Shown piece by piece: positions 1 through 64,000 of a stretch of 64,000 nt of DNA. Position 1 is the stretch's first letter. The number at the start of each line of letters is the position of its first letter. The position numbers and the translations under genes are program-made. The notes below the pieces were generated by a model. It saw nothing but the letters and a program-made list of their open reading frames with translations. It made no database searches and was not told where the DNA came from. This stretch comes from Thermoanaerobaculia bacterium (GTDB taxonomy: Bacteria > Acidobacteriota > Thermoanaerobaculia > Thermoanaerobaculales > Sulfomarinibacteraceae): contig JAMOWA010000059.1 in NCBI GenBank assembly GCA_027061805.1, positions 1 to 64,000 on the forward strand, in the 5' to 3' direction.

Positions 1-60
1 GGTGGGAGGGGGCTGTCGCACCTCGCACGGGTGGGCGGGTGGGCGTCGCACTTCTCTCCT
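1..60. repeat. GC-rich intergenic repeat, edge copy
   Basis: The word GTCGCACCTCGCACGGGTG near position 15 recurs at about 36528, and the following GGTGGGCGTCGCAC (with CTTC) resembles sequence at about 59484. All three lie between genes. The left boundary is cut by the window edge. No coding potential is recognised. Confidence 0.5.
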
Positions 61-84
61 GCGAGGCTGCCGGCACCCGCCGGG

Positions 85-465
85 TCAGGCGCCGTCGTGC
101 TCCGGAACCGGGTCGTGGCCCGGGTAGGCCAGCATGTCCTGGTGGCGCATGATCCGCACCCACTGACCCACCCGCTCCTCGGCGGGCTCCACGGCCTCTC
201 CGAACTCCTCACGCAGGCGCCGGGCCAGCTCTCCCACGGTGCACCGGCCGTCCAGCTGGCGCCAGGAAAAGGAGCCCATCTCGTCCAGACGGATGCGGCG
301 GACCGACATCCAGAAGGAGAGCAGGTCCGCGAGACCCCTCAGGCCCCGGGTGCGGGGCCGGGGCCGTGTGAGCACGACCCGCCCCTCGTCGGTCTCCTCC
401 CAGGAGGCCAGGCGCACCGGTGTCAGCTCCAGCAGGTTCACGTGGGCGAGGTCGGTCCGGGCCAC
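85..465 (-). CDS. PqqD-like (RRE-type) small protein
   Basis: 126-aa soluble protein with the PqqD family pattern: a start like 'IRLDEMGSFSWRQLDG', then TVGELARRL and a C-terminal winged-helix-like half. The family includes PqqD and RiPP recognition elements that bind a peptide substrate, but many solitary homologues have no known peptide. No radical-SAM or precursor peptide gene is nearby, so a PQQ or RiPP role cannot be claimed. The start is GTG at 465. A TATAAG hexamer lies only 5 bp upstream (471-476), so the mRNA would be leaderless. Divergent from the flavoprotein gene at 560. Confidence 0.75.
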   Translation of the reverse strand: MARTDLAHVNLLELTPVRLASWEETDEGRVVLTRPRPRTRGLRGLADLLSFWMSVRRIRLDEMGSFSWRQLDGRCTVGELARRLREEFGEAVEPAEERVGQWVRIMRHQDMLAYPGHDPVPEHDGA

Positions 466-470
466 GGGTC

Positions 471-476
471 CTTATA
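471..476 (-). promoter_or_regulatory. Putative -10 element, leaderless PqqD-like gene
   Basis: TATAAG on the minus strand sits 5 bp before the GTG start at 465. No convincing -35 is seen. It is one of many cases in this window of a -10 placed directly before the start codon. Confidence 0.4.
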
Positions 477-559
477 CCACGGGACCGCCGGCACCGGGCC
501 CGGCGACACCGGGAAACCTCCGGGCCCGCCCCGGCAAAGAAGCGGCAGGAGGTGAGAAC

Positions 560-2137
560 GTGGAGACCATACCGGAGACGAAGACGAGCCCGACGACTGG
601 CATGACCGCCCACCTTGCCGGGTTGGGGCTCGCGCCCGACGACGAGGCCAACCGCACGCTGGCGGACAACGTGCATCCGTCCTCCTGGACCAACCCCGAA
701 CCCGCACCCCGCTACCACCTGGTGGTGGTGGGTGCGGGGACCGCGGGGCTGGTGGCGGCCGCGGGGGCCGCGGGACTGGGCGCTCGCGTGGCGCTGGTGG
801 AGCGGCACCTGATGGGGGGCGACTGCCTCAACGTGGGGTGCGTGCCGTCCAAGGCCATCATCCGGTCGGGGCGTGCCGCGGCCGACATCCTGGAGGCCCC
901 CCGCTTCGGCGTCACGGCCGGCGGGGCCCCGCAGGTGGACTTCGGTGCCGTCATGTCCAGGATGCGCCGCATCCGGGCCCGGGTCAGCCCCAACGACTCC
1001 GTGGAGAGATTCGCCGGCCACTACGGTGTCGACGTGTTCCTCGGGGCCGGCCGCTTCACCGGACCCAGGTCCCTGGAGGTGGACGGCGCCCGGCTCCGCT
1101 TCTCCCGGGCCGTGATCGCCACGGGGGCCCGGCCGGTGATGCCACCCATCCCCGGGCTTGCGGCGGCGGGCACCCTGACCAACGAGACCGTCTTCAACCT
1201 CACGGAGCTCCCCGAACGTCTCGCGGTGATCGGGGGAGGACCCATCGGGTGCGAGCTGGCCCAGACCTTCGCTCGGCTCGGTTCCAGGGTGACCCTCGTG
1301 GAGCGCAGCGACCAGTTCCTCCCCCGCGAGGACCGTGACGCGGCTCTGGTGCTCCAGGCCGCCATGGAACGTGACGGGGTCCGCATCCTCCTCTCCTCGA
1401 ACGTGGTCCGCGTGGAGGCCGGGAACGGCCCCAAGGTCCTCCACGTGCTGGTGGACGGCGTTTCCGGAACCGTGGAGACCGACGCCATCCTGGTGGGGGT
1501 GGGCCGGGCACCCAACGTGGAGGGTCTGGGTCTCGGGGATGCGGGGGTGGCGTACGGACCGGAGGGTGTCCGGGTGGACGACCATCTCAGGACCAGCAAC
1601 CGTCGGATCTTCGCGGCGGGGGACGTCTGCCTGCCCTTCAAGTTCACCCACACCGCGGACGCCGCGGCCAGGGCCGTGATCCAGAACGCCTTCTTCGGCT
1701 TCGCCGGCCGGAAGCGCGTGAGCCGGATGGTCGTCCCCTGGTGCACCTACACCGATCCCGAGATCGCCCACGTGGGGCTCAACGAACGCATGGCCACCGA
1801 GGCGGGTGTGGCCATCGACACGTACCTGGTCCCCATGGACGAGGTGGACCGGGCGCTGGCCGAGGGCGACAGTGACGGCTTCCTCAAGGTCCACACCAGG
1901 AGGGGGAAGGACACCATCGTGGGCGCGACGCTGGTCTCACGCCACGCCGGAGAGACCCTCAGCGAGCTCACCCTCGCCATGGAGGCTGGCGTGGGGCTGG
2001 GGCGGCTGGCCTCGGTGATCCACCCCTACCCCACCCAGGCCGAGGCCATCCGCAAGGCGGCCGATGCCTTCAACCGCACCCGGCTGACGCCCCGCTCCGC
2101 CCGCTTGCTGCGAGCCGTCATCTCCCTCCACCGCTGA
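560..2137 (+). CDS. Mercuric-reductase-like FAD/NAD(P)-disulfide oxidoreductase
   Basis: About 525 aa. The N-terminal FAD-binding Rossmann motif VVVGAGTAGL is followed by the redox-active disulfide motif GGDCLNVGCVPSK, a central NAD(P)-binding GGGPIGCELAQTFARLG, a second FAD motif (FAAGDVC) and the C-terminal dimerisation domain (HPYPTQAEA). Family members reduce Hg(II), dihydrolipoamide or other disulfides with NAD(P)H. There is no N-terminal HMA domain and no C-terminal vicinal Cys pair (the end is ISLHR), and no mer genes are nearby, so true Hg(II) reduction is doubtful. The GTG at 560 is chosen because AGGAGGT (547-553) lies 6 bp before it; ATG 602 is an internal alternative. Cytoplasmic. 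Confidence 0.85.
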   Translation: METIPETKTSPTTGMTAHLAGLGLAPDDEANRTLADNVHPSSWTNPEPAPRYHLVVVGAGTAGLVAAAGAAGLGARVALVERHLMGGDCLNVGCVPSKAIIRSGRAAADILEAPRFGVTAGGAPQVDFGAVMSRMRRIRARVSPNDSVERFAGHYGVDVFLGAGRFTGPRSLEVDGARLRFSRAVIATGARPVMPPIPGLAAAGTLTNETVFNLTELPERLAVIGGGPIGCELAQTFARLGSRVTLVERSDQFLPREDRDAALVLQAAMERDGVRILLSSNVVRVEAGNGPKVLHVLVDGVSGTVETDAILVGVGRAPNVEGLGLGDAGVAYGPEGVRVDDHLRTSNRRIFAAGDVCLPFKFTHTADAAARAVIQNAFFGFAGRKRVSRMVVPWCTYTDPEIAHVGLNERMATEAGVAIDTYLVPMDEVDRALAEGDSDGFLKVHTRRGKDTIVGATLVSRHAGETLSELTLAMEAGVGLGRLASVIHPYPTQAEAIRKAADAFNRTRLTPRSARLLRAVISLHR

Positions 2138-2143
2138 AAAACA

Positions 2144-2168
2144 CCGCCGCCCCACGGGGGGGCGGCGG
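2144..2168 (-). terminator. Intrinsic terminator of the OPT transporter gene
   Basis: Ten-base-pair GC stem (2144-2153 with 2159-2168) and a 5-nt loop. Read on the minus strand it is followed by GTGTTTTT, the expected U tract, so it terminates the minus-strand gene ending at 2194. The U tract overlaps the stop region of the convergent flavoprotein gene. It may stop plus-strand transcripts too, but without a U tract on that side. Confidence 0.75.
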
Positions 2169-2193
2169 ATCGTCAGCCGGTACCGGGAGCCCT

Positions 2194-4248
2194 CTACATG
2201 CTCACCGGTGGCGGTGCCGCCTCGTCCGGGGAGCCCGCCTTGCGGAGGGGCGTCAGGATCAGGTAGCCCGCCAGGAAGGCCATGAAGACGACGGCCAGCG
2301 GCCTGGCCACGGTCCCCAGGTTCGTGACGGCCACGATGCCCTCCCAGCCCTTCTGGTTGAAGAAGACGATGGTGGCGATGCCGAGCCCCATGAGCGCCTC
2401 GCCCGCGATGAGGCCCGAGGCCGTGAGGACGCCGGTGTTCTCCACCCGGGTCGCCTGGGCCTCGTTGAAGTTCTTCTTCGCCACGAGGGTGTCCACCACC
2501 CAGCGGATCAGGCCGCCCACGAAGATGGCGAACGTGGTCTCCAGGGGCAGGTACATGCCCACGGCGAAGAGCATGGGGCTCTTGACCCGCACCATGATGA
2601 GGGCCAAGCCCATGACGATGCCCACGATCACCAGGGGCCAGGCCATCTCACCGCCCACGATACCCTTGGAGAGCGTGGCCATGAGGCCCGCCTGGGGCGC
2701 CGGCAGGAGCTTGTCGCCGAAGCCCTCGCCGCCCTGCTTGATGTTGGAAAAATGCAGGATGGCCAGGGGCACGAACATGAAGGCGCCCGCAGCCACCACG
2801 CCGATGAGGTCGCCCAGCTGCATCTTCCAGGGCGTGCCGCCCAGGATGTGCCCCACCTTCAGGTCCTGGAGCATCTCGCCGGCCACCGCCGAGGAGACGC
2901 AGACCACGGTGGCCACGCCCAGCACGGCCATGACACCCTGGTCGCCCTTGACGCCGATGACCAGCATCACCAGCGCCGCCACGATGAGGGTGGCGAGCGT
3001 GAGGCCCGACACGGGGTTGTTGGAGGAGCCGATGAGACCCACCAGGTTGCCCGACACCGCGGCGAAGAAGAAGCCGGCCACCAGCATGACCAGGGCGGCC
3101 ATGGTGGCGCCGCCGATGGTCCCGGTGAAGTAGTTGTAGATGGCGATCATGAGGATCAGGACGGTGACGATGCCCAGGAGGACCACCTTGAAGTCCAGGT
3201 CCCGCTCGGTCCGGGTGGTGGACTGCTTGGCCTCGGCGGACTTCTTGAGGTCCGACACGCCGCGCCTGATGCCCAGCCACAGGTTGTCACGCATCTTGTA
3301 GAGGGTGTAGACGGCGCCCACGAGCATGCCGCCCACGGCGATGGGCCGCACGATGAACTTCCACATCTCCACGGAGAGCTTGATCCAGGTCTCGTGGGAC
3401 CCGGCGTCGGCGCCGATGGAGGCGGCGAAGGCCTGGATCTCGTTGGGCCCCAGGAAGAAGATCAGGAGGGGAACGAAGAGGCCCCACGCCAGGAGGCCGC
3501 CCGCGAAGTTCAGGGCGGCCAGCTCCGGCCCGATGATGTAGCCCACGCCCAGGTAGGCCGGGCTCACGGCGGGCGCCGAGATGGTGGACACGCCACCCGC
3601 GGAGACCGTGTAGGCGTTGTCCTCGTAGCCCAGCCGGACCATGCTCCTGCCGATCTGGCCAACCTTCACCACGAACTCGTTGGCGGCGGAGAAGATCTTG
3701 AGCTGGCCGAGCAGGTTGACCACGGCGCCCACGCCCATGGCCTTGAACAGCTGCTTGGCCGCCTCGGAGCCCCGTTGGCCGGCCTTGTGGATCTCCGAGG
3801 CCGCCACCGACTCGGGGAAGGGCAGCTCGGGATCCTCCACCATGACCCGCCGGAGCAGGGTCACGAAGAAGATCCCCAGCGCACCGCCCAGGACCATGAG
3901 ACCCGTGGCCAGGACGTAGTCCGTGAGGCTCTTGAAGTCCCAGTAGCCCAGGATGGCGAAGGCCGGGATGGTGAAGATGGCGCCGGCGGCGATGGACTCG
4001 CCGATGGAGCCCACGGTCCGGGCGAAGTTTTCCTCGAGCAGGGTACCGCCCATCAGCTTGAGGACGGCCATGCCGATGACGGCCGCCGGGTAGGTGGCGG
4101 CAATGGTCATGCCCGCCTTCAGGCCCAGGTAGGCGTTGGCCGCGCCCAGGATGACGCACATGAACAGCCCAAGGATCAGGGCCCGGAAGGTGAACTCCCG
4201 CATGTCCGTCTCCGGCGAAACGACCGGACGGAAGGGTTGCTGGCTCAT
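2194..4248 (-). CDS. OPT family oligopeptide transporter
   Basis: 684-aa polytopic inner-membrane protein with many hydrophobic helices from residue 20 onward. The N-terminal block (FTFRALILGLFMC, NAYLGLKAGMTIAATYPAAV) and 'NPVSGLTLATLIV' are typical of the prokaryotic OPT family. Family members import small peptides or metal chelates by proton symport; the substrate here is unknown. Full length. The ATG at 4248 is preceded by GAGGAGGTCG, a strong ribosome-binding site. Monocistronic, with its own terminator at 2144-2168. Confidence 0.9.
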   Translation of the reverse strand: MSQQPFRPVVSPETDMREFTFRALILGLFMCVILGAANAYLGLKAGMTIAATYPAAVIGMAVLKLMGGTLLEENFARTVGSIGESIAAGAIFTIPAFAILGYWDFKSLTDYVLATGLMVLGGALGIFFVTLLRRVMVEDPELPFPESVAASEIHKAGQRGSEAAKQLFKAMGVGAVVNLLGQLKIFSAANEFVVKVGQIGRSMVRLGYEDNAYTVSAGGVSTISAPAVSPAYLGVGYIIGPELAALNFAGGLLAWGLFVPLLIFFLGPNEIQAFAASIGADAGSHETWIKLSVEMWKFIVRPIAVGGMLVGAVYTLYKMRDNLWLGIRRGVSDLKKSAEAKQSTTRTERDLDFKVVLLGIVTVLILMIAIYNYFTGTIGGATMAALVMLVAGFFFAAVSGNLVGLIGSSNNPVSGLTLATLIVAALVMLVIGVKGDQGVMAVLGVATVVCVSSAVAGEMLQDLKVGHILGGTPWKMQLGDLIGVVAAGAFMFVPLAILHFSNIKQGGEGFGDKLLPAPQAGLMATLSKGIVGGEMAWPLVIVGIVMGLALIMVRVKSPMLFAVGMYLPLETTFAIFVGGLIRWVVDTLVAKKNFNEAQATRVENTGVLTASGLIAGEALMGLGIATIVFFNQKGWEGIVAVTNLGTVARPLAVVFMAFLAGYLILTPLRKAGSPDEAAPPPVSM

Positions 4249-4390
4249 GGATCGACCTCCTCCTCAGAAAGATCTCCATCCGGGCCGGCGGCCCGGCATC
4301 GATGCCCCCGGATTGTACATGACACGGCGTGCCTGGTGAGAGAGTTTCCATCCCCTCCATTCCGGCGGACGTCCACCGCTGCGGCGATCG

Positions 4391-4419
4391 TTGCCAGGGG
4401 TTCCGGTACCCGTTACGAT
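4391..4419 (+). promoter_or_regulatory. Sigma-70-type promoter of the antiporter gene
   Basis: TTGCCA (4391-4396), a 17-bp spacer and TACGAT (4414-4419). The predicted transcription start at about 4426-4427 coincides with the ATG at 4427, so the mRNA is probably leaderless. Confidence 0.6.
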
Positions 4420-4426
4420 GCGCGAC

Positions 4427-5377
4427 ATGGACCCGGTGACCCCGTTCGCGGCCGCACTGATGGTGGGTGGCGGCATCGCCCTGCTCGGCCTGGGCTCCAA
4501 CTGGCTGGTGTCCGGCGCATCCCGCCTGGCACTGCGCCTGGGGGTCTCCTCCATGGTGGTGGGGCTCACCGTGGTGGGCTTCGGCACCTCCATGCCGGAG
4601 TTCAGCGTGTCGGTGCTGGCCGCAGCCAGGGGAAGCGGGGGGCTCAGCCTGGGCAACGCGGTGGGGTCCAACATCATGAACCTGCTGCTGGTGCTGGGGA
4701 TGGCGGCCGTCATCAAGCCCATCCACGTCACCGGAGCCCGCCGGGGGATGTACCGGGACCTGGTCTTCGGCGTCCTGCCCGCCATCGTTCTTGTCCTCAC
4801 CGCACGCGCCGGGTTCATCGGCCGGGGCACGGCCCTGGTCCTGGTGGTGATCTTCGTGGTCTTCCTCCTGGCGGCCCTCCAGACGGCCCGGGGCGAGAGG
4901 AGCACGGCGGAGCGCACCACGGGCGCCGTGGTGGTCCAGCTGGCCATCACCACCGTGGGCATCGCCGTCCTGCTCGCCGGGGCCGAGCTCATGGTACGCG
5001 GTGGCGTCGGCCTGGCCCACCACTTCGGGATCTCCGACGCCGTCATCGGGCTCACGCTGGTGGCCTTCGGCACCTCGCTCCCCGAGCTGGCCACCTCCGT
5101 GGCCGCCTCCTTCCGGGGGGAGGCCGAGCTCTCCGTGGGCAACGTCCTGGGATCCAACGTGTTCAACCTCGGGCTCATCGTGGGCACGGCCTTCGCCATC
5201 CGGCCGGGAGCCGTCCCCCACTTCGTCATCCACCAGGACGTCCCCATCCTCGTGGGTGCCACCCTGATCGTCGGGCTCGGGATCCTCCGCGACGGGAGGA
5301 TCTCCCGGATGGAGGGAGCCCTCATGCTGCTCATGTTCGTGGCCTATGCCACCTTCCTGTTCCTCCGGGGAGGCTGA
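4427..5377 (+). CDS. Calcium/sodium antiporter (CaCA, YrbG type)
   Basis: 316-aa inner-membrane protein with about ten helices in two inverted halves. Each half carries the alpha-repeat signature: GFGTSMPEF with GNAVGSNIMN, and AFGTSLPEL with GNVLGSNVFN. The acidic residue in G(T/S)S-PE is the ion-binding glutamate of the family. It exchanges Ca2+ for Na+ or H+. Start: ATG 4427 fits a leaderless transcript from the promoter at 4391-4419; in-frame ATG 4418 overlaps the -10 box and is less likely. The next gene begins 1 bp after the stop. Confidence 0.9.
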   Translation: MDPVTPFAAALMVGGGIALLGLGSNWLVSGASRLALRLGVSSMVVGLTVVGFGTSMPEFSVSVLAAARGSGGLSLGNAVGSNIMNLLLVLGMAAVIKPIHVTGARRGMYRDLVFGVLPAIVLVLTARAGFIGRGTALVLVVIFVVFLLAALQTARGERSTAERTTGAVVVQLAITTVGIAVLLAGAELMVRGGVGLAHHFGISDAVIGLTLVAFGTSLPELATSVAASFRGEAELSVGNVLGSNVFNLGLIVGTAFAIRPGAVPHFVIHQDVPILVGATLIVGLGILRDGRISRMEGALMLLMFVAYATFLFLRGG

Positions 5378-5378
5378 G

Positions 5379-5918
5379 ATGCCGGTGATCCCACTGCTGC
5401 TGATCCTGGCAGCCACCGCGTTCCCTCCCGCGCCCCGTCCCACCCCGCTGAAGGCTCGCGTGGTGGCGGTCCACGACCTCTTCGCCTCGGAGGTGGGAGC
5501 CGTGGTGTGGCTGGAGAGGACCGACCGGAAGTTCATGCTCCGCAACGCCACCCTGATTCGCGAGCCCGTCAGGTTCTGGCGGTACCCCGAACCCATCGCC
5601 GACGGCACCTGGGTCCAGCTGCTGGATCGCCAGATGAGGCCCCTGGGGGTCTACGGGGCTGCCCTCCCGGACGCCGGGCAGACCTGCGGCATCGAGGTTC
5701 CCATGATCAGGGGGCTGTGGTACCTGGTCTTGTTGCAGCAGGAGGGCTCCCAGCGCCGGCTCATCGGCCACGTGGAGGTGGGCCCGCGCCTGGCCTCCCT
5801 CGCCCGGCGCGAGCATGTGTGGAGGCAGCTGGGCCTCCCCACCCCGCCCCCCGAGACTGGCCTCCCCATCCCGTCCCCCACCCCTCGGCCGGGTGGACAT
5901 GGTCACGGGAGGATGTGA
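5379..5918 (+). CDS. Secreted hypothetical protein
   Basis: 179 aa, with a short N-terminal hydrophobic segment (VIPLLLILAATAF) that looks like a signal peptide and a proline- and glycine-rich C-terminus. I do not recognise the family. The middle (LERTDRKFML, WYLVLLQQEG) looks beta-rich. It starts one base after the antiporter stop, with GGGGAGG just upstream, so it is probably translated from the same transcript. An extracytoplasmic location is inferred from the signal peptide only. Confidence 0.65.
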   Translation: MPVIPLLLILAATAFPPAPRPTPLKARVVAVHDLFASEVGAVVWLERTDRKFMLRNATLIREPVRFWRYPEPIADGTWVQLLDRQMRPLGVYGAALPDAGQTCGIEVPMIRGLWYLVLLQQEGSQRRLIGHVEVGPRLASLARREHVWRQLGLPTPPPETGLPIPSPTPRPGGHGHGRM

Positions 5919-6182
5919 GGACTGATCCGGGAATATTGAATACTTGCGAGGGTTCGTGGTGAGAGGCGTGAGGTGCCGTTGCTGATGGCGTTCTTGCGAG
6001 GCGGGGAAGTGAAGGCCTGCCGGCCGCACGGCGAACGACCGAGCCGAGACAACGCCACCGGGAATGGTGGATTGTACAGCGGTCAAGGCATCATGAATGA
6101 TCCGGGTCAGGGACAATCAGCGCCGGTCTCCGGAGCCGGCCAGGGCGTGGCATTCGGGACGGTTGCTCACCGGGCAGGAGTC
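5919..6182. other. Gene-free convergent spacer with relatively AT-rich patches
   Basis: Lies between two convergent genes. It holds two CTTGCGAG words (about 5944 and 5993), an AT-rich patch GGGAATATTGAATAC, and on the minus strand TGTACAAT followed by a small CCACC-ATTCCC-GGTGG hairpin (about 6058-6073). No convincing ORF. It could be a decayed promoter region, a small RNA or a repeat; nothing decides. Confidence 0.3.
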
Positions 6183-6506
6183 CTACTGCTCCAGCAGCAG
6201 CTCCTCCAGGGTCCGGAGGAGGTTGCGGATGCGGCGAAGGTCTCCGGGGCGCCCCTTCTTCGGCTTCACCCGGAGCTCACCGATGGCCGCAAGCGCCGCC
6301 TCGAGGTCGCGCACCCTGGGACGCCCCTCACCCCCGGCCAGCCGTTGCTCGAGCTCCGCGAGGCCCCCATCCAGCTCCAGCAGGACGTTCTCCGACACCC
6401 TCCGGGTGATCACCCGGAGGGCCGCCAGCTCGTCGCGAAGCCTCCGGGTGGCCTCCTGGCGACGCGTGGGCCGCTTCCGCCCCGGCCGCCGCTCAGCCGG
6501 AGGCAT
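6183..6506 (-). CDS. Small basic coiled-coil hypothetical protein
   Basis: 107 aa, rich in Arg, Leu and Glu, mostly heptad-like alpha helix (RRLRDELAALRVITRRV, RDLEAALAAIGELR, IRNLLRTLEELLLEQ) with a basic N-terminus. No known family. Its ATG (6506) overlaps the end of the thymidylate-kinase-like gene by 14 bp and follows GGAGGG. It is therefore translationally coupled to the kinase pair and may be a structural or regulatory partner; that is inference from position. Confidence 0.6.
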   Translation of the reverse strand: MPPAERRPGRKRPTRRQEATRRLRDELAALRVITRRVSENVLLELDGGLAELEQRLAGGEGRPRVRDLEAALAAIGELRVKPKKGRPGDLRRIRNLLRTLEELLLEQ

Positions 6507-7227
6507 CCGGCCCTCCGCCCTCGTCCATCCCCTCGAAGAGGTCCGCGAGCACGGCGCACACCCGGGTCCGCAGGTCCCTCTGGATGGCGGCCACCGAGCG
6601 GTTGCCGTTGACCACCTCGAAGCCGTACTCCCGCTGCAGCTCGGCGTAGACAGCCCGGATCCTCCGCTGGTAGATCACGAAGCTGTCATACCAGGAGCGT
6701 GCCAGGCCCAGGTCCATGCCCGACTCCCAGTAGTCCAGGGAGGCCCGGGCCTTCAGCGTGCGCTCCACCAGCCGGGCCGCCGACACCCTCAGGAAGACGA
6801 CCGCGTCGGGGACCAGTGCCATGGAGTAGAGGGTGCGGAGCCACTCCGGGTCGGCGCCGCGGACCGTTGCCCGGGCCATGAGCGTGTAGATGTAGCGATC
6901 GGCCAGCACCACGTAGCCCCCGCGCAGCGCGGGCACGATGCGGTTCTCCAGCTGGTCGTAGAAGTCGGTGGCGTAGAAGAGCGTCATGGTCCGGGGGGAG
7001 AGCACGTTGCCCTCCTGGGCGCGGTCCAGGGTGGGGGCCACCAGCCGGGAGCGCTTGAGCCCCACCTGCTCCACGGCGTAGCCCCGCTCCTCCAGCCACT
7101 CGCCCAGGAGCGCGATCTGGGTGCTCCGGCCGGAGGCGTCCGGGCCCTCCACCACGATGAGCGCGCCGCGCAACCCTCCCGGGTCCACGCCGGCGGGGGG
7201 ACGGCCGTAGCAGCGCTTGCCGCTCAC
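6493..7227 (-). CDS. Thymidylate-kinase-like protein with altered Walker A
   Basis: 244 aa with the thymidylate-kinase fold: P-loop VEGPDASGRST (residues 26-36), LSPRTMTLFYATDF, ADRYIYT and a C-terminal helical part. The Walker A lysine that binds nucleotide phosphates is arginine (R34), while the DR(Y) motif is kept. It shares many positions with the upstream paralogue (ATDF, DRY, GADPEWLR/GCDPGWLR, GMDLGL). The GTG start at 7227 overlaps the upstream stop as GTGA, so the two are co-translated. It may be a weak kinase or a non-catalytic partner of the upstream protein. The family assignment is firm; the function is not. Confidence 0.75.
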   Translation of the reverse strand: MSGKRCYGRPPAGVDPGGLRGALIVVEGPDASGRSTQIALLGEWLEERGYAVEQVGLKRSRLVAPTLDRAQEGNVLSPRTMTLFYATDFYDQLENRIVPALRGGYVVLADRYIYTLMARATVRGADPEWLRTLYSMALVPDAVVFLRVSAARLVERTLKARASLDYWESGMDLGLARSWYDSFVIYQRRIRAVYAELQREYGFEVVNGNRSVAAIQRDLRTRVCAVLADLFEGMDEGGGPDASG

Positions 7228-7913
7228 CGCCCCCTCCTCTGCCGGAAGCGGGCCAGGTCCAGGCGCTCCGCCACGATGGACCGCACCACCTCCTGCTGCC
7301 GATGGATGGAGCGCGTGGCGTCCAGCACGGTGAAGCCGAACTCGTCGGTCATCCGCTCGTACTGGGCCATGACGCCCCCCTGGAAGAGCCGGAAGCTCTC
7401 CCGCGGGTCGGCGGAGAGCCCCAGGTCCATCCCGGCCTCGAACCACTTGAGCCGCGGCCGGCCCGCCAGGATGCGCCCCAGGGCGGTCTCCAGGGGAAGC
7501 CGGAAGTAGAAGGTGATGTCCGGGGGATGGGCGAAGGCGTAGAGGCGCCGGAGCCAGCCCGGGTCGCAACCCCGCATGCCATCGCGGGCGAAGGCCGTGA
7601 ACATGTAGCGGTCGCAGAGCACCAGGTAGCCGGCCTCCAGCATGGGCAGGATCTGCCGCTCGTAGCGGTCGGCGAAGTCGGTGGCATGGATGAGCGAGAA
7701 GGTGGTGGGGGTGAGCAGCTGGCGCCGCTTGCCCTTGCGAGTGGCCTCCTTCACCAGCACGGAGGAGTTCCACTCGGAGAAGAAGACCTTGAGTCCCAGT
7801 CCATCGAGCCAGCGGTGGAGGAGGCGCACCTGGGTGGACTTGCCCGAGCCGTCCAGGCCCTCCACGGCCACCAGGCGGCCGGGCAGCTCCCGGCGGGCCC
7901 CCGCGGCGCTCAC
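7224..7913 (-). CDS. Thymidylate-kinase-like protein, intact P-loop
   Basis: 229 aa. Intact Walker A EGLDGSGKST (K25), followed by LTPTTFSLIHATDF, LCDRYMFTAFARDG and a lid region. It belongs to the dTMP kinase superfamily (ATP + dTMP to ADP + dTDP), but it diverges from the housekeeping Tmk and pairs with a paralogue, so the real substrate is open. GTG start at 7913. The stop overlaps the start of the R34 paralogue. Likely first well-supported gene of a three-gene unit (7913 down to 6183). Confidence 0.8.
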   Translation of the reverse strand: MSAAGARRELPGRLVAVEGLDGSGKSTQVRLLHRWLDGLGLKVFFSEWNSSVLVKEATRKGKRRQLLTPTTFSLIHATDFADRYERQILPMLEAGYLVLCDRYMFTAFARDGMRGCDPGWLRRLYAFAHPPDITFYFRLPLETALGRILAGRPRLKWFEAGMDLGLSADPRESFRLFQGGVMAQYERMTDEFGFTVLDATRSIHRQQEVVRSIVAERLDLARFRQRRGR

Positions 7914-7923
7914 ACCGCCCCCG

Positions 7924-8091
7924 TCACGAGACCACCCCGACCTCGCGGCCGAAGACCTCGGCGAACAGCCCGGCCTTGCGCTTCAGTGCCCACGCTTCCA
8001 GCAACAGGTCACCCGCCCCGGAGATTTCCAGCAGGAGCTCCCCCGGCCCGAGCGTGGTCCGCACGGTGCGGACCCGGGCAAACTTGAACAA
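7924..8091 (-). CDS. Possible small ORF upstream of the kinase pair
   Basis: About 55 codons from TTG 8091, coding for a peptide ending GLFAEVFGREVGVVS, with a central LLLEISGAGDLLLEAW stretch. Codon choice looks like real coding DNA and it ends 10 bp before the kinase start. The start is uncertain: no good ribosome-binding site, and GTG 8064 is an alternative. It could be a small gene, a leader peptide or the tail of a lost gene. Not recognised. Confidence 0.35.
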   Translation of the reverse strand: MFKFARVRTVRTTLGPGELLLEISGAGDLLLEAWALKRKAGLFAEVFGREVGVVS

Positions 8092-8246
8092 CCCTTTAAC
8101 TATTTGACAGGATGGGACTTCTCTGCCAGCATGTTCCCAATATTCCAAAATCGGCATCACACCCGGACCCGGGCAGGAGGAGCGAACACGTGTGATGTTC
8201 CCACGCAGTGGGACTCTCCTGACCCGACACAGAATGGAGGAAGTCG
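8092..8246. promoter_or_regulatory. Divergent upstream region of SLH gene and kinase-like pair
   Basis: A relatively AT-rich stretch (about 8095-8155) with TTGACA at 8104-8109 but no convincing -10 at the right distance. A small hairpin TCCCAC-GCA-GTGGGA lies in the leader of the SLH gene (about 8201-8215). GGAGG at 8236-8240 is the SLH ribosome-binding site. Confidence 0.35.
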
Positions 8247-9056
8247 ATGGTACGAGCAATCACGGTGGCGTTGGGTCTGGCACTCGTGGTGGGTCTGGCT
8301 CCGGCCTGGGCCGGCACCGGTGGACCGGACCATCCCCCGGTGGGGATGGAGGCGCCCGGGCAGCCCCTCGCCGGGATGTCCCCGCTGGACACCGAGGCCT
8401 ACGGCACCACGAAAAACACCATCCTCGTGGTGGCCCCCACCAGCTTCATCGCCGAGGGAGGAACCCCGTTCTGGCTGAAGTTCGGGTACTTCAGCGCCGT
8501 CACGGGTGACACGCGGCGGTCGTTCTTCGCCACCGTGAACCTGCCCACCGGCGCCCTCCTGCAGAGCCTCTGGGCCTGCGTCCGCGATAGCTCGGACACG
8601 GGCCACGTCCACGTGCGGTTCCTGCAGCAGACCTGCCCCGGGGGCACTGCCTGCACCCAGACAACCCTCGAGGACATCGAGACGGGGGAGGCCGACACGC
8701 CCGACTTCGTCGTCATCTCGTCCTCCGACATGAGCGGGACCACCTGGATGAACTACGACCCCGCCGCTGGCGTCAACTACGGCTACATCCTCGCCCACCT
8801 CAGCGAGTCCACATCCAACCTCCAGATCGGGCCCATCATGATCGCCTACAGGCGCCAGGTCTCGCCCGCACCCGCCACGGCCACCTTCGATGACGTCCCC
8901 CCCGACCACTGGGCCTTCCGATTCGTGGAGGCCCTGGCCGCTTCGGGGATCACCGCCGGCTGCGGCGGCGACAGCTACTGCCCCGACGACCCCATCACCC
9001 GGGCACAGATGGCGGTGTACCTCGCGGCGGCCCTCGGCCTCCACTACCCGGGTTGA
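8247..9056 (+). CDS. Secreted protein with C-terminal SLH module
   Basis: 269 aa. A signal peptide (hydrophobic core VALGLALVVGLAP, likely cut after AWA) is followed by a roughly 180-residue beta-rich domain with a Cys pair region (CPGGTACTQ), then one S-layer-homology-like repeat: FDDVPPDHWAFRFVEAL, ASGITAGCGG, PITRAQMAVYLA. This single-repeat SLH style with an inserted CGG..YCP is seen in many acidobacterial secreted proteins (from memory). It probably binds the cell surface or assembles outside the cell. ATG with GGAGG 6 bp upstream. Monocistronic, followed by the tRNA gene. Confidence 0.8.
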   Translation: MVRAITVALGLALVVGLAPAWAGTGGPDHPPVGMEAPGQPLAGMSPLDTEAYGTTKNTILVVAPTSFIAEGGTPFWLKFGYFSAVTGDTRRSFFATVNLPTGALLQSLWACVRDSSDTGHVHVRFLQQTCPGGTACTQTTLEDIETGEADTPDFVVISSSDMSGTTWMNYDPAAGVNYGYILAHLSESTSNLQIGPIMIAYRRQVSPAPATATFDDVPPDHWAFRFVEALAASGITAGCGGDSYCPDDPITRAQMAVYLAAALGLHYPG

Positions 9057-9083
9057 CCGGGGGCCGGAGGCTCCAGCCCCGGC
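9057..9083 (+). terminator. Possible hairpin after the SLH gene
   Basis: An imperfect GC hairpin (left CCGGGGGCCGGAG, right CTCCAGCCCCGG) lies just after the stop. No U tract follows; the tRNA promoter -35 begins directly after it. It may be a factor-dependent terminator or chance. Confidence 0.3.
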
Positions 9084-9111
9084 TTGACGGCCCGGGAACC
9101 GTTGCTATAAT
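9084..9111 (+). promoter_or_regulatory. Strong sigma-70 promoter of tRNA-Gln
   Basis: TTGACG (9084-9089), a 16-bp spacer and a perfect TATAAT (9106-9111). The transcript would start near 9118 and carry a short 5' extension CCCCTTGCGAGGGGG that can fold into a small hairpin before the mature tRNA. Confidence 0.75.
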
Positions 9112-9137
9112 CGGCGTCCCCTTGCGAGGGGGCCTTC

Positions 9138-9211
9138 TGGGGCGTCGTCCAATGGCAGGACATGCGGCTCTGGACCGTAGAATCGGGGTTCGAGTCCCTG
9201 CGCCCCAGCCA
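9138..9211 (+). tRNA. tRNA-Gln (anticodon CTG)
   Basis: Complete cloverleaf: acceptor TGGGGCG/CGCCCCA, D stem GTCC/GGAC, anticodon stem TGCGG/CCGTA with loop CTCTGGA (anticodon CTG, reads CAG), T arm CGGGG-TTCGAGT-CCCTG, discriminator G and encoded CCA. Its own promoter lies upstream. Confidence 0.95.
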
Positions 9212-9270
9212 ACTCGACCGGACCGCGCCGGGCCTGGGCCCGGCGCTGCTCTTTCCGGGGACCCGGCCCC

Positions 9271-9906
9271 TCACGGCCTCCGCTTCCGGAACACCACCAC
9301 GGCCCCTCCCACGCTCTCCACCACGACCCGGTCGCCGGAGGCCCGGTTGGAGATGGAGGGGCGTGCGGCCGCCGAGAGGTCCGCCCCCTCCACGGGCCAC
9401 TCCACGCCCCGCAGCGTGACCCGCACGGCGGGGTCGAAGGTCCAGAACGACCAGGTCTCGCCCGGCTCCGCCGGGAGCTCCAGCACGCCCTCCACGGCCA
9501 GCATGACACCATCCCCGGAAAGGTAGAGGAGCTCGAGCCCGCGGGCCATCCTCGCCAGCAGCCCCAGGTTGCCCAGCTCGTGGTCCGGCCGGCCGCCCAG
9601 GGCGCCCAGCACCGTCAACCCGGGCACGGCCAGCTCGTCGAAGGCGTGGACCATGGCCTTCTCCAGATCCGTCCGGTCCTGGTCCGGCAGGTGCACCAGC
9701 CGGTCCTCCCCCACCCAGGCGCGGGTGGCCGCGGAGATGGAATCCAGGTCGCCCACCACGGCCGTGGGCGGGATCCCCACCCGCACCAGGTGGTCCGCGC
9801 CGCCGTCGGCGGCCAGCAGGACGGGAGCCGCCGCCGCGAGGGCGGTCAGCTCCGGGGTCCACCGGAGCTCCCCGTTGGCCACGAGTACCGCGTCCGCCAT
9901 CTCCAT
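9271..9906 (-). CDS. thiN: Thiamine pyrophosphokinase
   Basis: 211 aa. Diagnostic motifs: AADGGADHLVR.GIPPTAVVGDLDSI near the N-terminus, LPDQDRTDLEKA (metal/ATP binding), and GALGGRPDHELGN. The C-terminal half is beta-rich and binds thiamine. It converts thiamine + ATP to thiamine diphosphate and AMP in the cytoplasm. ATG 9906 follows TACCAT by 6 bp, suggesting a leaderless mRNA; in-frame ATG 9900 has GAGGG upstream and is an alternative. The -10 overlaps the divergent -10 of the gene at 9952. Confidence 0.88.
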   Translation of the reverse strand: MEMADAVLVANGELRWTPELTALAAAAPVLLAADGGADHLVRVGIPPTAVVGDLDSISAATRAWVGEDRLVHLPDQDRTDLEKAMVHAFDELAVPGLTVLGALGGRPDHELGNLGLLARMARGLELLYLSGDGVMLAVEGVLELPAEPGETWSFWTFDPAVRVTLRGVEWPVEGADLSAAARPSISNRASGDRVVVESVGGAVVVFRKRRP

Positions 9907-9912
9907 CCCTCA

Positions 9913-9922
9913 ATGGTACACT
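9913..9922. promoter_or_regulatory. Overlapping divergent -10 elements (thiN / kinase chimera)
   Basis: The 10-mer ATGGTACACT gives TACCAT on the minus strand (6 bp before the thiN ATG) and TACACT on the plus strand (30 bp before GTG 9952); the two share the central TA. The same architecture occurs at 22218-22227 and 62116-62125. Confidence 0.5.
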
Positions 9923-9951
9923 CGGCAGCAGTTTCGGGGGGACACCGGGCC

Positions 9952-10587
9952 GTGAGCGGAGTGGGGCGGCGAGGCATCCGGGTGATGGTGGTGCTGGCGG
10001 TGATGCTGGCCTGTGCCGCCGTGGTCCGGGCCCAGGGGTGCCTCCCGCCATGGCAGGACCACCACGTCAAGGGGCTGGAGGCGGAACAGTCCGGCCGCCG
10101 GGAGGAGGCCGCCGGCCACTTCGAGCCGGCCCGGGACCTCAAGCCCGAGAACCTCATGATGCTCCCCGAGGGCAAGCTGGTGGTCATGGACTTCGGCATC
10201 GCCCGCATCGAGGGCGCCGCCGGGCTCACCGCCACCTCCATGGTCCTGGGGACCCCGGCCTGCCTGGCCCCCGAGACCATCGCCCGCGAGCCGGCCGACC
10301 ACCGGGTCGACCTCCACGCCCTGGGGATGATCCTCTACGAGATGCTGGAGGGGCGGCTCCCCTTCACCTCCACGAGCCCGCTGGAGCAGCTGCAGGCCCA
10401 CGTGGCCGGGATCCTGCCCCCGCGGGAGAAGCTCCGGCGGCCCCTCCCCGACTCCGTCTGGGTCCTGCTCCAGCGACTGCTGGCCCGGCAGCCCGACGAC
10501 CGCTTCCCCACCGCCGAGGCCGTGCTGGTCCACCTGCGGAGCATCCGGCGGGAGCTGGAGGGCGGCACCGGAGGCATCAACGGCTGA
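9952..10587 (+). CDS. Chimeric Ser/Thr kinase fragment with a signal peptide
   Basis: 211 aa if started at GTG 9952. Residues 1-27 are a signal peptide (RRGIR, hydrophobic core, ARA cleavage-like end). Residues 35-60 resemble one TPR helix pair (GLEAEQSGRREEAAGHF). Residue 61 then jumps directly into the catalytic loop of a Hanks-type kinase: RDLKPEN (61-67), DFG (80-82), APE (106-108), then DLHALGMILYEMLEGRLPF and the C-lobe. The glycine loop, the VAIK lysine, the alpha-C glutamate and the HRD histidine are all missing, so it cannot be an active kinase. The simplest reading is an in-frame deletion joining the 5' end of one gene to the 3' end of a kinase gene. Probably a pseudogene, although the frame is intact. 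Confidence 0.65.
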   Translation: MSGVGRRGIRVMVVLAVMLACAAVVRAQGCLPPWQDHHVKGLEAEQSGRREEAAGHFEPARDLKPENLMMLPEGKLVVMDFGIARIEGAAGLTATSMVLGTPACLAPETIAREPADHRVDLHALGMILYEMLEGRLPFTSTSPLEQLQAHVAGILPPREKLRRPLPDSVWVLLQRLLARQPDDRFPTAEAVLVHLRSIRRELEGGTGGING

Positions 10588-10631
10588 CGGGCCGGCGGCG
10601 GCCGTCACAATTCCAGCCGGACACCTCGTGA

Positions 10632-10637
10632 TAGAAT
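10632..10637 (+). promoter_or_regulatory. Putative -10 of the PIN-PhoH gene
   Basis: TAGAAT ends 9 bp before the ATG at 10647. No Shine-Dalgarno sequence fits between them (CCTTGCGAG), so the transcript would have a leader of only a few bases. Confidence 0.45.
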
Positions 10638-10646
10638 CCTTGCGAG

Positions 10647-12158
10647 ATGATGAAAACCCAACCGGGCCTCTCCGGCACGATCTATCTCCCCGACACCTCA
10701 GCTCTCATCGAGAACCCCGATGCGCTCGACCGTCTCCTCACCGACGGCAACGTGGTGGTCCTGCTCCACCAGGTCGTGGAGGAGCTGGGGCGCCTCCAGG
10801 GGTCCCGCGGCAAGTCCGAGGGCGTCCGCCACGCCGCCCGGCAGGTGACGCGCAAGATCCTGGACTACCGTCAGCGGGAGCTGATCCACCACGACATCGA
10901 CCGGCTGTTCACCGACCGCCTCAACGGCCACCGCTTCGAGGCCACACCGGGCGGCGGCATCCTGGCCTGGGAGCCCGACGGCGACACCATGCACCCCTAC
11001 GTGGACGACTCCGGGGACAACCGGATCCTGGCGGGGGCCCGGCGCCTGGCCGAGGTGGCCTCCGGCCCCGAGGGCAACGGCTACCGGGTGGTGGTCATCT
11101 CCGAGGACTCCAACGTCCTGCTCAAGTGCGACGCCGTGGGTATCGACGCCGAGAACCTGCGCTTCGGCAAGGTGGAGCTGGAGAGCCCCGACCAGGTGTT
11201 CACCGGCACCCTCGAGGCCGAGGTGGACGAGGCCACCGTGGACGAGTTCCTGGAGAGCGGGGAGCCCGGGGAGCGCTTCCTCTCCGTGGACGTGCTGCCG
11301 CCCGACCTCCGCGAGCAGGTGATGTGGAACACCGGGATCGTCCTCCGGGGCGGGGACAGGACCGTCCTGGCGCGGGCCGAGCCCGATCCGGGCCGGCTGG
11401 CCGACCTCCGGCACGCCCAGTACTGGGACCGGAAGCGGCACCTCTACCGGCCGCGCCCCATCCTGGGGATGACGCCCCGGGACCCCTACCAGACGCTGGC
11501 CATGGAGTTCATGCTGGACCCCGGCGTGCAGCTGGTGGTGCTGGACGGCCCCGCCGGCTCCGGCAAGACCCGGCTCATGGTGGCCGCGGCCCTCTACATG
11601 CTGGTGGGCCAGCCCACCTCCCTGCGCTTCGCCTCCCGCTCCCTGCCCCTGGGCCCCGACCACGCCTACGACAACGGCCTCATCATGCTCCGCCCGGAGC
11701 ACGCCTCCTCCCAGTACGAGATGGGCTTCCTGCCCGGTGACTACGAGGCCAAGCTCTCCCCCTGGCTGGAGCCCTTCTTCCAGGCCATCCGGTCGCTCTC
11801 CAACCTCAACGACCACGACTTCCTGGAGGAGCTCCAGGCGGCGGACCGCCTCCACATGCTCTCCACCTCCATGCTGCGCGGCCTGGACATCGAGCAGTCC
11901 CTGGTGCTGGTGGACGAGCTCCAGAACGGCGACCGCCACCTGGCCAAGACCCTCATGAGCCGCTTCTGCGACACCTCCAAGGTCATCCTCGCGGGCTGCC
12001 TGGACCCCATCCAGATCGACAACCCCTACGTGGACTGGCGCTCCAACGCGCTCACCCGCATCAAGGAGACCTACCGGGGCTTCGGCCCCCAGGTGGCCCA
12101 GGTCCGCCTCCACCACAACTACCGGGGACCCATCTCCAACCGCGCCGACCTGCTGTAG
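10647..12158 (+). CDS. PIN-domain/PhoH-like ATPase (PhoH2 type)
   Basis: 503 aa. The N-terminal PIN ribonuclease domain has acidic motifs LPDTSALIENP, VVEELG, DNRILAGA and ISEDSNVLLKCDA. A linker leads to a C-terminal PhoH-like P-loop ATPase: Walker A GPAGSGKT (301-308), Walker B-like LVLVDELQN, and GCLDPIQID. PIN-PhoH proteins are thought to couple ATP-driven RNA unwinding to RNA cleavage and are sometimes paired with an antitoxin; no antitoxin-like gene is seen here. Full length, cytoplasmic, apparently monocistronic. Starts MMKT, with the first ATG favoured by the -10 position. Confidence 0.88.
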   Translation: MMKTQPGLSGTIYLPDTSALIENPDALDRLLTDGNVVVLLHQVVEELGRLQGSRGKSEGVRHAARQVTRKILDYRQRELIHHDIDRLFTDRLNGHRFEATPGGGILAWEPDGDTMHPYVDDSGDNRILAGARRLAEVASGPEGNGYRVVVISEDSNVLLKCDAVGIDAENLRFGKVELESPDQVFTGTLEAEVDEATVDEFLESGEPGERFLSVDVLPPDLREQVMWNTGIVLRGGDRTVLARAEPDPGRLADLRHAQYWDRKRHLYRPRPILGMTPRDPYQTLAMEFMLDPGVQLVVLDGPAGSGKTRLMVAAALYMLVGQPTSLRFASRSLPLGPDHAYDNGLIMLRPEHASSQYEMGFLPGDYEAKLSPWLEPFFQAIRSLSNLNDHDFLEELQAADRLHMLSTSMLRGLDIEQSLVLVDELQNGDRHLAKTLMSRFCDTSKVILAGCLDPIQIDNPYVDWRSNALTRIKETYRGFGPQVAQVRLHHNYRGPISNRADLL

Positions 12159-12183
12159 GGCCCCCGCCCACCCACCCTCGTGA

Positions 12184-12378
12184 GACGTGAGCCACTTGCA
12201 AGACTCTCTGAAGGTCATGCCCATCGGCGAGGCGTGAAATCGAAGGTATATCCGGATTCTTGCTCTCTTCTTCTTGATCCGATCAATCCGTGTGATCCGT
12301 GGTCCATTTTCCCGGGTGGGTGGGGGCCGATGCCGCAGGAATCCACCTCGATCCAGGACTCCTGCAACAGGCTCACGT
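12184..12378 (+). repeat. MITE-like dispersed element, copy A
   Basis: About 195 bp, clearly more AT-rich than its surroundings. It aligns without visible gaps to the reverse complement of 35400-35597 at about 80% identity. Its ends form imperfect terminal inverted repeats: ACGTGAGCCACTTGCAAG at the left and ACGTGAGCCTGTTGCAGG (reverse complement) at the right, 15 of 18 matching. A conserved internal word is GATCCGATCAATCCGTG. A short reading frame in both copies shares a motif ending SIQDSCNRL, but nothing shows it is translated. No transposase is present, so it would need help to move. It fills most of the 356-bp gap between 12159 and 12514. Confidence 0.75.
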
Positions 12379-12480
12379 GAAACGGAAAACGTGAGAGGAA
12401 AGAGGGTGGGGATGCGGGGACGGTCAGGGGCAGGGCTGGAGGAGCAGGGGAGCAGGGGAGACCTGCAGCCTCCCGCCGGA

Positions 12481-12508
12481 TTGACTTCCGCCGTGCGTGC
12501 GATACGAT
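12481..12508 (+). promoter_or_regulatory. Sigma-70-type promoter, leaderless start
   Basis: TTGACT (12481-12486), a 16-bp spacer and TACGAT (12503-12508). The ATG at 12515 begins 6 bp after the -10, exactly at the expected transcription start. It closely resembles the promoter at 4391-4419. Confidence 0.6.
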
Positions 12509-12514
12509 GCGCAC

Positions 12515-13381
12515 ATGGACATGAGGGTGAGGATGACGTTCGGCGCGGTCCTGCTTGTGGCGGCGGTGGGTGCGGCGCAGCAGCCGGGCCGGCGGGCGTG
12601 GCAGCACCGTCTCGAGCTGGATATTCCCCTGCCTGTTCCCGTGGTGGCGCTGGACCCGGTGAACCCCTACGCGGTGCCGGTGGACACGGCTCCGAGGAGG
12701 CTCAACGCCATTCCCCCGAAGAAGCTCCAGCTGGCGGGCTGGGCGAAGGTTGCGGCCTACGTGGACTCCAGGGGGCAGTGCCGCGGTGCCGTGCCCCTGG
12801 TGCTTCCCTTTCCGGGGATCACCCAGGAGCTCACGGGCGATCTCATGAAGACCCGGTTCGAGCCGGCACGCGCCGGCTCGGCGGCCCGGCCTTCCTGGAT
12901 TGTCCTCCGGATCGCCCTGGCGGGAAAGCTCAAGGAGAGCGCCGTGGTGGACCAGGACCTGGATCTCCCGGATCCCTCAAGCCCGCCGAGGCGAGAGGCG
13001 GTGGGAATCGTGTACCCCGCCGGCCGCCTGGCTTCTCTACCCGCCGCCGACCCTTCCACGCTCACGTCCTCTGCGGTGCCGCGGCGGTTCAGCATCAGGA
13101 TCCCCGGTGGTGAACGGGAGGTGGCGATCCACGCCCTGGTGCATGTGACGGCCTCCGGCCGCTGCGACCAGTTCATCCCCGTGGCGGTCCCGGGGGGCGT
13201 GGTGCCGTGGCTGTCGGCCTACCTGGCCAGCTGGAGGCTCGAGCCGGCGACCAGGAACGGTGAGCCGGTGGACTGCTGGATGAAGTACACCGCCAGGGTC
13301 CGGCTGAAGATGGGAACGCTCAGCTCCACCTCCGTGAGGGTCCTGACGGACGAGCACTTCGTTCCCCAGGACGCGCCCTGA
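12515..13381 (+). CDS. Secreted protein with two TonB-C-like repeats
   Basis: 288 aa. A signal peptide (FGAVLLVAAVGAA) is followed by two related modules. Module 1 (about residues 50-140) contains KVAAYVDSRGQC and a later MKTRFEPARAG; module 2 (about 185-270) contains HALVHVTASGRC and LASWRLEPATRNGEPVD. The pattern of a beta strand, a G-x-C turn, then 'w.lePA..nG.p' resembles the TonB C-terminal fold. Each module has a Cys right after the turn. There is no transmembrane anchor or proline-rich linker, so it is not a canonical TonB. Function unknown; periplasmic by inference. Confidence 0.6.
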   Translation: MDMRVRMTFGAVLLVAAVGAAQQPGRRAWQHRLELDIPLPVPVVALDPVNPYAVPVDTAPRRLNAIPPKKLQLAGWAKVAAYVDSRGQCRGAVPLVLPFPGITQELTGDLMKTRFEPARAGSAARPSWIVLRIALAGKLKESAVVDQDLDLPDPSSPPRREAVGIVYPAGRLASLPAADPSTLTSSAVPRRFSIRIPGGEREVAIHALVHVTASGRCDQFIPVAVPGGVVPWLSAYLASWRLEPATRNGEPVDCWMKYTARVRLKMGTLSSTSVRVLTDEHFVPQDAP

Positions 13382-13433
13382 GGGGGGCCCTCCGCCCGCA
13401 CAGCCCACACGAGGGTCCCGCCGGCCGCTCGCC

Positions 13434-15341
13434 TCACCGCCTTCCGAGGATCTTCCTCCGGGAGTCCTGGCGCACCGTCACGCGCTCCGAGTCCAGCCAC
13501 TCCAGGATGGGGATGGCCAGCTTGCGGGAGAGCCCGAACCGCTCCTTGAACTCGCCCACGGTGAAGCTGTCGGTCTCCCATTCCTGCACGGAACGCTTCA
13601 CCTCGTCCAGGCACGCGCTGTGGATGAGGAAGCGGCCCTCCAACCGCTGGAGCCGCTTGCGCTGGAGCAGGTAGGTGCAGATGCCCTCCACCGTGGCGGG
13701 GCGCGCCGCGATGCGCTCGGCCACCTCGGCGGGCGAGGGGGGATCGAGGCCGGCCTCCCGGTAGACCCGCTCCACCTTCCGGGTGAGCTCCTCCCCCAGG
13801 GACGTCATGTGCTCGGTGGCGCCCGGGGGGACCACCCGGCCCTCGGAGAGCTCGAGAACGCCGCGCTGCCGCAGCTCCTCGAGGTAGACGTCGGCCAGGG
13901 ACAGGGCCGGCCGCGGCAGGATCGCCGCGGCGAACTCCCGGTTGGGGATGCCGGTGGAGACCTCCTGGGAGGCGAGGCGCCGGGTCAGCTCCTCCTTGGC
14001 CCGGCGGGCGAGCCCGTCGAGTGGATCGGCGGCCACGAGGCGTGGCGGCCGGGTGGGCAGGGCGTGGATGGTTCCCTCCTCGAGCAACCGGCCGAGGGGG
14101 GCCTCCACCTCCCCGGGCAGCACTCCCAGATGGCCCGCCAGCTCCCCGGCCGTGACGCCGGCGAGCCCGGCCCGGCCGATCCACGAGGCAAGCAGTGCGG
14201 GCCAGGCCTGCCGGTGCACCGGCGGGAGCTCCTCCAGACGGGGGGCGTCGCGCCGCTTGAGCCGTCCCAGCCGGGTGTCCAGGACGAGGCCGCCCCCGAA
14301 GGTGTTCACCGGGGCGGGGCGCCGGAGGACCACCCGGTCTCCAGGGAACAGCAGGATCTCGGCCCCCAGGCCCAGCTGGGCCACGGTCGTTCCCCCCGGC
14401 TCCAGGGGCCGGCGGGCCAGGCGATCCACCCGGGCGGGCACCCGGGCGGCCAGGGCGTGGACCTCCATCTCGTCGCCCTCGTCCAGGGGGTGGGGCGCCG
14501 AGGCCAGCAGCTCCAGCCGGACCGTCACGAGGCGGGTGGGCTCCCACGGGCCGGGGGTGAGCACCTGCTGGCCGCGCTCCAGCTGGCCGGTGGAGAGGCC
14601 GGCCAGGTTGATGGCCACCCGTTCGCCGGCCTCCACGCTCTCGCGTTCCTCACCGTGGACGTGGAGCCTCCGGGCGCGGCTCCTGAGGCCCTGGGGGTGG
14701 ACCACCACCTCCCGGCCCACGTCCAGACGGCCCCACAGGGAGGTGCCGGTGATCACCGTTCCGGATCCCGCCATGGTGAACACGCGGTCCACGGCCTCGC
14801 GGAAGGGGCGTCCCTCCACGAGCCTGGGCCGGGCGCTGGCGGCCTGCTCGGCGAGGACCCGGCGCAGGGCCTCGATCCCCTCGCCGGTGCGGGCGGAGAC
14901 GGGGACCACGGGGACCCCGGCGAAGGGCGTGCCCTCCAGGAGCTCGGCGACCTCCTCGGCCACCAGCTCCACGAAGTCCTCCTCCACCAGGTCCGTCTTG
15001 GTGAGCGCCACCGCCCCGCCGGGCACGCCCATGAGGCGGATCACCTCCAGGTGCTCACGGGTCTGGGGCATGATCCCCTCGTCGGCCGCCACAACCAGCA
15101 GCGCCAGGTCGATACCCGAGGCTCCGGCCACCATGGTGTGGACCAGGCGCTCGTGGCCGGGCACGTCCACGAAGTGGACCCGGGTCCCCTCCACCTCCAT
15201 GTGGGCGAAGCCCAGGTCGATGGTGATCCCCCGCTCGCGCTCCTCGGGCAGGCGGTCGCAGTCGATTCCCGTGAGGGCGCGGACCAGGGCCGTCTTGCCA
15301 TGGTCGATGTGTCCGGCGGTACCGTAGACCACGTGTCGCAT
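13434..15341 (-). CDS. selB: Selenocysteine-specific elongation factor SelB
   Basis: 635 aa. GTPase domain with G1 GHIDHGKT, the G2 region [12 protein letters not shown]3 DVPGHE and G4 TKTD (variant of NKxD), followed by EF-Tu-like beta-barrel domains and a C-terminal array of winged helices ([23 protein letters not shown]) that binds the SECIS hairpin. It delivers Sec-tRNA to recoded UGA codons. No selA, selD or tRNA-Sec is in the window. ATG 15341 lies 7 bp after TACCAT (15349-15354), so the mRNA may be leaderless. Standalone gene. Confidence 0.93.
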
Positions 15342-15348
15342 GGGGTGA

Positions 15349-15354
15349 ATGGTA
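15349..15354 (-). promoter_or_regulatory. Putative -10 of selB
   Basis: TACCAT on the minus strand ends 7 bp before the ATG at 15341. No clear -35 at 16-18 bp. Confidence 0.45.
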
Positions 15355-15442
15355 CAGGAACACCGTTCCGGGCGTGACCCGCCGCACCTCCCGGTGAAAC
15401 CGCGTGGAGACCGATCCGTTACATTGGGGTGAAGGCGGTACC

Positions 15443-15556
15443 ATGAAACGGAACCCTGGATCCACCGTGGCGGTCGTGGCGGCCCTCGTGGCGGCCCTGG
15501 CGGGTCCCGTGTCGGCGGGACCGGGGGACGGCGGGGGCCGGGTGGTGGACCGGTGA
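15443..15556 (+). CDS. Possible signal-peptide-only mini-protein
   Basis: 37 codons: a KR-type n-region, a long Ala/Val hydrophobic core, a likely cut after VSA and only about a dozen residues of mature peptide (PGDGGGRVVDR). TACATT (15420-15425) is a possible -10 and GGTGAAGGCGG lies upstream. Its TGA overlaps the GTG of the nucleotidyltransferase (15553). It may be a translation-coupling leader, a tiny secreted peptide, or the 5' remnant of a lost exported protein. Confidence 0.35.
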   Translation: MKRNPGSTVAVVAALVAALAGPVSAGPGDGGGRVVDR

Positions 15557-16563
15557 GGCCCGGTACGATCCCGGTGGCCATGGTGCTGGCGGCCGGGAGG
15601 GGCCGCCGGATGCGGCCCCTGTCCGACGTGCTGCCCAAGCCTGCGTTGCCCGTGCTGGACCGTCCGGTGGTGCGCTGGGGCCTGGAGCAGGCCGCTGCGG
15701 CCGGCGTGGACCGGGCGGTGGTGAACACCTGGCACCTGGCGGGGCTCATGGAGGCCGTGGCGGCCGGGGCAGCGCCGGCCGCGCTCGGGCTCGCCTTCTC
15801 GCGGGAGCCGGTGCTCATGGGAGGAGCGGGGGCACTGTCGCTCGCAAGGGACCGGGGCCTCCTCGGGGATGCGGGACCCGTGCTCGTGGTCAACGGGGAC
15901 GGCCTGGTGGAGCTCGACCTGGAGCCCCTGGTGGAACGTCACCTGGCGTCGGGAGACCTGGTGACGCTCGCGCTCCTGCCGCACCCCGATCCCCTCCGGT
16001 GGAGCCGCGTGCTCCTGGACGGTACGGGCCGGGTGGAGGCGATCCGCGCACCCGGAGAGCCGGCGCCCGGGGAGGATCCCCGGCTCTTCCCCGGCGTGAT
16101 GCTCGTGGCCCGCGAGGCGCTGGAGGCCCTGCCGTCCGGCCCCGGGGAGACGGCCGGCCTGCTCTGGGCGCCCGCCCTGGAGCGGGGCCGGATGGGAGGC
16201 GCCGTGGTCGATGGCCGGTGGCGCGAGGTGGGGACGCCGGGGGACTACCGGCGGGCGGTGCTGGAGGCCCTCCCGCCGGAGGGCTGGATCCACCCGGGGA
16301 GCACCGTGGAGGGGGATGCGGTGGTGGACCGCTCCATGGTGGGGCCGGGGTGCAGGGTGGAGGAGGGCGCCCGGCTCGCGGGGTCCATCGTGGCCCACGG
16401 TGCGGTGGTGGGGCGGGAGACCGTGGTCCGTGACTCCATCCTCCTGGGGCCGGTGTGCGTGGGGCCGGGGGAGGTCCTGGACGGTGAGACGAGAACGGCT
16501 CCCCTGGGGGAGCCGCTCGAAGCCATGGCACGCGGTGGCCGGGCTACCGGGTCAACCCCATGA
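15553..16563 (+). CDS. NDP-sugar nucleotidyltransferase
   Basis: 336 aa. The N-terminal nucleotidyltransferase domain has the signature VLAAGRGRRMRPLSDVLPKPALPV and the metal-binding VNGDGL. The C-terminal roughly 90 residues form a left-handed beta-helix-like tail (GSTVEGDAVVDRSMVGPGCRVEEGA). It resembles mannose-1-phosphate guanylyltransferase and MurNAc-1-phosphate uridylyltransferase families; the substrate cannot be fixed from sequence. GTG start overlapping the preceding mini-ORF. Its 3' end overlaps the convergent lipoprotein gene by 20 bp. It probably supplies an activated sugar for envelope glycans. Confidence 0.8.
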   Translation: MRPGTIPVAMVLAAGRGRRMRPLSDVLPKPALPVLDRPVVRWGLEQAAAAGVDRAVVNTWHLAGLMEAVAAGAAPAALGLAFSREPVLMGGAGALSLARDRGLLGDAGPVLVVNGDGLVELDLEPLVERHLASGDLVTLALLPHPDPLRWSRVLLDGTGRVEAIRAPGEPAPGEDPRLFPGVMLVAREALEALPSGPGETAGLLWAPALERGRMGGAVVDGRWREVGTPGDYRRAVLEALPPEGWIHPGSTVEGDAVVDRSMVGPGCRVEEGARLAGSIVAHGAVVGRETVVRDSILLGPVCVGPGEVLDGETRTAPLGEPLEAMARGGRATGSTP

Positions 16564-17713
16564 TCTGCTCCTTGATCCTCCTGAGCTGCTCCTTGCGGTA
16601 GCGCTCGAAGTTGAGGACCTTCCCGTTCTTCACGATGTACATGATGGGGTTGTGGTGCACGTCGCCGAAGTCGTCGAAGCGGATCACGCCGGTGACGCCC
16701 GGGAAGTCCATGAGGCCGAACTGCAGGGTCTTCTTGAGCTCCTCGGTCTCGATGTACCTGGTGTTGGACAGCACGAAGAGGGCCACGCGCATGGCGTCGT
16801 AGGCGTGGGCCGCGAAGATGTCCGGCGTGATGCCGTAGCGCTCGCGGTAGGCCGCGACGAAGTGCTGCACCAGCTCGTTCTTCGACTCCGGGTCGAAGGA
16901 GGGCAGCGGGAAGTAGACCCCGTCCACCAGCTCGGTGTTGGCATCGAGCACGGCCCGGTTGTAGAAGGCCGAGGTGGCACAGATGGTCCCCTTGAACCGG
17001 TGGTTCCGGAGGAACCGGAGCACCTCCACCGTCTCCTCTGCGTAGGCGATGATGTACACCGCGTCGGGCTGGCCGGCGGTCAGGGCGTCAGCCGCCTCCC
17101 GCTTCCAGTTCACCTCGGTGAGCAGGATGCGGTTCACCACCTTGCCGCCCAGGTTCTGCTCGTACTGCTGGCGGAACTCGGGCTCCACACCCCGGGCGTG
17201 CTCCGAGCCGGAGCTGAAGATCAGCACCTTCCGCTTGCCCTGCTCCTTGTACAGGAAGGTGCCGGCCCGGGTGCCCTCCAGCTCGTCGGAGGGAAAGATC
17301 CGGTAGAAGAGCTTGCTCTTCTTGGTGAGCTCGGGGGCCGAGGCGGAGGGGGAGAGGCAGAGGATGTTCTTCTCGGCGAGCACGGGCAGCAACGCCTTGG
17401 CCACGTCACTGGTGCAGCCGCCGATGACGAAGCGGACCCCGTTCTCGTCCACGAGGCGCTCGAACTCCCGGATGCCCGTTGCGGGATCCGATGCCGAGTC
17501 CGCCCAGTGGGCGGAGAAGCCCTTGGGGAGGTCGCCCTTCTCCTGGGCCTCGTCCAGGGCCAGGTGCATGGCGTCGGACATGCTCTTGCCGTACGACGCC
17601 GCGCGACCCGACTCGGGGAGCAGAACACCCAGAACGGGGGGCTTGGCGCACCCGCTCAACATGGCGGCCGCCACCGCCACCACCAGGAAACCCTGCCGTC
17701 CACCACCTCGCAT
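16544..17713 (-). CDS. ABC transporter substrate-binding lipoprotein (LivJ-like)
   Basis: 389 aa. Type II signal peptide with lipobox LSGC near residue 21, then a periplasmic-binding-protein type 1 fold: VLGVLLPESGRAASYGKSMSDAMHLALDEA, FVIGGCTSDVAKALLPV, LTKKSKLFYRIFPSD, YGITPDIFAAHAYDAM. Family members bind branched-chain amino acids or similar small ligands. No permease or ATPase gene lies nearby, so it may be a receptor or use a distant transporter. ATG with GGGAGGTGGG upstream; a TACAAT -10 lies at 17754-17759 (minus). Confidence 0.88.
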   Translation of the reverse strand: MRGGGRQGFLVVAVAAAMLSGCAKPPVLGVLLPESGRAASYGKSMSDAMHLALDEAQEKGDLPKGFSAHWADSASDPATGIREFERLVDENGVRFVIGGCTSDVAKALLPVLAEKNILCLSPSASAPELTKKSKLFYRIFPSDELEGTRAGTFLYKEQGKRKVLIFSSGSEHARGVEPEFRQQYEQNLGGKVVNRILLTEVNWKREAADALTAGQPDAVYIIAYAEETVEVLRFLRNHRFKGTICATSAFYNRAVLDANTELVDGVYFPLPSFDPESKNELVQHFVAAYRERYGITPDIFAAHAYDAMRVALFVLSNTRYIETEELKKTLQFGLMDFPGVTGVIRFDDFGDVHHNPIMYIVKNGKVLNFERYRKEQLRRIKEQIMGLTR

Positions 17714-17753
17714 GACCCACCTCCCGCCGGAACCTGCCCTCGTTCGGGTCCTC

Positions 17754-17759
17754 ATTGTA
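17754..17759 (-). promoter_or_regulatory. Putative -10 of the lipoprotein gene
   Basis: TACAAT on the minus strand, about 40 bp before the ATG at 17713, giving a normal leader that includes the ribosome-binding site. Confidence 0.45.
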
Positions 17760-17826
17760 CGCCGTTCCGGCCCGGAGGGGAAACCCGGCCTGGGAAGCAG
17801 GGGAGCAGGTCTGTCGGGGAGAGGGG

Positions 17827-19257
17827 TCAGGCGGCGCCGCGGGCGAGGAGGACGGCGGGGACGGTCCGGAGCAGGATCCTGAGGTCCAGCCACAGGGACC
17901 AGTTGTCGATGTAGGCAAGGTCCAGCTCGATCCAGGTGTCGAAGTCGTCCAGGGCGGCCCTCCCGGAGACCTGCCAGAGGCCGGTGATGCCGGGTTTCAT
18001 GGAGAGCCGACGCCGTTGCCACCGCTCGTACCGCTCCACCTCCTCGGGCAGTGGCGGCCGGGGCCCCACCAGGGACATGTCGCCCCTGAGCACGTTGATC
18101 AGCTGGGGCAGCTCGTCCAGGGAGAAGCGCCTGAGGAGGCGCCCCACCGGTGTCACGCGGGGGTCGCGGCGGACCTTGAAGGCGGGACCGCGTACCTCGT
18201 TGAGGTGGGCCACTTCGGGAAGGCGCTCCTCGGCGTCGGGCACCATGGTGCGGAACTTGTACAGCGTGAACCGGCGGCCGTGGACCCCGCACCGCACCTG
18301 GCGGAAGAGGACCGGGCCCCGGGACGTGAGCTTGACGGCCAGGGCGATGAGGAGCATGAGGGGCGAGAGCAGGACGAGGCCCACACCGGCCGTCACGCGA
18401 TCGACGAGACCCTTGACGAACAGCGGGAACGGGGCGGCGGGCGTGGTGGTGAAGGTCAGCAGCGGGATCCCCTCCAGCTCCTCCAGGACCACACGGGCCT
18501 TCATGTGGGGGAAGTGGAGGGCCACCCGGGCCCGGATCCCCAGCTCGGAGCACAGCAGGATGGCATCCTCGAAGTCCTCCAGCTGGCGCCGGGAGAGCAC
18601 GAAGAGGACCTCGTCCACCACCTCCTCCTGGAGGAGGCGGGGCAGGTCGTCGGCGGTTCCCAGCACCGGGATGCCGTCCACCTCCTCGGGCGCCCCGCCG
18701 TTGGGGGCCACGAACCCCAGCACCTTGAGGCCCCAGTGGGGGTGGGCCCGCACGATGGAGGCCACCTCCCGGGCCCGCCGGTTGAGTCCCACCACCAGGA
18801 GCGTCCGGTAGTTGTAGCCCCGCTGCCGGATGCGGCGGGCCAGGAGGCGCAGCGCCAGCTTCTCGGCCAGCAGGAAGGCGAGGTCGAGCACGCCGAAGAG
18901 CACCAGGAATGGGCGCGAGACGAAGTCCAGCCGGAGCATCCAGCCCGTGGCGGCCAGGGCCAGGACCCCGAGGGTCACCACCTGGACCACCTGCCAGGCC
19001 TCCCGGTGGAGGCTCACCGTCCGCCGGGAGGTGTAGGCCTCCCGCGTGACCAGCAGGACGGTCCAGATGGCCAGGACCAGGGGCAGGAGCCCCAGGTACC
19101 GGCCCAGTGGGTACAGCTCGGTGGGGAAGACTCCCGGCAGGAGGGCGGGGGCGACCCGGGATCTCAGGTACCACGCCAGGAGAAAGGCGGTGGCGGTGAG
19201 GATGAGGTCGGCCGTCCACACCTGGTAGGCCACGAGGCGGGCCCGCTCCTTCAGCAC
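17827..19257 (-). CDS. Exopolysaccharide polyprenyl phosphoglycosyltransferase
   Basis: 476 aa. Four to five N-terminal membrane helices (to about residue 130), a Rossmann-like CoA-binding domain (LLVVGLNRRAREVA), then the bacterial sugar-transferase domain with a reentrant membrane helix (LVDRVTAGVGLVLLSPLML), the catalytic region FTLYKFRTM and DELPQLINVL, and MSLVGPRPPLP. It transfers a sugar phosphate to undecaprenyl phosphate, the first step of surface glycan assembly (WbaP/EpsE type). It overlaps the upstream GT4 gene by 7 bp and is the last gene of the four-gene operon starting at 22206. Confidence 0.92.
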   Translation of the reverse strand: MLKERARLVAYQVWTADLILTATAFLLAWYLRSRVAPALLPGVFPTELYPLGRYLGLLPLVLAIWTVLLVTREAYTSRRTVSLHREAWQVVQVVTLGVLALAATGWMLRLDFVSRPFLVLFGVLDLAFLLAEKLALRLLARRIRQRGYNYRTLLVVGLNRRAREVASIVRAHPHWGLKVLGFVAPNGGAPEEVDGIPVLGTADDLPRLLQEEVVDEVLFVLSRRQLEDFEDAILLCSELGIRARVALHFPHMKARVVLEELEGIPLLTFTTTPAAPFPLFVKGLVDRVTAGVGLVLLSPLMLLIALAVKLTSRGPVLFRQVRCGVHGRRFTLYKFRTMVPDAEERLPEVAHLNEVRGPAFKVRRDPRVTPVGRLLRRFSLDELPQLINVLRGDMSLVGPRPPLPEEVERYERWQRRRLSMKPGITGLWQVSGRAALDDFDTWIELDLAYIDNWSLWLDLRILLRTVPAVLLARGAA

Positions 19258-20342
19258 AGGCCCTCCAGCAGCTCCTCGTAGGCGGAGGCCACGTCATCCC
19301 AGCGGTAGCGGGCGTCCACCCGGGCCCGGGCCCGGTCGCCGAGCTCCCGGAGCCTGGCATCGTCCTCCAGGACGCCGGCCAGCAGGTCCTCGAGCCGTGG
19401 CTCGCCGTCGAATAGGAAGGCCAGCCCGGCGTCCCCCACCACCTCGCGGTTCTCCGGGGTGTCGTGGTAGAGCACGGGCCGGCCGGCCCCCATGGCCTCC
19501 ACCAGCGCCGGGTGGGTCCCCCCCACCTCGGTGGCGTGGACGTAGAGGCGGCAGTGGAAGAGGAGCTCGCGGTAGCCCTCGCCATAGATGGGTCCGGGAA
19601 GCAGGACCCTCGCGTCGGCGGCCTCGCGGACCCGCTCGAGCAGCCGGGGGGCGTAGGGCGCCCCCCCGACCATCACCAGCCGGCGGTCCCCCGGAACGTG
19701 CCTCCAGGCGGCGGCCACCCTGTCGGGGTTGTTCTCGGGTTCGAAGCGGGAGACGTAGAGCACATAGGCGCCGGGTTCCAGGCCGAGGCGCTCGAGGGTG
19801 CCGCTTCCCGACGGTGGCTCCAGGTCGCCGCCGTAGGCGATCATGCGGGAGGGGGCCCGGTAGCTCCGCCTGTAGTACCGCCGGATGACCTCGGCGTCGG
19901 TCACGAGGGCGTCGGCCATGAGGGCCGCCCACCGTTCGCACACCCGGTAGTACCAGCGCCCCGCGAGGCCCCACTTGCGCCGCTTCCGCTCCAGGCCGTC
20001 CACGTTGAGGGCCACGGGGATCCCGGCCAGCTGGAGGATCCGGATCCACGGGGCGTTGGCGGCGTTGACCATCAGGACCGCATCGTACCCCTCCCGCGCG
20101 GCGTGGAGGGAGGCCAGCAGGGTGTGGAGCACCGTCTCCAGGTGCTTGCGGCGGACGGCGGGGAGCACCACCAGGCGCATGCCACGGTGCTCCGAAAGTC
20201 CCGGATCCACGAAGCCGGTGCGGCCGTAGACGGTCACCGAGTGCCCCCGCGAGGCCAGGCGGCGCCCCAGCTCCTCGGCCAGGGTCTCGAACCCGCCGTA
20301 CCGGGCCGGGACACCTCGGCAGCCCACGATGGCCAGCTTCAC
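19251..20342 (-). CDS. Glycosyltransferase family 4 (DUF1972-type)
   Basis: 363 aa. The N-terminal signature KLAIVGCRGVPARYGGFETL is typical of DUF1972-containing rhamnosyl-/glycosyltransferases. The C-terminal GT-B half has YVLYVSRFEPENNPD and a donor-binding VGGTHPALVEAMGAGRPVL. It adds a sugar from a nucleotide donor to a lipid-linked glycan. GTG start at 20342, with GGAGGG just upstream and a GTGA overlap with the upstream gene. Confidence 0.88.
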   Translation of the reverse strand: MKLAIVGCRGVPARYGGFETLAEELGRRLASRGHSVTVYGRTGFVDPGLSEHRGMRLVVLPAVRRKHLETVLHTLLASLHAAREGYDAVLMVNAANAPWIRILQLAGIPVALNVDGLERKRRKWGLAGRWYYRVCERWAALMADALVTDAEVIRRYYRRSYRAPSRMIAYGGDLEPPSGSGTLERLGLEPGAYVLYVSRFEPENNPDRVAAAWRHVPGDRRLVMVGGAPYAPRLLERVREAADARVLLPGPIYGEGYRELLFHCRLYVHATEVGGTHPALVEAMGAGRPVLYHDTPENREVVGDAGLAFLFDGEPRLEDLLAGVLEDDARLRELGDRARARVDARYRWDDVASAYEELLEGLC

Positions 20343-21391
20343 GATCCCTCCACCGGTTCCACCCACCCCCCTCTACGGAACCAGCGGGCCACCCGTCGCG
20401 GCGGGACCCGGCGGCGCCCCAGCACCCACCTCCTGCGGAGCAGGGCCTCCCGCCGTCCCCTCCAGGCCTCCGCGAGCCCCGGCAGGGAGCCTCGCTCCAC
20501 GGTGAGGCAGGCCCCGGTCACCGCGAGGTCGCGGAGCAGCCACCAGGGGAGGCAGGCCAGGTGCCAGTGGAGGTCGGCGCAGTGGATCCTGAGCAGGAAG
20601 CGGTTGCGGACCGACAGGCGGTTGACCGCAGCCGGCTGCCGCCGGCCCCGCTCCGGCCGGAGGCCCCGCAGGTGGACGGCCACCGCCACCGGGACGAAGA
20701 GGCACCGCCACCCCCGCCACTGGAGGCGCCAGGCCAGCTCCGCGTCCTCCCGGTAGGCGAAGAAGGACTCGGCGAGCACCTGACCGTCGGGGTACCTCAC
20801 GTCCTCCAGGGCCTCCCTCCGGAACAGCGTGGCCGCCCCCGTCCCCCCGAAGACCCACGCGGGACGGCGGAGCCGGGGGCCTTCGGTCCCGCCGGCGCCC
20901 CGGTCGATGTGGCGTCCCGAGGGGGTGACCACCATGCCCGCGGCGTCCACGGTGTCCGTGGCCTCCAGGCCGGGGCCGCTCGCCCGGAGCAGCAGGCCCG
21001 TGACGCTCCCGATCTCGTGCCCGGAGGAGCGCGCGGCCACCCCCTCCAGGAGACGGGCCACATAGTCGGACCGGGGTGCGCAGTCGGGGTTGAGGAGCAG
21101 CACCCAGGGCGAGCTTCCCTCCTCCAGGCAGCGGTTGATCCCCGCAGCGAACCCCACGTTCACCTCGCTGCGGAGCAGCCTCAGGGGGAGCCGTCCCCCG
21201 AAGGCGGCGACGGTGTCCGCGCTGCCGTCGGGGGACGCGTTGTCCAGGACGGTCACGAGGGCCGGCGGCGGCTCCAGGGTCGCCACCGCCTCGAGGCAGG
21301 CGGGGAGGGTGGCGGCATGCCCGTGGGTGACCATGACCAGGTCGTACCCGGCCGCCCCGCCTCCCCGCTCCCCGGAAGAGCCGGCGCTCAC
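20339..21391 (-). CDS. Glycosyltransferase family 2
   Basis: 350 aa. GT-A fold: MVTHGHAATLPACLEAV, VLDNASPDGSADTV, NVGFAAGINR, LLLNPDCAP (DXD-like) and GTGAATLFRREAL, with FAYREDAELAWRLQWRGW as the catalytic ED(x)ElxxR block. It resembles rhamnosyltransferases, but the sugar is unknown. Basic, membrane-associating C-terminus. GTG 21391 overlaps the upstream stop (GTGA) and is preceded by GGGGAG. Confidence 0.87.
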   Translation of the reverse strand: MSAGSSGERGGGAAGYDLVMVTHGHAATLPACLEAVATLEPPPALVTVLDNASPDGSADTVAAFGGRLPLRLLRSEVNVGFAAGINRCLEEGSSPWVLLLNPDCAPRSDYVARLLEGVAARSSGHEIGSVTGLLLRASGPGLEATDTVDAAGMVVTPSGRHIDRGAGGTEGPRLRRPAWVFGGTGAATLFRREALEDVRYPDGQVLAESFFAYREDAELAWRLQWRGWRCLFVPVAVAVHLRGLRPERGRRQPAAVNRLSVRNRFLLRIHCADLHWHLACLPWWLLRDLAVTGACLTVERGSLPGLAEAWRGRREALLRRRWVLGRRRVPPRRVARWFRRGGWVEPVEGS

Positions 21392-22206
21392 CGGGGGATC
21401 TCCCCGTCCCGGGCCAGCTCGCCGGTCACGCGCCAGGTCGCGATGCGGAGGATGTCCCGGAACATCTGGAGCGAGTGTCGGACGGGCGATACCCGCGAGG
21501 CCTCCACGTGGCTCCAGCGGACCCCCACCTCGGCCACGGAGAATCCCAGCCGGCGCGCCCGTGCCAGGAGCTCCACGTCGAAGGCGAAGCCGTCCAGGCG
21601 CTGCACGGCAGCGAGGCGCCGTGCGAGCTCGCCGGGGAGCAGCTTGAAGCCGCACTGGGTGTCGTGCACGGTCTCGCCCGCCAGGAGGCGGACGAGCAGG
21701 TTGAACCCGCGGCCCATGAGGTCGCGGTACCAGGGCTGCCGGCGCTGGATGAGCCGCCGGTCCACCGCCCGGGAACCCGCCACGACGGTGCGGGGCCCGG
21801 AGGCCTCCCGGAGCCGCTCCAGCTCCTCGATGGGGCTCGCGAGGTCCGCGTCGGAGATCAGCACCCAGCGTCCGCGGGAGGCGGCCATCCCGGTCCGCAC
21901 CGCGGCGCCCTTGCCGCGGTTGACCGGGTGCCTCAGGAAGCGGACCTCCACACCCGGCGGTGTCGCGGTGGGCACGGCACGCTCCGTGCCGTCACTGGAT
22001 CCGTCGTCCACCACGACGATCTCCGAGGGGAGCCAGTCCCGCCGGTCGGCGAGCCAGGCCACGATCCGTTCCACGGTGGCGGGGAGCCTCCCCGCCTCCT
22101 GGTAGGCGGGGATCACGACGCTCAGGACAGGTTCCCGATCCTGGCGGCCTCCGGTGCGTCCGGGGGCCCGGGGAGTGGGCGGTGGAGGGGGTGATGCGGG
22201 CGTCAT
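21388..22206 (-). CDS. Dolichyl-phosphate-glucosyltransferase-like GT2
   Basis: 272 aa. A proline-rich N-terminus is followed by a GT2 domain: LSVVIPAYQEAGRLPATV, VVVDDGSSDGTE, NRGKGAAVRTGM, ISDADLASP (DXD) and DTQCGFKLLPGELARRL. The pattern matches ALG5/dolichol-phosphate glucosyltransferase-like enzymes that charge a polyprenyl phosphate. First gene of the polysaccharide operon. The minus-strand -10 TACCAT lies 11 bp upstream; no strong ribosome-binding site. Confidence 0.88.
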   Translation of the reverse strand: MTPASPPPPPTPRAPGRTGGRQDREPVLSVVIPAYQEAGRLPATVERIVAWLADRRDWLPSEIVVVDDGSSDGTERAVPTATPPGVEVRFLRHPVNRGKGAAVRTGMAASRGRWVLISDADLASPIEELERLREASGPRTVVAGSRAVDRRLIQRRQPWYRDLMGRGFNLLVRLLAGETVHDTQCGFKLLPGELARRLAAVQRLDGFAFDVELLARARRLGFSVAEVGVRWSHVEASRVSPVRHSLQMFRDILRIATWRVTGELARDGEIPR

Positions 22207-22217
22207 GTCCGGTCCCG

Positions 22218-22227
22218 ATGGTACAAT
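22218..22227. promoter_or_regulatory. Overlapping divergent -10 elements (GT2 operon / DUF4177-like gene)
   Basis: ATGGTACAAT gives TACCAT on the minus strand (11 bp before the GT2 ATG) and TACAAT on the plus strand (38 bp before ATG 22266). The two hexamers share the central TA. Confidence 0.5.
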
Positions 22228-22265
22228 GCCGGGGTCCAGAACGGCGATTCGGGAGGGAGGCTGGC

Positions 22266-22457
22266 ATGGACGACGTGCGCTGGGAGTACAGGATCATCAA
22301 CATCCGTTCCGAGAACTACCGCCTGGATCCCACCTACGACGTGGAGCTGAACAGGCTCGGCGACGACGGCTGGGAGCTGGTCGCCATCACGGCCATCAAC
22401 TTCAAGACGGGGGCCACCGACCACATCGGCATGGTGTTCAAGCGGCAGAAGCGCTGA
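22266..22457 (+). CDS. Small DUF4177-like protein
   Basis: 63 aa. The pattern WEYRIINI...LNRLGDDGWELVAIT....IGMVFKRQKR matches the small DUF4177 family, whose function is unknown. ATG 22266 is preceded by GGGAGGGAGG. Transcribed alone from the divergent promoter at 22218-22227. Confidence 0.75.
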   Translation: MDDVRWEYRIINIRSENYRLDPTYDVELNRLGDDGWELVAITAINFKTGATDHIGMVFKRQKR

Positions 22458-22505
22458 CGCCCGTCACCCGGCGGCGCACTGTCCGCGGCGGCCGGAAGGT
22501 ACGGC

Positions 22506-23015
22506 TCAGGTTTCCTCGTCCCCGGAGTCCAGCACTGTCAGCCGGGGCCCCCAGGCGCGGTACAGGAGGACCGCGGGAAGTCCCAGGGTGAGGGCGGAGA
22601 ACCCCTGCAGCAGGAGGGTGGTCCTGAGGCCTCCACCGAGGTGCGGCTCGCTGAAGACCAGGCCCGCCAGGAGCATCCCGGGCGTTCCCCGGCGGACGGC
22701 CATGAACGTGCCGGAGGCCAGGACCCACCACGCCAGGGCCAGGGCCCCGGCCCACGGCACCGTGGCCAGGTCCACCGGGTACCCGCCGAGGCGGAGAGCC
22801 ACCAGGATGGCGGCGCAGGGCCCCGCCATGGCCACGAGGTCCGCCCACGCGGCGATGGTGAGTCCGAGCACGGTGGGCTCACGGCCGGGACCGTCCACGG
22901 GCTTGAGGTCCGGAACGGGGACCTCCTCGCGGATGACCGGGGTGTCGTCGAGCTCGGGAAGGCGGTCCCAGCCCTCCGGGAAGAGCTCGTCTCCTGGAGG
23001 CTTGCGGCCGCTCAT
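22506..23015 (-). CDS. Small integral membrane protein (RDD-like)
   Basis: 169 aa. An acidic, proline-rich N-terminal tail (about 45 residues) is followed by three hydrophobic helices (about 50-75, 80-105, 130-155), with TFMAVRRGTPGMLLAGL between them. That loop resembles the RDD family, but the match is weak. Its ATG overlaps the stop of the TPR gene (ATGA), so it is translated with it. Function unknown. Confidence 0.6.
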   Translation of the reverse strand: MSGRKPPGDELFPEGWDRLPELDDTPVIREEVPVPDLKPVDGPGREPTVLGLTIAAWADLVAMAGPCAAILVALRLGGYPVDLATVPWAGALALAWWVLASGTFMAVRRGTPGMLLAGLVFSEPHLGGGLRTTLLLQGFSALTLGLPAVLLYRAWGPRLTVLDSGDEET

Positions 23016-25147
23016 CTGAGCTTGAGGCTGGAGATGAAGATCCTGAGCTGCATGTCCACGGGGCGGACCTTGTACCGTGCCACGAACTCCAGGATGCGTT
23101 GCACGTCGTCGTCATCGGGGTTCATGGTCGCGAGCTCTGCAAGGTTCACCTCGGCACCCGTGAGGTTGTAGGCCCGGAGCTGTGTGACGGCCAGGTTGAA
23201 GAGGTTCCGCCCCAGCTCCTGCTGGATCTCCGGGTTGTCGGGATGCCGTTCCAGGAGGTCCCGGCAGATGCCCACGGCGGTCTCGTAGTCGCCGTCGGAC
23301 TCGGCCTTGAGCAGGGGGACCACGGCGCTGTCCACCTGCAGGATCTCCTCCCGGAGCTCCATGAGGCCGGGATCCTCCGGGTGCCTCTCGAGCCCGTCCT
23401 GGACGAGGCGGTAGGCCTCGAGCCACCGGCCCGCTGCCAGGGCCTCCCGCGCCGCCACGGCCTCGTCGGGGACCGGCGTGGGGGTCGGGGGCAGGAGCGC
23501 CTGGCGGTACTTCTCCAGCCGCCGCTCCACCCGTGCCCTGTCCGGCCCGGTGGCGTCGAGGTTCTCGAGGAGGTGAACGGCCTCGCGGGCGCGCCCCTCC
23601 TTGTAGAGCTTCTGGGCCTCCACCAGGGTGCGCTGCAGGGCCTCCTGCCCCACGCCCTCCTCCTCCCCGCCCCCGAGGAAGCTCAGGCCGAACCAGATCC
23701 CGAGGGCGAGCACCAGCAGCGCCCCCACGCCCATGGCGATGGGCCGGATCGGCAGGCCGCGTCCCGCCCGGGTCTTGGCTGCCGGGGCCCCCATGTCGGT
23801 GACAGATACCTCGTTCTGGATGGAGTCGAGCACGTCCGCCAGGTCCCCGGCCGGGGCGCCGGCCGGGGCGCCGGCAGCGGCGTCGGGGGCCTCCTCGGCG
23901 TCGAAGAGATCGACGCCGAGGTCGTCCAGCACGTCGGGAGCTGCGGGCTCCTCCGGTTCCGGAGCCGGTTGCGCCTCGGGAGCCGGGGCCGCGGCCACGT
24001 CCCCCGTCTCGAGCTGATCCGCCAGCTCGATGGCCGCAAGGTTCGTGGGTTCCAGCTTGAGGAGATCGTTCAGGAGCCGTGCTGCGTCGGCGGCGCGACC
24101 GTTCCTGGCCGCTTCAAGGGCCTCGGAGAGGAGGCTCTCCACCTCGTGCCGGGTCTCGGCACGACGCTTCCTGGCCTGCTCGATGAGGTGGATGGCCTCG
24201 GTGTTGGTGGCGTCCACGAGGAAGACCCGCGACCAGGTGTCGATGGCGGTGTCCAGGTCGCCGTGCTGGAACGCCTCCTCCCCCTGGATCAGGAGATCCC
24301 TGACGCTGTCGGCCGATTCCGGCGGTGTCTCGGGCGACGGTGCGGCCGCAGCCGACTCGTCACCGGAGTCGAAGAGGTCGTCCACGTCGCCCGCCACGGC
24401 GTCATCCGTGGTCAGACCCGGCTCCCGGGCGTCCCCCACGGAGGGACCCTGGTCGAAGGCCGTGTCGAACGGGCTCGAGGGCTCCGCGGCATCCACCGAG
24501 AGCTCCGAGGTCTCGAAACCGAAGGCGAACTCGCCAGGCTCCGGATCCGCGTCAGTGGTATCGACGGCGGGGGGCTCGGGTGGAGGGGCGGAGACGCCGC
24601 GCTCCTGGAGCTCGGCCAGCACGGTGGCGATCCCCGGGTGGTGGGGATCCAGGGCCTGGGCCATCATCACGAAGTTGGCCGATTCCTCCGGGTCGTCGCG
24701 ATCCAGGGCCTGCCGGGCCTGGACCAGGTACTGCCCCACCTGGGCCTCGACCTTGAGGGCCTCCTCGATCTGGCGCAGGAGGTCCCGCCCCTCCTTGTGG
24801 CCCGGAAGCTCCAGCAGGACGCGATCGACCTTCTCCTTGGCCTGGTGGAAGCGCCGCTCGTTGAAGTCGTCCACGGCGTCCACCAGGAGACGGTCCACCT
24901 CGGTGCTGGCGGGGTCCTGGAGCTGCCCCACGATGGAGGAGAGATCGATCTCCGACGCGCCGGAGGTGAGCTGCTGGTGGAGGTGCTGGGCCGGTCCGAA
25001 CTTGGGGTCCAGCCGCAGGACGAACTCCAGGGCGATCATGGCTTCCTCGCGGCCGCCCTCCTGGAGCTTCTGCACGGCCTGGCGGAAGGCCGTCAGAACC
25101 CGTTCCTGGGCCTGGGACGAGAGCTGCCGATTTCCCGGGTACTCCAT
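23012..25147 (-). CDS. Large TPR-type membrane protein
   Basis: 711 aa. The N-terminal TPR-like helices (residues 10-190) are followed by an acidic Ala/Pro/Glu-rich linker, a second TPR block (about 275-375), another acidic linker, one transmembrane helix (MGVGALLVLALGIWFGLSFLG, about 480-500) and C-terminal TPRs (about 510-700). There is no signal peptide, so the two TPR blocks probably lie on opposite sides of the inner membrane. A scaffold role is inferred. TACCAT (25157-25162) ends 9 bp before the ATG. It lies 35 bp downstream of the response regulator. Confidence 0.8.
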   Translation of the reverse strand: MEYPGNRQLSSQAQERVLTAFRQAVQKLQEGGREEAMIALEFVLRLDPKFGPAQHLHQQLTSGASEIDLSSIVGQLQDPASTEVDRLLVDAVDDFNERRFHQAKEKVDRVLLELPGHKEGRDLLRQIEEALKVEAQVGQYLVQARQALDRDDPEESANFVMMAQALDPHHPGIATVLAELQERGVSAPPPEPPAVDTTDADPEPGEFAFGFETSELSVDAAEPSSPFDTAFDQGPSVGDAREPGLTTDDAVAGDVDDLFDSGDESAAAAPSPETPPESADSVRDLLIQGEEAFQHGDLDTAIDTWSRVFLVDATNTEAIHLIEQARKRRAETRHEVESLLSEALEAARNGRAADAARLLNDLLKLEPTNLAAIELADQLETGDVAAAPAPEAQPAPEPEEPAAPDVLDDLGVDLFDAEEAPDAAAGAPAGAPAGDLADVLDSIQNEVSVTDMGAPAAKTRAGRGLPIRPIAMGVGALLVLALGIWFGLSFLGGGEEEGVGQEALQRTLVEAQKLYKEGRAREAVHLLENLDATGPDRARVERRLEKYRQALLPPTPTPVPDEAVAAREALAAGRWLEAYRLVQDGLERHPEDPGLMELREEILQVDSAVVPLLKAESDGDYETAVGICRDLLERHPDNPEIQQELGRNLFNLAVTQLRAYNLTGAEVNLAELATMNPDDDDVQRILEFVARYKVRPVDMQLRIFISSLKLR

Positions 25148-25156
25148 GACCGCCCG

Positions 25157-25162
25157 ATGGTA
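25157..25162 (-). promoter_or_regulatory. Putative -10 of the TPR gene
   Basis: TACCAT on the minus strand, 9 bp before ATG 25147, in the 35-bp gap after the response regulator. It suggests the TPR gene has its own near-leaderless transcript besides any read-through. Confidence 0.4.
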
Positions 25163-25182
25163 TCAAGGGCGTGTTCGGGCGG

Positions 25183-26556
25183 TCAACGCACGTCGATGTC
25201 CAGCTGCCGCAACTTCCGGTGGAGATGGGAGCGCTCCACCTCCAGCAGCCGGGCCGCCTGGCTCACGTTGCCGCCGCAGCGTAGGAGCGCCTCGCGGATG
25301 TAGTTTCTCTCGAATCGGCTCCGGGCCTCCCTGAGGGGAAGGAGATTTCCGTCGCCCAGGATCGCGGCAAGGCCTCCCCTGGCCGGGGGCCCCACGCCGA
25401 GGAACTCCAGGTGGCGAGGATGGATCTCCTCGTCGGGGACCATGATGAGGAGCCGCTCCACCACGTTCTTGAGCTCCCGCACGTTGCCCGGCCACGGGTA
25501 GTCCATGAGACGTTCCATGGCCTCGTCGGAGAACCGCTTGGGACGGGTGCCCGTCATGGCCGCCACCTGGCCCATGAGCTCCTCCACGAGCTCGGGGATG
25601 TCCTCCCGGCGCTCGGCCAGGGGGGGGACGCGGATGGGGACCACGTTGAGCCGGTAGAAGAGGTCCCTCCGGAAGCGGCCCGCCTCGATCTCGGCCTCCA
25701 GGTCCTTGTTGGTGGCCGCCACCACCCGCACGTCCACGGAGATCTCCTTGCTCCCGCCGAGGCGTGTGAACCGCTGCTCCTGGAGGACCCGGAGGAGCTT
25801 GGCCTGGGTGAGGAGGCTCATGTCACCCACCTCGTCCAGGAAGAGCGTGCCGCCGTCCGCGAGTTCGAACTTGCCGCGCTTGGACTCCACGGCTCCCGTG
25901 AAGGCCCCCTTGAGATGGCCGAAGAGCTCGCTCTCGATGAGCTCGGAGGGGATGGCGGCGCAGTTGAGGGCCACGAAGGGGCCCGAGCTCCTCCTGGAGA
26001 AGCGGTGGAGGAGCCGGGCCACCACCTCCTTGCCGGTTCCGTTGGCCCCCGTGATGAGCACGCGGCCCTCGGTGGGGGCCGCGGTGAGGACCTGACGGCG
26101 CAGCTCGCGGATGACCGCCGAGGACCCGGTGAGGTCGATCTCGCCGTCCTTCCTGAGGGCCTCCCGCACCCGCCGTTCCAGGCGGGACCGGTCGAGCGCG
26201 TTGGCGACGCTCACCATGACGCGGTCGTAGCTGAGGGGCTTCTCGAGGAAATCGGCGGCCCCGGCCTGGATCGCCGTGACGGCCTGCTCGGCCGAGGCGT
26301 GGCCGCTGATCACGATCACCGGCACCTCGCTGCCGGCGGCCCGGAGCCTGCGGAGCACCTCGACGCCATCGATGCCGGGGAGCCAGATGTCCAGGAGCAC
26401 CAGGTCGAACAGCTCCCGCTCCAGCGCCTCCAGCGCCTCCTCGCCGGAGGCGGCCATCTGGGTGTCGTAGCCCTCGTCCCCGAGGATCTGCCCCAGGAGG
26501 TCCCGGATCCCCCGCTCGTCGTCCACGATCAGGATGGACTCACGTCGCATGCTCAC
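25183..26556 (-). CDS. NtrX/NtrC-type sigma-54 response regulator
   Basis: 457 aa. Receiver domain (ILIVDDERG; phospho-acceptor Asp in LVLLDIWLPG; Lys in LEKPLS), a sigma-54-interacting AAA+ domain with Walker A GANGTGKE, the RNAP-contact loop KGAFTGAV, Walker B GGTLFLDEVGD and R-finger region, and a Fis-type HTH (NVSQAARLLEVERSHLHRKL). It activates sigma-54 promoters on phosphorylation. GTG 26556 has GGAGG upstream and overlaps the kinase gene by 17 bp. It pairs with the kinase upstream. Confidence 0.93.
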   Translation of the reverse strand: MSMRRESILIVDDERGIRDLLGQILGDEGYDTQMAASGEEALEALERELFDLVLLDIWLPGIDGVEVLRRLRAAGSEVPVIVISGHASAEQAVTAIQAGAADFLEKPLSYDRVMVSVANALDRSRLERRVREALRKDGEIDLTGSSAVIRELRRQVLTAAPTEGRVLITGANGTGKEVVARLLHRFSRRSSGPFVALNCAAIPSELIESELFGHLKGAFTGAVESKRGKFELADGGTLFLDEVGDMSLLTQAKLLRVLQEQRFTRLGGSKEISVDVRVVAATNKDLEAEIEAGRFRRDLFYRLNVVPIRVPPLAERREDIPELVEELMGQVAAMTGTRPKRFSDEAMERLMDYPWPGNVRELKNVVERLLIMVPDEEIHPRHLEFLGVGPPARGGLAAILGDGNLLPLREARSRFERNYIREALLRCGGNVSQAARLLEVERSHLHRKLRQLDIDVR

Positions 26557-28663
26557 GCCGTTCCTCCCCGTCCTCGCAGATCACGGCGCCCGCGAGGACG
26601 ATGCGAACCCGTGCGCCACGGGGCTCCACGTTCTCCATCTCCAGCCGGCCGCCGTGGTCGGCCACCACCCGGTGCACCAGGGCCAGGCCCATGCCCGAGC
26701 CCCTGCCCTTGGTGGAGAAGAAGGGCTGGAGGAGGACCTCCCGGTCCTCCGTGGGAAACCCGGAGCCGGTGTCCTCCACGGTGAAGATGATGTCCTCCCC
26801 GCGGGTGGTGCAGCGGACCTCCACCTCGCCCCCCTCCGGCATGGCCTCGAAGGCGTTGTCCAGCAGGTTCACCAGGGCCTGGCGCAGCAGCACCGGGTCC
26901 ACCATGGCGGTGAGCTCACCGTCCTCCGGGAGGGAGAGCGTCACGGTCACGTCCGCGCGAAGATCCGCGTACAGGGCCACCGTCTCCCGGAGCAGCTGGA
27001 TCACCGGCGTGGGCCGGGGGCTCACGGCGGGCATGCGGGCGTACCGGTGGAAGGCGTCCACCAGCTGCTTGAGCCCGGCCACGTGGGCGATGATGGCCTC
27101 GCACCCCGTGACCACCACGTCCCTCACCGGGGGCTCCATTCCCGACGCGCGCCGCTGGATCCTCTCGGCTGCCAGGCGGATCGGGGTCAGCGGGTTCTTG
27201 ATCTCGTGGGCGATGCGGCGGGCCACCTCGCTCCAGGCGGCCTGGCGCTGGGCGCGGACGAGCTGGGTGAGGTCGTCCACCGCGACGACCCACCCGCCGC
27301 CGTGGAGCGGTTCCGCGGTCACCTCCACGTGCCGGTACGACCCCTCCACCTCCATGTCGAGCTCCTTCACCTGCCCGGCCGTGGGCCGCTCGAGGAACTC
27401 GTGGAGCGCCTGGAGGCCCTCCCGCTGGAGGTCGCCCAGGTCCCGCCATTCCCCGGCCCACTCCGGCATCCCCACCATCCTGGCCGCCGCCGGGTTGGGA
27501 CGGAAGCGCCGGCGCTCCGCGTCCAGGGTCAGCACGCCGGTGGGGATGGTGGCCAGGAGTGTGGAGAGCTCCTGGTTGGAGGCGAGGATCTCCTCCTCGG
27601 TGGCCCGGACGCGCCGTACCATGGCGTTGAACGAGTTGACCAGCACGCCGACCTCGTCGCTGGCGGGGACGGAGACCTCCTCCAGCTGGTTGCCCGCCGC
27701 CACCCGCTGGGTGGCCGCCGCCACGGCCAGGAGCGGTTCGGTGAACCGCTTGGAGAGGTACAGGCCCACCCACACCGTGGCGAAGAGCAGCAGCAGGGTG
27801 ATCGCCAGGAAGACCAGGATCGTGGTGGAGGTCACCGTGCCACGCTGGAGCTTCATCTCCTGGAATGTGGCGTAGGCGGCGGTGGCGCGTTCCAGGTGGA
27901 GCAGCAGGTCGCGGGGGATCAGGTCACCCACCACCACCACGTTCCGGCTTCCCGGGATCGGGGCCCAGGCGCGGATCAGGAGACCTCCGCGCCACCGGTC
28001 CGCGCGGCTTCCCCGGCTCCGCAGGTCGCGGGCCTTGAGGGGAGGTGGCGCCCTGGGGATCAGACGGGCGTCCAGCACGGCCTGGTCCCGCCGCCCACCC
28101 CGGTAGAGGGCCACGAAGCCGCTGCCGAGGAGGCGGTGGATCTGGGTGAGCTTCTTCCCGGAGCTGTCACCGGACAGCTCGGCCGCCGCCGCGGCGGCCT
28201 GGCGGAGGAGCCGGCCCTCGGAGATGGCGCGCAGCTCCTGGGTGATGGCCGCACCGCCGCGCAGGACCTCCTCGACCGGGGCGGAGAACCACCTGTCGAT
28301 GGATTTCTGGAGGAGGTTGGTGGCGATCAGGAAGATGAAGATCACGGGGATGAAGGTCAGGGCCACGTAGGTGAGGACGAGCTTCGTCCGGAACCGGCTG
28401 CCCAGGACGCCGGTCCTCCGCTCCAGGTTCAGGCGGATGAGCCCCCGGAGCAGGATGAACAGGAGCACCAGGATCAGCGTGATGTCCAGGTACCAGAGGA
28501 CGAAGAGGAGCAGGCGGTTGGTGAGCTCCCTGGGCGAGGCCACCTGGGTCCTCTGGAAGAGATAGGCGGCGCCCACCGACAGCAGGAGCACCACCACGAA
28601 GGTCCCGATCAGGAAGCGATTCTCGCGGCGGTACCTGTCCCACGCCCGAAGCACCCGGCCCAT
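26540..28663 (-). CDS. NtrY-type sensor histidine kinase
   Basis: 707 aa. Two to three N-terminal membrane helices (about 15-110), a periplasmic region, another helix (about 290-315), HAMP (LSKRFTEPLLAVAAATQRV), PAS, HisKA with H-box ARRIAHEIKNPLTP, and HATPase_c with N box NLLDNAFEAMP, DTGSGFP and GSGMGLALV. This order matches NtrY, which responds to envelope or nitrogen/redox cues in other bacteria. The ATG overlaps the DUF4390 stop by 1 bp. Cognate partner of the downstream response regulator. Confidence 0.93.
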   Translation of the reverse strand: MGRVLRAWDRYRRENRFLIGTFVVVLLLSVGAAYLFQRTQVASPRELTNRLLLFVLWYLDITLILVLLFILLRGLIRLNLERRTGVLGSRFRTKLVLTYVALTFIPVIFIFLIATNLLQKSIDRWFSAPVEEVLRGGAAITQELRAISEGRLLRQAAAAAAELSGDSSGKKLTQIHRLLGSGFVALYRGGRRDQAVLDARLIPRAPPPLKARDLRSRGSRADRWRGGLLIRAWAPIPGSRNVVVVGDLIPRDLLLHLERATAAYATFQEMKLQRGTVTSTTILVFLAITLLLLFATVWVGLYLSKRFTEPLLAVAAATQRVAAGNQLEEVSVPASDEVGVLVNSFNAMVRRVRATEEEILASNQELSTLLATIPTGVLTLDAERRRFRPNPAAARMVGMPEWAGEWRDLGDLQREGLQALHEFLERPTAGQVKELDMEVEGSYRHVEVTAEPLHGGGWVVAVDDLTQLVRAQRQAAWSEVARRIAHEIKNPLTPIRLAAERIQRRASGMEPPVRDVVVTGCEAIIAHVAGLKQLVDAFHRYARMPAVSPRPTPVIQLLRETVALYADLRADVTVTLSLPEDGELTAMVDPVLLRQALVNLLDNAFEAMPEGGEVEVRCTTRGEDIIFTVEDTGSGFPTEDREVLLQPFFSTKGRGSGMGLALVHRVVADHGGRLEMENVEPRGARVRIVLAGAVICEDGEERREHAT

Positions 28664-29250
28664 CAGGAGTCTCCCACCACCACCTCGACCCAGCGGGTCC
28701 CGTCCACGGAGGGGAACACGAGCCAGGTGGTGCCCACCGCCAGGACCGCCCGCGCCCTCAGGCGCAGGACCCTCTTGGTCCTGGGCAGGACGACCCGGAA
28801 CGGTGGCGGTGCACTGAGCCACTCCCTGGCCTCGTCGGCGGAGGGGGTCTCGGTGCTGGCCACGATCACGTCGTCCAGCACCTCCTCGCACCGGTACCGG
28901 CCCGTGAGCGGGTCGAAGACCACCGAGGCCACCACCTCACCCTTCCAGATCTTCTTGTCCCAGATGAGCGCACGCTTCCCCTTGACCTGGACCCTGTACC
29001 GGACGCTGAGCTGCGCCCCCGACGGCAGGGCCTCGAGCATGGGTGCCGGAAGGGGCTGGGACAGGACCAGGGTGATCTCCAGTGCCGCCCCGGCGCGCCG
29101 GACCTGGACGGTGAGGGGATCCCCGGTTTCCCGGGCCGCGGCGCCACCGGTGGAGAGCAGCAGGAGGAGGAGCGCGAGGAGGCCCCCGAGCCCTGGCGGG
29201 CGGAGGAGGGCCGTCGTGGAGTGGTCACCGGGTCGCCGAAGCCTGAGCAT
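28663..29250 (-). CDS. DUF4390 periplasmic protein
   Basis: 195 aa. Positively charged N-terminus, hydrophobic signal segment (LGGLLALLLLLLS), then a beta-rich domain: LEITLVLSQPLP, LSVRYRVQVKGKRALIWDKKIW, VVFDPLTGRYRCE. Homologues commonly sit directly before NtrY-like kinases, so it may sense or modulate the kinase from the periplasm (inference). TAATGT lies 9 bp before the ATG. Its stop overlaps the kinase start (TGATG). Confidence 0.78.
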   Translation of the reverse strand: MLRLRRPGDHSTTALLRPPGLGGLLALLLLLLSTGGAAARETGDPLTVQVRRAGAALEITLVLSQPLPAPMLEALPSGAQLSVRYRVQVKGKRALIWDKKIWKGEVVASVVFDPLTGRYRCEEVLDDVIVASTETPSADEAREWLSAPPPFRVVLPRTKRVLRLRARAVLAVGTTWLVFPSVDGTRWVEVVVGDS

Positions 29251-29259
29251 GGTGTTGCA

Positions 29260-29265
29260 ACATTA
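29260..29265 (-). promoter_or_regulatory. Putative -10 of the DUF4390-ntrY-ntrX unit
   Basis: TAATGT on the minus strand, 9 bp before ATG 29250, placed after the lpxC terminator. It gives the kinase operon its own near-leaderless transcript. Confidence 0.4.
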
Positions 29266-29301
29266 CCACAGTGGACCTCGTGGCGGGGCCGCTCTCCGGG
29301 C

Positions 29302-29330
29302 AAAGGAAAAGGGCACGGCGTGCCGTGCCC
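29302..29330 (-). terminator. Intrinsic terminator of lpxC
   Basis: GGGCACGGC/GCCGTGCCC stem (9 bp; 29311-29319 with 29322-29330). On the minus strand it is followed by TTTTCCTTTG, a U-rich tract. It separates lpxC from the DUF4390-kinase operon. Confidence 0.7.
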
Positions 29331-29356
29331 CGGGACCGCCGAAGCGGATGCGTGGT

Positions 29357-30265
29357 CTAGAGTGCGATGGCCGCGGGGATCTCCGTCTCCAGGGGGAAGG
29401 GAACCACGAAGGCCGGTCCGCCACCGCCCACCAGCTCCCAGCACTCGGGCCGGGCCAGGATGGCGCGGACGAGGTCCGCGTGCAGGGCGTGCCCCGCCTT
29501 GTGGGCCGTGATGGAGGCGGCCAGGGGGTACTCCAGGAGCGCCAGGTCGCCCACCAGGTCCAGGACCTTGTGGCGCACGAACTCGTCGGGGAAACGGAGC
29601 TCCCCGGACACCACCCGGTGATCGTCCACGATCACGCAGTTGCTGTAGGAGCCACCGAGGCCCAGGCCCTGGCTCTTGAGGTACTTCACGTCCTTGAGAA
29701 ACCCGAAGGTCCTGGCCGGAGCGATGGCCTTCCGATAGGTCTCGGGATCGACGGTGCCCACGTACCGCTGGTACCCCACCAGGGGGTTGTCGAAGGAGAT
29801 CCGGTAATCCACGGTGAGCTCGTCGGAGGGCTCCGCGCGGATCCACTTGGCCCCGTCCCGGACCTCGACGGGCGCGGTGAGCCGGAGGACGGTCACGGGA
29901 CGTTCCTGCTCACGGATGCCGGCCTCTCCGAGGATCTCCACGAAGGGCTCGGCAGAGCCGTCCATGATGGGGACCTCCCCGCCCTCGAGCTCCACGAGGA
30001 TGTTGTCGATCCCCACGCCACGGATGGCCGACAGCAGGTGCTCGACGGTGGAGATGGCGGACTGCCCCAGGCCGATGCGCGTGGCGAAGGCCAGCTCCTG
30101 GGCATGGTCGATGCGCGCCGGGACGATGGTCCCCGTGGCGGCGTGCCGGAACTGGATCCCGTGATCCTCCGGCGCGGGCAGCAGGCGGATGCGGCCCGGA
30201 AGACCGGTGTGGAGACCGATCCCCTCGCTGACCACGGCCTGCCTGATGGTGCGTTGACGACGCAT
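29357..30265 (-). CDS. lpxC: UDP-3-O-acyl-N-acetylglucosamine deacetylase
   Basis: 302 aa, close to the family's usual 305. It begins RTIRQAVVSEGIGLHTG. Zinc ligands: His in STVEHLLSAI, and His and Asp in RHKVLDLVGD; the catalytic His is in AHKAGHALH. It carries out the committed step of lipid A synthesis on the inner face of the inner membrane. ATG 30265 has GAGGGAGG upstream. A sigma-54-like site lies 28-44 bp before the start, and the sigma-54 activator gene is about 3.7 kb downstream on the same strand. Confidence 0.95.
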   Translation of the reverse strand: MRRQRTIRQAVVSEGIGLHTGLPGRIRLLPAPEDHGIQFRHAATGTIVPARIDHAQELAFATRIGLGQSAISTVEHLLSAIRGVGIDNILVELEGGEVPIMDGSAEPFVEILGEAGIREQERPVTVLRLTAPVEVRDGAKWIRAEPSDELTVDYRISFDNPLVGYQRYVGTVDPETYRKAIAPARTFGFLKDVKYLKSQGLGLGGSYSNCVIVDDHRVVSGELRFPDEFVRHKVLDLVGDLALLEYPLAASITAHKAGHALHADLVRAILARPECWELVGGGGPAFVVPFPLETEIPAAIAL

Positions 30266-30292
30266 CGAGTCCTCCCTCTCGGCACCCCCTCT

Positions 30293-30309
30293 CGCAAGGG
30301 GCGTGCCAA
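30293..30309 (-). promoter_or_regulatory. Sigma-54-like promoter upstream of lpxC
   Basis: Minus strand: TTGGCACGCCCCTTGCG. GG (-25/-24) and GC (-13/-12) are 12 bp apart, as in the consensus TGGCAC-N5-TTGC. Its TTGC half also belongs to a CTTGCGAG word seen elsewhere, so chance is possible. Confidence 0.55.
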
Positions 30310-30480
30310 CTCGGGAAAATCGCCACAAGTAAACTGGGATCAACAAATTGCAGGATTCCGGGCGTTGCATGGAGATCGGGGTCTCGTTGTGGGAATCCCA
30401 CACCTGTTGGAGAAACGACACAGTCGTTGCGTGGTGCGGTATCCTGGACGACCCGACAGCTGCCGTGGGAGGATGATGCC
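30310..30480. other. Divergent region between lpxC and the HD-GYP gene
   Basis: Holds the upstream sequence of lpxC and the start region of the HD-GYP gene (a TATCCT-like -10 near 30438 and AGGATG before GTG 30481). It is relatively AT-rich at 30310-30430 and could hold activator-binding sites; no clear inverted repeat is seen. Confidence 0.3.
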
Positions 30481-31992
30481 GTGAGTCCCGAAATTCCGGG
30501 CTGGTCGCCAGCGCTCGAGCGCTCCTTCAAGGAGGTGCTCTACCGGTTCCTGGAGGAGGTCCAGGCCACCAAGGCCGCGCTGTACCTCATGGCGTCCGAC
30601 GGGAGCTACGTCCTCGTGACCCAGTACGGCTTCGGCAAGCGCGACCTCCTGGCGGCCCAGCACCGGCCGGGCGAACCGCTCGTGGAGCTGGTCCGTGAGC
30701 TCCGTTCTGTGGCCCGGGCCTTCAACGATCCCGCCGAGATCCCCGACCTGCTGCCCTACCTGGAGGGGGCGGGGACCGCCCGCATCCTGGTGGCACCTCT
30801 TTTCGGCGCGTCGAGCATCCTGGGGTTCGTGGATGTCCGGGACAAGGGGCGGCGGCGCGAGTTCGGGTCCGACGACCTGGTGAGGGCATCGCGGATCGCC
30901 GGGGATCTGCTCGACCTGATCCGCCGGGTCCACCTGTATCCGGAGCTCGAGGAGGAGGCGCCGGCGCCCGCTCCGCTTCCCGGCCCACCGGGGTCCGAGC
31001 CCACGACACTGCCCGATGGCACGGTCCTGGACGAGGAGGCCCTGGCCTCGCTCCTCCGGAACGCCGCGGGGCTGGCGGTGGCGGCCTGCCGGCACACGCT
31101 CGCCGTCACACTGGCCTCGGGGGGGTCGGCCGAGACCGCCGTGTTCGGCGTCGGGGAGCCAGGAGCCGAGGAGATCGAGGCCATCAAGACGCACCAGGTC
31201 CAGCACCTCCGGCGCCTGGGGCACCTGGTGGGCAACGGCGAGGAGTGGACCGTCACCGTCCGCCAGATCCCGGGGGCATCGGCGGGAGGCTCCCGCGGAG
31301 TCATCGCCACCTCGGTCCTCCAGGGACGCCGGGACTGGGCTCTCGTGGCCTCCGTGGTGGGTGAGGTGGTGGAGCAGGTGGAGGCCCAGCTCACGGGCCT
31401 GGTGGAGATGGCCGGTCACCTGGCCAGCGAGTGCGAGCTCCGGTTCGCCCGGCGCCTGGCCATCCGCAGGATCGTCGCCACGGACTCGGGAGCCCCCGAG
31501 GCCCTGATCCAGCATTCCGAGGCGGTGTCCCGCCTCGCCTGGGCCATCGCCAGGGTCCTGCGGCTTCCCGCCAGGGATGCCGAGGATGCGGCGCTGGCGG
31601 GCTACCTTCACGACATGGGCATGAAGGAGATCGTCACCGGGAGCCGCTACAGGAACCCCTCGCCAGGGGCGGAAGAGCGCCAGCTCTACCGGCGGCACGT
31701 GCAGGCGGGGGAGAAGCTCCTCAACGAGCTGGGGCTTCCCCGGCTCGCCAACGTTGTCCGACACCACCACGAGCGGTGGGACGGTACCGGCTATCCCGAC
31801 CGGCTCTCCGGCGAGTCGATCCCTCTGCTGTCCCGCATCGTCCACGTCGCCGAGGTCTACGATGTGCTGGTCTCCTCGAGCTCCTACCGGAAGCCTGTAC
31901 CCAGGGAACGTGCACTGGCCATCCTCAAGGCCGCCGCGGGCCACCAGTTCGACCCCCGTATCCTGACTGCGCTGGAGCGGGTGGTGGCATGA
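30481..31992 (+). CDS. HD-GYP domain protein with GAF-like N-terminus
   Basis: 503 aa. The N-terminal half has a GAF-like fold (VQATKAALYLM, ILVAPLFGASSILGFVDVRD), a linker rich in Ala/Pro, then a middle domain and a C-terminal HD-GYP: HSEAVSRLAW, GYLHDMGMKE, HHHERWDGTGYPDRL, HVAEVYDVL. HD-GYP proteins cleave cyclic di-GMP or related dinucleotides. HDMGM replaces the usual HDIGK, so activity is plausible but not certain. GTG 30481. It overlaps smpB by 4 bp (ATGA). Confidence 0.82.
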   Translation: MSPEIPGWSPALERSFKEVLYRFLEEVQATKAALYLMASDGSYVLVTQYGFGKRDLLAAQHRPGEPLVELVRELRSVARAFNDPAEIPDLLPYLEGAGTARILVAPLFGASSILGFVDVRDKGRRREFGSDDLVRASRIAGDLLDLIRRVHLYPELEEEAPAPAPLPGPPGSEPTTLPDGTVLDEEALASLLRNAAGLAVAACRHTLAVTLASGGSAETAVFGVGEPGAEEIEAIKTHQVQHLRRLGHLVGNGEEWTVTVRQIPGASAGGSRGVIATSVLQGRRDWALVASVVGEVVEQVEAQLTGLVEMAGHLASECELRFARRLAIRRIVATDSGAPEALIQHSEAVSRLAWAIARVLRLPARDAEDAALAGYLHDMGMKEIVTGSRYRNPSPGAEERQLYRRHVQAGEKLLNELGLPRLANVVRHHHERWDGTGYPDRLSGESIPLLSRIVHVAEVYDVLVSSSSYRKPVPRERALAILKAAAGHQFDPRILTALERVVA

Positions 31993-32465
31993 AGCCGAGG
32001 GAGAAGCGGGACCGCAGGGTCCTGGCCACCAACCGGAAGGCGCGTCACGCCTACCACATCCTGGAGACGGTGGAGGCCGGGCTCGAGCTGGTGGGAACCG
32101 AGGTCAAGGCGATCCGGGCCGGGCGGATCAACCTCAAGGAGGCCCACGTCCAGTTCGAGAACGGGCAGGCCTACCTGGTGGGGTGCCACATCAGCCCCTA
32201 CGAGCACGCGGGCTACGCGGGCCACGACCCCCTGCGGCGTCGGCGCCTCCTGCTCCACAAGCACCAGATCCTGCGGCTGGCGGGCAAGGTCCAGGAGAAG
32301 GGGCTCACGGTGATCCCGCTGTCGGTCTTCCTCGACGGCAACTGGATCAAGGTGGAGATCGGCCTGGCGCGGGGCAAGCACCTCCACGACAAGCGGGAGA
32401 CCCTCCGCCGGAGGACCATGGACCGGGAGGCCGAGCAGGCCATGAAGGAGGGACGACGGCAGTGA
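31989..32465 (+). CDS. smpB: SsrA-binding protein SmpB
   Basis: 158 aa. NRKARHAYHILETVEAGLELVGTEVKAIR at the start, then RINLKEAHVQ, HISPYEHAGY, RRRLLLHKHQI, and a basic tail (ARGKHLHDKRETLRRR) that enters the ribosome decoding centre. It delivers tmRNA to stalled ribosomes. No tmRNA gene is recognised in the window. ATGA overlap with the HD-GYP gene. Confidence 0.96.
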   Translation: MKPREKRDRRVLATNRKARHAYHILETVEAGLELVGTEVKAIRAGRINLKEAHVQFENGQAYLVGCHISPYEHAGYAGHDPLRRRRLLLHKHQILRLAGKVQEKGLTVIPLSVFLDGNWIKVEIGLARGKHLHDKRETLRRRTMDREAEQAMKEGRRQ

Positions 32466-32513
32466 TCGCCGTCCCGGGAAATGCCGAGCCCTCCCCCGGC
32501 GTTTGAGGCAGTG

Positions 32514-35357
<2,844 letters not shown>

Positions 35358-35399
35358 GGCTGCCGGGACGGAGGCCCGCCCCTGCCCGCTCATCGTGAA

Positions 35400-35597
35400 A
35401 CATGAGCCTGTTGCACGAGTCCTGGATCGAGGAGAATTCCCGCGATATCGGCCCCCACCCACCCGTGAAAATGAACCACGGATTCCACGGATTGATCGGA
35501 TGAAGAAGAAGATAGAAATATCCCGGACATACGCCCGAATTCACGCCAGGCAGAGGGGCATGACCTTCAGGGAGTCTTGCAAGTGGCTAACGTGAAA
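35400..35597 (-). repeat. MITE-like dispersed element, copy B (inverted)
   Basis: The reverse complement matches copy A at 12184-12378 along its length with no obvious gaps. Ends read ACGTTAGCCACTTGCAAG and, inverted, ACATGAGCCTGTTGCACG. Its outer flank continues as GTGAAAGATGAAACGTG and then AAACGAAGG (to about 35619), and that flank reappears at 59452-59480, which suggests the true element or its insertion site is longer. Confidence 0.75.
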
Positions 35598-35619
35598 GAT
35601 GAAACGTGAAACGAAGGAG

Positions 35620-35899
35620 CCCCCGCCCGGGAGGGAGGGACGCATCCGGGCATTCCGGCGGAAGTCCTGTGACGGCCTCGCTTCGCAGCGGTCTGGATCC
35701 TCCGCGAAACCCCCGGGCGATCCCTGGGCGCCTGGGGTTCGCGCGGCTTGTCAAGGAGCCTCCGTCGCGCGCGGAGTGGTTCCGGCGGTGTGGGGTCGCG
35801 CTCGAGCGATCCCGCGGGACTTCCACCGGTTCCCGGCCGCGCTGTACACGGCCGGTCTTCGTCCTGCCAGCACGTCCCCCCGCCGGTCAATCCCCCGGC
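35620..35899. other. Gene-free stretch
   Basis: Between the dispersed repeat and the nuclease remnant. No convincing ORF, RNA gene or repeat is seen. Open frames here are short and lack recognisable motifs. Confidence 0.4.
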
Positions 35900-36400
35900 G
35901 CCTTCAGGAACCCAGCCTGCCGGGAAACGGCTGGTGTAGGCCGCCTCGTCGCTCAACACGGGGATCCCGAACCTGGTGGCCTGCTCCGTCACGAGCTCTG
36001 CCAGCCTGCGATGGACCCACTGCGACAGGCGCCGGTTCTCGATCCGCGGGCGGTCCGACCGGAAGAGGCAGCGGCTCAGGCTCTCCAGCACGATCACGTC
36101 CACGGGCTCGTACCGCCGCACCCAACCCGAGGGGCCGTGGGCGAGGCCCCGGGCCGCCTGCACGATCAGGTCGGCCGTGGTCTTTGCCCTGTCCTCCTTG
36201 AGGTGGTTGATGTGCTCGAGCAGGTTCCGGGCCACTGTTCCCATCCGCGCCCGGTCCATCCGCCGAACTCCCTCCTGACCGGAGGCCTGATGCAGGTGCC
36301 ACTGGAGCAGGAAACGCCGGACCTGCTCCAGGTGGATCAGCCATTCCAGGAGCCGGGCATCGCCGAAGGCCCTTCCCAGCTCCCGCTGGAGCTCCCGGCA
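35900..36400 (-). pseudogene. TnpB/Cas12-like RuvC nuclease remnant
   Basis: Read from about 36400 downward on the minus strand, one frame stays open with real protein character: ELGRAFGDARLLEWLIHLEQ, then EHINHLKEDRAKTTADLIVQ, DVIVLESLSRCLFRSDRPR, ENRRLSQWVHRRLAELV and GIPVLSDEAAYTSRF. This order matches the bridge-helix-to-RuvC-II part of TnpB/Cas12-superfamily proteins; the Glu in VIVLESL would be the RuvC-II acid. The RuvC-I Asp, the RuvC-III Asp and the zinc ribbon are absent. The 5' side runs into a stop within the tandem repeats at 36428; the 3' side loses similarity after about 35920. No CRISPR array or intact neighbour is seen. Confidence 0.65.
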
Positions 36401-36427
36401 TGGCGCCGGCGAAGCCGGCCAGGGACA

Positions 36428-36515
36428 GGGTCGGGGTCACGGTCAGGGTCACGGTCGGGGTCGGGGTCGGGGTCACGGTCGGGGTCGGGGTCGGGGTCGG
36501 GGTCAGGGGTGCGGC
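36428..36515 (+). repeat. Short tandem repeat (GGGGTC/ACGGTC units)
   Basis: About 85 bp of degenerate 6-bp units GGGGTC, ACGGTC and AGGGTC. Low complexity, between the nuclease remnant and the htrA upstream region. There are no spacers, so it is not a CRISPR array. Confidence 0.8.
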
Positions 36516-36523
36516 GGGCGGGG

Positions 36524-36575
36524 GCGGTCGCACCTCGCACGGGTGGCGGGCGGATGGCGCACTCCCCGGCTGGTT
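36524..36575. repeat. GC-rich intergenic repeat, second copy
   Basis: GGTCGCACCTCGCACGGGTG followed by GCGGGCGG and a GCGCACTCC tail, matching the start of the window (about 14-60). The htrA promoter region begins right after it. Confidence 0.5.
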
Positions 36576-36579
36576 CTGG

Positions 36580-36585
36580 CATACT
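36580..36585 (+). promoter_or_regulatory. Putative -10 of htrA
   Basis: CATACT, preceded by TGG (extended -10-like), ends 7 bp before the ATG at 36593, again implying a leaderless mRNA. No clear -35. Confidence 0.4.
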
Positions 36586-36592
36586 GGCGGGC

Positions 36593-37927
36593 ATGTCGAG
36601 ACGAACGATTCCCGGTGTCATCGTCCTGTTGGCGATCCTGGCCGCGGCATCCCCCGTCCGCGGCGGCTCGCTCCGGCGGGACGCCGTGGTGGCCGTGGTG
36701 GAGACGGCCCGGCCCGCCGTGGTCAACATCAGCGCCCTGAGCCTGGTGCAGGTGCCCCGGAGGTCGCTCTTCGACCAGCTGTTCCCCGAGCTGTGGGGCG
36801 TGGGCCCCTCGGTACGGGAGGCCCAGTCCCTGGGCTCGGGCGTGCTCATCTCGGCCGACGGCCTGGTGGTGACCAACGAGCACGTGGTGGAGGGCGCCTC
36901 GGAGATCCGCGTGACCCTGGTGGACGGGCGTGAGCTCGAGGCGGAGGTGCTGGGCTCCGACGTGGAGAACGACCTGGCGCTGCTGCGGCTCAAGCTGGGC
37001 AGGAACGCCCGTCCCCTGCCCCACCTCGAGCTCCGCCGCCGGGACGACCTCATGGTGGGCGAGACGGTGGTGGCCATCGGCAACCCCTTCGGCCTGGAAT
37101 CCACCGTCACGAAGGGCGTCATCTCCGCCCTGAACCGGACGGTGAGCTCCCGCCGCTCGGGCCGGACCTACGCCGACTTCATCCAGACCGACGCCTCCAT
37201 CAACCCCGGCAACTCCGGCGGGGCGCTGGTGGACCTGGACGGCGGCCTGGTGGGCATCAACACCGCCATCATCGAGTCCGCCCGGGGCATCGGCTTCGCC
37301 ATCCCGGCCAGCCGGGCCCGCAGGGTGGTGGACGACCTGCTCCGCTTCGGCCACGTCCGGCCACTCTGGCTCGGCGCCGTGATCCGTCCCATCGCCGCCA
37401 GGGGCCGCGACCTTCTCGGCGAGCAGGGGGGCCACGGGCTGCTCGTGCGGCGGGTGCTCCCCGGCTCCCCGGCCGCGGCCGCGGGCCTCGAGCGGGGCGA
37501 CCTCATCGTCCGGGTGGGCGACCGGCGCTCGGCGGACCTGGCGGACCTGCGCACCGTGCTGGCCTCCAACGCCCCCGGCGACGCGGTCCGCCTGGAGGTC
37601 CTGGACGACGCCGGACGTCACCCCGTGACGGTGACACCCAGGACCCCCCCGGACGACCTGGGCCAGAGGATCCTGGATTCGTGGCTGGGGCTCGCCGCCA
37701 TCGACGGCCCCCGCGGTGTGGTGGTCCGGAGGGTGCGGCCCGGCAGCCCGGCCGCGGAGACCGGCCTGGAGGCCGGGGACCGGATCCTGGCCGTCCACGG
37801 GCGGCGCGTGGCCTCGGTGGCGGAGATCAACGAGGTCATGGTGGCCGACCCCGACGCCCCGTCCATCTTCCTGGTGGTGGGCCGCGGCCGCTGGGCCTAC
37901 AACCTGACCTTCCCGCTCGATGAGTAG
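36593..37927 (+). CDS. HtrA/DegP-family periplasmic serine protease
   Basis: 444 aa. Signal peptide (PGVIVLLAILAAA), trypsin-like domain with catalytic His97 (TNEHVVE), Asp127 (VENDLALL) and Ser208 (GNSGG), then two PDZ domains (about 250-340, with GLERGDLIVRVGD; about 355-440, with GLEAGDRILAVHG). A protein quality-control protease/chaperone of the envelope. First gene of a chain of overlapping genes; its end overlaps the DUF3857 gene by 8 bp. Confidence 0.94.
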   Translation: MSRRTIPGVIVLLAILAAASPVRGGSLRRDAVVAVVETARPAVVNISALSLVQVPRRSLFDQLFPELWGVGPSVREAQSLGSGVLISADGLVVTNEHVVEGASEIRVTLVDGRELEAEVLGSDVENDLALLRLKLGRNARPLPHLELRRRDDLMVGETVVAIGNPFGLESTVTKGVISALNRTVSSRRSGRTYADFIQTDASINPGNSGGALVDLDGGLVGINTAIIESARGIGFAIPASRARRVVDDLLRFGHVRPLWLGAVIRPIAARGRDLLGEQGGHGLLVRRVLPGSPAAAAGLERGDLIVRVGDRRSADLADLRTVLASNAPGDAVRLEVLDDAGRHPVTVTPRTPPDDLGQRILDSWLGLAAIDGPRGVVVRRVRPGSPAAETGLEAGDRILAVHGRRVASVAEINEVMVADPDAPSIFLVVGRGRWAYNLTFPLDE

Positions 37928-40900
37928 GCGCCTCGCCACCGCGTTGCTGGGCCTGGCCCTGGCGGTCCCCCTGGCGGCGGGGGCGGGGAGCATCGAGGAG
38001 CTGTCGGCGGCACACCTGGAGGCCGCCCTGGACGGGGGGCTCCACCCGGCGGACCTCCACCACCTGTTCCTGGCCTTCTCCTGGCGCGACGACCTGGCCG
38101 ACCACCGGTGGGTCGACGGCGCCGTGGACCGTCTCTCGGCCGCGGGTGCCACCGACCCCCTGATGGCCTCCGAGCTGCGCTGGCTGCGGGCACGGCTCGC
38201 CGTGGAGGAGGGGCACCCGGCCGCCGCGCTCGAGCTCTTCCGGGCCGACGGCGGGCTGGAGCGGTGGTGGGCCGCGGGCCCCGCGACCCTGGAGGAGCTC
38301 CAGGACATGGAGTCGCTGGAGTCCGTGCCCCTCGACGAGCTCTCCTGGCGGGCCGCTCCCGGCGTGGACCCGCTGGGCTGGGTGGCGGTCTCCGGGCTGG
38401 GATGGCCCGGGGAACGGCAGCTCATGTGGCTGGCCACGACCGTCGCGAGCGACGGGGACCGGCCCGTGGCCCTGCACGTGGGCGCGGCCCAGGCGGCGCG
38501 CCTCTGGGTGAACGGCGAGCTCTGCGTGGCCACGCCCCATCCGCTGAGGCGGGGCGCCGACCAGGCCACCTGCGGCGCCTGGCTCCGCGACGGGAACAAC
38601 CTCGTGGTGGCCGCCGTGGCCACCGAGCGGGGGCCCTGGTGGCTCAGGGTCCGCCTCACGGCCCCCGACGGCTCCCCGCTGTCCGGCGTCCGCGAGACGG
38701 ACCGCCGCCCCGCGGCCGTGGAGCCGCAGGGCCGGCCCGCACCCGAGGTGCGGGACCTGGGCCGGGAGATCCTCGTGGCACTGGAGGAGGGACGCCCCGG
38801 CGCCGCCATGGCGCGGGCGGTCGACCTCCTCTTCCACCGATCCGAGCCCGAGGGCAGCGGCGCGGTGACCGCGGCGTGCCGGGCCGCGCGGGATGACGCC
38901 CCGGCCGAGGCCCGCCTCCTGGAGGCCCTGGAGACCGACGAGCCCGGCGCCCGGCGGCAGCTCCTCGCCGCGGCCGTGGACCACGATCCCGGCCTGCTGC
39001 CCGCCCGGCTGGCCCTGGCCGACTGGGACCACTCCCGCGACCTCGACGTGCCGGCCCACGCCATCCTGGAGCCCGTGCTCTCCGAGCCCGCCGCCATGGC
39101 CCGCGACCTGGACCTGGCCGCGGACCTGTGGGGGGCCACGGTCGTCCCCCGGCTCGAGGAGCTGGGACGGCGCCACCCCGCCTCGGTGACGGTCCAGAGC
39201 ACGCTGGCCTCCCGGCTCATGGACGCCAGCCGGTGGTCGGCCGCCCGGGAGGCGCTGGGGCGCCTGGCGGCCCTCGTGCCGGGCGACCCGGCCACCGTGG
39301 GTCTCCGGGAGCGGCTGGCCAGCGCCTGCGGGGACCAGGAGACCCTGCGCGGCATCTGGGAGCGCGAGCTCGCCGCCGACCCCAACCTCCCGGAGGTCCG
39401 GATCCGGCTGGCCCGCCTCCTCCTGGCCGCGGGCGAGGCCGACGGTGCCGCCGCCGTGCTCCGGGAGGGCCTCGACCGGGCCCCCGGGCACGTGGACCTG
39501 CTCCACGAGCTGGCCCGCCTCGCCCACGCGGAGGGCCGGGACGACGAGGCGTCGGAGCTCGTGGCCGCCATCCTGGAGATCCGGCCCCAGGACCGGAGGG
39601 CCCAGCGCCTGTCGAACCTGCTGGGGGTGACGGCGGACGACATGGGGTGGGTGCGGCCCCCCGGGGTCCTCCGCGAGATGGCCTCGGGTGTGGAACGTAC
39701 GGGGAGGGCGCGCCTCCTGCTCGAGCACCACGAGGTCCGCTTCCTGCCCGGCCATCTCACCGAGGAGCGGGTCCAGCGGGTGGTGCTGGTGGGGGATCCC
39801 GAGGCGGCCAGGGCCTTCCGCACCATGAGCGTGGCCCACGTCCCCGAGCGGCAGGACCTCCGGGTGCTGGCCGCCCGGGTGCTCCGCGCCGGGGGCGGGG
39901 AGACCGCCGCGGTCCAGCGGGACACGCCCCGCCTGGCCGACCCCGGCATCAACATGTTCTACGACACCCGGTTGCGGACCTTCCGGTTCCCCGAGCTGGA
40001 CGAGGGCGACCTGGTGGAGCTCACCTACATCCTGAGCGAGACGGCCGAGTCCAACGAGACCGGGGCCTACGCCGGCGGGCTCGTGGTGATCCCCGACGGC
40101 GCGCCCGTGGAGCTCGCGGAGATCGAGCTCTCCGGCCCGCCCGGACTCCTGCCGGCCTGGGAGCTGGCCAACGTGGAGGGGGAGCCGGAGCGGACCGTGG
40201 ATCCCGACGGGACGGTGCACCTCCGGTGGCGGTGGGAGGACCTCCCGCAGGCGCCGCCCGACCTGCCCCCGGCGCCGCCCCTCCTGGTGACCCCCCACCT
40301 GGCGTACTCCAACCACCCGGACTGGGGGGACCTGGCCGACTGGTACCGGCGTCACGTGGCGCCGCGCCTCATGGTCTCCAGCGAGGTCCGGGAGCGTGCC
40401 CTGCGCCTGGTGGAGGGCCTGGAGAGCCGCCGGGAACGGATCCGGGCCATCTACAACTTCGTCACCCAGGACATCCGCTACGTGGCGCTCGAGTTCGGCG
40501 AGCACCGGTACCGCCCCTTCTCGGCGGACTGGGTGCTCCGCCATCGCATGGGGGACTGCAAGGACAAGGCCGGGCTCATGGTGGCCCTGCTCTCGGTGGT
40601 GGACATCCCCGCCCGCATGGTGCTCCTCCGGACCGCAGACCAGGGGCCCGTGGCCGTCCGGCTGGGCCTCCTGGAGGACTTCAACCACGCCATCGCCTAC
40701 CTCCCCGAGGACGACCTCTACCTGGACGGCACGGCCTCGGGCCACGACGCCGATCTTCCCCCCGGGGCCGACCAGGGGGCCTGGGCGCTGGTGATCGACG
40801 GGCCGGACAGCGAGCCGCTCACCACCCCGAGGCCCGGCCCGGGCGTCTCCCGCAGGGTCATCCGGATCACCGCCGGGGAGGGCGGCAGGGCGACGGTGAA

Positions 40901-41450
40901 GGTCTCCGTGGAGGCCACGGGGGACGCGGCCGACGCCCTGAGGGGGACCTTCCGGGGCAGCGGGGACCGGCAACGCTTCGCGCGCTGGCTCCAGGGCCTG
41001 TTCCCCGGCGCCGACCTGGTGGGGGACCCCGTGACCCGGCTCCGGCCCGGCCACGACCCCGCACACCTGGAGCTCGAGGGCACCGTGGCCCGCTCCGCCC
41101 TGGAGGCGGCACCGGCGCTCCACGTCTATCCGGGCAACGTCCGCCTGGTGGCCGCCCTGGCACCCTCGTCCACGCGCACCACCCCACTGCTGGTGCCCCA
41201 GAGGCCCGTGCGCGAGTGGACCGTCCGGGTGGACCTGGGCCGCCCACCCCGGGAGCACCCCGAGCCGGTGAACCTGGAGGGCCCCCACGGGTCCCTCCGG
41301 GTGGAGGTGATCCCGCAGCCCACGGGGTACGAGATCCGGGGGCGGATGGAGCTGCGTCCGGGCCTCCTCGAACCCGGGCAGGTCCCGGGCCTCCACCGCT
41401 TCCTGGTGGGGGTGGAGCGGGCCCTGGAGAGGAAGCTGGAGGCCCCGTGA
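37920..41450 (+). CDS. Large secreted DUF3857/transglutaminase-like TPR protein
   Basis: 1176 aa. Signal peptide (ATALLGLALAVPLAAGAG), a long TPR-like helical region (about 20-560), a DUF3857 beta domain (about 580-800) and a transglutaminase-like domain with an apparent catalytic triad: Cys880 in GDCKDK, His923 in FNHAIAY and Asp936 in YLDGTA. The C-terminal beta domain is of the kind common after DUF3857. Likely periplasmic and an amide-bond enzyme of unknown substrate. ATG overlaps htrA by 8 bp; its stop overlaps the next gene (TGATG). Confidence 0.85.
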   Translation: MSRRLATALLGLALAVPLAAGAGSIEELSAAHLEAALDGGLHPADLHHLFLAFSWRDDLADHRWVDGAVDRLSAAGATDPLMASELRWLRARLAVEEGHPAAALELFRADGGLERWWAAGPATLEELQDMESLESVPLDELSWRAAPGVDPLGWVAVSGLGWPGERQLMWLATTVASDGDRPVALHVGAAQAARLWVNGELCVATPHPLRRGADQATCGAWLRDGNNLVVAAVATERGPWWLRVRLTAPDGSPLSGVRETDRRPAAVEPQGRPAPEVRDLGREILVALEEGRPGAAMARAVDLLFHRSEPEGSGAVTAACRAARDDAPAEARLLEALETDEPGARRQLLAAAVDHDPGLLPARLALADWDHSRDLDVPAHAILEPVLSEPAAMARDLDLAADLWGATVVPRLEELGRRHPASVTVQSTLASRLMDASRWSAAREALGRLAALVPGDPATVGLRERLASACGDQETLRGIWERELAADPNLPEVRIRLARLLLAAGEADGAAAVLREGLDRAPGHVDLLHELARLAHAEGRDDEASELVAAILEIRPQDRRAQRLSNLLGVTADDMGWVRPPGVLREMASGVERTGRARLLLEHHEVRFLPGHLTEERVQRVVLVGDPEAARAFRTMSVAHVPERQDLRVLAARVLRAGGGETAAVQRDTPRLADPGINMFYDTRLRTFRFPELDEGDLVELTYILSETAESNETGAYAGGLVVIPDGAPVELAEIELSGPPGLLPAWELANVEGEPERTVDPDGTVHLRWRWEDLPQAPPDLPPAPPLLVTPHLAYSNHPDWGDLADWYRRHVAPRLMVSSEVRERALRLVEGLESRRERIRAIYNFVTQDIRYVALEFGEHRYRPFSADWVLRHRMGDCKDKAGLMVALLSVVDIPARMVLLRTADQGPVAVRLGLLEDFNHAIAYLPEDDLYLDGTASGHDADLPPGADQGAWALVIDGPDSEPLTTPRPGPGVSRRVIRITAGEGGRATVKVSVEATGDAADALRGTFRGSGDRQRFARWLQGLFPGADLVGDPVTRLRPGHDPAHLELEGTVARSALEAAPALHVYPGNVRLVAALAPSSTRTTPLLVPQRPVREWTVRVDLGRPPREHPEPVNLEGPHGSLRVEVIPQPTGYEIRGRMELRPGLLEPGQVPGLHRFLVGVERALERKLEAP

Positions 41451-44400
41451 TGCGGACCGGCACCCTGCTCCGTCGCACCGCCGTGGCGCTCGCCGTGCTG
41501 GCGGTCCTCCCCGCCCTCGCTGTGGAGCCCCCGTCCGCCACGTGGCTCGGGGTCCTCCGGGCCAATGCCCGCATGGACCTGGACGGGGCCCGTGCGGCCG
41601 CCCTGAACGCCGTCCGGAGCGGCCCGGCCGCCGACGCCGCGGCCGCCGCGGCCTGGTGGCTGGAGAACCAGGAGATCCTTCCCGACCCCGGAGAGGTCCT
41701 CCTGGCCGGTGCCGGACGGGAGGAGCCCGAGCTCCGGTGGGTGCTCGCGCAGGTGGAGGCCCGCTCGCACCACGGCGTCCCCGGGGGGGCGCTCATGCCG
41801 GTGGAGCTGTCCGGCCCCTTCGGGGTCCTGGACCGCCTCGACCTCGAGCGGGACGTGGTCCCGCCCGACGGAGAGCTCCCCCCCGTGGGCACGGGCTGGA
41901 CGCTCCCGTGGCAGCCCTTCCGGCTGGTCCTGCGCTCCCGCCGGGCGGCCGCGGGCCCGCCCGAGGCGCTCCTGGCCAGCGGCGTCTACCTGGCCGCGTG
42001 GACCCTCGAGACCGGTGGCCTCGCCGGGGGCTGGCTGGTGGTGGAGGCCGAGGGGGGCTTCAACCTCGAGGTGGACGGCACGATGGTGGACCGGCAGCGG
42101 TCCTGTGGCGGGCTCGGCGCCGGCGTCCACTGGTACAGGGCCGAGCTCGCCCGGGGCCCGCACCGCATCAGGGTGGCCATGGCCTCGGACGACCTTCCCC
42201 GGGTGCGGGTCTGGCTCCTGGACGCCGCGGGGCGGCCGGCACCTGTCACCGTCCGGGCCGGCGAGGTCCCCGCCCACACGGCGAGGTCCTCCATCGAGGC
42301 CGCGAGGCCGCCGGCCGAGGCGGACCTGGGGGCACCCTCGCCCGAAAGCCCGCTCGAGCGGCTCCTGCCGGGCGCCGCCCTGGCCCGGCTCCGGAACGAC
42401 GCCGTGGCGGAGCGGGCGTGGCTGGAGGCCGCCGTGGAGGCGGCTCCGGACGATCCCCTGCCCCACCTGGCCCTGGCCCGCCTCTTCCTGACGCGGCCCA
42501 CGGGCGCCGCCCTGGAGGTGGACCTCCGGAGGAGCCGGGCCCAGCTGGAGAAGGCCGGGGACCTCCCGGCCGCCCTCCTGGTCCACCACGTCCTGGGCCA
42601 GCGGCAGCGCCGCCAGGAGGACGCCGAGCGCACCCTCGACCGGCTGGTGGAGCTCCACCCCCGCGACGTGCGCATCCTGCGCCTGTGGGTGGGCGAGGCC
42701 GTGCGGCGCGGCTGGCCCAGGGAGGCCGAGGAGGCGCTCCAGAGCCTGGAGGCCCGCCTGCCCGGTGCACCCTGGGTGCTCCGGCTCCGCCTGGCGGTCC
42801 TCAAGACCCTGGACCGGTGGGAGGAGCGGTCCGAGGCCCTCCGGGCCCTGGTGGCCGCCGATCCCCTCGGGGACGGCACGGTGGACCTGGCGCTCTCCGC
42901 CTGCCAGCCCGACCTCGCCCTGGAGGTGCTCGAGGCGCGGCGACGGGTGGAGGACGATCCCGGCCTGGACCTCACCCAGGTCCGGGTCCTGCTGGAGTCC
43001 GGCGACCCGGACGGGGCCCGCGCGCTCCTGGAGGAGGCCCGGGCACGGTGGGGCGACCTGGACGCCGTCGACGAGCTCGAGGTGGCGCTCGCCGCCGGGC
43101 GGGGGCCGAAGGCCCAGCGCGCGGCGGTGGAGGCGGCGCTCGCCCGCGACCCCTCGCGGCTCGACCTCCGGACCCTCCTGTGGCGGCTCGGGGGCGAGCC
43201 CTTCTACCGGAGGTTCCAGGTGGACGCCCTGGAGGCGGCCCGGCGCCAGGGGCCGGCGGAGCCCGGGGTGGATTCGGAGCTCATCCTGGACCAGGCGGTG
43301 GAGCGGGTCTTCGAGGACGGATCCAGCCTCTACTACTACCACGGCCTCACCCGCGCCGTGACACCGGCGGGCGTGGAGCAGGCCGCCACGGTCCAGCTCC
43401 TGCCCGACACCGAGCTGCTCGCCGTTCGGGTCATCAGGGCGGACGGGACGGTGGTGGTCCCGCCCGAGGCCAGCGCGCAGGCCCCGGGGTTCCGCATCGC
43501 GGGCGTGGAGCCGGGCGACATGGTGGAGAGCGAGTACGTCTCCGCGGTGGCGGCGACCGGCGCCTCCCGCCGGGGGCACCTCTCGCCCTACGTCTACCGG
43601 TTCGCCGACGTGGGCCGGACCTTCGGCCTCTCCGAGTACGCCCTGCTGGTCCCCGGGGACATCGACCTGGTGGTGGACGGCAACCTGGAGGGCCTGGACT
43701 ACACCGAGACCGTGGAGGACGGCCTCGTCCTCAGGCGCTGGCGGGCCGAGAAGATGCCCCCCGTGGAGCTCGAGCCCTTCTCCCCGCCCCAGCAGGAGCT
43801 GTTCCCGTGGGTGAGCTACGGGTTCGGCGTGCGGTGGCAGGACGTGGGCGACTCGGTGCGGGACCGGTTCCTCGCCGTGCTCCAGGGGAGCCCCGACCTC
43901 TGGGCGTGGTCCGCGCCGCTCCTCGTGGGGGAGGACCCCGAGGCGGCCCTCCGGAAGCTCGTACGCACCCTGGTGGACGAGGTGAAGCCGGGCCGGAGCA
44001 TCCTGGACTTCGGGTCCACCGCGGGCCAGAGCTTCTCGCTGAAGCAGGGCAACCGGATGGCCATCCTCCTGGCCGTCCTGGTGCACGCGGGCTGGGACGT
44101 GGACGTGATCCTGGCCCGGCCCCTCCCCTACGCGGGAACCCACCTTGAGGTCCCCACCTTCGAGGCCTTCTCCTACCCGGTCCTCAGGATCGCGAGGGGC
44201 GGCCGGGAGATCTGGGTGGACCTGGAGGAGGAGACCGCCGGCGTGGGGCACCTCCGCCCGCTCCTCCAGCGGACCGACGGGCTGGTGCTCCCGCTCTCCG
44301 AGCCCGCACGCGCCGTCACCTACCTGGAGCGCACCCCGGAGTTCCCGAATCCCGACCTGGAGGAGCGCATCCGGGTGAAGGCCCGGATCCTGCCCTCGGG

Positions 44401-44992
44401 CGACGCCGAGGTGGCCTACGAGATGGTGATCCGCGGCGGCCAGGGCCTCCGCCTGCTGGACATGGTCAAGGGGGTCCCCGAGGACCGCGCTGCGGTGGTC
44501 TACCAGCAGCTGGCCTCGACCCTCTTCCCCGGCGCCGAGCGGGTCTCGGGTTCCGTGGAGCGCCGGGACACCACCGTGGTGCTCCACCTGGACCTGGGCC
44601 TGCCCGGGGCGTGCACCGCCGGGGAGGACGGTGTGTGGACCTGCCGGCCCCTGGTGGTCTCCCGGCCGCTCTCGCCCCGCCTGGCCTCCCTCCCCGAGCG
44701 GAAGTATCCACTGGTGCTCCAGCTCCCCATCCTCCAGCATCTCGAGACGGAGCTGGCGCTTCCCCCGGGATGGAGGCTCCTGGGGACCCCCCGGCGGCTC
44801 GAGACCCGCTGGGGATCGGTCTCCGAGACCGTGACCACCTCCGATGGATGGACCACGAGCTCCCTGGACCTCAGGATCCACGCCCAGGTGGTGGAGCCCG
44901 CCGACTACCCGGCCTTCGTCCGCTTCTGCCACGCCATCGACGAGCTCATGCTGCGCCCGCCGAGGCTGGCGGCCCCCGGAGGGACCCCGTGA
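41450..44992 (+). CDS. DUF3857 TPR paralogue lacking the catalytic cysteine
   Basis: 1180 aa. Same layout as its upstream neighbour: signal peptide (VALAVLAVLPALA), a helical TPR-like region (about 280-580), a DUF3857 domain (about 610-770) and a transglutaminase-like domain. The position of GDCKDK is replaced by KQGNRMAI (residues 865-872), so the Cys is Arg869 and the domain should be inactive. It may be a structural or binding partner of the upstream enzyme. Co-transcribed and probably co-translated with it, and followed by rsgA with a GTGA overlap. Confidence 0.82.
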   Translation: MRTGTLLRRTAVALAVLAVLPALAVEPPSATWLGVLRANARMDLDGARAAALNAVRSGPAADAAAAAAWWLENQEILPDPGEVLLAGAGREEPELRWVLAQVEARSHHGVPGGALMPVELSGPFGVLDRLDLERDVVPPDGELPPVGTGWTLPWQPFRLVLRSRRAAAGPPEALLASGVYLAAWTLETGGLAGGWLVVEAEGGFNLEVDGTMVDRQRSCGGLGAGVHWYRAELARGPHRIRVAMASDDLPRVRVWLLDAAGRPAPVTVRAGEVPAHTARSSIEAARPPAEADLGAPSPESPLERLLPGAALARLRNDAVAERAWLEAAVEAAPDDPLPHLALARLFLTRPTGAALEVDLRRSRAQLEKAGDLPAALLVHHVLGQRQRRQEDAERTLDRLVELHPRDVRILRLWVGEAVRRGWPREAEEALQSLEARLPGAPWVLRLRLAVLKTLDRWEERSEALRALVAADPLGDGTVDLALSACQPDLALEVLEARRRVEDDPGLDLTQVRVLLESGDPDGARALLEEARARWGDLDAVDELEVALAAGRGPKAQRAAVEAALARDPSRLDLRTLLWRLGGEPFYRRFQVDALEAARRQGPAEPGVDSELILDQAVERVFEDGSSLYYYHGLTRAVTPAGVEQAATVQLLPDTELLAVRVIRADGTVVVPPEASAQAPGFRIAGVEPGDMVESEYVSAVAATGASRRGHLSPYVYRFADVGRTFGLSEYALLVPGDIDLVVDGNLEGLDYTETVEDGLVLRRWRAEKMPPVELEPFSPPQQELFPWVSYGFGVRWQDVGDSVRDRFLAVLQGSPDLWAWSAPLLVGEDPEAALRKLVRTLVDEVKPGRSILDFGSTAGQSFSLKQGNRMAILLAVLVHAGWDVDVILARPLPYAGTHLEVPTFEAFSYPVLRIARGGREIWVDLEEETAGVGHLRPLLQRTDGLVLPLSEPARAVTYLERTPEFPNPDLEERIRVKARILPSGDAEVAYEMVIRGGQGLRLLDMVKGVPEDRAAVVYQQLASTLFPGAERVSGSVERRDTTVVLHLDLGLPGACTAGEDGVWTCRPLVVSRPLSPRLASLPERKYPLVLQLPILQHLETELALPPGWRLLGTPRRLETRWGSVSETVTTSDGWTTSSLDLRIHAQVVEPADYPAFVRFCHAIDELMLRPPRLAAPGGTP

Positions 44993-45915
44993 CCGGCGGC
45001 GCGGCAGGGGCCGGGGCCACCATGGTGGAGGGGACCGTCATCGCCACCCACGGCCCCCTGGTGCGGGTGCAGGCGGGCGACAGGACGCTGGTGGTGGCCG
45101 CCCGGCGGAAGCTCACCTGGGAGGGTCCGCCCCCCGAGGCGCCCCGCCTCGTGGTGGGCGACCGTGTGCTGGTCCGCATGGAGGGGGAGGACGGTGTCGT
45201 GGAGGTGGTCCGCGAGCGCCGCACGGCGCTGCTCCGGAAGGCCCCCCACGGCCGCAGGCCCCAGGTCCTGGCCGCCAACGTGGACCAGGCGCTCATCGTC
45301 TTCGCCGCCAGGATCCCCACCCCCCGCCGGGGGCTGCTGGACCGCTTCCTGGTGGCCTGCCACCACGCGCGCATCGAGCCGGTCATCGTCATGAACAAGG
45401 TGGACCAGGGGCTGGACGAGGTGGCCGGCTGGCTGGCGGTGTACGACCGGCTGGGGTACCCCGTCCTGCTGGTCTCCGCCCGGACGGGACGCGGCCTGGG
45501 CCAGATCAGGCGGCGGCTGGTGGACCGCACCACCCTGTTCTGCGGCCCCTCCGGCGCCGGGAAGTCCTCGCTGCTCAACGCCGTCTACCCCGGGTTCCGG
45601 CTCAAGGTGGGTTCGCTGTCCGAGAGCACCGGCAAGGGGCGCCACACCACCACGACGGCGGAGCTCATGCCCCTGCCCTACGGCGGCTTCGTGGTGGACA
45701 CCCCGGGGCTCAAGGAGTTCGGCCTCTGGAACCTCGGCCGGGCCGAGCTGGAGGAGGCCTTCCCCGAGATCGCCGAGCTCGCCCCCGACTGCCGGTTCCC
45801 CGACTGCAGCCACTCCCACGAGCCCGACTGCGCGGTGCGTGCCGCCGTGGAGGCCGGCCGGATCGACCCGGGCCGGTACGCGAGCTACCTCGGCCTCCTG
45901 GAGGAGACCGGCTGA
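44989..45915 (+). CDS. rsgA: Ribosome small-subunit GTPase RsgA
   Basis: 308 aa. OB fold, then a circularly permuted GTPase: G4 VMNKVD comes before G1 GPSGAGKSS and G3 DTPG, and a C-terminal zinc-binding CRFPDCSHSHEPDC. It matures the 30S subunit. GTG 44989 has GGAGGG just upstream and overlaps the preceding stop; ATG 45022 is an alternative that would shorten the N-terminus by 11 residues. Last gene of the htrA-DUF3857 chain. Confidence 0.94.
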   Translation: MTGGAAGAGATMVEGTVIATHGPLVRVQAGDRTLVVAARRKLTWEGPPPEAPRLVVGDRVLVRMEGEDGVVEVVRERRTALLRKAPHGRRPQVLAANVDQALIVFAARIPTPRRGLLDRFLVACHHARIEPVIVMNKVDQGLDEVAGWLAVYDRLGYPVLLVSARTGRGLGQIRRRLVDRTTLFCGPSGAGKSSLLNAVYPGFRLKVGSLSESTGKGRHTTTTAELMPLPYGGFVVDTPGLKEFGLWNLGRAELEEAFPEIAELAPDCRFPDCSHSHEPDCAVRAAVEAGRIDPGRYASYLGLLEETG

Positions 45916-45974
45916 GGTCCCGGACGGGGTGGGCGGATGGCGGACCGGCCCGTGAAGAATCGCCTCCGGGATGC

Positions 45975-45980
45975 TACGCT
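45975..45980 (+). promoter_or_regulatory. Putative extended -10 of tkt
   Basis: TGC-TACGCT gives an extended -10, about 35 bp before GTG 46015 and placed after the upstream ATG 45937, so the longer open frame would not be on the transcript. Confidence 0.4.
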
Positions 45981-46014
45981 TCGGGCGCGGGAAACCGACC
46001 GTCCGGAGGCCGCC

Positions 46015-48045
46015 GTGGAGCACCGATTCGACGCCATCGACGAGCTCGCCGTCAACACCATCAGGACCCTGGCCATGGACGCCGTCCAGAAGGCCAACTC
46101 GGGGCACCCCGGCGCCCCCATGGGCCTGGCGCCCGTGGGATGGGTGCTGTTTTCCCGGGTGCTGCGCCACAACCCGGGGAACCCGGCGTGGCCCGACCGC
46201 GACCGGTTCATCCTGTCCTGCGGCCATGCCTCCATGCTGCTCTACGCGGCCCTGCACCTGACGGGCTACGACCTCTCGCTGGACGACCTGAAGTCCTTCC
46301 GCCAGTGGGGGTCGCGGACGCCCGGGCACCCGGAGTACCGCGAGACCCCCGGCGTGGAGATGACCACCGGGCCCCTGGGCCAGGGCTGCGCCACCTCGGT
46401 GGGAATGGCCCTTGCGGAGGCCCACCTGGCCGCCCGCTTCAACCGGCCGGACCACGTGGTGGTGGACCACATGACCTGGGTGCTCTGCTCCGACGGCGAC
46501 CTCATGGAGGGGGTCTCCTCCGAGGCCGCCTCCCTGGCGGGGCACCTCGGCCTCGAGCGGCTGGTGTGGATCTGGGACGACAACCGGATCACCATCGAGG
46601 GCCCCACGGACCTCGCCTTCAAGGAGGACGTTCCCGGGCGCTTTGCGGCCCTGGGCTGGCGGGTGCTGCCGGTGGACGACGCCAACGACCTGGAGGCCCT
46701 CGCCGCGGTGCTGGAGGTGGCCCGGGAGAGTGACGGCCGGCCGACGCTGGTCACCGTCCGTACTCACATCGCGTACGGAGCCCCCCACGCCCAGGACACG
46801 CCAGGCGCCCACGGCGCTCCCCTGGGCGAGGAGGAGATCGCAGCCACCAAGAAGAACCTCGGCTGGCCCACCCTGGAACCCTTCTTCGTGCCACCCGAGG
46901 TGGCCGAGCGCGGGCGGCGGACCGCCGCCGCCGGCGCGGAGCTGGAGCAGTGGTGGCAGGAGACCGTGGAGGCGTGGAGTGGGGCCCACCCGGAGCTGGC
47001 CGCCGAGTTCCACCGCCGGATGGAGGGCAGGCTCCCCGAGGGTTGGGACGCCAGCCTGCCGGAGTTCTCCACCGGTGAGAAGCTGGCCACCCGGGCCGCC
47101 TCGGGGAAGGCGCTCAACGCGCTGGCGGAGCGGCTCCCCGAGCTCGTGGGCGGCTCGGCGGACCTGGCCCCCTCCTGCAAGACCCTTCTCGCGGGCTCGG
47201 GTGACCTGGAGAAGGGGTCGTGGGGCGAGCGGAACCTCCACTTCGGGATCCGCGAGCACGCCATGGGGGCCATCCTCAACGGCATGGCCCTCCACGGCGG
47301 GGTCCGCCCCTTCGGCTCCACCTTCTTCGTGTTCTCCGACTACATGCGCCCCGCCCTGCGCCTGGCGGCGCTCATGGAGCTGCCGGTGATCTGGGTCTTC
47401 ACCCACGACTCCATCGGGGTGGGGGAGGACGGTCCGACCCACCAGCCCGTGGAGCACCTGCTGGCGCTGCGGGCCATCCCGGGCCTGACGGTGATCCGGC
47501 CGGCCGACGCCAACGAGACGGCGGCCGCCTGGAAGGTGGCAGTGGAGCACTGGCAGGGACCCGTGGCCCTGGTGCTCTCCCGCCAGGGCCTGCCGGTGCT
47601 GGAGGGGACCGCCGCAGGTGCTGCCGAAGGTGTGGCACGGGGAGCCTGGGTGGTGGCCGAGGCGTCCGGGGCCGAGCCCCGGCTGGTGCTGGTGGCCACG
47701 GGTTCCGAGGTCTCCCTGGCGGTGGCGGCCCGGGAGATCCTGGAGGGCGGGGGGGTCCCCACGCGAGTGGTCTCCATGCCCTCGTGGGAGCTCTTCGACC
47801 GGCAGGACGCGGCGTACCGCGAGGAGGTGCTGCCACCGGCGGTGCCCACCCTGGCGGTGGAGGCCGGCGTGAGCCGTGGATGGAGAGACCACGTGGGGTG
47901 TCACGGCGGGGTGCTCGGGATGGACCGCTTCGGGGCCTCGGCACCGGGTGGCGTGCTGGCCGGGAAGTTCGGCTTCACACCGGAGAACGTGGCGAAGGTG
48001 GCCCGCGATCTGCTCGGGCACGACGGTGGAAGGAGCGAGGCATGA
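46015..48045 (+). CDS. tkt: Transketolase
   Basis: 676 aa. [24 protein letters not shown] at the N-terminus, thiamine-diphosphate motif CSDGDLMEG with WDDNRI, the pyrimidine domain [19 protein letters not shown] and a C-terminal domain. Transfers two-carbon units in the pentose phosphate pathway. GTG 46015 is preferred over ATG 45937: GGAGG lies 5 bp upstream, a -10 lies between the two, and 676 aa is the normal length. First gene of tkt-tal-pgi; overlaps tal by 4 bp. Confidence 0.95.
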
Positions 48046-49151
48046 GAGGCACAAACCCCCTGGTGGCGCTGTTCGAGGATCACGGACAGTCGGTGTGGCT
48101 GGACTTCATCGAGCGGGGCATGCTGGCGGACGGCGGTCTCGAGCGCATGATCGCTGCGGACGGGGTCCGGGGTGTGACCTCCAACCCCTCCATCTTCAAG
48201 CAGGCCATCACCGGTGGTGACCACTACCTCCCCGCCCTGGAGTCCATCCTCGCGGAGGACCCGGGGATCGCCACGTCGACGCTCTACGAGATCCTCGCCG
48301 TGGAGGACATCCGGACGGCGGCGGACCAGCTCCGGCCCGTGTACGACGCCTCGGGGGGTGCCGACGGGTTCGTGAGCCTGGAGGTCTCGCCCCTCCTGGC
48401 CCACGACACGGCGGGCACCGTTGCCGAGGCCCGGCGCCTCTGGGCGCTGGTGGACCGGCCCAACCTCATGATCAAGGTCCCGGCCACGGCGGCGGGGATA
48501 CCGGCCATCGAGGAGCTCATCGCCCTGGGCATCAACGTGAACGCCACGCTCATGTTCTCCATGGCCCACTACGAGAACGTGGCCCTCGCCTACATCCGCG
48601 GGCTCGGGCGCTGCTCCCGGCCCGGCGAGGTGGCCTCGGTGGCGTCGTTCTTCGTGTCCCGCGTGGACACCGCGGTGGACCGGGAGCTCGAGGTCCTGGG
48701 CACGCCCGAGGCCCTGGCCCTCCGGGGGAAGGCCGCCGTGGCCAACAGCCGGCTCGTCTACGCCCGCTTCCGCGAGATCTTCCACGGGCCCGCTGCGGCG
48801 GACCTCCACGGGGGACGGGTCCAGCGCCCCCTCTGGGCCTCCACCAGCACCAAGAACCCCGCCTATTCGGACGTGAAGTACGTGGAGGAGCTCATCGGGC
48901 CGGAGACGGTGAACACCATCCCCCTGGCCACGCTGGAGGCCTTCCGGGACCATGGTCGTCCGGCGCGCACCGTGGACGCCGACCTCCCGGGCGCCCGGTC
49001 GGTCATGGAGTCGCTCCACCGGCTGGGAATCGACCTGGACGCCGTCACGGAGAGGCTCCAGGAGGACGGGGTCCGGGCCTTCGCCGAGGCCTTCGAGGCG
49101 CTGCTCCGGGGTCTCGAGGAGCGGAGGGCGGCCCTGGGAGGTGGTCGGTGA
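48042..49151 (+). CDS. tal: Transaldolase
   Basis: 369 aa. [12 protein letters not shown] at the start, GVTSNPSIF, the Schiff-base lysine Lys145 in [17 protein letters not shown] and [14 protein letters not shown]. Exchanges three-carbon units between sugar phosphates. It belongs to the longer transaldolase subfamily that is often fused to phosphoglucose isomerase; here the two are separate but overlap as GTGA. ATG with AAGGAG upstream. Confidence 0.95.
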
Positions 49152-50779
49152 GCACGGTGATGACGGTCGAGGCCGGCCCCCTGGCCGGGGTTCTGGAGAC
49201 CCGGCTTGCGGTGTGGAGCGAGGAGGGGGCGGCGACGAAGCTCTTCGGGCGGGACCACACGCTCTGGTTCCCGGAACCCCGGCCGGAGCTGACCGATCGT
49301 CTCGGCTGGCTGGAGCTGCCCGAGACCATGGAGGGACGTCTCGGGGAGCTGGTGGAGCTGGCGGAATCGGTGAGGGCCGACGGGATCACCCGGGTGGTGC
49401 TCCTGGGCATGGGGGGATCGAGCCTGGCCCCCGAGGTCTTCGAGCGCACCTTCGGGGCGGCACAGGGGTGGCCGGAGCTCGAGGTGCTCGACACCACCCA
49501 TCCGGAGGCCGTGGCGGCACGGACGGCGCAGCTCGACCTCGAGCACACCCTCTTCGTGGTGGCGTCCAAGTCGGGCGGGACCGTGGAGACGCTGTCACTC
49601 TTCCGGCATTTCTGGGGAACGTTGGAGGAGCTCGACACCCGGGGACGCCATTTCGTGGCGATCACCGACCCCGGCTCGCCGCTCGAGACCCTGGCCGCCG
49701 GGCGGGGGTTCCGGGCCGTGGTGACGGCGCCCCCGGACGTGGGCGGGCGCTTCTCCGCCCTGAGCCCCTTCGGCCTGCTGCCGGCGGCATTGCTGGGCGT
49801 TCCCCTGGACCGCCTCCTGGCCTTCGGGCGCGAGGCCGCCGCAGCCCACCACCACTGCGAGGCCCCGGGGTGGCGGCTGGGCGCCCTGCTGGGGGAGGCG
49901 GCCCGGGTGGGCCGGGACAAGCTGACCCTGGTGGTGTCATCCCGCCTCCAGGCCTTCCCGGCGTGGCTGGAGCAGCTGGTGGCCGAGTCCCTGGGCAAGG
50001 AGGAGCACGGGGTGGTCCCCGTGATCGGCGAGGTGCTCCAGCCCGTGACGCACTACGGGTGCGACCGGGTCTTCGTGCGCCTGCGGGTGGCCGGCGAGGA
50101 GGACAGGCCCTCCGAGAAGGCACTGGATGCCCTGGCTGCAGCGGGGCATCCGGTGGTCCGCATGGAGCTCTCGGAGCCCCTGGAGCTGGGAGGGCAGATC
50201 TACCTCTGGGAGGTGGCCACCGCGCTGACGGGGAGCATTCTCGGGGTGAACCCCTTCGATCAGCCCGACGTGCAGCTGGCCAAGGAGATGGCGGGGAGGG
50301 CCATGGAAGGCGGCCCGGGCGTGGGCTCGCCGGAGCGGGTCGCCGCCGGCGACCGGGGGCAGCTGGGTCGTGCGCTCGGCCCGTGGCTCGCGGCGGCCGA
50401 GCCGGGCCGCTGGGTGGCCATCCAGGCGTTCCTGGCTCCCTCGGAGGCCATGGACGGGGCCCTCACCGGGCTGCGGCGGGCCCTCGAGGACCGCCTGGGA
50501 ATCCCGGTGGGGGTGGGCTACGGCCCGCGCTTCCTCCACTCCACGGGGCAGCTCCACAAGGGCGGCCCCCCCACGGGGCTGTTCCTCCAGCTGGTGGACC
50601 GGCCGGGGGCCGACCTGCCCATCCCGGAGACGGAGCACACCTTCGGCGGCCTGATCGCTGCCCAGGCCGATGGCGACGCCGCGGCCCTGGCCCGGCGGGG
50701 CCGGATGATCGTCCGGGTGGACGTGGGCGACGATCCCGCCGGGGGCATCGGGGCCCTGGAAGAGATCATCGGGACGTAG
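49148..50779 (+). CDS. pgi: Glucose-6-phosphate isomerase (tal-pgi fusion type)
   Basis: 543 aa. Two SIS-like halves: [27 protein letters not shown] and [17 protein letters not shown], with C-terminal [13 protein letters not shown] supplying the ring-opening His. Interconverts glucose-6-P and fructose-6-P. Closest in style to the isomerase half of bifunctional transaldolase/isomerase proteins. GTG 49148 overlaps the tal stop, and GGAGGTGG precedes it. Its product is the substrate for GlmS encoded next. Confidence 0.9.
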
Positions 50780-50826
50780 CCTGCCCCGGAGGGCCGGCGC
50801 GGGGGCCCCGGCCCGGGGAGAGGGTC

Positions 50827-50832
50827 TACAAT
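50827..50832 (+). promoter_or_regulatory. Putative -10 of glmS
   Basis: TACAAT, followed about 34 bp later by ATG 50867. The leader contains CAGGAG as ribosome-binding site. The short leader has no room for a glmS ribozyme. Confidence 0.45.
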
Positions 50833-50866
50833 GGCCCCGCCGGGCAGCTTCCGGCAGGAGTAGACC

Positions 50867-52689
<1,823 letters not shown>

Positions 52690-52693
<4 letters not shown>

Positions 52694-54492
52694 GCCCGCC
52701 GGCCACCCTCGCGAAGACCTGGACGGACCGGCTCGCCGACCGCCTCGGGCCGCTGGTCCGTTCTCGCACCACGGCGCTCCTGGTGCTCTCGGTGGTGGTG
52801 GGCTCCATGTCCGGGCTGCTCTCCGTGAGCTTCTGGCATGCCATCCGGTGGGTGGACCTCATGGGGTCGATCGCCTTCTACGACTGGCTGCGCCAGGCCG
52901 TGGATCCCGCGGAGCACTGGCTGACGCCGGCCATGTGGGCCGCCGTGCTGCCCGCCATGGGCGCACTGCTCATGGCCGGGGTCACCTGGCGGATCTTCCG
53001 GGAGCGGGAGAACCCCACGGTGGCCACGGTGATGCTGGACGCCCGCACCAGCCCGGGCCAGCTGCCGCTGCGGTACGTCCCGGCGGCCTTCGTGGGGGCG
53101 GCGCTGGTGATCGGGAGCGGCGGCTCGGCGGGACGGGAGGCGCCCGTGGTGGCCATGGGCGGGATCCTCGGGGGATGGGTGGGGCGGCGGCTGGGGCTGA
53201 CCCAGCGCCGGCGGCAGATCCTCATCGGCTGCGGCACGGCCGCCGCCATCGCGGCGGCCTTCGACGCGCCCCTGGCCGGCGTCTTCTTCGCGCTGGAGCT
53301 GGTGCTGGGGGACTACACGGCCGCGACGCTCTCCCCCGTGGTGCTGGCCTCCGTGGCGGGCACCAGCGTCTGCCGTTCGCTGGAGGGCGTGGGGGCCAGC
53401 CACTTCGCGGTACCGCCCTACCACATCGCGGGCTGGTGGGAGATCGGTCTCTACGCCGGGCTGGGCCTTGCGGCCGGTCTGGTGGCGCCGCTCTTCGTCA
53501 CGACCCACGCCGCCATCCACGGGCTGTTCCGCAGGCTGGACCGCGTGCCCGGGAGCCTCAAGCCGATGGTGGGCGGCCTCGCGGTGGGGATTGTGGCCCT
53601 GGCGCTGCCCCAGGTCATGGGCAACGGCTACGAGCACGTCCAGGACGCCCTCACCGGGCGGCTCGCGGCCGGACTCATGGTGGCGCTGGTCTTCGGGAAG
53701 ATCCTGGCCACCAGCCTCACACTGGGGTCCGGGGGCTGGGGCGGCGACTTCTCCCCCCTGCTGTTCATCGGCGCCATGCTGGGCGGGGCCTACGGCGTGG
53801 GGCTCCACTGGCTCCTGCCGGCCATGGGCATCGCCGCCTCCTCGTACGCCATGGTGGGCATGGGAGCGTTGCTCACCGCGGCGGTCCGTTGCCCCATCAC
53901 GGCCATCCTCCTGCTCTTCGAGCTCACGGGGTCCTACCAGGTGATCCTTCCCATGATGACGGCGGTGGCGGTGGCCATCCCCGTGTCGCGGATCTTCCTC
54001 AAGCGGGGCATGTACCACGAGCGTCTGGAGGAGATGGGAGGGCCCGCCTCCGACCTGCCGGAGACCCGCCTCCTGGAGACGGTGACCGTGGCGTCGGTGA
54101 TGCAGCCCCGGGCCGTGACCCTCTCCGCCGCGGCGCCCTACCGGGAGATCCTGAAGGTCATCGCCACCTCGGACCAGCTGGTCTTCCCCGTGCTGGACGC
54201 CGGGGGGCGCCTCCTGGGTGCGCTCACCTTCAAGACGCTGCGGGGTCACCTGGACGCCGCGGAGCTGGCCGACCTGGTGGTGGCGGCCGACGTGATCTCC
54301 GAGGACATCCCCGTGCTGACTGTCCGGGACTCCCTGGAGCGGGCCATGCAGCTCTTCGCCGAGTGGGACCTGGAGGAGATCCCGGTGGTCACCGACCTCG
54401 CAGAGCGCCGTTTTGCAGGTATACTCACCCGCCGCCAGGCCATGGCCGCCCGCGCCCGGGTGCTGGCGGAGTGGGAGATGGAAGACCGTTGA
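52690..54492 (+). CDS. CLC-type chloride channel/antiporter with CBS pair
   Basis: 600 aa. Membrane part (about 25-440) with CLC selectivity-filter motifs GSGGSAGREAPVV (usual GREGP; here GREAP) and LGSGGWGGDFSPLLF, followed by two cytoplasmic CBS domains (about 455-590) that bind nucleotides in other members. Moves Cl- or exchanges it for H+. Starts within the glmS stop; its own stop overlaps the helicase TTG start. Confidence 0.92.
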
Positions 54493-56717
54493 CCGACCTG
54501 CTGGACCAGCTCAACCCGGCGCAGCGCGAGGCCGTGACCCACGGCGAGGGACCCCTCCTGGTTCTCGCCGGGGCGGGCTCGGGCAAGACCCGGGTGCTCA
54601 CACACCGTGTGGCCCACCTGGTGGCCTCGGGCCTGGCGGCCCCCCACGAGGTCACCGCGGTGACCTTCACCAACAAGGCCGCACGGGAGATGCGCGAGCG
54701 GGTGGCCGCGCTGGTGGGGGGCGGCAACGGCCTCGGCGGCATCTTCCTGGGCACCTTCCACAGGTGGTCCCTGGAGGTGCTGCGGCGGTACCCCGAGGCC
54801 GCGGGCCTCCCCGCCCGGTTCACCATCCTGGACCGGGACGACCAGCTGGCCCTGCTCAGGCGGATCCTCGAGGAGGCGGGGGTGGACCCCAGGGCCTTCA
54901 CGCCGCGGGCCGTGCTCGCCGCCATCTCGGCCGCGGCCAACGGCGGCCTGGATCCGGACCGCTACGAGGGGGGCGGGAGCTCGCCGGGCCGCGAGGTGGT
55001 GGCGGGGGTCTGGCGCCGGTACCGGGAGGCCAAGCGCCGGGCGGGCGCGGTGGACTTCGACGACATGCTGGTGCTGGCGCTCCGGGTGCTCCGCGAGGAG
55101 GCCGCCATCCTGGAGGCCGTCCGGCGCCGGGCGCGCTGGCTCCTGGTGGACGAGTTCCAGGACACCAACGGCCTCCAGATGGAGCTGCTCACCCTGGTCG
55201 TGGGGCGCTCCGGCAACATCACCGCCGTGGGCGACGAGGATCAGTCCATCTACCGCTGGCGGGGCGCGGAGGTGGACAACATCCTCTCCTTCGAGCGGTA
55301 CTTCCCCGGTGCCCGGGTGGTCCCCCTGGAGAAGAACTACCGCTCCACCAGGCCCATCCTGGAGGCCGCCGGCGCCCTCATCCGGGCCAACGCGGGCCGC
55401 CGGGGCAAGACCCTCTTCACCAGCAGGGAGGGTGGGGAGCCCGTCCGGCTGTACGTGGCCGCCGACGAGGCGCAGGAGGCCCGCTGGGCGGCGGACCGCT
55501 TCGAGGAGCTGGAGGGGCGCTTTCCCCGGGGCTCCATGGCGGTGCTGCTCCGCACCAACGCCCAGACCCGGCCCTTCGAGGAGGAGCTCACCCGGCGCAG
55601 GATCCCCTACCGCGTGGTGGGCGGGCTCCGCTTCTGGCAGCGGGCCGAGGTGAAGGACGCTCTCGCGTACCTGAGGCTCCTGGTGAACCCCGCCGACGAG
55701 CTGGCCTTCCGCCGGGTGGTCAACGTGCCCGCCCGTGGGATCGGGGCCGCCACCGTCGATGCCCTGGAGCGCCACGCCCGGCAGCGGGGCGAGCCCCTGC
55801 CGCTGGCGGCCGCCAGGTCGCCGGAGGGCCTCACGCCCAGGGCGTTCAAGGCCCTCGAGGGCTTCTTCGCCGTGCTGGAGGAGGGGCGATCCCTCCGGGA
55901 GTCCCTGGACCCCGGCGACCTGGTGGGGTGGCTCCTGGAGGCCTCGGGCCTGCTCTCCCTGTACCAGGGGGACGACCCGCAGAAGACGGCGCGCCGGGAG
56001 AACCTGGAACAGCTGGCGGCGGCCGTGGCCGAGGGCGAGGTGCGCGGCCAGTCGCTGGAGGAGTTCCTGGACTCGGTGGCGCTGCTCGAGGAGGGCGACG
56101 AGGAGGCGGGCAGCGACGTGGTCAGCCTCATGACCCTCCACGCCGCCAAGGGTCTCGAGTTCGACGTGGTGGTCCTGGCCGGGCTCGAGGAGGGGCTGCT
56201 GCCCCACGGCTCCAGCCGGGACGACCCCATGGCCCTGGAGGAGGAACGGCGGCTGGCCTACGTGGGCATGACCCGGGCCCGCCACTGGCTGGCCCTGACC
56301 GCGGCCCGGAGCCGCTTCCTCTTCGGCCAGCGGAAGGGGACGGTCCCGTCCCGGTTCCTCCAGGAGATCCCCCCCACGCACTACGTGGACGTGTCCGACG
56401 AGCCGGTGACCCGGGGAGGGACGGTTCCTCCCGGGGCCGTCGGTCCCGGCGCGACGGGGCGCGGGCCCCGGCCGGACTCCCGGGAACGGCCGGCGGCCGG
56501 CCGGTCCGCCTCGCGCCCCCGCCGGAAGGTCCCCACCGTCACCGACGCCGCCGGGAACTCGTGGCGGCCCGGCGACCGGGTCCGCCACGCCCGCTTCGGC
56601 ACCGGCGTGATCCTCACCTGCCAGGGCCGGGGCCCCCAGCTCAAGCTGGTGGTCTACTTCGAGCGCGCCGGCCGCAAGACCCTCGTCCCCACCATCGCGA
56701 AGCTCGAGAAGGTCTGA
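54489..56717 (+). CDS. UvrD/PcrA-family DNA helicase
   Basis: 742 aa. SF1 motifs in order: I AGAGSGKT, Ia TFTNKAAREM, II LLVDEFQDTN, III GDEDQSIYRWRGA, IV LEKNYRS, V TLHAAKGLEFD and VI RRLAYVGMTRAR, with a C-terminal Tudor-like GDRVRHARFGTGVIL as in PcrA. 3'-5' helicase of repair and replication restart. The start is TTG 54489, overlapping the CLC stop (TTGA), with GGAG upstream; rare but supported by QLNPAQREAV beginning just after it. Confidence 0.94.
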   Translation: MTDLLDQLNPAQREAVTHGEGPLLVLAGAGSGKTRVLTHRVAHLVASGLAAPHEVTAVTFTNKAAREMRERVAALVGGGNGLGGIFLGTFHRWSLEVLRRYPEAAGLPARFTILDRDDQLALLRRILEEAGVDPRAFTPRAVLAAISAAANGGLDPDRYEGGGSSPGREVVAGVWRRYREAKRRAGAVDFDDMLVLALRVLREEAAILEAVRRRARWLLVDEFQDTNGLQMELLTLVVGRSGNITAVGDEDQSIYRWRGAEVDNILSFERYFPGARVVPLEKNYRSTRPILEAAGALIRANAGRRGKTLFTSREGGEPVRLYVAADEAQEARWAADRFEELEGRFPRGSMAVLLRTNAQTRPFEEELTRRRIPYRVVGGLRFWQRAEVKDALAYLRLLVNPADELAFRRVVNVPARGIGAATVDALERHARQRGEPLPLAAARSPEGLTPRAFKALEGFFAVLEEGRSLRESLDPGDLVGWLLEASGLLSLYQGDDPQKTARRENLEQLAAAVAEGEVRGQSLEEFLDSVALLEEGDEEAGSDVVSLMTLHAAKGLEFDVVVLAGLEEGLLPHGSSRDDPMALEEERRLAYVGMTRARHWLALTAARSRFLFGQRKGTVPSRFLQEIPPTHYVDVSDEPVTRGGTVPPGAVGPGATGRGPRPDSRERPAAGRSASRPRRKVPTVTDAAGNSWRPGDRVRHARFGTGVILTCQGRGPQLKLVVYFERAGRKTLVPTIAKLEKV

Positions 56718-56940
56718 GCCCTCCCAGACCGGATTCTCCATGGACATGGATGTTCGTGACGCGCGGCGGGGGACAACGGCACCGGAGATCGTGGACCACA
56801 CTGCACTGGTGGCACGTCGGGAAGCATCCTGGTCAGGGTGGATCGAAGAGGCGGGGGGCCCGGTGCAGGGACCGCAATCACCTCCCTCCCCGCCTCCACC
56901 CGTGCAGATTCTGGCCGGTGCCCCTGCTCCCCGTCGGGCG
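56718..56940. other. Convergent spacer, nothing recognised
   Basis: About 220 bp between convergent genes. No hairpin with a U tract, no repeat and no convincing ORF is seen. Confidence 0.4.
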
Positions 56941-57606
56941 TCACCCCCCCTCGCCGTCCCGTCCCACCGTGATCTCCACGAAGCGCATGAGGCCCCGGAG
57001 GTCGGCGAAGGCCAGGTCGGCGCGGGCGGCGAGCTCCGGGTCGGGGTTGCGGACCAGGATCACCGGGGAGCAGCCCGCCTCCCGGGCCGCGGCCACGTCG
57101 TGGCGGGAGTCGCCCACGGCGGCGCAGCGTCCGGGTGGAACCCCCAGCCGATGGGCTGCCTCCAGCAGCGGGGCCGAGGAGGGCTTGTACAGCCCCGAGT
57201 CCCGGGTGAGCACCACGTCGAAGTCGAGGCCGAAGCGCTCGAGCAGGGCCCGGGTGTTGGCCTCGCTGTTGTTGGTGACCAGGGCCAGGGACAGGCCCGC
57301 CGCGCGCAGGAGCTCCAGGAGCTCCCGGGCCCCCTCCACCAGGGTGGCCCAGGCGGTGGCCCCGGCCTCGATGGCCTCGAGCTCCCGCCAACGGGCCTCC
57401 CGTTCCGCCTCCGGCAGGCCGTTGAGCCCGTCGATGAGCGAGGGGTGGTCCACCCCGAGCCGCTCCCGGATGGCGGGCCAGTCGTAGGGGGAGTCCACCA
57501 GGGTGCCGTCCATGTCCAGGAGCACGGCGCGGACGCCGTCGAAAGCCTGCGCCTCGAGAAGCTCGTCCCTGGGAAAGCGGGGCAGGCGGCGGGGTCGCTC
57601 CTCCAC
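56941..57606 (-). CDS. HAD-family phosphatase
   Basis: 221 aa. HAD motifs: I LLDMDGTLVDS (nucleophile Asp), II VTNNS, III LYKPS and IV VGDSRHDV. The helical cap (about 45-100) is of the beta-phosphoglucomutase/phosphoglycolate phosphatase type; the substrate is unknown. GTG 57606 lies 4 bp after the Nnr stop, so it is the second gene of a two-gene operon. It might clear a toxic metabolite alongside Nnr, but that is only positional inference. Confidence 0.87.
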   Translation of the reverse strand: MEERPRRLPRFPRDELLEAQAFDGVRAVLLDMDGTLVDSPYDWPAIRERLGVDHPSLIDGLNGLPEAEREARWRELEAIEAGATAWATLVEGARELLELLRAAGLSLALVTNNSEANTRALLERFGLDFDVVLTRDSGLYKPSSAPLLEAAHRLGVPPGRCAAVGDSRHDVAAAREAGCSPVILVRNPDPELAARADLAFADLRGLMRFVEITVGRDGEGG

Positions 57607-57610
57607 GGCC

Positions 57611-59185
57611 TCAGAGCACCGTGACCGCGCCGCAGCAGCCGGCCACCAGCTCCCCGTACTCCTCCCGGAGCAGCGCCACGGCCTCGGGGAGGAAGCCCAG
57701 GATGCTCCGGGCCGTGACCCCGTCCGGCCCCACCGACTCCGCGGCCAGGTCCCCGGCCAGGCCGTGGACGAAGACCCCCGTGCGCACGGCGTCGGCCAGC
57801 TCGAGCCCCAGCCCCGCCATGGCGGTGATGATGCCCGTGAGCACGTCCCCGGAGCCCGCCGTGGCCATGCCGTCGTTGCCGCTGGTGTTGACGAAGACCT
57901 CGCCCGAGGGCAGGCCCAGCAGGCTGTGGGCCCCCTTGAGCACCACGATGGCCTCGAGCTCGCCGGCCATGCGCTGGAGCAGGGGGATGGGGTCGGCCAG
58001 CACCTCCGCGGTGCTCAAGCCCGCCAGCCGGGCCATCTCGCCGGGATGGGGCGTGAGCACCGTGGGCCCACCGCGTTCCCGGACGGCGGCCGGGTCGCTC
58101 GCCACCGCCGTCAGGCCGTCGCCGTCCACCAGCAGCGGCCCGGGCACGGCCCGCACCAGCCTGCGGACGGCCTCCACCGTCTCCTCCTGGAGGGACAGGC
58201 CGGGGCCCACCACCGTGAAGTCCACCCGTCCCGCCAGCTCCACGAGTCCCTCCACGGCCGCCGCGGCAAGCGTTCCATCGGCCGTGGCAGGCTGGGGGGC
58301 GTGGACCGCCTCGGGGGCGAGTCCCGCCAGGTGGGGCACCACCGGGGCGGGGGCCGCCAGGCGGGCGTAGCCGCCGCCGGCCTTCAGGTGGGCCGAGGCC
58401 GAGAAGGCCGGGGCCCCGAAGTAGCCCGCCGCGCCCGCCACGAAGAGCGCGTCGCCGAAGCTCCCCTTGTGGCCGTCGGGGCGCCGCGGGGGCAGGGGGA
58501 GCGGCTCGTTGATGGCCACGGCGATGGCGGGGTCCCCGTACAGCTCCGGCGGGAAGGAGATGTGGCTGACGAAGAGCTCCCCGCAGAGGCCGGCCCCGGG
58601 GTAGAGCAGGTTGCCCCGCTTGGGCAGGCCGAAGGTCACCGTGAGGTCGGCCTCCACGGCCACGCCCATCACGGTGCCGGTGTCCCCGTGGACCCCCGAG
58701 GGGATGTCCACCGCCACCACGGTCCGGCCGGAGGCGTTCACGGCCTCGATGGCCTCCCGGTAGAGGCCGCCCACCTCGCGGTCGAGACCCGTGCCCAGCA
58801 TGGCGTCCACCACCACGTCCGACCACTCCAGGGCCTCCCGGATCGCCTCCACGGAGGGCCTGACTTCCACGGGGATGCCCAGCCGCTCCACCATGTGGAG
58901 GTGCAGGCGGGGGGCCTCGTCGTAGCGGGAGGGGTCGGAGAGGATCATCACCCGCACCAGGCCCCCTGCCGAGTGGAGCTTCCGGGCCACAACGAAGCCG
59001 TCGCCCCCGTTGTGACCGCCGCCGCAGAGCACCAGGAAGCGCTCCCCGGGGACCTCCAGCTCGGAGAGGATGGTGAAGTACACGGCCTCCCCGGCGTTCT
59101 CCATGAGGATCTCCCCGGGGATCCCGAAGCGCTCCATGGCTGTCCGGTCCAGCCGCCGCATCTCCTCCACGGTGGTCACGCGCAT
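57611..59185 (-). CDS. nnr: Bifunctional NAD(P)HX epimerase/dehydratase
   Basis: 524 aa. The N-terminal YjeF_N epimerase domain (EMRRLDRTAMERFGIPGEILMENAG, GGGHNGGDGFVVAR, DAMLGTGLDREV) is fused to a C-terminal ribokinase-like dehydratase domain (GHKGSFGDALFVAGAAGYFGAP, LTPHPGEMARL, TAGSGDVLTGI). Repairs damaged NAD(P)H hydrates. ATG 59185 has GGGAGGTG upstream; GTG 59191 is two codons earlier. Confidence 0.95.
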   Translation of the reverse strand: MRVTTVEEMRRLDRTAMERFGIPGEILMENAGEAVYFTILSELEVPGERFLVLCGGGHNGGDGFVVARKLHSAGGLVRVMILSDPSRYDEAPRLHLHMVERLGIPVEVRPSVEAIREALEWSDVVVDAMLGTGLDREVGGLYREAIEAVNASGRTVVAVDIPSGVHGDTGTVMGVAVEADLTVTFGLPKRGNLLYPGAGLCGELFVSHISFPPELYGDPAIAVAINEPLPLPPRRPDGHKGSFGDALFVAGAAGYFGAPAFSASAHLKAGGGYARLAAPAPVVPHLAGLAPEAVHAPQPATADGTLAAAAVEGLVELAGRVDFTVVGPGLSLQEETVEAVRRLVRAVPGPLLVDGDGLTAVASDPAAVRERGGPTVLTPHPGEMARLAGLSTAEVLADPIPLLQRMAGELEAIVVLKGAHSLLGLPSGEVFVNTSGNDGMATAGSGDVLTGIITAMAGLGLELADAVRTGVFVHGLAGDLAAESVGPDGVTARSILGFLPEAVALLREEYGELVAGCCGAVTVL

Positions 59186-59245
59186 GGTCACCTCCCGTCC
59201 GTCCTGTGCCCCTCCGATTGTCCCACCGGGCGGCGTGGGGTCAAG

Positions 59246-59325
59246 GGGGCAGGGGCGCAGGGGTGCAGGGGCGAGGGGGCGCAGGGGCGAGGGGGCGCAG
59301 GGGCGAGGGGGCGCAGGGGGAGAAT
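59246..59325 (+). repeat. GC-rich tandem repeat
   Basis: Units close to GCGCAGGGGCGAGGGG repeat about three to four times, preceded by degenerate units. Similar AGCAGGGGAGCAGG words occur at about 12442 and 17789. Non-coding. Confidence 0.75.
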
Positions 59326-59528
59326 CCCGTCCCGGGCCGCGGACGCCGCGAGCCGCTCACCGTCGCCGACCCCGATCTCCGCTCCCGAGCGGCCCGGCGA
59401 ATCGGCCCCCCGACTCCCTGACGTCCTCACCTCCTGACTTCCTCACCCTCCTTCGTTTCACGTTTCACCTTTCACGTTTCACGAACGGGCCGGTGGGCGT
59501 CGCACCTTCACTCCCCCTGCCCCTGCGC
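59326..59528. repeat. Intergenic repeat patchwork
   Basis: A pyrimidine-rich run of CTCCCTGAC/CTCCTGAC-type words (59405-59450), then TTTCACG heptamers: the 59452-59480 segment matches the outer flank of dispersed element copy B (35591-35619, inverted) over about 28 bp. A GTGGGCGTCGCACCTTC word (about 59491) resembles the window start. No ORF recognised. Confidence 0.55.
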
Positions 59529-60701
59529 TCACTCCCGGTACAGCAGCAGCCCCTCCAGGGTCTCCCCGAAGGCCGCGGCCTCCCGCCGCCAGTCCTCGAG
59601 GAGCACCCCGAGATCGGCCCCGGCCTCCAGGGCCTCCCGGGCGCGGGCGTCCCCGGTGAGCAGGTCCATGGCGGGGATCTCATCCACGAACTCGTAGGCC
59701 TCGCCGCGCCAGCCGAAGGCGCCGGGGCTCAGCCGGAGTGCCGCCTCCAGCAGGCGGAGGCCCAGCTCCAGCGGCCGGAGGCGGTCGCGGTCCACCACGG
59801 CCAGCTCCACACCCGAGCAGACCTCGCCCGCGTGCTTGCCGAAGGCCGGTCGGAACCAGGCGGGGCGCGCGGCGATCCCCTCCGCCTCCCGGAGTGCCGC
59901 CGCCAGGCCGGGGGCGTCGAGCCCGGGCGCGCCCACCAGCTTGAAGGGGCGGGTGGTACCCCGGCCCTCGGAGAGCGTGGTGGCCTCCACCAGGCAGAGC
60001 CCGGGGTAGAGGACGGCGGTCTCCAGGGTGGGCATGTTGGGCGAGGGGGCCACCCAGGGCAGGTCGGTCCCGTCGAGCCAGGCGCTCCGGCGCCAGTTGC
60101 GGCAGGGGATCACGGTGAGCTCGAGTCCCGGGTAGCGGTCCCGCTGCAGCAGCAGGGCCAGCTCGCCCAGGGTGAGGCCGTGGCGCACGGGCACGGGAAC
60201 GCGGCCCACGAAGGACTCGAAGCCCGGCCGGACCAGCCCACCCTCCCGCACGACGCCGCCCAGGGGGTCGGGACGGTCGGCCACCACCACCTCGACACCC
60301 TGCCGCTCGCAGGCGGCCATCATGGCGTCCATGGTGGCGGCGAAGGTGTAGTGGCGCGTCCCGATGTCGGGCAGGTCCACCACCACCACGTCCATGCCCT
60401 CCAGATCCTCCGGTCGCGGCTCCAGGCTCGCCGCGGTGGTGCCGTAGAGGGATCGCACGGGCAGGCCGGTGAGCGGGTCCGCCTGGTCCTCCACCCCCTC
60501 CATGTCCTGGGCCACCCCCTCCAGGCCGTGCTCGGGGGCGAAGAGCAGGGCCGGTGGGCCGGCGGCCCCGGCCAGCGCCGCACGTCCGGGCCTGAGGTCG
60601 GGGAGCACCGTGGCGTGGTTGCACAGGAAGGCCCAGGAGCGGCCCCTGAGGGGGAAGGGATCCTCCACGAGGATCTCGAGTCCGGGGATCACGCGGTCCA
60701 T
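59529..60701 (-). CDS. DUF1343 (NamZ-like) exo-beta-N-acetylmuramidase
   Basis: 390 aa. Family pattern: RSWAFLCNHATV, ALLFAPEHGLEG, SLYGTTAASLEPRPEDLEGMDVVVVDLPDIGTRHYTF (split for length: SLYG, then VVVDLPDIGTRHYTF), VADRPDPLGG, PSPNMPTLE, EGRGTTRPF. NamZ-type enzymes of this family remove MurNAc from peptidoglycan fragments. Most characterised members have a signal peptide; none is evident from ATG 60701, so it may act in the cytoplasm or the start may be wrong. TACCAT lies 6 bp upstream. Confidence 0.82.
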   Translation of the reverse strand: MDRVIPGLEILVEDPFPLRGRSWAFLCNHATVLPDLRPGRAALAGAAGPPALLFAPEHGLEGVAQDMEGVEDQADPLTGLPVRSLYGTTAASLEPRPEDLEGMDVVVVDLPDIGTRHYTFAATMDAMMAACERQGVEVVVADRPDPLGGVVREGGLVRPGFESFVGRVPVPVRHGLTLGELALLLQRDRYPGLELTVIPCRNWRRSAWLDGTDLPWVAPSPNMPTLETAVLYPGLCLVEATTLSEGRGTTRPFKLVGAPGLDAPGLAAALREAEGIAARPAWFRPAFGKHAGEVCSGVELAVVDRDRLRPLELGLRLLEAALRLSPGAFGWRGEAYEFVDEIPAMDLLTGDARAREALEAGADLGVLLEDWRREAAAFGETLEGLLLYRE

Positions 60702-60707
60702 GGAGCC

Positions 60708-60713
60708 ATGGTA
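60708..60713 (-). promoter_or_regulatory. Putative -10 of the NamZ-like gene
   Basis: TACCAT on the minus strand, 6 bp before ATG 60701; implies a leaderless mRNA. Confidence 0.4.
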
Positions 60714-60760
60714 GCGCCTCCGGGGGGCAGGGGGCACGGGAGCACGCCGGCCAGTCGGGG

Positions 60761-60766
60761 TACACT
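60761..60766 (+). promoter_or_regulatory. Putative -10 of the GT4 gene
   Basis: TACACT, 6 bp (CGCCCC) before ATG 60773; implies a leaderless mRNA. No ribosome-binding site is present in the gap. Confidence 0.45.
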
Positions 60767-60772
60767 CGCCCC

Positions 60773-61945
60773 ATGACCGGACCACGGCTCGCCATCATCC
60801 ACGCGCTGGAGAAGAACCGGCTCACCACCGGATCGGTGGTTCAGATGATGGAGGCCGCGCGGGGCCTCGCCGATCGAGGCCACCGGGTGCGCGTGGTGAG
60901 CCGGCCCGGCGGCGACCTGGAGGCCGCCTGCGCCGCAGACGGCATCGGCTTCGTCCCCCTCCCCCTCCGCAACGAGTTCGACCTGGGCTCGGCCCTGGCG
61001 TGGCGGCGGCTCCTCCGGGAGGAGCCCGCGGACATCGTCCACGTGCACAAGGGCCGGCCGCACTCGGTGGCGCTGCTGGCCACCCTGGGCCTCGGGCCTC
61101 GTCCCGTCCTGGTGGTGAACCGCGGCGTCTCGTTCCCGCTGGATCTCTTCAACAGGTGGAAGTACCGGCACCCCAGGGTGGGCGCCGTGGTCTGCGTGGC
61201 CAAGGCCATCCGGCGGATCGTCATCGAGTCCGGGGGGCTCTCTCCAGACCGTGTCCACACCATCCACGCAGGCACCGACACCGACCGCTTCGACCCCGCC
61301 CGGACGGACACCCACAGTGTCCGGGAGGAGCTGGGCCTGGGACCGGAGGAGCTGCTGGTGGGCCAGGTCTCGGTCCGCGACTGGAAGGGGTGGCGCGAGC
61401 TCGAGGAGGCCTTCGCGGCCGTGGCCGCCTCCCACCCGGGGGCGCGCCTGCTGCTGGTGGGCTGCGAGCCCGAGGCCGAGCGGGAGAAGGTGACGGCTGC
61501 CGCCCGCGGGCTCGGGATCGGCGACCGCCTCCTGACGCTGCCCTACCGCACCGACATGCCCGAGGTGCTCGGCGCCTGCGACCTGGTGGTGGACGCCTCG
61601 TGGGCCGGGACCGGCATCACCGGGACCATCCGCGAGGCCATGGCCATGGAGCGTGCGGTGGTGGCCACCGACTGTGCGGGCAACCGGGAGCTCGTGCTGG
61701 ACGGCGAGGTGGGCCTGCTGGTGCCACAACGTGACGTTTCCGCGCTGGCCGGTGCCCTGGACCGGCTTCTGGGGGACCCGGAGCTGCGGCGGCGCCTCGG
61801 GGCCGCCGCCCGCAGGCGGGTCCTCGAGGGGTTCTCCACGAAGGTCCGCCTGGACCGGCTGGAGCGGCTCTACCACCGCCTCGCCGGCGGCCGATGTCCT
61901 GGAAGGGGTCGCGGTAGTACTCGGCACTCACCGCCCTCAGGTTGA
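60773..61945 (+). CDS. Glycosyltransferase family 4
   Basis: 390 aa. GT-B fold: LAIIHALEKNRLTTGSVV, IVHVHKGRPHSVAL, a central hinge VHTIHAGTDTDRFDP, and donor-site GTGITGTIREAMAMERAVVATD. Resembles lipopolysaccharide-core-type transferases. Family similarity ends near LYHRLAGG (about 61890). The last roughly 17 residues (Arg/Gly/Pro-rich) are read from sequence antisense to the DUF481-like fragment, so the natural C-terminus was probably replaced by a rearrangement. Likely still active, since the tail is beyond the catalytic core. Confidence 0.85.
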   Translation: MTGPRLAIIHALEKNRLTTGSVVQMMEAARGLADRGHRVRVVSRPGGDLEAACAADGIGFVPLPLRNEFDLGSALAWRRLLREEPADIVHVHKGRPHSVALLATLGLGPRPVLVVNRGVSFPLDLFNRWKYRHPRVGAVVCVAKAIRRIVIESGGLSPDRVHTIHAGTDTDRFDPARTDTHSVREELGLGPEELLVGQVSVRDWKGWRELEEAFAAVAASHPGARLLLVGCEPEAEREKVTAAARGLGIGDRLLTLPYRTDMPEVLGACDLVVDASWAGTGITGTIREAMAMERAVVATDCAGNRELVLDGEVGLLVPQRDVSALAGALDRLLGDPELRRRLGAAARRRVLEGFSTKVRLDRLERLYHRLAGGRCPGRGRGSTRHSPPSG

Positions 61946-62108
61946 CACGGTGCGTGAGGAACCAGTCCCAGCCCACGGTGGCCTGCTGGTTGTCGGATGT
62001 GGTGGTGCCGTTGGTCCGGCTGAAGTTGCCCAGGCAGGTGAGCCCGAGGCGATTCTTCGGTGTCCTCCGCAGGAAGTGGAGCGCCCCGCTGGTCTCCGCC
62101 CGGAACAT
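61893..62108 (-). pseudogene. DUF481-like outer-membrane beta-barrel fragment
   Basis: About 72 codons from ATG 62108 read as beta-barrel strands: LHFLRRTPKNRLGLTCLGNF, SDNQQATVGWDWFLTHRV and EYYRDPFQDIG, matching the DUF481 (salt-induced outer-membrane protein) pattern. There is no signal peptide and no stop; the frame passes into the 3' end of the GT4 gene. A TACCCT -10 lies 7 bp before the ATG. An internal fragment trapped between two breakpoints. Confidence 0.55.
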
Positions 62109-62115
62109 CGGGAGG

Positions 62116-62125
62116 AGGGTACACT
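62116..62125. promoter_or_regulatory. Overlapping divergent -10 elements (DUF481 remnant / SEC-C gene)
   Basis: AGGGTACACT gives TACCCT (minus) and TACACT (plus), sharing the central TA; same architecture as at 9913 and 22218. Confidence 0.45.
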
Positions 62126-62167
62126 CGTCTCCAGGCCTGCGAAGATTTCTCATGGGGGAGGGCTCCT

Positions 62168-64000
62168 GTGGTCTCTCAACGAAAGAACGACACCATCGAC
62201 GCTGCAATGGCCACATTCCGCGAGGTCGTGCGGCAGGCCGGACGGCTCTCCAGGAGACAGCTCCTCGCGTGGGCGGAGGATCACTGGAAGCTCTTCGAGC
62301 CGGTTGCCGCGATCTCGAGGTCCCGACCACCTCAGGAGCATGCACTCCGGGCCCTTGCCAGGCACCTGGCAGGACTCCTCTGGGACCACGTTCCCAGGCC
62401 GGAACAGGGCTACCGGCCCTTCGGGACGCCACGGCGGAGCCCTGCAGGCGGAGTTCCAGGCTCCACGCCGGGCCGCAACGACCCCTGTCCCTGCGGAAGC
62501 GGCCTCAAGTACAAGAAATGCTGCCTCCAGACCCGGAGGCTGCTCCACCAGGCGGTGGACGAGGCGTGGCTCGAGCATGTCGAGAGCGTCCTTCCCGGCC
62601 TTGCCACAGAATGGTTCCTGGAGGACCTCGAACCCGGGAAGCTGGAGGAGGTGGTGGCGAGGAACCCGGAGGCCCTGGTCCTTCCGGCGGCGAGGGTACT
62701 CGAGGGACGCGGCAGGCCGAAGCTGGTCGCCCGGTTCCTGGAACCCCGGCTGGACCCCGCCATGCCAATGGTCGAGGGGACCCTCGAGGCCTTCCTCCTT
62801 CTGCTCCGGTCCTTCGTGGCGTGTGGATGGACCCGCAAGGCCACGACACTGGCCCGGAACGCCGTGCGACATCACCCGGCCGACGAGAAGGTGGCCACCG
62901 TCATCGCCAACGAGTTGATGCCCCTCGCCACCGCCGGCAGGGACACGGACCTCGCCCCCATCCTCGAGCTGGCGGACCTCGCCCCGCGATCTCCGTCGCT
63001 CAGGCTTCTCGCTGCAATGGCGAACCTCCACTCGGGCCATCTCGACCGTGCTCAGGAAACCGCAGGGGAGGCCCTGGCCCTGGCGAAGGACAAGAACCTG
63101 GAGCTCCCGACAGATCTGGAGAGCATCCTCGAGGTGACGGCGAACGATCCCGAGGCCGCCCACAGGCTCTTCGTTCTCGGGACCTGCCTGAGCGCCTCCA
63201 TGTACGAGAAGCTCGATCTCCTCAAGGAAAGCCTCCGGGACCTGTTCCTGGGACGAACAGAGGCACCGGCCGGAGAGGAGGTCATCCCGGTGGAGGGTGA
63301 GCCCGGCGCGTACCGGTTCGCCAGGCGTTCCGCCGTCGGACAGGCCATCTGGGAGCGGTTCGACATCACCGGGGAGATGGAGCCCGGAGACGAAGAGAGG
63401 ATCGCGGAGCTCCTTGACCTTGCATTGAAGGACCCGCTTGATCTCGGTGTCCTCGAGGCGCTGCTCTCCGAGCTCGAGGCGGCGGAAGAGGACATCCTGT
63501 TGCTCGAACTCCACGTGTGGAACATCGCACACCATATGGTCCCGGAGGAGATCCGGGAGGGCCGTGTCCGGCTGGAATGGGGATGGCACGAGAACAGACC
63601 CTACCTCCGGCTCCTCGCCAGGAAAGTGCGGAAACACAGGCTCGTGGGGAAGGACGTCGCCCTGGAGATCGCCCTGATCCTCCTGGCCCTCGACCCCGAC
63701 GACCACCAGGGGATCCGGGGAGACGCCGTGCACCTGGCGCTGGAGCTCTCCGATCCGCGGCGTGCGCTGGAGATCCTCCGCCCCTTCGAGGAGGACCTCC
63801 TCCCGGAGACACTCTACGGGCGTGCCCTCGCCCACTTCATGCTCGGGGAGCGGGAGGAGGCCGATGCCGCCCTGGACCGCGCCATCGCCCACCGGCCCCT
63901 CGTCGCCCGGAGACTCCTCGATCCCGATCTCCTGCCTCCGGAACTCTCGCCCCTCGGCGTGGTGGCGGGCGGTGACGACGAGGCGTGGTTCTACACGGTG
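62168..64000 (+). CDS. SEC-C motif / TPR protein, 3' end beyond window
   Basis: At least 611 aa, open to the window end. Starts at GTG 62168 (GGGGGAGGG 5 bp upstream). An N-terminal helical region is followed by a SEC-C zinc motif NDPCPCGSGLKYKKCC (about residues 104-119) and a long helical TPR-like region (LVARFLEPRLDP, LRLLAAMANLHSGHLDRAQE, ALAHFMLGEREEADAALDRA). SEC-C motifs bind zinc and occur in SecA, YecA and many uncharacterised proteins. Function unknown; cytoplasmic. Its promoter overlaps that of the DUF481-like remnant. Confidence 0.8.
   Translation, partial: MVSQRKNDTIDAAMATFREVVRQAGRLSRRQLLAWAEDHWKLFEPVAAISRSRPPQEHALRALARHLAGLLWDHVPRPEQGYRPFGTPRRSPAGGVPGSTPGRNDPCPCGSGLKYKKCCLQTRRLLHQAVDEAWLEHVESVLPGLATEWFLEDLEPGKLEEVVARNPEALVLPAARVLEGRGRPKLVARFLEPRLDPAMPMVEGTLEAFLLLLRSFVACGWTRKATTLARNAVRHHPADEKVATVIANELMPLATAGRDTDLAPILELADLAPRSPSLRLLAAMANLHSGHLDRAQETAGEALALAKDKNLELPTDLESILEVTANDPEAAHRLFVLGTCLSASMYEKLDLLKESLRDLFLGRTEAPAGEEVIPVEGEPGAYRFARRSAVGQAIWERFDITGEMEPGDEERIAELLDLALKDPLDLGVLEALLSELEAAEEDILLLELHVWNIAHHMVPEEIREGRVRLEWGWHENRPYLRLLARKVRKHRLVGKDVALEIALILLALDPDDHQGIRGDAVHLALELSDPRRALEILRPFEEDLLPETLYGRALAHFMLGEREEADAALDRAIAHRPLVARRLLDPDLLPPELSPLGVVAGGDDEAWFYTV

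What the first reader, a model, noticed from the sequence alone, without database searches (positions are those of the whole stretch)
35900..36400. Relic of a TnpB/Cas12-superfamily nuclease next to the MITE-like element
About 160 codons retain the helical segment, HINHLKEDRAKTTADLIVQ, the RuvC-II-like VIVLESL, ENRRLSQWVHRRL and GIPV...AAYTSRF, but lack the RuvC-I and RuvC-III acids and zinc ribbon. The 5' side is cut by a tandem repeat. The spacing and the (D/E)RPR.EN.RL.QW motif look closer to some Cas12-like or diverged TnpB groups than to common IS605 TnpB. Proximity to an element with inverted ends raises the possibility that a related nuclease family once accompanied it.
Basis: partly seen in the sequence, partly recalled or inferred. 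Interest (0 to 1): 0.62.

Follow-up and report, generated by a model that had tools for sequence, protein, structure and literature searches.

The report
Broken Cas12b CRISPR locus with tracrRNA
This is the wreck of a type V-B CRISPR system in an Acidobacteriota genome: a twice-cut piece of the Cas12b DNA-cutting gene followed by its still well-folded helper RNA (tracrRNA), so it is a dead relic of a known system rather than a new nuclease.

Summary
The minus frame 36400-35918 encodes a nuclease fragment, but of Cas12b (C2c1, CRISPR type V-B), not TnpB: NCBIfam Cas12b 1.5e-37, PADLOC Cas12b 1.7e-39, Pfam C2c1_RuvC 1.6e-22; TnpB models reach only 7e-07. The nearest intact protein, from another Acidobacteriota genome, is 60% identical.

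The fragment joins Cas12b residues 365-385 in frame to 769-911. An internal deletion therefore removed about 385 codons with RuvC-I, and the 3' end with RuvC-III is gone; the RuvC-II Glu remains. A covariance model built only from intact loci finds it at 51.1 bits, E 3.7e-12 (next best 11.9 bits), with 17 of 17 model pairs formed, some by compensatory change. A second hairpin conserved in related loci follows (35702-35745). No V-B repeat array, no cas1/2/4 next to the fragment and no intact cas12b were found; the genome's two Cas1 genes belong to I-C and III-B systems.

The adjacent MITE-like element is a separate high-copy repeat (40 or more copies) without link to Cas12b. Verdict: a decayed member of a known kind; low interest.

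The parts
35918..36343 (-). cas12b remnant, main piece: equivalent to residues 769-911 of the 1138-residue open frame of the nearest intact Cas12b (locus L044); keeps the RuvC-II glutamate (VIVLESL)
   Evidence: tblastn 60% identity over 143 aa, 7.9e-47; 58% to L048; NF033949 886-1032
36338..36400 (-). cas12b remnant, second piece in the same frame: equivalent to residues 365-385 (before RuvC-I); fused to the main piece by an in-frame deletion of about 385 codons
   Evidence: 48% (21 aa) to L044, E 0.023; 61% (18 aa) to L048, in the same order and frame; NF033949 380-402 at 36332-36400
35775..35856 (-). type V-B tracrRNA gene (core), directly downstream of the cas12b remnant
   Evidence: covariance model from nine intact loci, window not included: 51.1 bits, E 3.7e-12; 17/17 model pairs
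35702..35745 (-). conserved hairpin GCGCGAACC...GTTTCGCGG that lies between tracrRNA and repeat array in intact relatives; role unknown
   Evidence: alignment with L047, L048, L055, L057; blastn 74% to L048, E 0.005
35401..35592 (.). MITE-like high-copy repeat with inverted ends (CGTGAGCCNNTTGCAAGANTC), lying where the repeat array would be expected
   Evidence: at least 40 matching copies in the genome; edges and ends from copy alignment
36416..36527 (.). GGGTCG/A hexamer tandem repeat that abuts the 5' edge of the cas12b remnant
   Evidence: Tandem Repeats Finder; similar repeats at about 20 other places in the genome
32481..35357 (+). uvrA (flanking gene)
   Evidence: ORF; closest relative 89% over 89 C-terminal residues
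36593..37927 (+). HtrA/DegP-like serine protease (flanking gene)
   Evidence: ORF; assignment from the sequence, not searched by profile

Best explanation
The interval between uvrA and the htrA-like gene is a decayed CRISPR type V-B effector locus read on the minus strand. It once held cas12b, then its tracrRNA, then a conserved hairpin, then presumably a repeat array, in the order seen in intact relatives. The cas12b gene lost its 5' third (the edge is now a hexamer tandem repeat), an internal stretch of about 385 codons with the RuvC-I aspartate, and everything after residue 911 with the RuvC-III aspartate; the array is gone, its expected place taken by a copy of an unrelated MITE-like repeat. 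What remains cannot make a cutting enzyme. Shown: the Cas12b identity of the protein pieces, the tracrRNA with intact pairing, the order, and the absence of another cas12b in the held genome. Inferred: that the deletions are decay (one junction may use the shared bases TGGC), that an array was once present, and that the locus came by horizontal transfer.
For: Cas12b profiles at 1e-37 to 1e-39 against 7e-07 for TnpB. Two nearest relatives agree on the two fused pieces in frame and order. The tree puts the relic with them at 100/99 support. tracrRNA: 51.1 bits, E 3.7e-12, the only strong hit in 64 kb and in the genome; structure supported by covariation, 46 two-sided changes against 18.3 expected, 17/17 pairs in the relic. 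Its GAAGTCCC matches the ...TTGGGAC repeat ends of L047 and L048, whereas other lineages have GTGCC with GGCAC. Whole-genome search: no other Cas12b; none in 19 same-family genomes; only 3 other genomes of 396 in the phylum.
Against: The 161-codon frame has no stop or frameshift and keeps GC3 0.90 and 27 of 30 clade-invariant residues, so decay is recent or the piece may still be translated (an ATG with AGGAGG upstream lies at 36259). The perfect pairing of the tracrRNA could point to retained use. The genome is a draft in 68 contigs (97% complete), so a distant array or second cas12b could be missing.
Confidence: 0.93

Rival explanations
1. A relic of a TnpB (IS605/IS1341-type) or of a diverged TnpB-like family that accompanied the MITE-like element.
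For: TIGR01766 TnpB-related model matches at 7e-07 and guided_TnpB at 0.0075; a MITE-like element lies about 330 bp away.
Against: Cas12b models are 30 orders of magnitude better; the fragment clusters inside Cas12b; a V-B tracrRNA follows; no Rfam family matches nearby; the element has at least 40 copies, while the genome holds a single Cas12b-like piece.
Confidence: 0.02
2. The shortened Cas12b and/or the tracrRNA are retained and still do something, for example a non-cutting RNA-binding protein or a regulatory RNA.
For: Open frame with coding-like composition; tracrRNA with 17/17 pairs and compensatory changes against each relative.
Against: Two of three catalytic acids and most of the protein are missing; the downstream half of the open frame is tracrRNA sequence, not protein; the relic branch is long (0.66 against 0.16 and 0.21) and it has lost residues invariant in all intact proteins; no relative carries the same form.
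Confidence: 0.04
3. An assembly artefact joined pieces of a real V-B locus from another organism into this contig.
For: Draft genome; a tandem repeat and a high-copy repeat lie on the two sides, which are places where assemblies break.
Against: The interval lies inside a 255-kb contig between two host-like genes; the internal deletion inside the gene is not at a repeat.
Confidence: 0.04

Closest known systems
CRISPR type V-B, Cas12b (C2c1)
   Same: RuvC region and RuvC-II glutamate, gene order cas12b-tracrRNA, tracrRNA structure with covariation; 60% identity to L044/L047 (JAJYCJ010000062.1, Acidobacteria BP9.bin43), 58% to L048 (JAKAFH010000110.1), 38% to an Alicyclobacillus Cas12b
   Different: No RuvC-I or RuvC-III, most of the protein deleted, no array found, no adaptation genes beside it
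IS605-family TnpB
   Same: Common RuvC-II segment of the superfamily
   Different: Much weaker match, no zinc ribbon, no insertion-sequence partner, tracrRNA of V-B type
Cas12f / Cas12X-type miniature Cas12
   Same: Weak match in the RuvC-II region
   Different: E-values 6e-05 and 0.017 against 1e-39 for Cas12b; the small size here is due to deletion

Membership tests
Cas12b / CRISPR type V-B | Sequence in the Cas12b family | tested here: met
   1.5e-37 and 1.7e-39, though 129 bits is under the NCBIfam full-protein cut-off of 150 because only about a tenth of the protein is left; tree support 100/99
Cas12b / CRISPR type V-B | RuvC-I Asp, RuvC-II Glu and RuvC-III Asp | tested here: not met
   Only the RuvC-II Glu is present; residues 386-768 and those after 911 are missing. 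So this is a remnant, not a functional member
Cas12b / CRISPR type V-B | tracrRNA next to cas12b | tested here: met
   35775-35856, E 3.7e-12, 17/17 pairs
Cas12b / CRISPR type V-B | Repeat array with matching repeats | tested here: not met
   No array in the window; no genome match to L044's repeat with up to 3 mismatches; the repeat predicted from this tracrRNA gives no more hits than the control
Cas12b / CRISPR type V-B | Adaptation genes (cas4-cas1, cas2) in the locus | tested here: not met
   The two Cas1 genes of the genome lie on other contigs, with I-C and III-B systems; adaptation genes were not checked in the intact relatives, so this is weak
TnpB (IS605/IS1341) | Best match to TnpB models, zinc ribbon, omega-RNA or IS ends | tested here: not met
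   TnpB models 7e-07 and 0.0075; no zinc-ribbon sequence; no Rfam hit at E up to 1; the inverted-end element is a separate repeat
Cas12b / CRISPR type V-B | Guided DNA interference | not testable with these tools
   Needs experiment; expected absent without RuvC-I and RuvC-III

The most novel reading that the evidence does not exclude
The tracrRNA (and perhaps the short Cas12b piece) was kept for a new role after the nuclease was lost, for example as a regulatory RNA, which would explain its perfect pairing beside a ruined gene.
Probability: 0.03. Interest if true: 0.6.

Novelty: new member of a known kind. Interest (0 to 1): 0.2.

Why it matters
It records the loss of a type V-B system in an Acidobacteriota lineage that now carries I-C and III-B systems, and it adds a third member to a Cas12b clade (with L047 and L048) whose tracrRNA and repeats show GTCCC/GGGAC complementarity instead of GTGCC/GGCAC. 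The tracrRNA model (83 positions, strong covariation) may help annotate V-B loci; no Rfam family matched the tracrRNAs of L047, L048 and L057 at its gathering score.

Tried and rejected
Single-sequence scans of genome contigs and viral contigs with the fragment found nothing; an alignment of three intact Cas12b proteins found 27 loci in genome contigs and one distant N-terminal match in viral contigs. Empty-site comparison failed: the uvrA-htrA neighbourhood is not conserved in the ten relatives fetched. Further cas12b pieces in 34000-38000: only the two reported stood out from noise. Spacers of the genome's own arrays do not match the relic. A weak tracrRNA-model hit in one same-class genome (G039, 26.5 bits, E 9.6e-4 in a search of 60 genomes) was left as probable chance. 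The paper library gave nothing useful on Cas12b pseudogenes or Cas12b in Acidobacteria.

Full report
Observation. Third-position GC of 35918-36400 is 0.90, near that of uvrA and the htrA-like gene (0.96), and the pattern vanishes in the same frame below 35918, so the frame was a real gene and the homologous part ends there.

Identity. Profile searches place the fragment in Cas12b (C2c1): Pfam PF22126 1.6e-22, NCBIfam NF033949 1.5e-37, PADLOC Cas12b 1.7e-39. TnpB models reach 7e-07 and 0.0075 and Cas12f models 6e-05, as expected for the shared RuvC-II region. Among solved structures the match is Cas12b/C2c1 (5wqe, 1.8e-19); entries such as 5u30 have alanine where 5wqe and this fragment have the RuvC-II glutamate (that these are catalytic mutants of E848 in the Alicyclobacillus enzyme is from established knowledge).

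Anatomy of the protein part. Intact Cas12b genes were found in three other genomes of 396 sampled in the phylum, and 27 loci in GTDB genomes with names, which shows that the phylum is Acidobacteriota. The nearest, L044/L047 (Acidobacteria BP9.bin43), is 60% identical over its residues 769-911; the next, L048, is 58%. The first 20 or so residues of the fragment, LQRELGRAFGDARLLEWL, match L048 LQRQMGRAFGSEVALRWL and L044 LQAEMGRDFGSEVVLQWL at about residue 365, in the same frame and directly before the main piece. The family profile independently places 36332-36400 at positions 380-402 and 35918-36334 at 886-1032. Each short match is weak alone (E 0.02 to 7), but two relatives and one profile agree on place, order and frame. 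So an in-frame deletion of about 385 codons removed RuvC-I; in L044 both sides of the join carry TGGC, which fits a deletion at short shared sequence (inference). The gene's 5' part ends at a hexamer tandem repeat, of a type found at about 20 other places in the genome, and the 3' part after SRF, with RuvC-III, is gone.

The RNA part. Comparing the flank with L048 gave a 46-nt match between cas12b and the array of L048, which led to the finding that 35857-35775 (minus) aligns with a conserved RNA downstream of cas12b in L047, L048, L051, L053, L055, L057, L058, L061 and L063. A covariance model built from those nine, without the window, finds 35775-35856 at 51.1 bits, E 3.7e-12; the next window hit has 11.9 bits. 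It also recovers an unused Cas12b locus, L052, at 44 bits. The structure is supported by 46 two-sided changes against 18.3 in shuffles and fails when slid. The window copy forms all 17 pairs and has between one and eight compensatory changes against each relative. The RNA is identified as the V-B tracrRNA by position, by structure, and by complementarity to the repeats: GTCCC with ...TTGGGAC in L047 and L048, GTGCC with ...GGCAC in other loci, and in L047 and L048 a further stretch after the core that resembles the reverse complement of the repeat (complementarity read by eye). A further hairpin, GCGCGAACC...GTTCGCG, is shared by L047, L048, L055, L057 and the window.

What is missing. No other Cas12b in the genome, no copy in 19 same-family genomes, no tracrRNA in the other family and order genomes searched, no repeat like that of L044 or like the one predicted from the relic. 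The genome's Cas1 genes belong to a I-C locus with Cas3, Cas5, Cas8, Cas7, Cas4 and a 34-unit array (type assigned by gene order and repeat, read by eye) and to a III-B-type locus with Cmr1, Cmr6, a PrimPol and an array. The sparse distribution, and a tree where the relic groups with an Acidobacteriota of another family and a contig binned as Actinomycetes, suggest horizontal transfer (inference).

The MITE-like element. 35401-35592 is a copy of a roughly 192-bp repeat with inverted ends, at least 40 copies in the genome. With two copies in this 64-kb window alone, nearness to the relic needs no special link. It lies about where the V-B array would be expected by the spacing in L048, so it may mark the lost end of the locus (inference).

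Mechanism and verdict. In life the system would have worked as type V-B does: Cas12b with crRNA and tracrRNA cutting DNA with one RuvC site (established knowledge). The remnant lacks two of three catalytic acids and most of the protein, so it is dead as a nuclease. Loss of residues invariant in all intact proteins (2 of 18; 3 of 30 in the clade) and the long branch fit relaxed constraint, but the open frame and the sound tracrRNA suggest that decay is recent. This is a decayed new member of a known kind; interest is low.

Noticed in passing
35401-35592 and 12186-12377: Two copies of a roughly 192-bp high-copy repeat with imperfect inverted ends (CGTGAGCCNNTTGCAAGANTC); at least 40 copies in the genome, one beside the III-B Cas1-Cas2 genes (L041:11834). 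No transposase for it was sought.
   Followed up: partly
35702-35745; L047, L048, L055, L057 between tracrRNA and array: Hairpin GCGCGAACC...GGTTCGCGC conserved between tracrRNA and repeat array in several V-B loci, often with a further GGTTCGCG before the array; role unknown.
   Followed up: partly
window 60273-60295: A spacer of the genome's own I-C array (L042, spacer 1) matches 22 of 23 bases here, a possible partial self-match.
   Followed up: no
L041:8179-11770: PrimPol-type adaptation polymerase gene next to Cas1 and Cas2 in a III-B-type locus with an array of more than 30 units.
   Followed up: no
L138 (G039:C197:3922-3996): Weak hit of the tracrRNA model (26.5 bits) in a same-class genome without Cas12b.
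   Followed up: no
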